A DNA stretch of 34,243 bases from a virus. A program made the position numbers and the translations under genes. The notes beneath the pieces were generated by a model. That model was not told the origin of the DNA. It was given only the letters and a program-made list of their open reading frames with translations, and made no database searches. The stretch is from the IMG/VR virus record IMGVR_UViG_3300044301_002938, positions 1 to 34,243 of that record; one strand, written 5' to 3'. Position 1 is the stretch's first letter, and each line of letters begins with the position of its first letter. Shown here piece after piece: positions 1-34,243 of the stretch.

Positions 1-687
1 AAAGTTTTTAGCTATTTGATAAACTCCTTTATCTGTAACAGGACCAACTTTCGACACATCCCATCCAAACCATGTTCCTTTGTCATTAGACATCTGAACA
101 GTTTTTAGATTATAAATGTGGCTGTAAGTAGGTGGTGTAAATAAGCCATTTTTCCCTTGTAGCTTAAGACCCATCATAATTGAGTTCCATTTACGACTAA
201 TTTTTAATTGAGTCGCTTTCATAGAAATCAATGCTGTAGATGGAGTTTTACCCATAAGAATCACAAAGTGATTCGCAGTATTTTCCAGATAATTACCATT
301 TGGTAATCTATCTTTCCACGATTTATCACGAGTAGTTGTACTCACAATATCGCTATCTGCGCTATGGATTGCTACAGGAGCACCAGTGCTTTGACCTCTG
401 TCTTGCCATTCGACATATTGTCTTTCATAATGGACTGGTATAACATTTATACCTTTAGCTCCATCATAAAGCTCTTTGGTTACACTGTTTACAATCATTC
501 CAGGTTCTGCACCGTCAATAAACTTGGCATTTTGTTTATTAACTTCTGGAGATAATTGTCCCAATACTTTCAGAAATGGTAATGCAAGATCATCTTGCGT
601 CATATTCTGAGAGCCTGCATTTGCATCAGCTTCGAATAAATTCGTAGATAATGCACCTGCTTCTTCTTTTCTTTGTACTTGGTTCAT
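1..687 (-). CDS. Conserved phage protein, C-terminus cut by window edge
   Basis: Open frame of 229 codons from ATG at 687 to the left edge with no stop, so the C-terminus is missing. A Shine-Dalgarno-like AAGGAAC lies about 9 nt before the ATG, and the start follows the upstream stop by 2 nt, which indicates one operon with the 182-aa gene. The first 50 residues are polar, then come the segments DDLALPFLKVLGQLSPEV, GAEPGMIVNSVTKELYDG and VIPVHYERQYVEW. I have an impression of similar proteins in the DNA-metabolism region of other podophages, but I cannot name a family or a catalytic motif. There is no signal peptide or membrane segment. Function unknown; a role in replication or recombination is only inferred from position beside a Gam-like coiled-coil protein and a helicase. 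Confidence 0.8.
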   Translation of the reverse strand, partial: MNQVQRKEEAGALSTNLFEADANAGSQNMTQDDLALPFLKVLGQLSPEVNKQNAKFIDGAEPGMIVNSVTKELYDGAKGINVIPVHYERQYVEWQDRGQSTGAPVAIHSADSDIVSTTTRDKSWKDRLPNGNYLENTANHFVILMGKTPSTALISMKATQLKISRKWNSIMMGLKLQGKNGLFTPPTYSHIYNLKTVQMSNDKGTWFGWDVSKVGPVTDKGVYQIAKNF

Positions 688-689
688 TT

Positions 690-1238
690 TTATTTGTTCC
701 TTTTTATAGTTGTTTTATTTCCAACAAAAATGTTGAAAAGTTCCGTTGGCATTTCTTTACCTGCCTCAATACGCTCACGGACTAACGCTTTAAGAGTCAT
801 GGGTTCAACCTTCAACTTTTGTGTTGGTTGATACCCACGCTCTTGTGCAAGAGCAGCATAATCAGCTGCCTTGTTATCTTCGTTGCGACCAAAGGACACG
901 GATATCTCATTTTTGATTATATCCCCTAGTCCATTCTCACGAAGCCAGTTAAACGCCGCATCTCTATTTGCTATAGTAATGTTGGCGCTATAATTTGGTT
1001 TAACATCTACCGAAGAGCCATCTACAAGTTTAAGATGAGATAAACCCATCTCACTCATCATAGTTGGAATAACTTCTCCTGATAAATGTTCATGTTTTTT
1101 CTTTAATTGTTTCAAGTGTTCTTCATGATTTTCTATATTTCTTGAAACCTCTTCTAAGTTTTCTACTTGATCAGCTAAAGATTTAATATCTTCTGTTTTT
1201 TGTAAAACATTTGCTTTATCCTCTTCAAAATTAATCAT
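690..1238 (-). CDS. Coiled-coil phage protein, possibly Gam-like
   Basis: 182 aa. Residues about 5-55 form a heptad-rich, charged coiled coil; the rest is a compact alpha/beta domain with the segments GLSHLKLVDGSSVDVKP and LKVEPMTLKALVRER. An N-terminal coiled coil followed by a small domain recalls host-nuclease inhibitors of the Gam type, but the similarity is structural and weak; I see no diagnostic residue. The start overlaps the stop of the 131-aa gene by 8 nt, and an AAGGAAAAA stretch precedes the ATG. It is followed after 2 nt by the partial gene at the left edge, so the three minus-strand genes form one transcription unit reading leftward from the divergent promoter at 1629-1661. Confidence 0.8.
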   Translation of the reverse strand: MINFEEDKANVLQKTEDIKSLADQVENLEEVSRNIENHEEHLKQLKKKHEHLSGEVIPTMMSEMGLSHLKLVDGSSVDVKPNYSANITIANRDAAFNWLRENGLGDIIKNEISVSFGRNEDNKAADYAALAQERGYQPTQKLKVEPMTLKALVRERIEAGKEMPTELFNIFVGNKTTIKRNK

Positions 1239-1626
1239 CTATTTTTCCTTTCTCATATAAGTTAATTTCAATAGGATAATAGGTTCTTTCTTGTTTATCC
1301 CATTTTAAAAGTTTATAATTACCATTGGTCATTTCTGATACAATAGAACATGCAACCCCAATAATAGCTGGGTCACCTGTTAATAATAAAAAATCTTTCT
1401 TTCTAAAATTTTTTAAACCTTGTCTTAATTTATAAATTAAAGGACCTGGTGAAAAAATAATTTGAGAAAGCTCCGGTAATAAAAATTTAAAACCACCATA
1501 TTGTGCAGCACCCATAATATTTATTTTAGGATTGCCTACTTTTGTACCAGGAATTTCCTGAATAACATAAACTATGGACGGTTGTTTATCATCCATGACT
1601 GTTGTTTTATTATCTATAACTTTCAT
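1231..1626 (-). CDS. Unrecognised protein, first gene left of divergent promoter
   Basis: 131 aa if started at ATG 1626. The frame also has ATGs at 1644 and 1635, but those lie inside the palindromic promoter, and one at 1596; none has a good Shine-Dalgarno. If the promoter is used as drawn, transcription would begin at about 1626, giving a leaderless or nearly leaderless message. The protein is mixed alpha/beta with a hydrophobic stretch FLLLTGDPAIIGVACSIV and no motif that I recognise. It overlaps the following coiled-coil gene by 8 nt. Function unknown; location suggests early or DNA-metabolism expression. Confidence 0.7.
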   Translation of the reverse strand: MKVIDNKTTVMDDKQPSIVYVIQEIPGTKVGNPKINIMGAAQYGGFKFLLPELSQIIFSPGPLIYKLRQGLKNFRKKDFLLLTGDPAIIGVACSIVSEMTNGNYKLLKWDKQERTYYPIEINLYEKGKIDD

Positions 1627-1628
1627 GC

Positions 1629-1661
1629 TTGACATATAGTGCATTAGGAACTATATGTCAA
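1629..1661. promoter_or_regulatory. Symmetric divergent promoter / operator palindrome
   Basis: Two perfect 12-bp inverted arms, TTGACATATAGT (1629-1640) and ACTATATGTCAA (1650-1661), flank a 9-bp spacer. Each arm carries a consensus -35 hexamer TTGACA and the opposite arm supplies the -10-like TATATG at exactly 17 bp, on both strands: plus -35 1629-1634 with -10 1652-1657; minus -35 1661-1656 with -10 1638-1633. It sits between the only plus-strand gene (helicase, start 1683) and the leftward genes. The palindrome could also be a dimeric repressor site. The sequence match is seen directly; activity is inferred. Confidence 0.7.
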
Positions 1662-1682
1662 TACATAGAAAGAAGAAAAATT

Positions 1683-3113
1683 ATGAAATATAAATTTAAA
1701 ACAAAACCCTACGCGCATCAAATAACTGCGTTAGAAAAATCGTGGAACAGAGAAACGTATGCCTATTTTATGGAAATGGGTACTGGTAAAACAAAAGTAT
1801 TAATAGACAATGCTGCAATGCTTTATGATAAAGGTAAGATAAATGGACTTTTAATCGTTGCACCTAAAGGTGTGGTAGGAACGTGGTATAATCACGAGCT
1901 TCCAACTCATTTACCAAATCACATAGAGAATATGACGATATTATGGCAAGCAAATATCACAAAAAAACAAAAAGAAATTTTAGATAACCTATTTAAGGCT
2001 GGGGAAGATTTAAGAATTTTAGTTATGAATGTAGAGGCCCTTTCTACAGAAAAAGGTTATGATTATGCCTTTAAATTTTTACATGCTCATAATGCGTTAG
2101 TGGCAATTGATGAATCCACTACAATAAAAAATCCATCAGCAAAAAGAACTAAAAATATTATTAAATTATCTAATGTGGCTAAATATAAACGCATTATGAC
2201 AGGTTCTCCTGTTACTAAAAATCCTTTAGATTTATATAGTCAGTGTGAGTTTTTAAATCCTTATCTTCTGGACTTTACTTCTTATTATGCATTTAGAAAT
2301 AGATACGCTCAAATGAAAACTATTCATGTTCAAGGGAGGTCTATTCAAGTGGTAGATAAATTTCAAAATTTAGGAGAACTTTCAGACACTTTAAAAAATT
2401 TCTCTTATAGAGTATTAAAAGAAGATTGTTTAGATTTGCCTGATAAAATTTATATTAAAAGACAAATTACGTTGTCTCCCGACCAGAAAAAATTATATGA
2501 GCAAATGAGGAAAGAAGCTTTAGCTGTTTTAAATGGTAAAAAAGTTACAACTGTTAATGCTCTTACTCAGCTAATGAGATTACATCAAATCACATGTGGT
2601 CATTTTACCGCCGATGATGGAACTATTCAAAGAATCCCTAATAATAGAATTAGTGAATTAATGAGTGTATTGGAAGAAACAGAAGGAAAAGCTATTATAT
2701 GGGCTCACTACCAATGGGACATAAAAGATATAATTAAAGAAGTTGTTAAGGTCCATGGTCCGGGTTCCATTGTTGATTATTATGGACTCACGCCCCAAGA
2801 TGAAAGACAAAAGAATATTAAGAAATTTCAAAATAATGATAAATGTAGATTTATTGTGGGAACACCTCAGACAGGTGGCTACGGTATAACGCTTACCGCA
2901 GCCAACACTGTAATCTATTACTCTAATGGCTATGATTTAGAGAAAAGATTGCAATCTGAAGATCGGGCGCATCGAATAGGTCAAAAGAAAGCAGTAACAT
3001 ATGTTGATATTAATGCTGAAGAAACCGTTGATGAAAAAATTGTTAAATCTCTACGTAAGAAAATTAATATAGCCTCTGAAGTTTTAGGTGAAGAGCTTAA
3101 GTCTTGGATTTAA
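1683..3113 (+). CDS. SNF2-family DEAD/DEAH-type helicase
   Basis: 476 aa from ATG 1683; a TTG at 1629 in the same frame would translate the palindromic promoter and is rejected. Superfamily 2, SNF2/Rad54-like ATPase. Seen: Q-motif-like YAHQ (10-13), Walker A MGTGKT (32-37), DEST as Walker B (143-146), motif III TGSP (173-176), and in the second RecA-like domain VGTPQTGGYGITLTAA (motif V) and QSEDRAHRIGQ (motif VI, about 424-434), the SNF2 hallmark. Length is near minimal for two RecA lobes with no extra domain. Such phage helicases are thought to translocate on duplex DNA in replication or recombination; the exact role is unknown. It is the only gene on the plus strand here and converges with hsp20, leaving 51 nt without a clear terminator. 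A weak purine-rich AGAAAGAAG serves as ribosome site. Confidence 0.95.
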   Translation: MKYKFKTKPYAHQITALEKSWNRETYAYFMEMGTGKTKVLIDNAAMLYDKGKINGLLIVAPKGVVGTWYNHELPTHLPNHIENMTILWQANITKKQKEILDNLFKAGEDLRILVMNVEALSTEKGYDYAFKFLHAHNALVAIDESTTIKNPSAKRTKNIIKLSNVAKYKRIMTGSPVTKNPLDLYSQCEFLNPYLLDFTSYYAFRNRYAQMKTIHVQGRSIQVVDKFQNLGELSDTLKNFSYRVLKEDCLDLPDKIYIKRQITLSPDQKKLYEQMRKEALAVLNGKKVTTVNALTQLMRLHQITCGHFTADDGTIQRIPNNRISELMSVLEETEGKAIIWAHYQWDIKDIIKEVVKVHGPGSIVDYYGLTPQDERQKNIKKFQNNDKCRFIVGTPQTGGYGITLTAANTVIYYSNGYDLEKRLQSEDRAHRIGQKKAVTYVDINAEETVDEKIVKSLRKKINIASEVLGEELKSWI

Positions 3114-3164
3114 TCACGCAAAACATAGGATATACACGCGAGGCGCGCAGAAATTTCAAAACCC
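3114..3164. other. Convergent intergenic gap, no clear terminator
   Basis: 51 nt between the converging helicase and hsp20 stops. It holds a small G+C-rich patch (CGCGAGGCGCG, a 4-bp stem with 3-nt loop) in otherwise AT-rich DNA, without a clean U-run. I see no other element. Confidence 0.4.
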
Positions 3165-3572
3165 TTATTTTATATTTATTTTCTTCGGCTTCTTATCTTC
3201 TGGTGGATTATAATTTAATTCCACTTTCAACATTCCATCTTCAAGTTTAGCTCCTGTGCATTCAACATATTCAGACAGTTGTAGCTTTCTTTGGAAAGCC
3301 CGTTTAGCTACGCCTTTATGGACAAAGTCTTCTTTTTCTTCAGAAGATTTTCCTTCAATAGATAAAATACCTTCTTGAACTTCAACATTTATATCTGATT
3401 TTTTATAACCAGCTAATGCCATCTCTAAGATGTACTTATCTTTACCAGCTTTCTTTATATTATAATGAGGAAAGCCTGCGTTTATAGTTGGTAGACGATG
3501 AAATCTTTCAAAGAAATCTTCGAAACCAATATAGTTGGGTAGGAAATTGTTTAAATTTATTAGATCAGTCAT
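3165..3572 (-). CDS. hsp20: Small heat-shock protein (Hsp20, alpha-crystallin family)
   Basis: 135 aa. The alpha-crystallin domain spans about residues 38-125: DKYILEMALAGYKKSDINVEV, then the family signature GILSIEGKSSEEKED, then RAFQRKLQLSE and a beta-rich C-terminus, ending with an I-x-I-like KKINIK anchor that normally docks on a neighbouring subunit. The N-terminal arm is hydrophobic (NFLPNYIGFEDFFERF), as needed for client binding. It is an ATP-independent holdase. The start is fixed by a strong AAGGAGGT 6 nt upstream. It has its own promoter in the gap after the endolysin gene and ends convergent with the helicase. Hsp20 genes recur in marine cyanophages and related viruses; here it could protect virion or host proteins during infection (inference). 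Confidence 0.96.
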   Translation of the reverse strand: MTDLINLNNFLPNYIGFEDFFERFHRLPTINAGFPHYNIKKAGKDKYILEMALAGYKKSDINVEVQEGILSIEGKSSEEKEDFVHKGVAKRAFQRKLQLSEYVECTGAKLEDGMLKVELNYNPPEDKKPKKINIK

Positions 3573-3632
3573 AGTAACCTCCTTGTTTAGACAGTTAATA
3601 ATTAAGAGCCTTCCTAAAGCACTCTTACTTCT

Positions 3633-3660
3633 TATATATACTATTTTTTAAAAATTTCAA
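3633..3660 (-). promoter_or_regulatory. Sigma70-like promoter of hsp20
   Basis: On the minus strand, TTGAAA (3660-3655) is followed after 16 bp by TATATA (3638-3633), or after 18 bp by TATAAG. It lies in the gap between the endolysin stop and hsp20. The predicted start near 3626 would place an imperfect hairpin (arms AAGAG 3626-3622 and CTCTT 3608-3604, with an inner CTT/AAG) at the 5' end of the hsp20 leader. Pattern match only. Confidence 0.5.
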
Positions 3661-4155
3661 CTACTTTACGTAACGATCAGTCGACAGTCCTAGGATTGGT
3701 TTGTATTCCGTTTTCCCACTAGAATTTTTAATGGCCATTAAATACTCTTTTCTATTACTATTTATTTCTTTCTTATAACTTACGTGGACCCAGCCCGAAT
3801 TGGGTTGGCCCGGTTCAAAGTACTCGAGGATCAATTGATCAAACATAAGATTTTCTTTGATCCAGTCGCTGACTTCATTGTTAGGGGTGCCAAATATTTC
3901 AAAATCAGCCGCCTCTCCTTTGCAGTGCTGACTATTGCGTGAACTACCTATCTTTTGTGACAAAATTTCGTTGCGATAGCCCGAGGTAATAGTGACTACG
4001 TGGTTAAAATGGTCTCTAATGGGCTGTAGGACCCTTTCACAGAGCAATCTAAGGTTCTCCTGCTCATCCTCACTAGGGTTATTGTCAAGGCCCATCCTTG
4101 TAGCTGTTTGGGATTTGGTCAATTCTGCTAAGCTAAAATTTTTAGATAATTTCAT
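3661..4155 (-). CDS. Peptidase M15-family endolysin
   Basis: 164 aa, D-Ala-D-Ala carboxypeptidase / L,D-endopeptidase-like fold (Peptidase_M15_3 type) that cuts peptidoglycan peptide cross-links at lysis. Zinc ligands and catalytic residues visible: SGYR (58-61), SQH with His77, GEAADF with Asp84, and GWVHVSY with His124. The N-terminal segment FSLAELTKSQTATRMGLDN is the usual lead-in of this family. Length is complete. No signal peptide is seen, so export would rely on a holin; the membrane protein at 31367-31750 is a candidate. The ATG overlaps the stop of the 1475-aa gene as TAATG, with GGGAGA upstream. It is the last gene of the long leftward block before the hsp20 promoter. Confidence 0.93.
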   Translation of the reverse strand: MKLSKNFSLAELTKSQTATRMGLDNNPSEDEQENLRLLCERVLQPIRDHFNHVVTITSGYRNEILSQKIGSSRNSQHCKGEAADFEIFGTPNNEVSDWIKENLMFDQLILEYFEPGQPNSGWVHVSYKKEINSNRKEYLMAIKNSSGKTEYKPILGLSTDRYVK

Positions 4156-7100
4156 TATGTTCTCCCAGCAATTATTTTTTCACTAGGAGATAGTAGAGCT
4201 TGTTCTGTCCTTGTCAAGTTAGTAATTGGATTTTTTTGCTGTGTATTTTGTGATAATTTAGGCATTGGAGTGTTACCTAATGGTGGTGTTTGTATCTCTG
4301 TTTGTTCTTTTGGTGCACCAAATCCTTTAAATGGACTTACATTCTGCCATATTTTTTCAATTCCTCTTTTAATTAATCCTGGTTTTTCTTCTTTGGATTC
4401 TGGTTTTAAAGACTTGCCTTTCCATTCATATTGAACATCTTTTAATTCAGATTTAGGAAATGCATAGTCTTCATCTAAATAAAATTTCATGTCTGGATTA
4501 TCTTTAGTCATCTTAGCAGCTTGCTCTTCCAGTTGTTTAACTTTCTTTTTAAATCTAGCTTCAGAGAAGTTAGCTGGAACAAATTCGCCATTCATTAATT
4601 TTCTTATTCTTTTGTTAGGTATCTGAGCATCTTTTAATACTTTTTTAATATCTGATTCATCTAGATCTAATTTTAATGCGTCCTGAATAATATTATACAT
4701 TTCTTGTTGAATCTTAAATGCTTCTTCTTGCATTTGGTCAAACTCTCCTACAATAACTGACGGTCCTCTATTTATATAATCTTCTGGAGAATATATTTTT
4801 TCCGCATCATCCACTGCTCTTAGTAATTGATTAAATCTTCCAGCTTTATAAGACAAAGAATTTTTAACATCAATATCTATAACTCTAATACCAGCCATTA
4901 ATGCTAACAACTCATCTCTAAGAGAAATTTCTTGTCCACCTTTTTTAACATCACCTGTTAATCCTCTAAGAACTTTTTTCCCAGATGTTAAAGCTCCTGG
5001 TTCAATTCCTTTCCATATATGGGCATAAGACTTATCAAATTTATCGCTAAGACTATCAGACGCTGAGTAGATTCGAGAACCTGTAGCAGTGACACCACCT
5101 CTACCACCCATTAAATAACCTGGTGGCATAACGTCTTGCATTTTTTCCAGTCCAATTTGTTCTGAAATAAATGGTTCCATAAGAGTCATGATAGGACCAT
5201 CGGCTGAAAACATTTGACTTAGTATATAATCTTCTGTCTCTTGAGGATTTAATTCTTGTTTTTGAGCTTGCATTAAAGCTGCTTCAATTGGTTTTTGTAA
5301 TACATCGTACGGACTAAAGTATGAAAAGTTAATAGCTTTTGCTTTGCCCTCGTCCCAATCTGTTAAAGGAAGAAGATTGGATGCTCTGTCCCAGTCTGCT
5401 GCAAAGGATCTTTTATATCCATCCCATTGCTCTTCGCTTGATCCTGTTAACCATAAAGCTCCTTTGTATAAACCGTATCCATAGCCATAGAAACCTAAAG
5501 CAGCTCCCATTAATCTATTCAATCCCATTTGTCTTATTCTAGGATTAGGATGAGCTGCTTGTCTTAAACCAAAGTTCATTATATTCATTCCTGTTCTTAA
5601 AATTTCAGCTTGAAACGATACGAAGTTTCCAAAGAAAGGAATTTTTCTAATGTCTTTAATAAATTGTGGAACTTTACTATAAGTGGGATAAGTATTTCTT
5701 ATCTCCCATGCGGAAGCATCATCCAGTAAGTCATCAAATGTTTTTTTAGCTCCAGTTAATAAATCATCTTCATTAACATACTCTCCCATGTATCGTCTGT
5801 ATGCATTAAGAGCTTTTGCATTAGGAAATATTTCTGCTAGTTGAGATTTAACCCAGTGTCTTCCATACCATTTCCACATGTTATCACCACCTGCATAAAC
5901 CCTACTTGCTTTTTTAACAAACTGTGTATCTTGAAAACGTTGAAATAGTTTATCAGTTGTATTGATAGCTCCTCTATTAATATCTTTAATAACCGCCTGA
6001 ATTTCAGCTGCAATTACGTTTTCATCCATCGTTCCTAATCGAACTTCTTTTTCAATAGCGTCATAAAATTTTTTAGTATCTACTTTTCCAGGTGCTGGAA
6101 ATATATCTCGCCAAACTATTTTCATTGAATCAATAACACTTGTTCTTCCTCCTATGTGCATATTAACTAAAGGAAACAAAGCAGATGCTTCAACGTTTCT
6201 AACTTGTGTTTGTGGAGAGAAAACTGTCTTACCCATTTGAGTCATGACTTTAAATTGTAAAGCGTGTCTCCAAATAGCAATGTCAATTAATTTATCTAAT
6301 GGTCCTCCAACTCCTTCCAACATTCTTTTTGTTGCAGGAGATACATATAAACCTACTATGTCACTTGGTAAAACTCCTAGTCGTGGAATTTTAAAAATTT
6401 GCTTAGCTCCAACAATGTAAGGAATAGCTTCTGCTTCTGTTTTAAATGCAAGCTTGTTATCCAACATATATTTAGCCATCTTATCGTATTGTCTTTTAGT
6501 AACTAGCTCTGAAACCATTTCCATTCCGGTGTTACCAATTTGAGATTTTAAATCGGGACGTTCACCTATAAGTTTTCTAATAGCTGTAGGTAAAAGTTCT
6601 CCTTTTTTAAGAAATTTAAATTTATCATTTCTTAAATGTTTTAATCCAATTTTTTCCATTGCTGCTAAAGGATCTGATCCTTCTGTTCTTCCTGTGTGAA
6701 GAATGTTTTCCATGATACGTCTACCAAATAGATTATAGGCTCTATCTTTTGTTACATTTGGGAAAGCTCTTCGAGCTTCTTGTCTGTAATCTTTATTTCT
6801 TTTTACTACATTTCTTACAATCCAAGTTGAAGCGTTAATTTTATCCCTTGGATTTACTAAATATAAAGGATTGCTAAAAGTTCCAAAAGATGATCTTAAA
6901 TATTTATTAAGATCATTTAATAACATTATTTTGTATTCTTTAAATTTTGTAGAGTTAGGTAAAGCATCTGCATAAAGTTTTCTTAACATTGTTAATTGTT
7001 CATCTAAATCTTTAGCAGCTAATCTTAATTCTTTAGGAAGAGCATTTAGCCCACCCTTTAATTGACCTTTTAAATATTCTAATACTTGATCGGCAAAATA

Positions 7101-8582
7101 TTTTTCTCCAACAGGAGAAGTTTTATTAGTATTGTATCTTCTTTCAAACCCTTGAGCTAATTTGTAAGCTGAATTATTAATATCATCTAATACTTTAAAT
7201 AATCTTTTACCTTTAGATCTAATTGTTAATTTTGCTGCTTCATCGATTGTTCCTAAAGCTTCATTATATTTACCAAAAGAAGAAAAATAACTTAAAAAAT
7301 CTTGAAACTTTCTAAGTCTTTTTAATCCTTTATCCGGTGTTGTCTCTGGTATTAATTTCCATTCATCAAATGGAGGAAGCTGTCTAATCAAAGATTTATT
7401 TTTCATCGTAGGCATTCTTAAGTTTGCAGTTAACATAGGTACTACTGCTTTCTCTAAGACTGCTCCTGTCCAATCTCGTGTAGCTCTAGCAACAGCTGGA
7501 ACTCCTGGAGTTCTTGCTAAAATAGCTGAAGCTGTATTAAAAGTTCCTCCCACTCCTTTAAGAGTTAATCCTACTCCTGTTTTAACTACAGGTTTCACGC
7601 CCCACTTAGTTCCTAACTGAGCAGCTTTTCCAACTAAAGGAAAGCCACCACCAATCATTGCTCCTTCTCTTGCAAATCTAACTTTATTAATTAAAGTTGC
7701 TTTAGCTAATTCTTTTCCAGTTAAACCTTTAGTATTGATAGGTTTATTAATTCTTCCAGTACCTGGTTTACCTATTAAAGCTCCCCAACCTATACCTCTA
7801 TCCATATCAGGACGTCCACCACTTCCAACAAACGCATCAGCAAAACCTAAGATGAATACACCTTCTCCCATTCTTGTTGCAATCTTAGATCCTTTATGAG
7901 TTTTATTATATTCTTGAAGTTGTTTTAATTTTTTCCATTGCATTGCCCCATTTCTAATTTTAGTAGCAGCAGAAAGAGGAACGGCGTATTCTCCAATAAG
8001 TTTACTTATGTCTCCTAGCCATGTTTCAGGTTCATCGGCTGCAAAAGACAAACTTTTATCCATAACATCATTAAATTTTTCCTGAAAATCTGTACTAAAC
8101 GCATAATCAATAGGAGTTAAAACCCATTCACTAGCTGACTGAATAAAGTTTCCAGTTCCTTTCATTAACTGAGTAGCAATATCAGTATAACCTTCTACGT
8201 ATTTTTTTCTTCTTTGAAACTTTTTATTTGCTTGTTGCTTGGTAAGTTTTTCTAAAGTTTGTGGTTGTGTTCCCGGAACAAAACCTAATACAGACATTGC
8301 ATCAAACAATCCTTCTTTAGTATATTTAGTAGGTTTCTTTTTAGCTGGGAAAATTTTTTCTTCCGTTGCTATAAGCATTCTTTGAAAATCACTATAGTTT
8401 TCTATGTCTGCTTTCTTTTTCTTTTTAGGTCTAGTATAAAAAGGAAATTCTTGAGACCTTAAATCTTTTTTTATTTCTTTTTTACCGTAGCCTCTAGTGT
8501 CTCCACCTACTTCACCTTTTAAACCTTTATCTAAAATGTTTAATTTTATATCACTCCAAAGAGTTCTTTTGTCTTCGGCCAT
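4155..8582 (-). CDS. Very large internal virion / ejection-type protein
   Basis: 1475 aa, largely helical and Lys/Arg-rich at the N-terminus, with short hydrophobic segments (AMIGGGFPLVGKAAQLG; LMGAALGFYGYGYGLYKGAL) that could touch membranes. A region around residues 880-1030 contains VKKASRVYAGGDNMWKWYGR and PFFGNFVSFQAEILRTGMNI; this pattern resembles the helical domain of large polyvalent-type phage proteins (I recall it as LPD38-like, unverified), which are packaged and delivered with DNA. I see no transglycosylase or protease catalytic motif. Position next to last of the structural block, before the endolysin, fits T7-type internal core proteins. The start has GGAGG 8 nt upstream and follows the previous stop by 1 nt. 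The assignment as a virion ejection protein is inference from size, composition and place. Confidence 0.85.
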   Translation of the reverse strand: MAEDKRTLWSDIKLNILDKGLKGEVGGDTRGYGKKEIKKDLRSQEFPFYTRPKKKKKADIENYSDFQRMLIATEEKIFPAKKKPTKYTKEGLFDAMSVLGFVPGTQPQTLEKLTKQQANKKFQRRKKYVEGYTDIATQLMKGTGNFIQSASEWVLTPIDYAFSTDFQEKFNDVMDKSLSFAADEPETWLGDISKLIGEYAVPLSAATKIRNGAMQWKKLKQLQEYNKTHKGSKIATRMGEGVFILGFADAFVGSGGRPDMDRGIGWGALIGKPGTGRINKPINTKGLTGKELAKATLINKVRFAREGAMIGGGFPLVGKAAQLGTKWGVKPVVKTGVGLTLKGVGGTFNTASAILARTPGVPAVARATRDWTGAVLEKAVVPMLTANLRMPTMKNKSLIRQLPPFDEWKLIPETTPDKGLKRLRKFQDFLSYFSSFGKYNEALGTIDEAAKLTIRSKGKRLFKVLDDINNSAYKLAQGFERRYNTNKTSPVGEKYFADQVLEYLKGQLKGGLNALPKELRLAAKDLDEQLTMLRKLYADALPNSTKFKEYKIMLLNDLNKYLRSSFGTFSNPLYLVNPRDKINASTWIVRNVVKRNKDYRQEARRAFPNVTKDRAYNLFGRRIMENILHTGRTEGSDPLAAMEKIGLKHLRNDKFKFLKKGELLPTAIRKLIGERPDLKSQIGNTGMEMVSELVTKRQYDKMAKYMLDNKLAFKTEAEAIPYIVGAKQIFKIPRLGVLPSDIVGLYVSPATKRMLEGVGGPLDKLIDIAIWRHALQFKVMTQMGKTVFSPQTQVRNVEASALFPLVNMHIGGRTSVIDSMKIVWRDIFPAPGKVDTKKFYDAIEKEVRLGTMDENVIAAEIQAVIKDINRGAINTTDKLFQRFQDTQFVKKASRVYAGGDNMWKWYGRHWVKSQLAEIFPNAKALNAYRRYMGEYVNEDDLLTGAKKTFDDLLDDASAWEIRNTYPTYSKVPQFIKDIRKIPFFGNFVSFQAEILRTGMNIMNFGLRQAAHPNPRIRQMGLNRLMGAALGFYGYGYGLYKGALWLTGSSEEQWDGYKRSFAADWDRASNLLPLTDWDEGKAKAINFSYFSPYDVLQKPIEAALMQAQKQELNPQETEDYILSQMFSADGPIMTLMEPFISEQIGLEKMQDVMPPGYLMGGRGGVTATGSRIYSASDSLSDKFDKSYAHIWKGIEPGALTSGKKVLRGLTGDVKKGGQEISLRDELLALMAGIRVIDIDVKNSLSYKAGRFNQLLRAVDDAEKIYSPEDYINRGPSVIVGEFDQMQEEAFKIQQEMYNIIQDALKLDLDESDIKKVLKDAQIPNKRIRKLMNGEFVPANFSEARFKKKVKQLEEQAAKMTKDNPDMKFYLDEDYAFPKSELKDVQYEWKGKSLKPESKEEKPGLIKRGIEKIWQNVSPFKGFGAPKEQTEIQTPPLGNTPMPKLSQNTQQKNPITNLTRTEQALLSPSEKIIAGRT

Positions 8583-8583
8583 T

Positions 8584-9723
8584 TTACGCCTCCGATGGTA
8601 GGACTAGGTTGACTCCGTATTTAGCGTTAAAATTATCAACGTCTTGTTGTGTTTGAATTGTTGCAAAATCTCCTAAAGCAGCAGCGCTACTTACTAACAA
8701 TCTTACAATGTCATCTGTAATTTCTACTGGTAATCTTGATCTTAATTCTTCATATGAAAGCTGGTCTGAAGGCATATCTTCTACAACTGTTTCTTGCATA
8801 GATACATCGCCTCGAGGAGTTTGAATGTTTACATCTTCTTGTTCAACTAATTCTCCTGCTCGATAACCAGCTCTGCCACCTTTAGCCCCTGGCCAATTTT
8901 GGTGCCGAAGAACTATTTCATTTATATCTTCTTCCGTCATCTCTATTATTTTCTTTTCAATTAAATGAGGATTTGTTTCATAATATTCACCTACTGTTAT
9001 TTGTTCACCTGTTATAGGATGTGTCATCATTTCTTCAGATAACGGTCCTTTTAGTAATTCTTTTTTGTTGCTTTGTTTAAGATTATCTATTCCTCCTTCA
9101 GCGGCTATGATTTCTTCAATATCAACACCAGAAGTTTTTTTAAATCTATCCAGATCCATTTGAATACTGTCCCTTTCATTTATCCAGTCTTGACGTTCTT
9201 TTTTTTGTTCTTCAGTTAAAGTAGTTGGATCACTCCATATATCTTGCCATTTAAGGATATGAGACTGTTTTCTTGATAAAGCTTCTTGTCCAAGGATGCC
9301 CAGCTTCTCTTGGCTATAAATTTGCCCTGCTGATTCACCGGCTAATGCTTCAGCTTTACCAGCTATAATTTGTCCTATGATATCACCTCTTTCTTTTCTT
9401 GGAGTTTCTTGCTCATACATTTTTCTTTGTTGAAACTGTGCAAAAGGTTCTTTAGCTGATGCTGCAGCTGTAGATAATAAGCCCCCTTGAGGAGGTCTAC
9501 TTGCTATATCTAATCCAAAGTTAATTAAAAAATCATTTAGGTTCGTGCTCCGTGGTCTTGGACCCCTTAATTTTGTAATACTTGCTATTTCTTCTTCAGT
9601 TGGAAGAACTTGTTGCACCCAACCTTTGTCTGCATACCCTTGTCTAGGTCTCAATCCAGAAGTAATTCCTTCTCCGGCACTCCCACCTCTTCTAAACATT
9701 GGTCTTGATAAAGTTCTACTCAT
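8584..9723 (-). CDS. GGRxGY-motif virion-associated protein
   Basis: 379 aa. I chose ATG 9723 because GGAG lies 7 nt upstream and it sits just after the previous stop (TAATAATG); an ATG at 9741 would overlap the preceding gene by 16 nt and lacks a good ribosome site. The N-terminus SRPMFRRGGSAGEGITSGLR and the following helical region (about 60-260, charged, Gln/Glu-rich) resemble proteins often found in marine viral contigs. KGGRAGYRAG is at about residues 283-292; the C-terminal ~80 residues form a separate acidic region ending AKYGVNLVLPSEA. A similar phrase (VNDKYGLDLVVD-like) occurs inside the 415-aa protein at 10565-11812, a hint of a shared module. No enzyme motif. Probably a minor virion or ejection-complex component, from position. 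Confidence 0.82.
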   Translation of the reverse strand: MSRTLSRPMFRRGGSAGEGITSGLRPRQGYADKGWVQQVLPTEEEIASITKLRGPRPRSTNLNDFLINFGLDIASRPPQGGLLSTAAASAKEPFAQFQQRKMYEQETPRKERGDIIGQIIAGKAEALAGESAGQIYSQEKLGILGQEALSRKQSHILKWQDIWSDPTTLTEEQKKERQDWINERDSIQMDLDRFKKTSGVDIEEIIAAEGGIDNLKQSNKKELLKGPLSEEMMTHPITGEQITVGEYYETNPHLIEKKIIEMTEEDINEIVLRHQNWPGAKGGRAGYRAGELVEQEDVNIQTPRGDVSMQETVVEDMPSDQLSYEELRSRLPVEITDDIVRLLVSSAAALGDFATIQTQQDVDNFNAKYGVNLVLPSEA

Positions 9724-9725
9724 TA

Positions 9726-10565
9726 TTAACTCCAAGGCCATTTCATTCCACTTGGAAAATTTCCACCACCTTTACCCATTATATTTCCCCATATACCACT
9801 TCCAACAGCTCCAATACCTAACGCAGTTTGCAACGGTGTAGGGTTAGGTGTTACTGAAGATTGGAATTGAGCAGGATAACTACCAAGTAATGTAGATATA
9901 CCTTGACCTAAATAACCTAATCTTTCATAAGGCTCGTAAGCTTTAAGTCTAGCTGCTTCTCTTTCAGCATCAAGGCCAGCCTGCGCTTGCGCTTGTTGAG
10001 TCGCGCCCAATTGACCCTTCAAAGCTACGTCTGCTGTTTGTAATCCTGGAACAGTTCCAGCCAATTGCATTTGGTTCATATATGCTTGCTGTGCTGCATT
10101 TTGTGCGTCACCAAAACCTTGTTGTAATAATCCTGATTGTAATAATGCTCTGTTTAAATCTGATTGAGTTTGATATTCTGATCTCATCACACCTTCACGT
10201 CCTCCACCTAAGTTTCCAGATTGTGTAGCCAGGTCAGCTATACCTAATAATCCTTTTTCAGCTTGCTTATCATATGCATCCATAGTTGTTTTAATAACCT
10301 CTTCTTGATACGGAGACATAAAGTCTGAATAAGCACTTGGCCCTGTATAAGCCGATGCTTGTGTAATGTAAGGTTGATAAGCACCAATACCTTGACCAGC
10401 CATTGTATAGGCATCAGTTTGATATTGATCTTGTGGTGCAACTTTAGGTGCAAATTGTGATGTATCTAAAGGTGCAGCTGTAATACCACCTATTCTAGTT
10501 GCATAATTTTTTGTGGCATCTGTTAAAAAATCTGCTGGTAAAGTTTGCGCTGTTTCTGTTGCCAT
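9726..10565 (-). CDS. Gln/Ala-rich helical virion protein
   Basis: 279 aa. Ala/Gln-rich helical middle (about 60-215) with NLGGGREGVMRSEYQTQSD and LLQQGFGDAQNAAQQAYMNQ, then a Gly-rich, Pro/Trp-containing tail (GSGIWGNIMGKGGG ... WPWS). The middle pattern (AxGGxREGVxxxEYQxxSDxNRAxLQ) is one I associate with phage internal or ejection proteins encoded between tail and lysis genes, but I cannot name a family. The C-terminal region could be membrane-active. ATG overlaps the upstream stop (TAATG) with GAGG about 9 nt before. Likely part of the DNA-ejection apparatus with the 1475-aa and 379-aa neighbours (inference). Confidence 0.82.
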   Translation of the reverse strand: MATETAQTLPADFLTDATKNYATRIGGITAAPLDTSQFAPKVAPQDQYQTDAYTMAGQGIGAYQPYITQASAYTGPSAYSDFMSPYQEEVIKTTMDAYDKQAEKGLLGIADLATQSGNLGGGREGVMRSEYQTQSDLNRALLQSGLLQQGFGDAQNAAQQAYMNQMQLAGTVPGLQTADVALKGQLGATQQAQAQAGLDAEREAARLKAYEPYERLGYLGQGISTLLGSYPAQFQSSVTPNPTPLQTALGIGAVGSGIWGNIMGKGGGNFPSGMKWPWS

Positions 10566-11812
10566 TATACTACCTCGCTTAACCTTTCCGAAACTTCAAA
10601 CATTTCTTGAGCGCCACCTAAACCTTGTGACTCTTCTGATACTTGTCCTCCAGCTTCTAAATGCTTCATCATGTTTTCCATTATTTCTGCGCCTTTGTCA
10701 ATGTCTCCACCACCTGCGCCTCTTACAGCATCAGCTGTCATTACAAATTCATTTACACTTAATCTTGCTGGTACATCATCAGCTTTTTCTTTTTTACCTA
10801 TAGGTACAAATCCACCTTCATTTCTATAATCTTTTTCCATGCCACCTAAATCCATTAAGCCACCTTCTTGAGCTCCAATTCTTCCGCCTTGAGCGTTTCC
10901 TAATCCTCTAGTAGATTCTATTTGATATTTATCATCATCTTGAGCTATTTCTTTAGCGCTCTCATAACCATAACCTAAGAACATTAAATGTTCCAATCGT
11001 TTTAAATACTCATTTCTACCAGTAGCATACCCAATTCTTCCGCCTTGAGCTCTGTCTTCTGTGTACACATCAGCATCCACTACTAGGTCTAAACCATATT
11101 TATCATTCACTGCTTTAATTTTTTCTACATCATTAGATGCCACTGCATCTTTTACTTCTTCAATCATAGACTCATAATCATAATCAAATTTTATTTGATC
11201 AGGAACATTTATTTGACCACCTTCAGTAGTAGGGTCTTCCATTCCTACACCTGAAAAAGGAAGAGCACTAAGTGCAGTTATTCCTCCTAAAGCTGTTGGC
11301 ATCCAAGAACCATAACCTTTTATTAAATTCAATTTACCTAACAAACCTTCTCTACCTGGTGTCCACATTTTTGCTGGGGTCATGTTCCAAGGCAGCGCAC
11401 CACCACCTCTTCCTGCTACTCCTGATAACCATCCTTGGTATGGACCTAAATAATTAGATGCTAATGCACCTACTCCGGCAGCTAATAAAGGATTACTTGT
11501 AACTTTTTTAAGTGCTTTTTTAACAGGTTTAGTAACGGAGCTAACTAAATCTCCTAAACCATATCCAGGTCTTCCACCTTCAGCCACACCTGCTCGACCT
11601 TCTCCAATAACCATCATTCTAAATTGTTCAAATGACATAGGTGTTGCATTAGGTCTTTGTTCTAATAAATCATTTACATATTTATCATACTGTTCTTTTA
11701 ATAAAAGATCAGCCGTTTGTTGTGGTGCTTGTGGTCCTTCATTACCTTCATATTTAATAGAAGGTGCGCCTGCTTGTAATTGTTGTGCTTGTTGTAAATC
11801 TGTTATAGCCAT
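10565..11812 (-). CDS. Virion-associated protein with three GGRxG(Y) motifs
   Basis: 415 aa, apparently modular. Residues 1-75: helical Gln-rich start (ITDLQQAQQLQAG ... FEQFRMMVIGEGRAGV). Then EGGRPGYGLG, a Gly/Ala-rich middle with a membrane-like GVGALASNYLG, an acidic stretch with KYGLDLVVDADVY, QGGRIGYATGRNEY, QGGRIGAQEGG, and a C-terminal module DDVPARLSVNEFVMTADAVR followed by GAGGGDIDKGAEIM. That last module I have seen repeatedly at the C-terminus of marine phage proteins; its function is unknown. No Shine-Dalgarno is visible before ATG 11812 and the 57-nt gap upstream shows only AT-rich sequence. Codes for a likely minor virion component; translation is coupled to the next gene by TAATG. 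Confidence 0.83.
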   Translation of the reverse strand: MAITDLQQAQQLQAGAPSIKYEGNEGPQAPQQTADLLLKEQYDKYVNDLLEQRPNATPMSFEQFRMMVIGEGRAGVAEGGRPGYGLGDLVSSVTKPVKKALKKVTSNPLLAAGVGALASNYLGPYQGWLSGVAGRGGGALPWNMTPAKMWTPGREGLLGKLNLIKGYGSWMPTALGGITALSALPFSGVGMEDPTTEGGQINVPDQIKFDYDYESMIEEVKDAVASNDVEKIKAVNDKYGLDLVVDADVYTEDRAQGGRIGYATGRNEYLKRLEHLMFLGYGYESAKEIAQDDDKYQIESTRGLGNAQGGRIGAQEGGLMDLGGMEKDYRNEGGFVPIGKKEKADDVPARLSVNEFVMTADAVRGAGGGDIDKGAEIMENMMKHLEAGGQVSEESQGLGGAQEMFEVSERLSEVV

Positions 11813-11869
11813 AATTTTTAATGTATTTAATGTTAAAGAGCAGGTATTTTTCCTGAGTATTTCACACTA

Positions 11870-12064
11870 CTATGTTTTTGCAAAAAGATCAAGTGTTGGC
11901 ATTCTTACCTGCACATCTCTTTTGACATCTTCTTCAGGAATATTAGCAGCTTTTAGAGCGGCTTCATCCTGGTATATTTCTCCTGTTTTTTTATTGGAAA
12001 TGATTGTCTTTACGTCAGCGTCAATAACGGGGATTTCTTTCCCATTTACGATAGTTGTTTTCAT
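11870..12064 (-). CDS. Small conserved-looking phage protein
   Basis: 64 aa. Begins MKTTIVNGKEIPVIDADV and has an acidic helical C-terminal half (EAALKAANIPEEDVKRDVQVRMP). The size and the start pattern are like small proteins seen between virion genes in marine phages, but I know no function. GAGGT lies about 11 nt upstream, and the ATG overlaps the stop of the 112-aa gene (TAATG), so it is co-translated with virion proteins. Confidence 0.75.
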   Translation of the reverse strand: MKTTIVNGKEIPVIDADVKTIISNKKTGEIYQDEAALKAANIPEEDVKRDVQVRMPTLDLFAKT

Positions 12065-12402
12065 TATGTTGTTACCTCTTTTAAAATGTTTAAATAACTT
12101 ATACCAATAGTCACAGAATCGGTTGAACTCATAGTTACTTTTAACAGAGTAGAACCTTCTACAATTAAAGGTAAAGTTAGTATTTCTACACTAGCATTTG
12201 CTGATAAAGCTTTAGTATTTTCTATAGCGTAGGTGTTATTTTTGATAGTTATAGTGGGTGTATTTCCCGTGTTATTTGAAACACGAAAAGATTTTATAAT
12301 GTAAGTTTCATTAGCTGCCGGACTACTAGAACCAAACATAGATGTTTCATCCGTAGTTGTTAAAGTTACACCATAAAATTTGTATTGATTGACAACAGCC
12401 AT
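12064..12402 (-). CDS. Small beta-rich virion protein
   Basis: 112 aa. Thr/Ser/Asn-rich with alternating hydrophobic residues over nearly its whole length (FYGVTLTTTD, YIIKSFRVSNNTG, TITIKNNTYAI, SVTIGISYLNI), the profile of a beta-sandwich such as phage decoration or fibre domains. No Cys, no signal peptide. The start overlaps the stop of the 54-aa gene as TAATG, with no separate Shine-Dalgarno, so expression probably depends on translation of that gene. Resembles in profile the 119-aa protein at 18826-19185. Precise location in the virion is unknown. Confidence 0.78.
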   Translation of the reverse strand: MAVVNQYKFYGVTLTTTDETSMFGSSSPAANETYIIKSFRVSNNTGNTPTITIKNNTYAIENTKALSANASVEILTLPLIVEGSTLLKVTMSSTDSVTIGISYLNILKEVTT

Positions 12403-12566
12403 TATTCTAAAAAGAAACTTCTAGCTTCTATCTCCTGTTTTAATTCTTCTTGAAATGTAGAATTTAATTTTTCTAACACAGCATCTAAATCTCTAACTAA
12501 AGATTGTGCTACGTCTTCTCTATATTCTGTACTAGCTCTAGTTAATGTTTGTACTATCTTGGCCAT
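12402..12566 (-). CDS. 54-aa helical protein
   Basis: Short frame starting MAKIVQTLTRASTEYREDV and ending EIEARSFFLE, amphipathic and predicted almost fully helical. It fills the apparent gap between the 271-aa and 112-aa genes: it overlaps the former by 13 nt and its stop forms TAATG with the start of the latter. GGGAGG lies 12 nt before the ATG inside the preceding coding sequence. The exact stitching at both ends and balanced codon use support a real gene. Function unknown; perhaps a small coiled-coil virion or assembly factor. Confidence 0.72.
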   Translation of the reverse strand: MAKIVQTLTRASTEYREDVAQSLVRDLDAVLEKLNSTFQEELKQEIEARSFFLE

Positions 12567-13369
12567 AAACTAATTAAGCCTCCCTTAGCCATTAAATCGT
12601 CTCGTGTACGATGTCGTGGTGCACCAGGAGCTCTTCCTAAGTTTGCTGGATTGCCTTGAGCCATTCCCATATTATCTCCTGATCCTACATTACTAGGATG
12701 TCCTGTATTGCCGGTTGCTATGTCTCTAATATCTTTTTGTTTAGCTTGCATTTTTTCATCTTGATAATCCATGTGTCCATATTTATCCATCCACTTCTGT
12801 GCCATTGCTTGTGAAGTAGGAGAACCCATAACTGACATCCCTGGTGCATTCATTCCTTGGAAAGGTCCACTTGTCATTTGGAATGGATTTTGTTGTGTGC
12901 CTATTCCTACACCATAGTTTTGAAAAAACTGGTTATTCATATCTTTTTGTGCTTGAGTTAATTGTTGTCCTCTTATTCCTTGCATTAAGTATTCTAAGGG
13001 AATTCCTGATAGTGCACCCCATGCCATACCCGGAAGTTCTTTCATAAAATCAACACCCCCTGTAAATTTATCTCTCAGTGTATCTATTCCTGATGCTATT
13101 TTTTCTCCAATCCCTATAGTTTCTTCTCCAAACATTTCATTAAACTCTTCTTCTGTTACATACTTTGGATGATTCTCATTACTATATCTAGATGTTTCAT
13201 AAGTATGTCCCATGTCATCAACAACCTCTCCTCCCTTATCAAAACCTAATCTCATTATTCCACCACTATCTTTTTGAATTCTACTTCCGTAAGTATCAGT
13301 CCAGTCTCTTGCGATCTCTGGTTCGTTAGCCCATAGGTATCTTCTTTGTGCTTCTGATTTAAATGGCAT
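12554..13369 (-). CDS. Virion protein with N-terminal KSEAQRRYLWANEPEIA tag
   Basis: 271 aa. The first 30 residues, MPFKSEAQRRYLWANEPEIA and onward to YGSRI, match a short N-terminal module I have seen on otherwise unrelated phage proteins (K-S-x-x-Q-R-R-x-x-x-A-x-x-P-E-I-A). Next come FDKGGEVV, an acidic helical region, a hydrophobic LPGMAWGALSGIPLEYLMQG, then a Met/Gln/Gly-rich low-complexity half (FQMTSGPFQGMNAPGMSVMG) and the ending MAKGGLISLWPR. The start is supported by AGGAGG about 12 nt upstream and the tight junction to the 723-aa gene (2-nt gap). No enzyme motif; probably a minor tail or ejection component from its place between the nozzle-like and ejection-type genes. Confidence 0.82.
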   Translation of the reverse strand: MPFKSEAQRRYLWANEPEIARDWTDTYGSRIQKDSGGIMRLGFDKGGEVVDDMGHTYETSRYSNENHPKYVTEEEFNEMFGEETIGIGEKIASGIDTLRDKFTGGVDFMKELPGMAWGALSGIPLEYLMQGIRGQQLTQAQKDMNNQFFQNYGVGIGTQQNPFQMTSGPFQGMNAPGMSVMGSPTSQAMAQKWMDKYGHMDYQDEKMQAKQKDIRDIATGNTGHPSNVGSGDNMGMAQGNPANLGRAPGAPRHRTRDDLMAKGGLISLWPR

Positions 13370-13371
13370 TT

Positions 13372-15543
13372 TTATCTTCTTCCTCCTGCATGTACATCTA
13401 ACCTAAAAGTACCGAATTTCCAATTAGAATCTACAGCACTATTAGAAATAGTTAATGCAACAGATCTAGCTCTGGCTCTACAAGATTGATAATTAGTACT
13501 TGAAGTAATAGAAAAAGGTCCTAATGAAGAACTGGTAGCAGTTTGATTAGGAAAATTTCTTAGATCTAATTGAATACTAGTAGCCCCACTTTGAGAAACA
13601 AAGTCTGGTAAAAATCTACTAATTCTCATCATATATTCACCATCTCCTCTAAAAGTAATTCCTTGTTTTTGATCTTGAGTAATATCAAAATCACCGGAAG
13701 TAATACTAGCTGCAATAGCACTCGTAGTTCCCCCCTTAATTTGATTAGTTCCTTTTTCATGTTCATAGTAAGTTGTAACCCCATCTGTATTTCCTACTGT
13801 TAAACACGTGTCAGTGCCTGCATCATAATAAGTAGCATGAGGCAAACCAAAAACTTCTGAGTCTTGCCATGTAGTTCTTGGGAATAACGAATTAGCATTG
13901 GTGTACCAAATAGGTCTGTTCGGTGTTGAATCTAAATAACTATAAAAGACTGCTCTATTAATTACATTCGAATCAGAAGTAGGATAGAACCAAATTACTT
14001 CTCCAAACAGGTTGTTCAATGCACAATATATTAATTGATTAGAAGTTGTATTCAAATCATCATAAACATAGTCTTCGACTAAACAATCCATAGATTCTAA
14101 TTTACCAGTGTATCTAAAGAAACCATTTTCTGACATCCAATACGCAGCACCATCAACCTCAACAGCTGCATTCATTCCAATTAATCCACAGTTCGTACCC
14201 ACTTGCTCAAAGGCAAACGTAAATGGCTGACCTACAAAACGCATGGTAAATAATGCAGTATTGGTCCATACATAAATAGCATTTCTACCGAGCTTAGCTC
14301 CCATGATCCGTGAGCCGGCAGCCAGTCTTTGTGTACCAGCAGTATTAGTTGCTGTTGGAGCGTAGGTATTTATATCCTCTTGAGAAGAGAAACGTATAAA
14401 CATATTATCCTGAGTACTATTATCTCCAATAGTTGTCTCTGTTCCAAAAAATACTAAGTGTCTATCGGGTGTTGAAACTAACATATCACGTGACGCGGTT
14501 GGTGCTCCAGAAATAATTGTTGCTCGTGTAGTAGTGGCTGTTGTTGAATCAGCGTCCCATTCAAAGCAAGCATTGTTAACAATTAAAGCTATTAATTTAT
14601 TTCCAAAATTATCCAAGGCCCATAGACCAGGCTCAGCTACTTTATCTCCCGAAGAAGCTACTTGGCCCCATCCACTGTAATCAGTAATATTAGTTACAGT
14701 TGCTCCATCAGAATGTGTGGCAGCTGTAGTTCCATCAATTCCTCGGGTCACTCCAGTTAAAACATTAGCAGTAATTCCAGTATAACTTATGTCTTCAGTC
14801 CCAATTCTTAGTTTAGCTGTTCCACTTGAAATAGTGAATCCTGTTGAACTTGTTAAAGTAATTCCAGTCGTCGCTGCAGCATCTGTGATTGCTCCATTTA
14901 AAGTTGTTGTTTGTGGAGCTGTTACAGTTCCACCAAATTGTGAAATACCCCAACCGTATACTCCCACCTGTTCAGCAGGTCCTACCGGGTAATACCATTT
15001 AACCGAACAGTCTCCATCACTGGCCGTTGCGCTTGCATTGGATGCCATTGTAATAGTAATATCAGTAGAGTCTACTATCGTAGTTATCATAAAAGTTTTG
15101 TCATCAAAATCAGAAGCAGAATAACCAGAACCTGTAGGAGGTGTAACATCTTCAAGTAGTATAATATCTCCTGCTGTCATTCCTGAAGTAGAAGATAAAG
15201 TAATTGTAAGAATAGGAGAGCCTGAAGTAGAAGCTAAGGCATTAGTTAATGCTCCGAAGTCAGTTTTAATTGGATGGATATCATAGTAAATTCCTCCAGT
15301 ATAAACGTATAAAATTCTGTTTGTTCCTATGGCAGCAAACTTAACACCTTCTTTATTAACCAGATGATGAAGAGCTCTAGCTGACCCACACAAAGCTTGG
15401 TCTCCTAATTCAGACCATCCACCTATTTTTTCTGGGGTTCCATATCTAAATCTAACATTTTCACCCCCTGTCCATTGAGCCTCAGCTCCTGTAGGTGTAA
15501 TTTGTTTATTGAATCCTGGTAAAAACCCTATCTTTTGTAGCAT
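13372..15543 (-). CDS. Tail nozzle / stabilisation-like structural protein
   Basis: 723 aa. Opens MLQKIGFLPGFNKQITPTGA, followed by WTGGENVRFRYGTPEKIGGW, a start pattern I recognise from large tail proteins of podovirus-like marine phages that hold a beta-propeller core. Repeated Trp/Tyr-Gly strands (YVYTGGIYYDI, LVFFGTETTIGD, IYVWTNTALFTMRFVG, YWMSENGFFRYTG) fit propeller blades. Residues about 205-290 (GITLTSSTGFTISSG ... TRGIDGTTAATHSDGATVT) look like an inserted beta domain. Function: probably closes or extends the portal-adaptor channel, comparable in role to P22 gp10 or T7 gp12, although I cannot show homology. The start has only AGG upstream; a TATAAA stands alone in the 56-nt gap before it without a convincing -35. 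Confidence 0.85.
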   Translation of the reverse strand: MLQKIGFLPGFNKQITPTGAEAQWTGGENVRFRYGTPEKIGGWSELGDQALCGSARALHHLVNKEGVKFAAIGTNRILYVYTGGIYYDIHPIKTDFGALTNALASTSGSPILTITLSSTSGMTAGDIILLEDVTPPTGSGYSASDFDDKTFMITTIVDSTDITITMASNASATASDGDCSVKWYYPVGPAEQVGVYGWGISQFGGTVTAPQTTTLNGAITDAAATTGITLTSSTGFTISSGTAKLRIGTEDISYTGITANVLTGVTRGIDGTTAATHSDGATVTNITDYSGWGQVASSGDKVAEPGLWALDNFGNKLIALIVNNACFEWDADSTTATTTRATIISGAPTASRDMLVSTPDRHLVFFGTETTIGDNSTQDNMFIRFSSQEDINTYAPTATNTAGTQRLAAGSRIMGAKLGRNAIYVWTNTALFTMRFVGQPFTFAFEQVGTNCGLIGMNAAVEVDGAAYWMSENGFFRYTGKLESMDCLVEDYVYDDLNTTSNQLIYCALNNLFGEVIWFYPTSDSNVINRAVFYSYLDSTPNRPIWYTNANSLFPRTTWQDSEVFGLPHATYYDAGTDTCLTVGNTDGVTTYYEHEKGTNQIKGGTTSAIAASITSGDFDITQDQKQGITFRGDGEYMMRISRFLPDFVSQSGATSIQLDLRNFPNQTATSSSLGPFSITSSTNYQSCRARARSVALTISNSAVDSNWKFGTFRLDVHAGGRR

Positions 15544-15599
15544 ATAAAAACCTGTTTTAAATATAATAAGCCACTTTTATATTAAAATCTACAAAAATT

Positions 15600-15809
15600 C
15601 TAGATGTCTTCTGATTCAGTTTGTTGTTTTTGAACGTCTTTAGGAAAATGCTCATTTAATTCTACCAAAACTTTAGCCACATTATTAATAGCGTTCTTGG
15701 CTTTAACAGCAGGAAGGACTATTTTTTTATGCTTTCTAATAGCCTTAAATTCTGCCCTAGAAAAATAAACTTCTACATCACCTGTTTCTTTATTTTGAGT
15801 TATCTTCAT
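15600..15809 (-). CDS. Small protein downstream of the oxygenase cluster
   Basis: 69 aa, MKITQNKETGDVEVYFSRAE onward: beta start, then a Lys-rich and Ala-rich helical segment (KHKKIVLPAVKAKNAINNVAKVLVELNEHF) and an acidic tail. Similar-sized proteins with the same E-T-G-x-x-x-x-x-F-S start occur in marine phages in my recollection, without known function. The ATG overlaps the stop of the oxygenase at 15806 as ATGA, so it is coupled to that cluster rather than to the virion gene that follows after 56 nt. Confidence 0.72.
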   Translation of the reverse strand: MKITQNKETGDVEVYFSRAEFKAIRKHKKIVLPAVKAKNAINNVAKVLVELNEHFPKDVQKQQTESEDI

Positions 15810-16351
15810 TTTTGCATTCCTAATAATTCTCTCTTATCTTTTAAAAAATCCTGAAAATTACCTTCCTTATTAACATAATGTAAAAATACATATGAAGAAT
15901 AATCTCCTTTTAATTCATCTCTCCAATGTTCTACTTCTTGTCCTAAATATAGAGCTGCTTCTCCTGGTTTTAAATAAATAGGAGTTCCATTCATATAAAT
16001 AGGCCATTGCTCTCCATCATTATCTATACAAACCGTTACACTTATTTCACAGGATGGTCTATCCTTATGTTTTTTTAACTTAGAAAATCTAGTATATAAT
16101 CTAAAAAAACTATAGGTAGGTAATAAGGTTAAGCCGGATTCTTTTTCTACAAGTTTTTGTTTTTGAAGCATTAAAGAATCAAATAGAGGATCACCATATA
16201 AAGTAAAATTAGGTTCTTCGGATACTTCATCCATATCCGGAGCATTAATATTTAATCTATGTCTTATCATTGCATAATCTTTTATTAACATTCTTTCTTC
16301 TATAGTTAGAAAATTATCTATTTTTGTAAATTTAAAATCTTTACCTATCAT
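15806..16351 (-). CDS. 2OG-Fe(II) oxygenase-like protein
   Basis: 181 aa from ATG 16351, chosen because it gives an ATGA 4-nt overlap with the preceding oxygenase; ATG 16360 is an alternative and neither has a Shine-Dalgarno. Fold evidence: YTRFSKLKKHKDRPSCEISV carries an H-x-D iron motif (His95, Asp97) at the start of the double-stranded beta helix, followed by strands VTVCIDND and PIYMNGTPIYLKPG, and a distal GQEVEHWRDEL with His142. The usual 2OG-binding Arg/Lys near the distal strand is plausible at Arg144 or Lys148 but not certain. Likely hydroxylates a protein or small-molecule substrate; substrate unknown. Second of two adjacent oxygenases in the virion block. Confidence 0.82.
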   Translation of the reverse strand: MIGKDFKFTKIDNFLTIEERMLIKDYAMIRHRLNINAPDMDEVSEEPNFTLYGDPLFDSLMLQKQKLVEKESGLTLLPTYSFFRLYTRFSKLKKHKDRPSCEISVTVCIDNDGEQWPIYMNGTPIYLKPGEAALYLGQEVEHWRDELKGDYSSYVFLHYVNKEGNFQDFLKDKRELLGMQK

Positions 16352-16917
16352 AATAACCATGAGACTAAAGCGTATCTCACTCCTTTTTCTACAACATGTG
16401 CTTTATGGGGATATAAAAAATTAGAAGGCCATATAATCATTCTACCTTTTTTAGGTTCAATGATCTTTGAATTTTCTTCATCAGGACTAAAAATCTCTAC
16501 CTCCCCTCCTTCATAATCATCATTTAAAAATATAATGACACTTAAATTTCTTGGATGAGTAGCTACATGATCTGTATGAGTATTATAAAAACCACCTTCT
16601 TTATATTTAAGTACAGCTAAAGATATAATTTCTTGAAGAGGAAAATGTTTTAAACCTTGTGAATAAATTGTATGAACTGCCTTAGTAATTTTATATCTAA
16701 AATAATTATTCCAAGTAATATTGGTAGGACTTTTATGAACTTTACTCATTTGACATTCTTCCACGTTCCTAACATTTTTATCAATGGTATTGTCAGAAAC
16801 AGGGGTTACTATTCCAGAAGATTTATAGGTAAAGGTTTCGCATACTTTTAAAAATAAATTAATATTTTTTTCTTCAAAAAACCCATCTACAATTTTAACA
16901 TAATCTCCTAACTGCAT
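16348..16917 (-). CDS. Prolyl-4-hydroxylase-type 2OG-Fe(II) oxygenase
   Basis: 189 aa from ATG 16917; an upstream TTG at 16932 is in frame but less likely. Clear P4H-type double-stranded beta helix: YNTHTDHVATHPRNLSVIIF with iron ligands His114-x-Asp116, then FLNDDYEGGEVEIF (the typical Y-x-G-G-x-x-x-F strand), PKKGRMIIWPS, and PHKAHVVEKGVRYALVSWL with distal His174 and 2OG-binding Arg181. All catalytic residues present. It uses oxygen and 2-oxoglutarate to hydroxylate a target, which may be a proline in a protein, but the target cannot be read from sequence. The start overlaps the preceding gene by 10 nt and the stop overlaps the next oxygenase, forming a tight cassette. Confidence 0.93.
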   Translation of the reverse strand: MQLGDYVKIVDGFFEEKNINLFLKVCETFTYKSSGIVTPVSDNTIDKNVRNVEECQMSKVHKSPTNITWNNYFRYKITKAVHTIYSQGLKHFPLQEIISLAVLKYKEGGFYNTHTDHVATHPRNLSVIIFLNDDYEGGEVEIFSPDEENSKIIEPKKGRMIIWPSNFLYPHKAHVVEKGVRYALVSWLL

Positions 16918-17678
16918 CTTTTTTTCTTCCAAAAATCTGATTTATAATTATGAAGAAATCTAAAATCAAATAATAAATGTTTAAATTTAAAGCTATCACT
17001 AGAGCCTGAAGATATTTTCATCTTCCAGTTATCTCTTTTAAAAGGAATAATTTGAACATAAGGAGTTCCTTTTTTTAGAATGGTGTCTAAAACAGGGTAT
17101 TTATCTCCATTTATTATAATAGGAAAATTAATTTCTCTATCAAAAATATCAGTATCTACAATACCTGGAATAATATCAAATCTATCATCATTGTTATTTA
17201 AAGGTGAAGTAAATAAACAAGAATAACCAGGAGGGGTTTTTATAATCCAGGGATTAAATATTTTATGAACAGGAAGATTTTTGTTTTTATCAAGTATAGG
17301 ACAACCTCCTTCTTTTCCTCCTAATTGAATAACAGGATGATAGGCATGACTGTTTTTAGAACTGTCATTTAAATTTACACCAAACATGGCTCTAGGTGCG
17401 TCTATAGGAAATTTATGAAAACAATCTTTAATTTTCTCTCCTTCCTCATTTGTATTATCTACATTATGTAGTATGTTCATGTCTTGAGGCATGGATAAAA
17501 CATACCCAAAAGTTAAAGCATCCAAAAAAGGCATACATCCTTTAACAGTTTTTAAGTCAGGAATGTGATTTAATTTTTTATACCACTCAGGTATATTTAG
17601 TTTAATAGGCTTAGGATAATCTTGTTTAAGATCAACATAATTTTTAGGTGCTATAAACTCTATAACTCTTTCGAACAT
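16908..17678 (-). CDS. Marine-phage conserved protein of unknown function
   Basis: 256 aa. Segments I recognise as belonging to a widespread marine (cyano)phage family, possibly DUF6065: IPEWYKKLNHIPDLKTVKGC, MPFLDALTFGYVLSMPQDM, FNPWIIKTPPGYSCLFTSPL, PGIVDTDIFDREINFP and KKGTPYVQIIPFKRDNWKM. The ordered beta strands ending in a K-G-T-P-x-x-Q-x-x-P-F-K-R motif suggest a compact beta barrel, perhaps cupin-like. I see no H-x-D iron motif. In other phages this family often lies beside 2OG oxygenases, as it does here, so a linked function is reasonable (inference). No Shine-Dalgarno precedes ATG 17678; the 22-nt gap upstream is AT-only. Confidence 0.85.
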   Translation of the reverse strand: MFERVIEFIAPKNYVDLKQDYPKPIKLNIPEWYKKLNHIPDLKTVKGCMPFLDALTFGYVLSMPQDMNILHNVDNTNEEGEKIKDCFHKFPIDAPRAMFGVNLNDSSKNSHAYHPVIQLGGKEGGCPILDKNKNLPVHKIFNPWIIKTPPGYSCLFTSPLNNNDDRFDIIPGIVDTDIFDREINFPIIINGDKYPVLDTILKKGTPYVQIIPFKRDNWKMKISSGSSDSFKFKHLLFDFRFLHNYKSDFWKKKRCS

Positions 17679-17700
17679 TATAGAAAGTATATAACAATAA

Positions 17701-18135
17701 TTAACCGATTTGTAAAGGGTGTAGGAAAATTATGCCATTATCTAAGCAATGTTTTTCCCAATTAAGTGGATAAGATAAAGAAGATGTATCAACACCTTCT
17801 AAAACAGTTTTGTAGTTTTGACATTGAGTAGCAAATTGATCACCTACATTATTATCTATAAATAACTTTAATTTGTCTGTAACTTCTGACAAATAAGTTT
17901 TTAAATTAGTTTCTGAAAGTTGGTCTCCAGTTTCTCCTTCTGCAAGATCAACTACACTACCTGTATCAGCATCATATTTTTTTTGATTAGTTCTTAAAGA
18001 TTGAAAATCAGCATCACTTACATCTACTAGATCAAACTCAGTATCATTAATACCATTGTAGTCTGCTAAGTCAGTAGCATTCGCTGCCATTCTCCACAGT
18101 GATTTAGGATTTTTTCTTACAATTAAAGTTGCCAT
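17701..18135 (-). CDS. Unrecognised protein after Gly-rich fibre gene
   Basis: 144 aa: MATLIVRKNPKSLWRMAANA, then an acidic middle (NDTEFDLVDVSDADFQSL), an acidic helical stretch, and an ending LNWEKHCLDNGIIFLHPLQIG. It follows the Gly-rich tail protein after 2 nt (stop TAA, then TAATGG), the place where tail-fibre assembly chaperones or fibre C-terminal accessories usually lie. No family is recognised; the assembly role is a positional guess. Confidence 0.75.
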   Translation of the reverse strand: MATLIVRKNPKSLWRMAANATDLADYNGINDTEFDLVDVSDADFQSLRTNQKKYDADTGSVVDLAEGETGDQLSETNLKTYLSEVTDKLKLFIDNNVGDQFATQCQNYKTVLEGVDTSSLSYPLNWEKHCLDNGIIFLHPLQIG

Positions 18136-18137
18136 TA

Positions 18138-18806
18138 TTATGCTCCAACATTCTCAAAAATAACTAAAACTCCAGGAGCTCCGGCTTTGGCCTGATTAAT
18201 TTGATCATTATTGATTCCGGGTCCACCTTTACCAACAGCTTGTTGAGAATTTCCACTATCATACATTTCTTGTCCAAACATAGTACAATATGCAGCATTA
18301 GCATTGTCTACACCACTACCACTTAAATTAGTCACTGCTCCAGGCGCACTCCCAGCTGTTCCTGCTGATTGATTAGTTCCTCCACCACCAGTTCCAGCGT
18401 TTACTGTAACGGTTTGTGCAATAGTGGTTGCTTGTCCATCTTGTCCAACACCTCCGTAATAAGTTTGAGCTCCTCCCGAGCCTCCTGCACCGGCTACATA
18501 GGCTTTAGAAAAACCTGGTCCAGTTGGAAAATTATAAACACCCCATGCTCCAGCGCCACCAGTTTTTGATTGAGTTTCAGTAGTACCAGCACCACCTCCA
18601 CCACCAGCACCTGATGCAGCATAAACCATAGCATAGTTACCATTGTTAGTTGCAAAAGTTCCTGTAGCAGGACCTCTAAATGAATATTGCATAACCATCG
18701 CACCACCGGCAGAACCAGATGAAGCAGTGATTACTCTTCCTGAAGAGTCAACCGTTATATCCGAAGCTGTGTAAGCTCCTTTGGCTAATTTAATTATTTT
18801 AGGCAT
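18138..18806 (-). CDS. Glycine-rich tail fibre / adhesin-like protein
   Basis: 222 aa. After an N-terminal beta start (MPKIIKLAKGAYTASDITVD) come Gly-rich blocks GAGGGGGAGTTE, AGAGGSGGA, NAGTGGGGTNQSAG and GKGGPGINN, alternating with short strands, and a conserved-type ending GAPGVLVIFENVGA. This resembles Gly-rich receptor-binding tips (polyglycine-II layers in phage tail adhesins) and the common Gly-rich phage tail-tip proteins whose last strand is G-x-x-G-x-V-x-I-x-E. Two Cys-poor, no signal. AAGGAGG lies just upstream. It probably forms the distal part of the fibre and contacts the host surface; host specificity cannot be read. Confidence 0.82.
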   Translation of the reverse strand: MPKIIKLAKGAYTASDITVDSSGRVITASSGSAGGAMVMQYSFRGPATGTFATNNGNYAMVYAASGAGGGGGAGTTETQSKTGGAGAWGVYNFPTGPGFSKAYVAGAGGSGGAQTYYGGVGQDGQATTIAQTVTVNAGTGGGGTNQSAGTAGSAPGAVTNLSGSGVDNANAAYCTMFGQEMYDSGNSQQAVGKGGPGINNDQINQAKAGAPGVLVIFENVGA

Positions 18807-18825
18807 TTAATATCTTCCTCCTTTA

Positions 18826-19185
18826 TTAGTCAGCCATTTCAGTATAAGAAACATGCCAAGATAAATCACTTGCTGTTCCTGCTGTAACGGCTAATAAATC
18901 TGTTTCATCTAACCAGATAGGAGTATCTAAAAAACTTAATGTTGCATCTGCTGGAACAGAAATTGTACTTCCAATTTTATAGTAAGTACTTCCATTGTCA
19001 TTACTAATTTCTATAGTAACATCACATGCGTTAGTTCCATCTGTATTAGATATTAAAATTGTATCTATTTTGGCAGCGTACTCTGCAGTAACGTCAACCA
19101 TAGTTGTTCGGTTTGTATCTCCTAAGTTGCCCATAGCATTCTTAGGTGTAATTGTTGAGACGGTTGCTAGATTAGGTGTTGCCAT
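18826..19185 (-). CDS. Small beta-rich fibre-region protein
   Basis: 119 aa, Thr/Asp-rich with a beta pattern (TILISNTDGTNACDVTIEIS, STYYKIGSTISVPADATLSF, DLSWHVSYTE). Profile resembles small beta-sandwich virion proteins and the 112-aa protein at 12064-12402 and 106-aa protein at 24163-24483, all with D/N-x-T-x-x-I-x-x-S strands. Located between fibre genes, so a fibre or baseplate decoration role is likely. AAGGAA lies about 11 nt upstream of the ATG. Confidence 0.8.
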   Translation of the reverse strand: MATPNLATVSTITPKNAMGNLGDTNRTTMVDVTAEYAAKIDTILISNTDGTNACDVTIEISNDNGSTYYKIGSTISVPADATLSFLDTPIWLDETDLLAVTAGTASDLSWHVSYTEMAD

Positions 19186-19206
19186 AATTTAAATTCCTTC
19201 TTATTA

Positions 19207-19953
19207 TTATCCGAAAATCATTGCCATTGCAATAGATTTTCCAACTGTTGATATTGCATTTCCTCCTATTTGAACAGTGCCAGTTCCTTTAGGAACAAAG
19301 TTAATACCTACGTTGCTATCGCCTCCAGAAGCCGTAAAAGACGGGGCATTTCCAGTAGCTGCGTTAGCGTAAGTAAGCTCATTAACAGCTGATCCTGTTG
19401 CTGTCAACAGGAATAATTCATTACCACTTGTATCTAAAATAGAAGTGCCTATTTTAGGAGAAGTCAATGTTTTATTAGTTAAAGTCTGTGTGCCTGTTAA
19501 AGTCACATCCCCACTACCAAAACCAGTATCTACTATATCAGGATTAGTTCCATCGTTAGCAGTTGCATAAATAATTTTGGTTCCTTTATCAGTAGTTGCC
19601 CAAGTAACCGAATCACCTGAACCAGAAACATATTTAAATTGAACTGTGTAAGCACCTGATGTGCCATTTTTAATTATATAAAAAGTTTGAACATCTAAAG
19701 GAATAGTTACAATTTGGTTCCCAGTTATTGTCCCAGTAAATTCTATAACTCTATGTGCAAGAGTTGCACCTGTTGATCCATCAGATACAGAAAGTGTAGT
19801 TGTTTGAGCTCCACCTGCAATAGATTGTGAAACATATCCACCAGCAAATTGTTCTATGATTTCTAAGTTTGTATTTGTTTTCGTTCCCCATGTACCGGCA
19901 TTTTCGCCAGTAGCCATTTTTTCTACGCCCAAGGGAGTATAGGTTGATGCCAT
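19207..19953 (-). CDS. Tail fibre-type protein
   Basis: 248 aa. The N-terminus (TYTPLGVEKMATGENAGTWG followed by TKTNTNLEIIEQ) is the characteristic attachment region of many phage tail fibres and tail-associated proteins. It contains LTGTQTLTNKTLTSPKIGTS, a common fibre shaft motif, then FVPKGTGTVQIGGNAIS at the end, also typical of fibre repeats. Short for a complete fibre, so the distal receptor-binding part is probably supplied by the Gly-rich protein downstream. A strong promoter lies immediately upstream and AGGAG is 8 nt before the ATG, suggesting independent high expression. Confidence 0.88.
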   Translation of the reverse strand: MASTYTPLGVEKMATGENAGTWGTKTNTNLEIIEQFAGGYVSQSIAGGAQTTTLSVSDGSTGATLAHRVIEFTGTITGNQIVTIPLDVQTFYIIKNGTSGAYTVQFKYVSGSGDSVTWATTDKGTKIIYATANDGTNPDIVDTGFGSGDVTLTGTQTLTNKTLTSPKIGTSILDTSGNELFLLTATGSAVNELTYANAATGNAPSFTASGGDSNVGINFVPKGTGTVQIGGNAISTVGKSIAMAMIFG

Positions 19954-19984
19954 AATTTTTCTCCTAAATTATACTTATTTTGTT

Positions 19985-20013
19985 TTTATATTTTGTATTA
20001 ATCACAATGTCAA
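19985..20013 (-). promoter_or_regulatory. Strong sigma70-like promoter of tail fibre gene
   Basis: Minus strand TTGACA (20013-20008), exactly 17 bp, then TATAAA (19990-19985). The -35 is a full match, the -10 five of six, spacing optimal. Predicted start near 19978 leaves a leader of about 25 nt with AGGAG before ATG 19953. It lies in the 66-nt gap after the repeat-rich tail gene. Activity is not proven. Confidence 0.7.
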
Positions 20014-20019
20014 CATAGA

Positions 20020-21087
20020 TTATGCGGAGGTTATATCCGAATAACTAGCTGATTGCGTTCCAGTAACACCTGAATAACTAGCTGATTGCGTTCCAGTAAC
20101 ACCTGAATAACTAGCTGATTGCGTTCCTGTAATAGTATTATAAGCTAGAGGAGCTGGATTTCCAACCGAAGCTGTTACACTTAATCCTGTTAACCCCACA
20201 ACATCTGCAGGAGCAATTGCACCTACAGAGGCTGTTAAAGCCGATGGAGCGCTTAAATCATAAGCTGTTTCAATGATAGGGGTTCCTAAAGAAATAGTTA
20301 AGCCTGATGGAGCTGTAATATCAACTAGTTCAGTCGGTGTAACATCTATTTCTCCCACACTAGACGTAGCTCCTAATCCAGTTAACCCAACTACATCTGC
20401 AGGAGAAATACTTCCAACAGAAGCAGTTACACCTAATCCACTGATAGCTTCTCCAATTGCAGGAACAATAGCTCCCACAGAAGAAGTTGCACCTACGCCA
20501 TCTATAGCGTAAGTCATTGTATGTGTTATAGAACCTAGTGAAGAGGTTGCGCCAACACCCGTTAATCCCATTACATCAGCAGGAGCAATTGCACCTACTG
20601 AAGATGTCATGCTTAATCCGGATGGTTGAACTAATTTATTAAATGAATCTCCCCATGGTTCTTCACCCCAACCATTTCTACCCCAACCAACTAAAGTTCC
20701 AGCGTTATCAAAATCACCTACGCTAGCTGTTAAAGTGGATGGTGCTGTTAAAGATATAATAGAAGTTAGGTCAAGAGTTAATGATCCTAATGAAGATGTT
20801 AAAGTTGAAGGAGCAGTTAATTCGGCTGTTATAATTTGACTAGCTGTTACACTACCAACACTTGAAGTTGCACCGACACCAGTTAAAGCAACAGAATATT
20901 CTACACCCCAACCAGAATTACCCCATTGCTGTCTACCCCAACCTTCCTCAGGAAAAGCTGAAACTGAACCTACACTAGATGTTAAAGTTGATGGTGCTGT
21001 TAATGATTGTGTGATGGTATTAGATGCCCAGGCATTTTCGTTCCAGGCTACTGAAGGATCATCACCACCCCAGATTGATGTAGACAT
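20020..21087 (-). CDS. Repeat-rich tail structural protein
   Basis: 355 aa built from about 12 copies of a 17-22-residue beta repeat with core LTGxGATSSVGSI or LTAPSTLTSSVGS, two Trp-Gly clusters (GWGRQQWGNSGWG and GWGRNGWGEEPWG) and a C-terminal set of three TGTQSASYSGV units. Such VGS/ATSS repeats occur in tail or fibre-associated proteins of marine phages in my recollection. The N-terminal WGGDDPSVAWNENAWAS and the Trp-Gly clusters may dock on the tail. Its ribosome site and ATG lie in a perfect hairpin shared with the stop of the upstream gene. Repeat number probably varies between relatives. Ends 66 nt before the fibre gene. Confidence 0.85.
   Translation of the reverse strand: MSTSIWGGDDPSVAWNENAWASNTITQSLTAPSTLTSSVGSVSAFPEEGWGRQQWGNSGWGVEYSVALTGVGATSSVGSVTASQIITAELTAPSTLTSSLGSLTLDLTSIISLTAPSTLTASVGDFDNAGTLVGWGRNGWGEEPWGDSFNKLVQPSGLSMTSSVGAIAPADVMGLTGVGATSSLGSITHTMTYAIDGVGATSSVGAIVPAIGEAISGLGVTASVGSISPADVVGLTGLGATSSVGEIDVTPTELVDITAPSGLTISLGTPIIETAYDLSAPSALTASVGAIAPADVVGLTGLSVTASVGNPAPLAYNTITGTQSASYSGVTGTQSASYSGVTGTQSASYSDITSA
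20039..20137 (-). repeat. 33-bp tandem repeat inside coding sequence
   Basis: Three 33-bp units at 20039-20071, 20072-20104 and 20105-20137. The first two are identical; the third differs only in its last third. They encode the three TGTQSASYSGV units at the C-terminus of the repeat-rich tail protein. In-frame (33 = 11 codons), so copy number can change by slippage without breaking the frame. Confidence 0.9.
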
Positions 21088-21105
21088 AAGGAGTTCCTCC
21101 TTATG
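21085..21105 (-). promoter_or_regulatory. Hairpin sequestering SD and start codon
   Basis: Perfect 9-bp stem with a 3-nt loop: arms CATAAGGAG and CTCCTTATG, loop GAA on the minus strand. It contains the UAA stop of the 146-aa gene, the AAGGAG ribosome site and the AUG of the repeat-rich tail gene, all within 21 nt. A ribosome finishing the upstream gene would melt it, so this should act as a translational coupling switch. Confidence 0.75.
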
Positions 21106-21541
21106 CTATTCTTACAATCGCTGTTGTCGCTGCTGCTGCTGGAAACTGAATTGTAAATGTTCCACTAGAAACAGTTTTGTCTCCACCAAAAGCTACTGCA
21201 CAAACTGCAGCATCTGTGGAATGTGAATCATTATAAATTAAACAACCATTAGCTGTGAAAGAAGCTGATGTCCAAGAAACGTCTGAGAAATCACAAACTG
21301 CTGTTGAAGAATCTAAAGTTGGTGTAACACTTGTTAAAGTTGCTCCACCTGCGGTATATGCAGTTCCAGATGAATTAGTAATTTCATTTGTTGAAGCATA
21401 AGCTGTAGTAGATGCACTTAAAGTTGCAGAACTTGTGTATAATGCAATTTTAAAAGTATTTCCAGTAGAAGCTGTAAAATTATGTTCAGCTTCTAAAATT
21501 TCTTGTTTAAAGCTATTGCAAATTGCCGATGTTATTGCCAT
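21101..21541 (-). CDS. Small virion protein, beta-rich
   Basis: 146 aa. MAITSAICNSFKQEILEAEH is followed by FKIALYTSSATLSASTTAYA, TAGGATLTSVTPTL, DFSDVSWTSASFTANGCLIYN, a well-known pattern in phage structural proteins of many tailed phages (often annotated only as structural). Beta-sandwich-like, Ser/Thr-rich. AGGAG lies 7 nt upstream. It sits between the connector gene and the repeat-rich tail gene, consistent with a tail or fibre-attachment component. Its stop lies in the hairpin that controls the next gene. Confidence 0.83.
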   Translation of the reverse strand: MAITSAICNSFKQEILEAEHNFTASTGNTFKIALYTSSATLSASTTAYASTNEITNSSGTAYTAGGATLTSVTPTLDSSTAVCDFSDVSWTSASFTANGCLIYNDSHSTDAAVCAVAFGGDKTVSSGTFTIQFPAAAATTAIVRIA

Positions 21542-21554
21542 AGTTATCTCCTAA

Positions 21555-22283
21555 TTATTGATTCGCAGATTCAATCGGTATACGAATAGTACCATCAGTA
21601 TAATCGTCTCGTCTACGTCTCCCAATTTGCATGGCTGCAAATTTTTCTAACTCTTGTTTATACTTATTTTCATAAAGTGTCAACATATCCATTGGACCTT
21701 TTAAATATCCATAAGCTTCTACCAGGCAGGCATATAAAAGCCCTTGGGGAAAATTAAGACTTATATAATTAGTCTCATTCCCAGACTCTAAAGTTGCTGC
21801 CATTTTATTATAATATATTCTAAAATTGTAATTAGCATCCGGAGTAGGAGCCAAATATATAGATCCTGACGTAGTATCAGATAATCCTGTAGCTCCTCCA
21901 AACATGGCATAATATTTAGGTTTTCCCGTAACATCTTGACCTGTTGAAGAACCTTCTGGTCCTGTTAACCTACCTACATATTCAGTTAAAAAGGTCTGAT
22001 CACGTTTTTGGAGCCACGTACCTTGTTCTGTAGTATTACTAGCATTGAAAACTTCAACCCCTCTTACAAATAAAGCTCCACCTGGAACTCTTATATTATT
22101 TACATCTGCCGCCATAGTTCCTTCTGAAACAAATCTGTCAGAATCAATTGGAGCATCATACATAATCCGCTGTTGAGCATTTAAAATTAAATTTTCTAAA
22201 ATAGCAGTAGTAAATACAGTGTCATCAACCTCTGTATAACTTCTTATCATTGTTACTAATGTTGTATAACTAATTCCAGACAT
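21555..22283 (-). CDS. Head-tail connector / adaptor-like protein
   Basis: 242 aa. Helical start (SYTTLVTMIRSYTEVDDTVF, TAILENLILNAQQRIMYDAP), then beta segments (LFVRGVEVFN, PKYYAMFGG, GSIYLAPTPDANYNFRIYY), then helices (LEKFAAMQIGRRRRDD). Helix-beta-helix order with an N-terminal four-helix region is that of podovirus adaptor (tail tubular A / gp4-like) proteins, and the phrase W-x-x-K-R-D-x-x-x-L/F-x-x-Y supports it. The 253-aa gene at 23393 has the same plan, so one is probably the adaptor ring and the other a second connector. TAATG junction with the preceding gene, no own Shine-Dalgarno. Confidence 0.82.
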   Translation of the reverse strand: MSGISYTTLVTMIRSYTEVDDTVFTTAILENLILNAQQRIMYDAPIDSDRFVSEGTMAADVNNIRVPGGALFVRGVEVFNASNTTEQGTWLQKRDQTFLTEYVGRLTGPEGSSTGQDVTGKPKYYAMFGGATGLSDTTSGSIYLAPTPDANYNFRIYYNKMAATLESGNETNYISLNFPQGLLYACLVEAYGYLKGPMDMLTLYENKYKQELEKFAAMQIGRRRRDDYTDGTIRIPIESANQ

Positions 22284-22864
22284 TATTTTTGTAAAGTAAC
22301 CGGTCCAACGGACATCGGATAACCCCCTCCTGTTGCAACACTTGTTGCGTTTGTATCGGCGCTAAAATAAAACCAATCAGTCCCATAAATTCCACTGCTA
22401 TTAGGACCATCAGTATCAGTAGCACCATTAACATATTTACCTACAGTTATAGTATATCCTGCAGCTTTTGCAATCGTTGCTCCTGTAATTCCTCCTACTC
22501 CTTCAGGATTTCCATAATTTCCTGCTGCTCCTAAAGGTCCTCTAAATCTTTTTGTATCTCCTGTTGTAAAACCATGACCTGGTAAATTAACATTTACAAT
22601 TGCAGAACCTACTTGATATGTTTCTAAAGGATTTTCTTTTAATAAATCAGCTACTGCAAATTCGGTTCTCGCAGGTTTAGCATGCTGTAAAGCTTGTGGG
22701 TCTGCTCCATGTGGTCTTGGATCTACCTGTGGTTGTTTAGGCTCAAATTCTGAATTATGTACCCAGGCACCATTCCATTCTTGAACCATTTCTCTATATG
22801 GAAATGCTGCTCCAGAACGATCTGAAATCATTAATGCATATCTACCTCTAGAAAATTTTCCCAT
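22283..22864 (-). CDS. Conserved marine-phage virion protein
   Basis: 193 aa. The N-terminus (MGKFSRGRYALMISDRSGAAFPYREMVQEWNG in part: FSRGRYALMISDRSGAAFPY) and the following HNSEFEPKQPQVDPRPHGAD are strongly patterned and one I recognise from marine phage structural proteins. The second half (VNVNLPGHGFTTGDTKRFRG, TDWFYFSADTNATS) is beta-rich with a phage-typical G-H-x-F-x-x-G-D segment. The R-S-G-x-x-x-P-Y segment could be a metal- or partner-binding start. It lies between connectors and mini-proteins; exact role unknown. TAATG start coupled to the 95-aa gene. Confidence 0.82.
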   Translation of the reverse strand: MGKFSRGRYALMISDRSGAAFPYREMVQEWNGAWVHNSEFEPKQPQVDPRPHGADPQALQHAKPARTEFAVADLLKENPLETYQVGSAIVNVNLPGHGFTTGDTKRFRGPLGAAGNYGNPEGVGGITGATIAKAAGYTITVGKYVNGATDTDGPNSSGIYGTDWFYFSADTNATSVATGGGYPMSVGPVTLQK

Positions 22865-23151
22865 TATTCTTTGTATCCTCTATGTTTTAACCATTTTTTA
22901 ACATTTTTATCTGACGCTGAAGAAACCGTAGAATAAGTATCTACATCCATAAGACGTGATTCATCTCGAATAGTGTGTCTTTTTTTACCTTCAACATCAA
23001 TTATACGTTTAGTTTTACCTTTCCATAATTTTTTAGAAATTCTCTTTTTTCTACCTTCCTTTATTAAATCTAAAACTTGATCTTTTCTTCCAGCCGAAGT
23101 CTTAGCCATTATTTTTTTAACAGCTCCCATTCCTTTAGTTAATAATGTCAT
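22864..23151 (-). CDS. Basic mini-protein, paralogue of neighbour (A)
   Basis: 95 aa, about one third Lys/Arg. Starts MTLLTKGMGAVKKIMAKTS, nearly the same as the next gene upstream; the rest (RKKRISKKLWKGKTKRIIDV, KKWLKHRGYKE) is different. The highly basic character suggests nucleic-acid contact or packing inside the head, or contact with acidic scaffold. No fold recognised. TAATG junctions at both ends. Confidence 0.78.
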   Translation of the reverse strand: MTLLTKGMGAVKKIMAKTSAGRKDQVLDLIKEGRKKRISKKLWKGKTKRIIDVEGKKRHTIRDESRLMDVDTYSTVSSASDKNVKKWLKHRGYKE

Positions 23152-23393
23152 TAGTCTTTATCCTTTACATAAACTTTTTTTGTATCAAAAGAAACTATCT
23201 CTTTTGATTGAGGTCTAGGTCCTTGTTTTCCTTTACCAGGTCCTCTTGGATTCTCTAATCTATCTCTAAAAGTTTTTCTCATAAATTTAGTGCTATCTTT
23301 AGGATAAGAAATTTCTTTAACTTTTTTTCCTTTTTTAAATTTTCCTAGAGATTTTTTTAAAATTGCTCCCATTCCTTTAGTAATTAATGTCAT
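23151..23393 (-). CDS. Basic mini-protein, paralogue of neighbour (B)
   Basis: 80 aa, Lys-rich. Starts MTLITKGMGAILKKSLGKFK; ends DTKKVYVKDKD. It shares its first ~10 residues with the adjacent 95-aa protein, and the DNA of the first 30 nt differs at only a few positions, so a 5' duplication or a shared signal-like module is likely. The remainder is unrelated in sequence. Its start overlaps the stop of the 253-aa connector (TAATG). Function unknown. Confidence 0.78.
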   Translation of the reverse strand: MTLITKGMGAILKKSLGKFKKGKKVKEISYPKDSTKFMRKTFRDRLENPRGPGKGKQGPRPQSKEIVSFDTKKVYVKDKD

Positions 23394-24154
23394 TATATAT
23401 TTGGATAATAAGTTTTCGGTGTAATATACGTACTCGCTGCTGATCCATCCTCCGCTAAAGCTCTCGCTAATTCATCTTCATAATAAAGTTTTAATTCTTG
23501 TGATCTTTGGGGTGCATATTTTTGTGATAAATAAAATGCTAAACCTGCTGTCATAGAAGGAACAAATCTATAAGGAGCATCAGTTGCATTACTATAAGCT
23601 CCTACATCTTGAATTCTTTTAACAAAATAAATATGCATATCTTTCGATGCAGCTGTAGAGTTAGCTGTTGGGTAAATAGTAACTGTAGTTTTATCTACGA
23701 ATCTTTGAACCCAGAATTGACTTGGAGTTCCTTTACTTAATTTATTAGATAGAGCTGCATAAGTAGATCGTGAAATCTTTGTCATGGGTAAATCTGTTTG
23801 AGAAGTTGAAGTTCTATCTGTTCGATATTGAGCAGATAAAATATCTGCTAAACCATAAGTGGAAGCACCAGATGTTCCCCCTACTGTAACTGAAGAAGTA
23901 CCATCTCCCGATGCTCTGTAAAAAGTATATTCTGCCTGACCTTCAATTAAATCAATATTGGTATCACCCACTTCCCAGAAGTGAATTCCTCTATTTCCCC
24001 ATTCTTGAAATAGAATATTTAATGATCTTCTAGCACTATGTAGTTGATGTCCCGCTGATCCAACTAGACCAATACGTTCGTACGCTTCTGCAATGATGTC
24101 ATCAATTGCAAAATTCTTTTCAAATGTATAAGAGCCAGATGTTGTATTTGCCAT
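23393..24154 (-). CDS. Tail adaptor-like (gp4/tail-tubular-A-type) protein
   Basis: 253 aa. Helical N-terminus FEKNFAIDDIIAEAYERIGL and HSARRSLNILFQEWGNRGIH, then beta region (YTFYRASGDGTSSVTV, FWVQRFVDKTTVTIYP) and helices near the end (FYLSQKYAPQRSQELKLYYE). I recognise this plan, in particular the A-x-R-S-L-N-x-L-x-x-E-W-x-N-R-G-I segment, as the head-tail adaptor family of podovirus-like phages (P22 gp4/T7 gp11 role). It would form the ring below the portal. GAGG about 9 nt upstream of ATG 24154. Order with the neighbouring connector genes matches a short-tail assembly. Confidence 0.87.
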   Translation of the reverse strand: MANTTSGSYTFEKNFAIDDIIAEAYERIGLVGSAGHQLHSARRSLNILFQEWGNRGIHFWEVGDTNIDLIEGQAEYTFYRASGDGTSSVTVGGTSGASTYGLADILSAQYRTDRTSTSQTDLPMTKISRSTYAALSNKLSKGTPSQFWVQRFVDKTTVTIYPTANSTAASKDMHIYFVKRIQDVGAYSNATDAPYRFVPSMTAGLAFYLSQKYAPQRSQELKLYYEDELARALAEDGSAASTYITPKTYYPNI

Positions 24155-24162
24155 CTAAACCT

Positions 24163-24483
24163 CTATCCATAGTATGCTACAAAATGATCGCAATTTGCCA
24201 ATACTACATATGCACTTGTACCACATTTAACACCATTTCCACCAAATGAAAAATTAAAACTTTCATTGTCGGCTGAACATCCTTTAAGATGCGCTACTAA
24301 AGTATCTGTTGCTGCTGTACCATCGTATATTTTAATTTCTAAATCAGCTGCATCTGCTTGAGCATTAACGCTTACAATTCTAACTGGTCCAAGATTTGCT
24401 GCTGAGCCACCGATGTATCCTTGCATTTGACCTGTACCAGTTAAAGCTACTGAAGCTTTAACATCAGATATCATTGTACCCAT
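24163..24483 (-). CDS. Small beta-rich virion protein after terminator
   Basis: 106 aa: MGTMISDVKASVALTGTGQM, VRIVSVNAQADAADLEIKIY, FNFSFGGNGVKCGTSAYVVL. Alternating hydrophobic strands, Asp/Gly turns, two Cys near the end. Similar in type to the 119-aa and 112-aa proteins of the window and to small decoration-like proteins of tailed phages. The start has GGAG 8 nt upstream, and the U-rich end of the terminator hairpin directly precedes that site. Confidence 0.78.
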   Translation of the reverse strand: MGTMISDVKASVALTGTGQMQGYIGGSAANLGPVRIVSVNAQADAADLEIKIYDGTAATDTLVAHLKGCSADNESFNFSFGGNGVKCGTSAYVVLANCDHFVAYYG

Positions 24484-24498
24484 ATTTTTTCTCCTTTA

Positions 24499-24524
24499 AA
24501 AGATGCTCCCGAAGGAGCACCTTT
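24499..24524 (-). terminator. Intrinsic terminator with UUCG tetraloop
   Basis: On the minus strand the stem AAGGTGCTCC pairs with GGAGCATCTT across a UUCG loop (24510-24513), 11 pairs including one G-U at 24520/24503, followed by UUUU (24501-24498, overlapping the stem foot). It lies 10 nt after the stop of the 183-aa gene and just before the GGAG ribosome site of the next gene. The G-U pair forms only in the minus-strand RNA. Confidence 0.75.
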
Positions 24525-24533
24525 AATTATTTA

Positions 24534-25085
24534 TTAACTCCAAGCAAAAGTGCCTGTGCTACCTGTTGGGTATTTACCTAGATCGTAAGCAAAATCCCAA
24601 GTACCTTTTTCATAGCATGTAAAATATAGATAACAACCAAATGTTAATCTATTTGTTGCTGCGTTTGCAGGTGTGAAAGTTAAAATTGTTTCACTTGCTG
24701 CAGACGTATCTATACCTATGATAGCTCCTGAAGTAGTTTCAATTTTTGAACCAGTTCTATAAACATCACTACCAGCACAAGTAAATGTGAGTGTAGCTGT
24801 TCCACCAGCTGTATCATCTGATTGACAATGTACTACTCTAGTTCCAACTGTAGCTGACGGTAAAGTTACTGCTTGAGCAGCGCCGCCTGTATAGTTGTTA
24901 ATAGTAATTGTATCAGCTGCATAAGTTAGTGTGCTTGATGTTGATACTGCAGTAGCAGTTAAACTTGTAAGATCTGGTTTTAGTCCCAGAGTACTTGCAG
25001 TATAAGCTCCTGTTGAACTGTTTTTATTGACCTGTTGAAATCCTTTTTCGGATCGCACCGGACCATTAAACGTTGAATTTGCCAT
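24534..25085 (-). CDS. Virion protein (decoration-like), probably abundant
   Basis: 183 aa. Starts MANSTFNGPVRSEKGFQQVN, a start pattern I recognise from marine phage virion proteins, then beta-rich, Thr/Ala-rich sequence (TITINNYTGGAAQAVTLPSA, GTATLTFTCAGSDVYRTG, LTFGCYLYFTCYEKGTWDF). No enzyme motif. The gene has its own structured leader (25105-25145), a strong AGGAGG about 6 nt before the ATG, and an intrinsic terminator right after it, so it is set up as a separately expressed and probably abundant virion component. Decoration or head-fibre role likely, not proven. Confidence 0.82.
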   Translation of the reverse strand: MANSTFNGPVRSEKGFQQVNKNSSTGAYTASTLGLKPDLTSLTATAVSTSSTLTYAADTITINNYTGGAAQAVTLPSATVGTRVVHCQSDDTAGGTATLTFTCAGSDVYRTGSKIETTSGAIIGIDTSAASETILTFTPANAATNRLTFGCYLYFTCYEKGTWDFAYDLGKYPTGSTGTFAWS

Positions 25086-25104
25086 ATTATTCCTCCTATT
25101 TTCT

Positions 25105-25145
25105 GAACATAGTCTATAGGCCGTCGACTATACGCGTCTATGTTC
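25105..25145 (-). promoter_or_regulatory. Leader hairpin upstream of 183-aa virion gene
   Basis: Outer arms GAACATAG and CTATGTTC (8 bp, perfect), an internal loop (ACGCG opposite GA) and inner arms TATAG/CTATA around an 8-nt loop, 41 nt in all. It ends 13 nt before the AGGAGG of the 183-aa gene and lies downstream of a possible promoter, so it should be in the 5' leader. It may stabilise the message or be a protein-binding site; no U-run follows, so it is not a terminator. Confidence 0.6.
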
Positions 25146-25170
25146 TCATTAATAATTGTATAGTGATTTA

Positions 25171-25199
25171 TGTATATAGTAGATTTTAAGAGAGTGCAA
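25171..25199 (-). promoter_or_regulatory. Possible promoter before 183-aa virion gene
   Basis: Minus strand TTGCAC (25199-25194), 17 bp, TATACA (25176-25171). The -35 matches only three of six and the -10 four of six, so this is weaker than the promoters at 20013 and 31364. The location, in a 159-nt non-coding gap before an isolated, terminator-bounded gene, favours some promoter here. The rest of the gap upstream (25200-25244) shows nothing else I can name. Confidence 0.4.
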
Positions 25200-25244
25200 G
25201 TAATCCCTAGGCTAAATTACACTTTTAGCGATGTGGCGTCTTAT

Positions 25245-25454
25245 TTAAGTTGCCACAGAAACTTCGGGGGCAGAATTAACAATTGCAAGTTCTCTGTCTG
25301 CAATTTTTCGTTCCTCGGCTTTAATCTCAGTGATAACTTTTTTGATAGCGTTATCAATTTCGACCATATTAAGAGTATATTTGCCATTTTGCTCATACTC
25401 TAACTGCCACCTCAACTCCAAGGACCTTTTTTGTTTGTACAGCTCGTGTACCAT
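25245..25454 (-). CDS. Small helical protein, overlaps upstream gene by 62 nt
   Basis: 69 aa from ATG 25454, fixed by AGGAGG 6 nt upstream; an ATG at 25469 would lie in front of that site and is rejected. Sequence is helical and Glu/Lys-rich: MVHELYKQKRSLELRWQLEY and NAIKKVITEIKAEERKIADR, a probable coiled coil, ending APEVSVAT. No known function. It lies within the last 62 nt of the 82-aa gene in another frame, an unusually long overlap for this compact genome. Confidence 0.75.
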   Translation of the reverse strand: MVHELYKQKRSLELRWQLEYEQNGKYTLNMVEIDNAIKKVITEIKAEERKIADRELAIVNSAPEVSVAT

Positions 25455-25641
25455 CAATAACCTCCTCATAGGTTATTCTATTACTGGAAGCATTATATGC
25501 ATCCATATATTCCCATTTTATACTTTTTTCTCCAATTTTGTCAAGGATAGATTTTTCAATAGACTCAGCATTATCTTCAGCTTCTACTTCAAAAGTAGCA
25601 TGATGATCATAAGCCCATATATTTACTAGGAATTTTTTCAT
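25393..25641 (-). CDS. Small alpha/beta phage protein
   Basis: 82 aa. MKKFLVNIWAYDHHATFEVE continues with AEDNAESIEKSILDKIGEKS and WEYMDAYNASSNRITYEEVI. The beta-alpha-beta start with A-x-D-x-x-x-A/S-x-E is frequent in small marine phage proteins in my recollection; function unknown. The last ~20 residues lie in the overlap with the 69-aa gene and may be less conserved. Its ATG overlaps the stop of the oxygenase-like gene (TAATG). Confidence 0.72.
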   Translation of the reverse strand: MKKFLVNIWAYDHHATFEVEAEDNAESIEKSILDKIGEKSIKWEYMDAYNASSNRITYEEVIDGTRAVQTKKVLGVEVAVRV

Positions 25642-26168
25642 TAGTTTTCAAAACCTTTATGAGATAAATTAAACACTAAAGCATACTTATATTCTTCTTG
25701 CTTATTTCTGTGAGTATAGTGTGTTAGAAAAGAAGAAAAAAGGACAAATTTGCCGCATTGGGGAATAACTTCTTTTTTAATTTGAGGAAAATATAATTTT
25801 TGAGTATGATTAGTTAAATAAATAGTTGCAGAAGCAAAAGATGGAAGATGAGTATGTGGTTTAGTATAATCTCCAAATCCCTCTCTTATTCCCCATGCAT
25901 CTTGCAGCTGAAATCTATTAGAAGATAAATGGTTTTCATCTATATAATCCACTATCGTAGCTAACTGTATAAGAAATGGTTTATCATGAAAAAAATAATT
26001 CCAAGCAGTATGCCCTCCAATAACATTGGTTTTATAACTTTGGTTATCTTCTTTTTTTAAACCTTTGTCTATTTCATTTATAAAATATTGATTATCTATA
26101 TCTAGTGTTCCTTCAATAAAAAAATAATCTCTTTCTATTTTTGATCTAATTTCTTTCTCTATTTTCAT
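25641..26168 (-). CDS. 2OG-Fe(II) oxygenase-like protein, H-x-H variant
   Basis: 175 aa. The segment FGDYTKPHTHLPSFASATIY shows H-x-H (His105, His107) where most members have H-x-D, then LYFPQIKKEVIPQCGKFVLF (beta strands of the core) and FLTHYTHRNKQEEYKYALVFN with distal His150 or His153. This matches the layout of 2OG-FeII_Oxy_5-type proteins, which also use an N-x-H-x-H motif as I recall. Either a functional variant or an inactive relative; the second ligand should be tested. It lies directly after the capsid terminator, in a 59-nt gap without an evident promoter; AAGGTG is 4-5 nt before the ATG. Confidence 0.72.
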   Translation of the reverse strand: MKIEKEIRSKIERDYFFIEGTLDIDNQYFINEIDKGLKKEDNQSYKTNVIGGHTAWNYFFHDKPFLIQLATIVDYIDENHLSSNRFQLQDAWGIREGFGDYTKPHTHLPSFASATIYLTNHTQKLYFPQIKKEVIPQCGKFVLFSSFLTHYTHRNKQEEYKYALVFNLSHKGFEN

Positions 26169-26185
26169 ACACCTTTCTTAAATTT

Positions 26186-26215
26186 AAAATGTGGCGAGAC
26201 TATGTCCCGCCACAT
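26186..26215 (-). terminator. Intrinsic terminator after major capsid gene
   Basis: Minus strand: AUGUGGCG-G-GAC, loop AUA, GUC-U-CGCCACAU, 12 pairs with one G-U (26207/26197), followed by UUUU (26189-26186). It starts 12 nt after the capsid stop. The G-U pair is a mismatch on the plus strand, so the hairpin is best in leftward transcripts. Strong terminator by its form. Confidence 0.88.
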
Positions 26216-26227
26216 AATTAGTTTAGA

Positions 26228-27142
26228 TTACGCACCTTCAACGCCGAAGATACCTCTATAGTCAGAACAGCCGAAGCTGTATCTTTCTCTAGCTTTGTAT
26301 CTAACGTTACCAGTATCAAAGTCTCCTTCCATTGAAGTTGTCAATGGAGTTCTTGAGAACATTTTCATACCGTTTGGAACGTCTGTAATGATGTACCATG
26401 AATCAGAGTCAGTTAAGAAATTGTTCACTCTGTATCCTTGAGGAATCATTCCCATACTGTTGATTGCATTGATGTCATTATCAGATGTCTGTGTTCTACC
26501 TTGAGATTTCATCAATCTCTCAGCTTGGAACTGATTAGCAGAAGGAACGATCATTTTCACTCCTTTAGCTGCTATTCTTAAACCTCTTTCATCAGTCATA
26601 GCAGCGATATCAATCAATGCTTGTTCTAATGAAGTTTCGTTTAAGTCCGCTTGAGTAGATAAAGTGTTTGCAACATTAGGTCCAGTCATGCACGGGTGTG
26701 CTGTACTGAATAATGCTACTGCGTCACCTGTTTTGAACGTAGCTACCGAAGGTAGACCATTGTTCAAAGGTATTGCACCTTTAACTTCTTTTGCGTTAGA
26801 CATCGATCTAGCTAATGCTTTAGTGTATCTAGAAGCTAATCTATCGTAGAGGTTATCTTCGATAGCTTCTTCTGTGATAGCGAAAGCAAGCGCGATCGTT
26901 TCCATAGTGTAACGAGCAGTGTAAGTCTCTTGCGCTTCATCATATGATACGCCTTGACCCTCTGCTTTTACATCTGCGTTTGCGAATCCCGATAACATTA
27001 CTTCCTCTTCGAAAGCTCTGTCACTTGATTCAGTTACGTATATTTCAGCGTGTTGATTATCATAACGCTTATATTCCAGCCCAAATAGTGCATTTAGGCC
27101 TGGTTCTAGTTCTTTAACTAGTTGTGCTCTTGATATTGCCAT
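26228..27142 (-). CDS. Major capsid protein
   Basis: 304 aa. SRAQLVKELEPGLNALFGLE, EIYVTESSDRAFEEEVMLSG, YTARYTMETIALAFAITEEA and DNLYDRLASRYTKALARSMS are the pattern of the phage major head protein family related to Mu gpT, an HK97-type fold, as in marine siphovirus/podovirus capsids. The E-loop/P-domain region and the final YKARERYSFGCSDYRGIFGV fit. Length is typical and no N-terminal cleavage site is obvious, in keeping with a separate scaffold gene. AGGAG lies 9 nt upstream. It follows scaffold and decoration genes and ends at a strong terminator, so it is highly expressed. One of the surest calls in the window. Confidence 0.95.
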   Translation of the reverse strand: MAISRAQLVKELEPGLNALFGLEYKRYDNQHAEIYVTESSDRAFEEEVMLSGFANADVKAEGQGVSYDEAQETYTARYTMETIALAFAITEEAIEDNLYDRLASRYTKALARSMSNAKEVKGAIPLNNGLPSVATFKTGDAVALFSTAHPCMTGPNVANTLSTQADLNETSLEQALIDIAAMTDERGLRIAAKGVKMIVPSANQFQAERLMKSQGRTQTSDNDINAINSMGMIPQGYRVNNFLTDSDSWYIITDVPNGMKMFSRTPLTTSMEGDFDTGNVRYKARERYSFGCSDYRGIFGVEGA

Positions 27143-27157
27143 GTCTATTTGCTCCTA

Positions 27158-27745
27158 TTATGCCCACGATACTGCGCCAGTGAAATATTGGTTGAGGTTA
27201 TGAGCAACAACAACGCTTCTATATGCAGCGCTTTCATTGTTCTCAGGATCCTCGGCTGATCTTACCAATCTCCATTGATTTGCAGTAGCATGTCTAGTTG
27301 AATACGTTAACGTTGAGCTTGACTGACCATTAATTTCTGAGCCAGCAGCTGTTACAGTTAAGCCATATGTTTTACCATATTCAGCTTGCGCTGCAGCAGC
27401 ATCAATCGAACCAACAAAAAGTTGAGTTGGATTGTCCACTACAAAACATGTAACGTCTTCACTATTAGCTGGAGTAATTGGTTGGTTATACCAGTTCGCC
27501 CACGTCGGCTTCAAAGTTGTAGCCGCATTGTAGAAGATACCGTTAAATACACCAATACACGTATTTGTGATAGCTGCTTGAGCTGTGATTATATATCCAG
27601 CTGAGCTTTTTACAGCTGAGCCTTGAAATAAATCAGTAGTCATACCAGCATCAATGTAGTATTTGCCTTGTCCTTGAGTAGCCGGTGTTGAACCGATTGT
27701 ACCTGCAGGAATCAAACCAAAACCACTAGTGTTTCTATTTGCCAT
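27158..27745 (-). CDS. Head decoration / capsid-associated protein
   Basis: 195 aa, directly upstream of the capsid gene (15 nt). MANRNTSGFGLIPAGTIGST, then ATQGQGKYYIDAGMTTDLFQ and GSAVKSSAGYIITAQAAITN, then TPANSEDVTCFVVDNPTQLF: a beta-barrel start pattern (G-F-x-P, Q-G-x-x-x-Y) frequent in proteins located just before capsid genes. Probably a decoration or capsid-stabilising protein. AAGGAG 9 nt upstream and a GAAA-capped hairpin just before it in the leader, see separate entry. Confidence 0.83.
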   Translation of the reverse strand: MANRNTSGFGLIPAGTIGSTPATQGQGKYYIDAGMTTDLFQGSAVKSSAGYIITAQAAITNTCIGVFNGIFYNAATTLKPTWANWYNQPITPANSEDVTCFVVDNPTQLFVGSIDAAAAQAEYGKTYGLTVTAAGSEINGQSSSTLTYSTRHATANQWRLVRSAEDPENNESAAYRSVVVAHNLNQYFTGAVSWA

Positions 27746-27761
27746 AGTATTTACTCCTTGT

Positions 27762-27777
27762 GTCTATTTTCATAGAC
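27762..27777 (-). promoter_or_regulatory. GAAA-capped hairpin before decoration gene
   Basis: Minus strand GUCUAU, loop GAAA, AUAGAC: a 6-bp perfect stem closed by a stable GNRA tetraloop, ending 4 nt before the AAGGAG of the 195-aa gene. No U-run follows. May protect the 5' end of a processed message or limit upstream translation; the rest of the 60-nt gap holds no convincing promoter. Confidence 0.5.
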
Positions 27778-27805
27778 GGGTTAATTTAAATCGATAGTTT
27801 AAGAA

Positions 27806-28264
27806 TTACTTCTTTGTACCACCGAAGGTTACACGAGACTGTCGATCGACATCGATCGGCATACTCTTATGTTGTTCCCTAAGCAAGTCGTTTGTTACTG
27901 CTTCGTCTTGACCGTCAGTTTGTCTTTTCTGATAATCAACACGCGCTTTCGCGAGTTCTTCGGGTATCCTAGCCAACAATAGGCCCCCTACTCCAATGAC
28001 TCCAGCGTATTTTCCGTCAGCTATGACAGGATAGTCTGCGTCTTTATACTCGTCAGCTCGTACTAACTCGTAACCAGATCTCAATCTTCCGTAAACATTT
28101 TTACCGTCGATGAAACCCATAGACTCAGCTCTAATCCAACGGTGTCTAAAACCGTCAGGCGCTGGTGGTGCATCCAGAGAGGATGGTGGCTTGTACTCTT
28201 TAGGACGTTCAGTTTTTGTCCGAGTTTCCGCCGCACGAGAAGTTATTTTGTTTTCTTTTTTCAT
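27806..28264 (-). CDS. Conserved pre-capsid phage protein
   Basis: 152 aa. Disordered, basic N-terminus (KITSRAAETRTKTERPKEYK), then a conserved-looking core with FRHRWIRAESMGFIDGKNVY, GRLRSGYELVRADEYKDADY and GKYAGVIGVGGLLLARIPEE, then a helical basic tail. I recall this core in marine phages between scaffold and capsid genes but know no function. GGAG 10 nt upstream; 4-nt gap to the scaffold gene. Its invariable place suggests a role in head assembly. Confidence 0.82.
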   Translation of the reverse strand: MKKENKITSRAAETRTKTERPKEYKPPSSLDAPPAPDGFRHRWIRAESMGFIDGKNVYGRLRSGYELVRADEYKDADYPVIADGKYAGVIGVGGLLLARIPEELAKARVDYQKRQTDGQDEAVTNDLLREQHKSMPIDVDRQSRVTFGGTKK

Positions 28265-28268
28265 ATGC

Positions 28269-29243
28269 TTATGCTCCTTCCGTGAGTTTTAATTGTTTTG
28301 CATAGTCTTCGAGTGGCACTCCTAATTTTTTTGCTATATGCACCTGTGATGAAGTGAGTCTCACAGTCTTGCGCCCAGGTTTTACACTTCGATTTGCAGA
28401 AGCCACCGACTGAACGGGTCTAGGCGATTGATTATCTCCACTATTATCAAATTTATTAGGAAAGTCAACTCTAATACGTCTGTCTATTTCCGCATAATAC
28501 TCATTTGATTTTGGATCAAAACCTTCTTTTTCTACTAAATCCTTATGAATTTCAAAAGCAGTAAAAGTCATGGCTCTATTTTGACCAAACCATGGATTTT
28601 TACCAGCCCAATCTTCGGCCATAGGATCAGCTTGTGGTAATGATTGTGGAGCTTCCTTGGGTAATTGTCCACCGTCAGAAAGCTGTACAGGTTTTTCCTG
28701 ACCAGCGTTTTCTTTTCTTTGCTCCAACTTAGCATTCTCAAAAGCTAAGGTAGCAATTCTTTTGTTTGCTTGAACTTGAGCTTGTGCATCTCCACTTTCA
28801 ATAGCACGCGCTAATTCATTTTGCGCAGACTCCATCCCAGTTTTGATATTATCCTCAAATTTTTTAGTATAATCAGAATCGACTTTTTGAAATCTATCCT
28901 GATCTAACTTTCTAGCTTTTTCTAAAGAAGAAGCATATTCAGTAGCAGCTTTTTCTCTACGCTCTGCTTCTCTCATCTTACGAGTAAGTTTAGCAATACG
29001 TGATTGAACACTTTTACTATATTCTTCAAGTTTAGAATCGTCTTCTTTTTGTTCTTTTTTAATTTCTCTTACTGTTTCTTTTTGTACTGGTTCTTCTCTT
29101 TTTACTTCTGTGATTATTGATTCTTGTTCCTTTGTTTCTACAACTTCTTCCTCTTTTGGTTCTTCTAAAGCTACATCAAATTCTGGACCTGATGTATCTA
29201 TATCAACCGGTTTCTCACTTGGTTTTTTTATTTCCTCTGGCAT
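28269..29243 (-). CDS. Capsid scaffolding protein
   Basis: 324 aa. Very acidic N-terminal 70 residues (EEPKEEEVVETKEQESIITE), a long coiled coil (about 70-190, YSKSVQSRIAKLTRKMREAE), a Pro/Gln linker, and a C-terminal basic helix-turn-helix-like end (KPGRKTVRLTSSQVHIAKKL) that probably contacts the capsid protein. This plan, together with the position between GroES and capsid genes, is that of phage scaffolding proteins. No protease motif. GAAGGAGG precedes the start. Confidence 0.88.
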   Translation of the reverse strand: MPEEIKKPSEKPVDIDTSGPEFDVALEEPKEEEVVETKEQESIITEVKREEPVQKETVREIKKEQKEDDSKLEEYSKSVQSRIAKLTRKMREAERREKAATEYASSLEKARKLDQDRFQKVDSDYTKKFEDNIKTGMESAQNELARAIESGDAQAQVQANKRIATLAFENAKLEQRKENAGQEKPVQLSDGGQLPKEAPQSLPQADPMAEDWAGKNPWFGQNRAMTFTAFEIHKDLVEKEGFDPKSNEYYAEIDRRIRVDFPNKFDNSGDNQSPRPVQSVASANRSVKPGRKTVRLTSSQVHIAKKLGVPLEDYAKQLKLTEGA

Positions 29244-29261
29244 AGTTTTCCTCCTTCTATG

Positions 29262-29711
29262 TTAAAATTTATGCAAGATGTCTGTTGGATCTTGTACTGT
29301 TGCTAATATTTCGTCATCATTAAGAAGACGAACTTCCCCACCATCAATTTCTATACGTGATCCTGCATAACGCGCAAAGATCACCCAATCACCAACCTTG
29401 CACCACGGACCATCTGGAAACCTTTCAGTATCCTTATAACAAGCTGGGCCCATAGCTAATACGTTTCCGCATTGTGAGCCAACTTGTTGACGATCTATAG
29501 TTTCTTCCCCTAAAAGAACTCCCCCTTTAGTTTTCTCACTCATTCTAAAAGGTAGGACTAGCATTCGCCAACCCGTAGGTTTTGGTAATTTTGTTTTTTC
29601 TTTTGTAACTTCTTTTTGTTCTTCTGATCTTTTTAGACCAACTAATTTATTATTTGGTAGGTGGATCTTTGAGGCCTCGTTTGAGGTCGATAACGGTTCC
29701 TGATTTGCCAT
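29262..29711 (-). CDS. groES: GroES-like co-chaperonin
   Basis: 149 aa. Residues about 43-149 match Cpn10: GWRMLVLPFRMSEKTKGGVL and LGEETIDRQQVGSQCGNVLA contain the strand and mobile loop (GGVLLGEE, hydrophobic V-L-L contacting GroEL), then AMGPACY, KVGDWVIFARYAGSRIEIDG and EVRLLNDDEILATV, the usual end. The N-terminal 42 residues are an unusual polar extension (SEEQKEVTKEKTKL). AAGGAG lies 6 nt before ATG 29711, which supports this start; no other in-frame ATG precedes the domain. Phage co-chaperonins (T4 gp31) retune host GroEL for folding the phage capsid protein. Directly upstream of scaffold and capsid genes, so the same role is likely. The start overlaps the 82-aa gene by 62 nt. Confidence 0.93.
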   Translation of the reverse strand: MANQEPLSTSNEASKIHLPNNKLVGLKRSEEQKEVTKEKTKLPKPTGWRMLVLPFRMSEKTKGGVLLGEETIDRQQVGSQCGNVLAMGPACYKDTERFPDGPWCKVGDWVIFARYAGSRIEIDGGEVRLLNDDEILATVQDPTDILHKF

Positions 29712-29898
29712 TTAGCTCCTTATCATGTTGCAGGTTAGAGATTTCCTGTCGCACTGATTCCAGTGCATTAATTTGTCCTATTATATACTTGTATGTTTCC
29801 ATATTGTCAACCCCTCCGGACGTTATAGAGATTGCTAATTGTTGTACTCTTCTATCTACTGCTTTCTGTAGTCTGTATAGAATTTGTTCTGGTTCCAT
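29650..29898 (-). CDS. Small helical protein before GroES gene
   Basis: 82 aa. MEPEQILYRLQKAVDRRVQQ, LAISITSGGVDNMETYKYII and GQINALESVRQEISNLQHDK form an almost fully helical, coiled-coil-like chain; ending GLKDPPTK. The pattern Y-K-Y-I-x-G-Q-x-x-A-L is one I have seen in marine phage mini-proteins upstream of head genes. Function unknown. The last 62 nt overlap GroES in another frame. It starts 1 nt after the TAA of the 55-aa gene. Confidence 0.78.
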   Translation of the reverse strand: MEPEQILYRLQKAVDRRVQQLAISITSGGVDNMETYKYIIGQINALESVRQEISNLQHDKELNGKSGTVIDLKRGLKDPPTK

Positions 29899-29899
29899 A

Positions 29900-30067
29900 T
29901 TATATTATTCCAACTGCTCGTAGACAATCAGGACAATTTTTTCTAAATCTTGTATGAGTAACACAATGTGCTACTACTTCTTTTTCTTCTGTAGAAGCTT
30001 CTTCTACAACTACCGGTTCTTCTTTACTTCCAAATAGGAAGTTCCATATTTTCTTTAATATTTTCAT
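29900..30067 (-). CDS. 55-aa zinc-knuckle-like mini-protein
   Basis: MKILKKIWNFLFGSKEEP opens the protein: a basic, amphipathic start, possibly membrane-associated. An acidic linker follows (VEEASTEEKEVV). The C-terminal part has Cys35, His38, Cys45 and Cys48 in the order C-x2-H-x6-C-x2-C (HCVTHTRFRKNCPDCLR), a plausible small zinc-binding site. The gene fills the 167-nt gap exactly: ATG overlaps the upstream stop (TAATG) and its TAA is followed after 1 nt by the next ATG. Similar H-x-x-F-R-K-x-C-P-x-C ends occur in small marine phage proteins as I recall. Function unknown. Confidence 0.75.
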   Translation of the reverse strand: MKILKKIWNFLFGSKEEPVVVEEASTEEKEVVAHCVTHTRFRKNCPDCLRAVGII

Positions 30068-30420
30068 TACTTAATTTGACACCCTACTTTTTTGCCTTTA
30101 AGGACTGCACCACCAGATTTATAACCTTTGTTTAATTCTCCAATAACTCTATGCTTCTCAGCTCTTCTATTTGGATTCATTTTCTCTGCATCTAGACGAC
30201 CCATTTCTTCTAGTAAGTTAGCTCTTCCACCTATGTTATAACCAGCTCTGCCACCTTTTTTAAGACCCGCTTTTCTTTTGATAGAACTACCTTTTTTAAT
30301 TTCATCTTGTAATCTTGTTTTATGTTTAGTTAAAGTTTTATCCATTCTATTCCAAGCCATATTATCTTTTATTTTTTCAAATGCTTTAGAAGCTTTTTTA
30401 CTAATTAAATCTTTTGTCAT
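30067..30420 (-). CDS. Basic protein with GGRAGYNIGG motif
   Basis: 117 aa, Lys/Arg-rich (KKASKAFEKIKDNMAWNRMD; LKKGGRAGYNIGGRANLLEE). Contains KGGRAGYNIGG at about residues 55-65 and ends SGGAVLKGKKVGCQIK, another phrase seen in marine phage mini-proteins. Helical first half, flexible Gly-rich second. Its motif DNA is identical over 21 nt to that of the 379-aa virion protein at 8863-8883. TAATG at both ends. Likely a minor virion or packaging-related component; function unknown. Confidence 0.78.
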   Translation of the reverse strand: MTKDLISKKASKAFEKIKDNMAWNRMDKTLTKHKTRLQDEIKKGSSIKRKAGLKKGGRAGYNIGGRANLLEEMGRLDAEKMNPNRRAEKHRVIGELNKGYKSGGAVLKGKKVGCQIK

Positions 30421-30710
30421 TACGATTTCCTTTTCTTAGCCATTTTTTTAAATGTCTTTGCTAACGCTTTTGCTCTTCCAGTGCAACCTTTTTTTGTAAT
30501 CGGTGTACACTTTCCTTTAGTTCCACGTTTTTTAATTGATTTGTTAACGTCTTGTATCCATCCACCTTTAGCCATTCTTACTGGAATTCCTCCAGTAGGA
30601 TACCCATCTCTATTATGACCTAGAGCCGGTTTATATCCTGAACCGGGACTTGTACTGTGTTGTAAAGTTAAAGCTGTTTGTCCAGAGTTTGGTGATCTAA
30701 AAGTTCTCAT
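30420..30710 (-). CDS. Basic Cys-containing mini-protein
   Basis: 96 aa. The first half has RTFRSPNSGQTALTLQHSTS and GYPTGGIPVRMAKGGW; the second is a conserved-looking basic segment, WIQDVNKSIKKRGTKGKCTP then ITKKGCTGRAKALAKTFKKM, with two Cys. I recall the I-K-x-R-G-T-x-G-x-C-T-P-I-T-K-x-G-C-T-G-R-A-K-A-L-A-K-T-F-K-K block as repeated in marine phage genomes (function unknown). DNA- or capsid-interior binding is plausible from charge. TAATG coupled. Confidence 0.8.
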   Translation of the reverse strand: MRTFRSPNSGQTALTLQHSTSPGSGYKPALGHNRDGYPTGGIPVRMAKGGWIQDVNKSIKKRGTKGKCTPITKKGCTGRAKALAKTFKKMAKKRKS

Positions 30711-31069
30711 TATCTATTTTTTTGTGCAGGGTCGCTTGGATGAATGCTGTCTCCAATACGGTAAGCTCTTTTAGTTTCCGTCATATGTTTTAATTTTTTC
30801 TTAGCTTTTTCTCCTTCTGCAATAGCTCTCCTATGTTTATTAACTTCATCAATATTTTTTATATAAAAATGTTGTTTACCTATTCTTACGCTTTCTTTAA
30901 CATCACCTTTTTTAGCTGCCTTAGACTTAGGAACTGATTTAATATCAGGACTTCTTCCACCGTATTTAATACGTTCTTCACGTGTAGATTTACCACGTGC
31001 AATTTTACTTTGCTTATATTTTCTAACAGCTTTACCAAAACCTTTTTTGGCTACTCCAAATATTCCCAT
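30710..31069 (-). CDS. Basic mini-protein
   Basis: 119 aa, about 30 percent Lys/Arg. MGIFGVAKKGFGKAVRKYKQ resembles the start of the mini-proteins at 22864-23393 in style (Gly/Lys, amphipathic). The middle has EERIKYGGRSPDIKSVPKSK and a beta stretch VRIGKQHFYIKNIDEV. No fold known. Starts after AGG (about 8 nt), and follows the 79-aa gene by 9 nt. Confidence 0.75.
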   Translation of the reverse strand: MGIFGVAKKGFGKAVRKYKQSKIARGKSTREERIKYGGRSPDIKSVPKSKAAKKGDVKESVRIGKQHFYIKNIDEVNKHRRAIAEGEKAKKKLKHMTETKRAYRIGDSIHPSDPAQKNR

Positions 31070-31078
31070 AATTACCTA

Positions 31079-31318
31079 CTACTTATTAACTTTGTTCTTA
31101 CGTCCGAACTTAGCTTTTCTTTTACCCCAAGCTCCATAAGATTCATCTCTACGAGCTTTCATAGATTGTTTCTTAGTGGATTCTTTTCCAGTTCTCATAC
31201 CTAGAGATTCATCTTCTCTAGCTTTGTATCCCTGCTTGAATTTTTTTCTTCCAGCAGATTTTCCACTTTTGTATGGGAATCTAGATTTGTAAGGTCTTGT
31301 TCCGAAATCATTTCTCAT
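31079..31318 (-). CDS. Basic repeat mini-protein, first gene after promoter
   Basis: 79 aa, extremely basic. Two imperfect repeats: KAREDESLGMRTGKESTKKQ and KARRDESYGAWGKRKAKFGR. The K-A-R-x-D-E-S-x-G core is one I have met in marine phage mini-proteins. No hydrophobic core, so probably disordered or RNA/DNA bound. AAGGAG 8 nt upstream and a strong promoter whose predicted start leaves only about 11 nt of leader. Function unknown. Confidence 0.8.
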   Translation of the reverse strand: MRNDFGTRPYKSRFPYKSGKSAGRKKFKQGYKAREDESLGMRTGKESTKKQSMKARRDESYGAWGKRKAKFGRKNKVNK

Positions 31319-31335
31319 AATTTTCTCCTTATGTA

Positions 31336-31364
31336 TTTATATGTTTTTAATTATTAATTGTCTA
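31336..31364 (-). promoter_or_regulatory. Consensus-like promoter of the head gene cluster
   Basis: Minus strand TAGACA (31364-31359), 17 bp, TATAAA (31341-31336). Five of six matches in each hexamer with optimal spacing. Predicted start near 31329, so the AAGGAG site would be almost at the 5' end. Leftward transcription would cover the mini-proteins, GroES, scaffold and capsid genes down to the terminator at 26215. Confidence 0.68.
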
Positions 31365-31366
31365 CC

Positions 31367-31750
31367 TTATTTTTTACCGTTCCTGAATATCTGAGTTCCC
31401 TTTATACCAAAAACGCTCGCCACGACAAGAATCCATAAATTTGTAAACCATGTCGGCAATGACTGGAAATGCTCAAAAAAGATTTTTATCTTGTCCATAG
31501 CAGCCGGATCTTCCGACCAGACCCCATATGCAAGCACCAAAATTGGGAGTGTGAGAATCGCCAAAATTACCTCGTCCTTATAATCTGTTTGACGGGCTTC
31601 TAATAGTTTTCCCTGGTAAGCTTCCTCGCCACGAGCTTGTCGCTCGGCGTGCAATAACTGTGCATCAGACATTGCAACTTTCGCTCTCTGCTTATTAGCA
31701 TAAATTTTACTACCAGCAGAAACGGCTAATTTAATTGCCGATAACCACAT
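31367..31750 (-). CDS. Holin-like two-transmembrane protein
   Basis: 127 aa. N-terminal amphipathic helix (MWLSAIKLAVSAGSKIYANK), charged helical middle (AERQARGEEAYQGKLLEARQ), then two hydrophobic segments, about 61-78 (VILAILTLPILVLAYGVW) and 101-117 (WFTNLWILVVASVFGIK), and a short basic tail. This is the shape of phage holins such as those of gene-transfer-agent type. The protein may form holes that let the M15 endolysin out, although it lies far from the endolysin gene. Alternative: a membrane-bound head or injection protein. Starts 1 nt after the 60-aa gene; no strong ribosome site. Confidence 0.75.
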   Translation of the reverse strand: MWLSAIKLAVSAGSKIYANKQRAKVAMSDAQLLHAERQARGEEAYQGKLLEARQTDYKDEVILAILTLPILVLAYGVWSEDPAAMDKIKIFFEHFQSLPTWFTNLWILVVASVFGIKGTQIFRNGKK

Positions 31751-31751
31751 A

Positions 31752-31934
31752 CTAGTACCAAGTTGCTGTTTGTTTTCTAGCTGCTCCAGTACCTTTTACA
31801 GTCACTTTATCACCTTGAGCAATATAATTTCTTCCTCTAATACTTGTTTTAGATCTTGGATCTAAATGTAAGTTCTGAGAAGGAACACTAATATTTTTAG
31901 ATTTTCCTAACGGTGCTTGTTTTTCTTTTGCCAT
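31752..31934 (-). CDS. Small basic protein next to portal
   Basis: 60 aa. MAKEKQAPLGKSKNISVPSQ, then NLHLDPRSKTSIRGRNYIAQ and GDKVTVKGTGAARKQTATWY. Basic, probably a short beta hairpin at the end. AGGAG 8 nt upstream. No function recognised; translated after the portal gene, 24 nt away. Confidence 0.72.
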   Translation of the reverse strand: MAKEKQAPLGKSKNISVPSQNLHLDPRSKTSIRGRNYIAQGDKVTVKGTGAARKQTATWY

Positions 31935-31958
31935 ATTTTTCTCCTAGGTTTGTATATA

Positions 31959-34243
31959 CTATGATCTCGGACCTTTCAAGGTCTTAACATCTTTAGCCTT
32001 CATTCTATCTGAAGTCAGTTTAACATCAGCAGATATCAATGATTTTTCAATTGCTGTATCTGCTCTTAAATTAGCTAATTCTTCATTCTGTTTAATTTTA
32101 TCATCAGTAATTTCTCTGTTTTGAACAAGTTTAGCTTTATCTAAATTAATTCTATTTTGATCCTCTTTCATTTTTCTCTCAGTATCCATAGCTTTTAAAT
32201 CTACTTCTCTTTGTTTCAATTTAAGTAATGGATCATGATCAAACTGAGATGTAATAGCTTTTTCTTCCTTCATAAATTCTTCAGTCATTTCAGCAATCAA
32301 TATTGCTTTTCTAGCTTCTATTTTTTGAGAAATTTGAGCTAACTGTTGTTGCATCTGTGGATTTTGAACAGCAGCTTGTTGCATTTGTGGTAACATTTGA
32401 AATTCTTGTGAAAATTCTAACTGAACTTGTTCTTGTGCCATTAAAGAAATATGTTCTAAAATATTTTTTTCTAGAGCAGCTGTAACACTTGGATTGTTTC
32501 TAACAAAATTAGTTGCCATAAAATACATGTGAGCTGTTACGTGAGCTCTATGATCTTGACCTGGAAACGCTTGAAAAGGTTTCATAGCCAATGCATCAAT
32601 GTGTTCGATCGCTGGATCTTTAGGTTGATTCGGTGGAGGAGGTGGTAAAACTCTATCAATATCTTTTACCCCAATAGCAGAATACATATTTCTATAAGCC
32701 ATATACATATTATGCATTTGTGGATTAGACATAGCTAATTGTAATTGAGTTTGTGCCATTGAAATTCTTTGTGACATAGAAAATATATTTGGGTCAGCAA
32801 TAGGTAAAATATCTACTCTATCATCAAAATCTGCTACTTTAATATTTCTTTGTGCTCCCACTACATCATAAGGATATTCAGGAGGTAAATAAGTTTTAAA
32901 TATATTAGCAAGTAATTTAAATTCTTGTTTAAGAGATACATAGAGTCTTTTGTGAATAGCTGACATGACTCTTGAACCACGTTCCAAAAGAGCTACAGTC
33001 GTACCAACAGCAGCCTGCTGGTTCCCGTCACCGACCTGCATGTCAGCAATGGACGCGAATCTTTGTCCTGCTTGAACTACAATTCCCATCAACTGCAATA
33101 ATGTAGCTGATGGTTCTTTGTAAGGTAAGAATACAAATGCATCTTTTAGATTACCACCTGGAGTGTCAACATCTTTAAATTCTCCGGGTTGTATGTTTGC
33201 AGCGTCATCTTTTACTCTGACACCTCTCTGTTTAAATCCTGCTGGCAGGTTTGATAATGTACCTGCGTCTAACAATTGACGGAGAGCCGCAGTTGCAGTA
33301 CGACTCAATCCGCCAATCATATGAATGAGTCCAAGGCCATAAAAACCAAGTCCTGGCAGAAATTTGAAGTGGACAAAATATTGGATTTTATTTTTCAATG
33401 GATCATTGGGCGCAAAGTTTCGTCTAATTGACAAAACTTTCCTACTACCTTCTTCGACTGTTACGATGTAAGGTAATTTTATTCCTGTTGGTTCCCCATC
33501 AGGGCCAACATCTTCGAAACCTTCTAAATCTAGATTAACGTGGCATTCTAGAAGTGTATACATAGGTTCGACTCTTTGGGATCGTGTAATTCCTTCTACT
33601 TCTCTTTCCTTCTCTTCAAGTTTATTAGTAACGGTTCCTTGAGGTTTGGTAAGTTCAATATCGGAATAAAAACCAGCTACTTGCTGTTTACGCAAATCGT
33701 TTTCAGAAATTTTTAAAACATGGATGACGGCTTCCGCATCATCTAATGAGGTAGCTGTATACGGAACGACCAGATCATCTGCAGGCACGAACTTTGAAAC
33801 AGCTCTCCCGAGTAAATCATCATAATAAACTTTTTTAAATGTAGAACCTGCTAATGGTAAATAAAATAACATTTGATCAAACTCAGGTTCGTATTCTTTC
33901 ATTTGATCCATGAGTTGATAATTCATGAAATTTTTAACTCTTTGAGCTTGTTGTTCTTTCATCGGATTACTCGCTCCCATGACTTGTGTTCTTACTGGTC
34001 CATCAGCTGGGAGTAACTCTTTATAAGCGAGCGCCTGAAACTGAGTAACAGCTTCAGCAAGAACCGGGTGAGTCGCCCCCGACGCGCCTTGGAAAGGTTC
34101 CGTTCTATTTTCATATTTAAATCCTAACAGATCTAAACCAACAATATAAGCTCTTTCCCAATCTGCACGTGAAACTTTATATTCTAAATAATCATTTTGT
34201 AATTGACCACCAATTTTATTAGTAATATCTTCTGGTAACAAAT
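31959..34243 (-). CDS. Portal protein, N-terminus cut by window edge
   Basis: At least 760 codons; the frame runs open to the right edge and an apparent TTG start at 34241 is only the cut. LPEDITNKIGGQLQNDYLEY, RTEPFQGASGATHPVLAEAV and TQFQALAYKELLPADGPVRT open the conserved part; next NDPLKNKIQYFVHFKFLPGL and GDGNQQAAVGTTVALLERGS, the portal core pattern of podovirus-like phages (P22-type size). A proline run (PPPPPNQPKDP) precedes the C-terminal region of about 170 residues, which is Gln-rich and helical (QMLPQMQQAAVQNPQMQQQL, then Lys/Glu coiled coil), suited to the barrel. It forms the DNA-entry dodecamer and connects to the adaptor ring. Terminase would be expected beyond the edge. Confidence 0.93.
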   Translation of the reverse strand, partial: LLPEDITNKIGGQLQNDYLEYKVSRADWERAYIVGLDLLGFKYENRTEPFQGASGATHPVLAEAVTQFQALAYKELLPADGPVRTQVMGASNPMKEQQAQRVKNFMNYQLMDQMKEYEPEFDQMLFYLPLAGSTFKKVYYDDLLGRAVSKFVPADDLVVPYTATSLDDAEAVIHVLKISENDLRKQQVAGFYSDIELTKPQGTVTNKLEEKEREVEGITRSQRVEPMYTLLECHVNLDLEGFEDVGPDGEPTGIKLPYIVTVEEGSRKVLSIRRNFAPNDPLKNKIQYFVHFKFLPGLGFYGLGLIHMIGGLSRTATAALRQLLDAGTLSNLPAGFKQRGVRVKDDAANIQPGEFKDVDTPGGNLKDAFVFLPYKEPSATLLQLMGIVVQAGQRFASIADMQVGDGNQQAAVGTTVALLERGSRVMSAIHKRLYVSLKQEFKLLANIFKTYLPPEYPYDVVGAQRNIKVADFDDRVDILPIADPNIFSMSQRISMAQTQLQLAMSNPQMHNMYMAYRNMYSAIGVKDIDRVLPPPPPNQPKDPAIEHIDALAMKPFQAFPGQDHRAHVTAHMYFMATNFVRNNPSVTAALEKNILEHISLMAQEQVQLEFSQEFQMLPQMQQAAVQNPQMQQQLAQISQKIEARKAILIAEMTEEFMKEEKAITSQFDHDPLLKLKQREVDLKAMDTERKMKEDQNRINLDKAKLVQNREITDDKIKQNEELANLRADTAIEKSLISADVKLTSDRMKAKDVKTLKGPRS

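Follow-up and report, generated by a model that had tools for sequence, protein, structure and literature searches.

A conserved dyad in marine phages interpreted as two overlapping divergent promoters, with a predicted leaderless message

In phage lambda, the cI message made from PRM is leaderless and starts at its AUG beside a divergent promoter, as is predicted here for the leftward message of a virus record; PR and PRM lie next to each other without being superimposed, and CI/Cro operators control them. A superimposed arrangement has been reported for the Bacillus subtilis plasmid pLS20, in which the -10/-35 boxes of Pr, the favoured promoter, are the -35/-10 boxes of Pc and RNA polymerase cannot bind both (PMC4207663). 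Studies by Warman, Grainger and colleagues have further indicated that symmetric sequences let RNA polymerase start on either strand (PMC12825309, PMC10268837).

The window analysed here is the whole 34,243-bp virus record IMGVR_UViG_3300044301_002938 (IMG/VR). Upstream of its SNF2-type helicase gene lies a 33-bp dyad composed of TTGACATATAGT (1629-1640), GCATTAGGA (1641-1649) and ACTATATGTCAA (1650-1661), whose 12-bp arms are 100% complementary with nine bases between them. Based on the results of our comparative analysis, we propose with good confidence that this dyad represents two overlapping divergent sigma70-type promoters and that the leftward message is leaderless. Judged by sequence, the same type of design is present in over a hundred related phages and at a second site. 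No earlier report describing the element came up in our literature search for promoters or leaderless messages of this phage group. The features of the locus are as follows.

1231..1626, minus strand: Pam3 gp32-like gene, the first of the leftward operon (Pfam PF23992, E 7.9e-31)
1620..1624, minus strand: GAAAG, part of ATGAAAG, where the leftward message would begin (leaderless sides with GAAAG: 60/60 and 54/54; control ORFs: 13/336)
1624..1626, minus strand: ATG of the leftward gene, predicted +1 of a leaderless message (6 nt from its own -10; 6-8 nt in 104/122 unique sites)
1629..1661, no strand: 33-bp dyad with both overlapping candidate promoters (exact 12-bp arms; TTGAC..GTCAA in 76/79 relatives)
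1629..1634, plus strand: candidate -35 TTGACA of the rightward (helicase) promoter (sequence; kept in relatives)
1633..1638, minus strand: candidate -10 TATATG of the leftward promoter, spacer 17 (sequence; 2-bp overlap with the rightward -35)
1652..1657, plus strand: candidate -10 TATATG of the rightward promoter, spacer 17 (sequence; TATA at 24-27 from TTGAC across length classes)
1656..1661, minus strand: candidate -35 TTGACA of the leftward promoter (sequence; kept in relatives)
1667..1675, plus strand: AGAAAGAAG, which probably acts as Shine-Dalgarno of the rightward message and holds the conserved GAAAG near the start of that message (sequence; relatives)
1683..3113, plus strand: SNF2-type helicase gene, which the rightward promoter would serve (PF00176/PF00271; PHROG 62)

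An earlier note on this DNA had described a perfect palindrome that reads TTGACA-N17-TATATG both ways; the exact arms and both hexamer pairs were confirmed in the window. A -35 and a -10 hexamer separated by 16-18 bp are found on both strands inside one footprint, in the window and, by length class, in the relatives. TATATG matches TATAAT at only 4/6 positions, and a consensus promoter scanner did not list the site at 1629-1661, because it requires a T at position 6 of the -10. The palindromy by itself is only mildly unusual: in dinucleotide shuffles, perfect 12-bp inverted repeats with a loop of up to 20 occurred at a mean of 0.07 per window, and 5 of 100 shuffles held at least one. The case therefore rests on conservation and position, and it is the conservation that shows the dyad to be no chance feature.

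In the proposed mechanism, host RNA polymerase would read both promoters, presumably with sigma70. Each arm would provide the -35 of one promoter, overlapping the -10 of the other by 1-2 bp, and because the promoters overlap, the polymerase would be expected to engage only one orientation at a time. Leftward initiation would fall on the A of the first gene's ATG and give a leaderless message for the replication operon, whereas the rightward transcript would carry a leader of ~20 nt in which AGAAAG would serve as the Shine-Dalgarno of the helicase gene. We infer the start sites, the host sigma70 use and the mutual exclusion, together with any timing, benefit or regulatory consequence of the arrangement. 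Among named phages, the nearest relatives found were Pelagibacter phage HTVC027P and phage 023Pt_psg01. The first of these has been described as a lytic phage; it has no RNA polymerase gene and reportedly depends on the host enzyme.

To the left of the dyad lie Pam3 gp32-, gp33- and gp34-like genes, and in complete relatives this leftward block runs on into primase, helicase and DNA polymerase; to the right lies the SNF2-type helicase with its ATG at 1683. The structural genes at 3-34 kb point towards the helicase on its far side from the dyad. They converge on it, out of reach of the leftward promoter. The coupling with the leftward genes that the earlier note had suggested would concern the genes left of 1626 (the replication block in relatives) and not the structural genes. 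Past the helicase, on the opposite strand, the window also carries an Hsp20-type small heat-shock gene (3165-3572) and an M15 peptidase of endolysin type (3661-4155).

For the comparison we used 80 helicase relatives from IMG/VR, of which L057 was left out owing to too little upstream sequence. In a search that required TTGAC and GTCAA by design, the TTGAC..GTCAA dyad was found upstream of the helicase in 76 of the 79 relatives with readable upstream sequence, whose helicases are 71-87% identical. Of the remaining three, L011 and L014 have the helicase immediately behind another gene, and L080 has ATCAA. The earlier note had also asked whether close relatives that preserve the gene order lose the palindrome: where the gene order is kept the dyad is kept, and it is absent where the helicase stands directly behind another gene (L011, L014, L229, L236). 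The exact full-arm pattern gave zero matches in a scan of viral contigs, and the letters of the arms vary.

With the window counted, the dyad is 33 bp long in 22 cases, 34 in 32, 35 in one, 36 in one, 37 in 14 and 38 in seven; lengths of 33-34 and 37-38 are common, and 35-36 are almost missing. A generic E. coli -10 weight matrix was dropped, as it gave shifting offsets in AT-rich repeats, and positional frequencies were used instead. Counted from TTGAC, these place TATA at positions 24-27 of either strand in the 33-, 34- and 35-38-bp classes alike, as a majority and not an invariant feature. On a helicase tree of 74 rows the promoter-type labels change 26 times (minimum 7), a count that promoter recombination could inflate. 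The length of the dyad thus switched repeatedly across the tree while the -35/-10 spacing holds. Beyond the hexamers, the complementarity of the inner pairs is not above that of shuffled columns and in the 37-bp class is often below it.

These observations bear on the suggestion, also made in the earlier note, that the palindrome is primarily a repressor or activator operator and the genetic switch of this phage, with promoter likeness being secondary. The perfect palindrome of the window and the near-absolute conservation of TTGAC/GTCAA would suit an operator, and pLS20 combines overlapping divergent promoters with operators in a switch. However, the arm spacing shifts repeatedly within 33-38 bp and not in whole helical turns, and inner complementarity is at the shuffled expectation except at the -35/-10 hexamers; on this inner-pair test the operator was rejected as the main explanation. 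Because the length varies, the spacing on each strand is fixed and no extra inner symmetry is seen, two overlapping sigma70 promoters fit the data and an operator of fixed spacing does not. A lysis/lysogeny-type switch with an adjacent repressor gene and operators is not supported either, since none of the adjacent genes tested (Pam3 gp32/33/34-like, SNF2 helicase) belongs to a repressor or other regulator family, the dyad has no symmetry beyond the hexamers, and the cultured HTVC027P is described as lytic. We therefore regard the operator or switch as very unlikely. Two points do weigh against the two-promoter interpretation: the -10 of the 33-bp class, TATATG, is a weak match, and TTGAC is kept almost without exception, which is stricter than sigma70 promoters usually need. 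This near-absolute retention could reflect a second protein reading the site.

On the leftward side, ATG 1626 starts 6 nt past the -10, which places the predicted +1 on its A. With the ATG at or within 1-2 nt of the predicted +1, the message is leaderless by prediction. Among 122 unique main-locus sites pooled from the helicase and gp32 searches (114 near sites), the distance between the leftward ATG and its own -10 is 7 nt at 77 and falls within 6-8 nt at 104. The ATG is tied in position to that element, with a spread of 0.98 nt from its own -10 vs 2.02 nt from the dyad edge: when the dyad lengthens from 34 to 37 bp, the ATG shifts from 2 nt outside to overlapping the edge (GTCAATG), and its distance to the -10 is unchanged. 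The leftward ORF of the window is also readable from ATG 1644, but at 45 of the relatives' 60 sites the counterpart of ATG 1626 has an in-frame stop ahead of it. Since the -10 and the ATG keep a distance of 6-8 nt in 104/122, a leaderless or nearly leaderless leftward message is predicted to be conserved. The proposal of a leaderless minus-strand message beginning with ATG 1626 accordingly gains support from both the distance to the -10 and the upstream stops. In L002 and L076, the edge ATG is missing and a later ATG behind a GAAAG sequence is used, which reads as a natural change from a leaderless to a leadered message.

A further conserved element is GAAAG, which all leaderless main-locus sides carry within their first 14 nt (60/60 and 54/54), as against 13/336 control ORFs. 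It is kept in two different reading frames, and because the enrichment extends across both, it is probably retained for the nucleic acid. GAAAG on the helicase side resembles a Shine-Dalgarno and in some relatives abuts the ATG. Judging from the two frames and its presence even where it abuts the ATG, it appears to be not only a Shine-Dalgarno.

The larger relatives have a second TTGAC..GTCAA dyad at the terminase small-subunit gene (L090-L094, L095-L173). In a search with the terminase small-subunit protein, 77 of 80 loci had the dyad with ORF starts on both sides, all of them 34 bp long. The start codons lie 1-3 nt from both dyad edges, and the distance from -10 to ATG is 6-8 nt on both sides in all but one of 22 unique dyads, so that leaderless messages would be made in both directions. 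At least 120 stretches of viral contigs matched the pattern CAT-NN-TTGAC-N24-GTCAA-NN-ATG, and 74 of the 80 examined, among the matches listed, also had TATA-like elements and open ORFs in both directions. In bacterial genomes, this two-sided pattern was found in scattered taxa, and none of the 80 matches examined there combined it with such ORFs and TATA elements. In HTVC027P (MN698241 15768-15982), TTGAT..ATCAA lies in the 38-bp gap between gp30 and gp31 (15945-15982) with ATGs 2-3 nt away; the gp30 gene at this two-sided dyad reportedly codes for ArfA and peaks in expression both early and late. At L090:2047-2082, an 11-codon ORF (MKDGRGELKCL) begins from the dyad edge, resembles the start of the relatives' longer first genes and is possibly a relic or a leader peptide.

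It is extremely unlikely that the dyad is a replication origin or a packaging or structural (cruciform) signal. The palindrome adjoins the helicase gene, and in HTVC027P and 023Pt_psg01 the helicase/gp32-like pair, with the same gap, is at the record junction, which would be in line with such a role; however, record junctions may merely follow gene starts. Moreover, the conserved positions are the -35/-10 hexamers while the length of the centre is free, the inner arms are not kept complementary, and the design recurs at an unrelated gene pair.

The HTVC027P clade has a different geometry in the helicase/gp01 gap (L174-L253; ends of MN698241), TTGACT-N17-TATATA-N16-AGTAAA, with one TATATA between two -35 boxes. 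The spacer is 17 in 38 of 44 unique sites, the opposite -35 is TTTACT in most, and the shared -10 mostly has CTTTC 6-7 nt away on one side and GAAAG 7-8 nt away on the other. By sequence, this gap would be a bidirectional promoter of the shared -10 type with short leaders on both sides. L246, which stands beside this clade on the helicase tree, retains the dyad of the window type.

The two sites and two geometries also bear on whether promoter activity is confined to a single direction, with the symmetry of the other strand as a by-product of the likeness between -35 and -10 sequences. TATATG is a weak -10 both ways in the window, and opposite-strand activity of symmetric promoters is common and often non-coding (PMC12825309, PMC10268837), as this explanation would expect. 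Against it, TTGAC-N17-TATA stays on both strands as the dyad length changes, the gaps between the two starts are too small for another promoter of either flanking gene, the two-sided design is repeated at the terminase locus, and the HTVC027P clade is symmetric too, via its different geometry. We consider a single working direction unlikely and retain the two overlapping promoters as the best explanation.

In a broader view, to which we give about an even chance, a large family of SAR11-type marine phages places start codons inside symmetric superimposed promoters, one site being leaderless on one side and another on both, and two geometries (-10s overlapping or abutting the other's -35, or a shared TATATA) replaced each other; two-way firing would then be apparently selected, because the replacement took place at the same gene pair. 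If this is so, a single element of 33-38 bp links divergent blocks of genes in very abundant ocean phages, which rely on leaderless translation for the leading gene of the replication operon and also for the terminase small-subunit gene at the second locus. The exact start-site predictions are testable in cultured HTVC027P on Pelagibacter HTCC1062, for which a directional RNA-seq dataset of the phage exists (PRJNA1253180), and the relatives provide a natural comparative series for the evolution of overlapping promoters and leaderless starts.

Among the known systems, the nearest precedent is Pc/Pr of pLS20, in which the -10/-35 of each promoter is likewise superimposed on the -35/-10 of the other; the overlapping arrangement is thus already known. 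Pc and Pr differ greatly in strength and are under Rco and DNA looping (PMC4207663), whereas the phage dyad has two similar hexamer pairs and a leftward ATG that coincides with the predicted start, with no regulator seen. The divergent promoters of EcoRV-type restriction-modification systems also have overlapping polymerase sites, but they are under C protein control and, as the study states, the C transcript of EcoRV is not leaderless (PMC5333194). The type described by Warman, Grainger and colleagues is matched, by sequence, in the HTVC027P clade, with its self-complementary TATATA between two -35 boxes; the window type has two -10s and predicted starts ~38 bp apart, outside their 7-25 bp definition. 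Several features of the phages are unusual: the two promoters are nearly identical, the ATG forms part of the promoter's edge, one version would be leaderless on both sides, and the design is widespread in marine phages.
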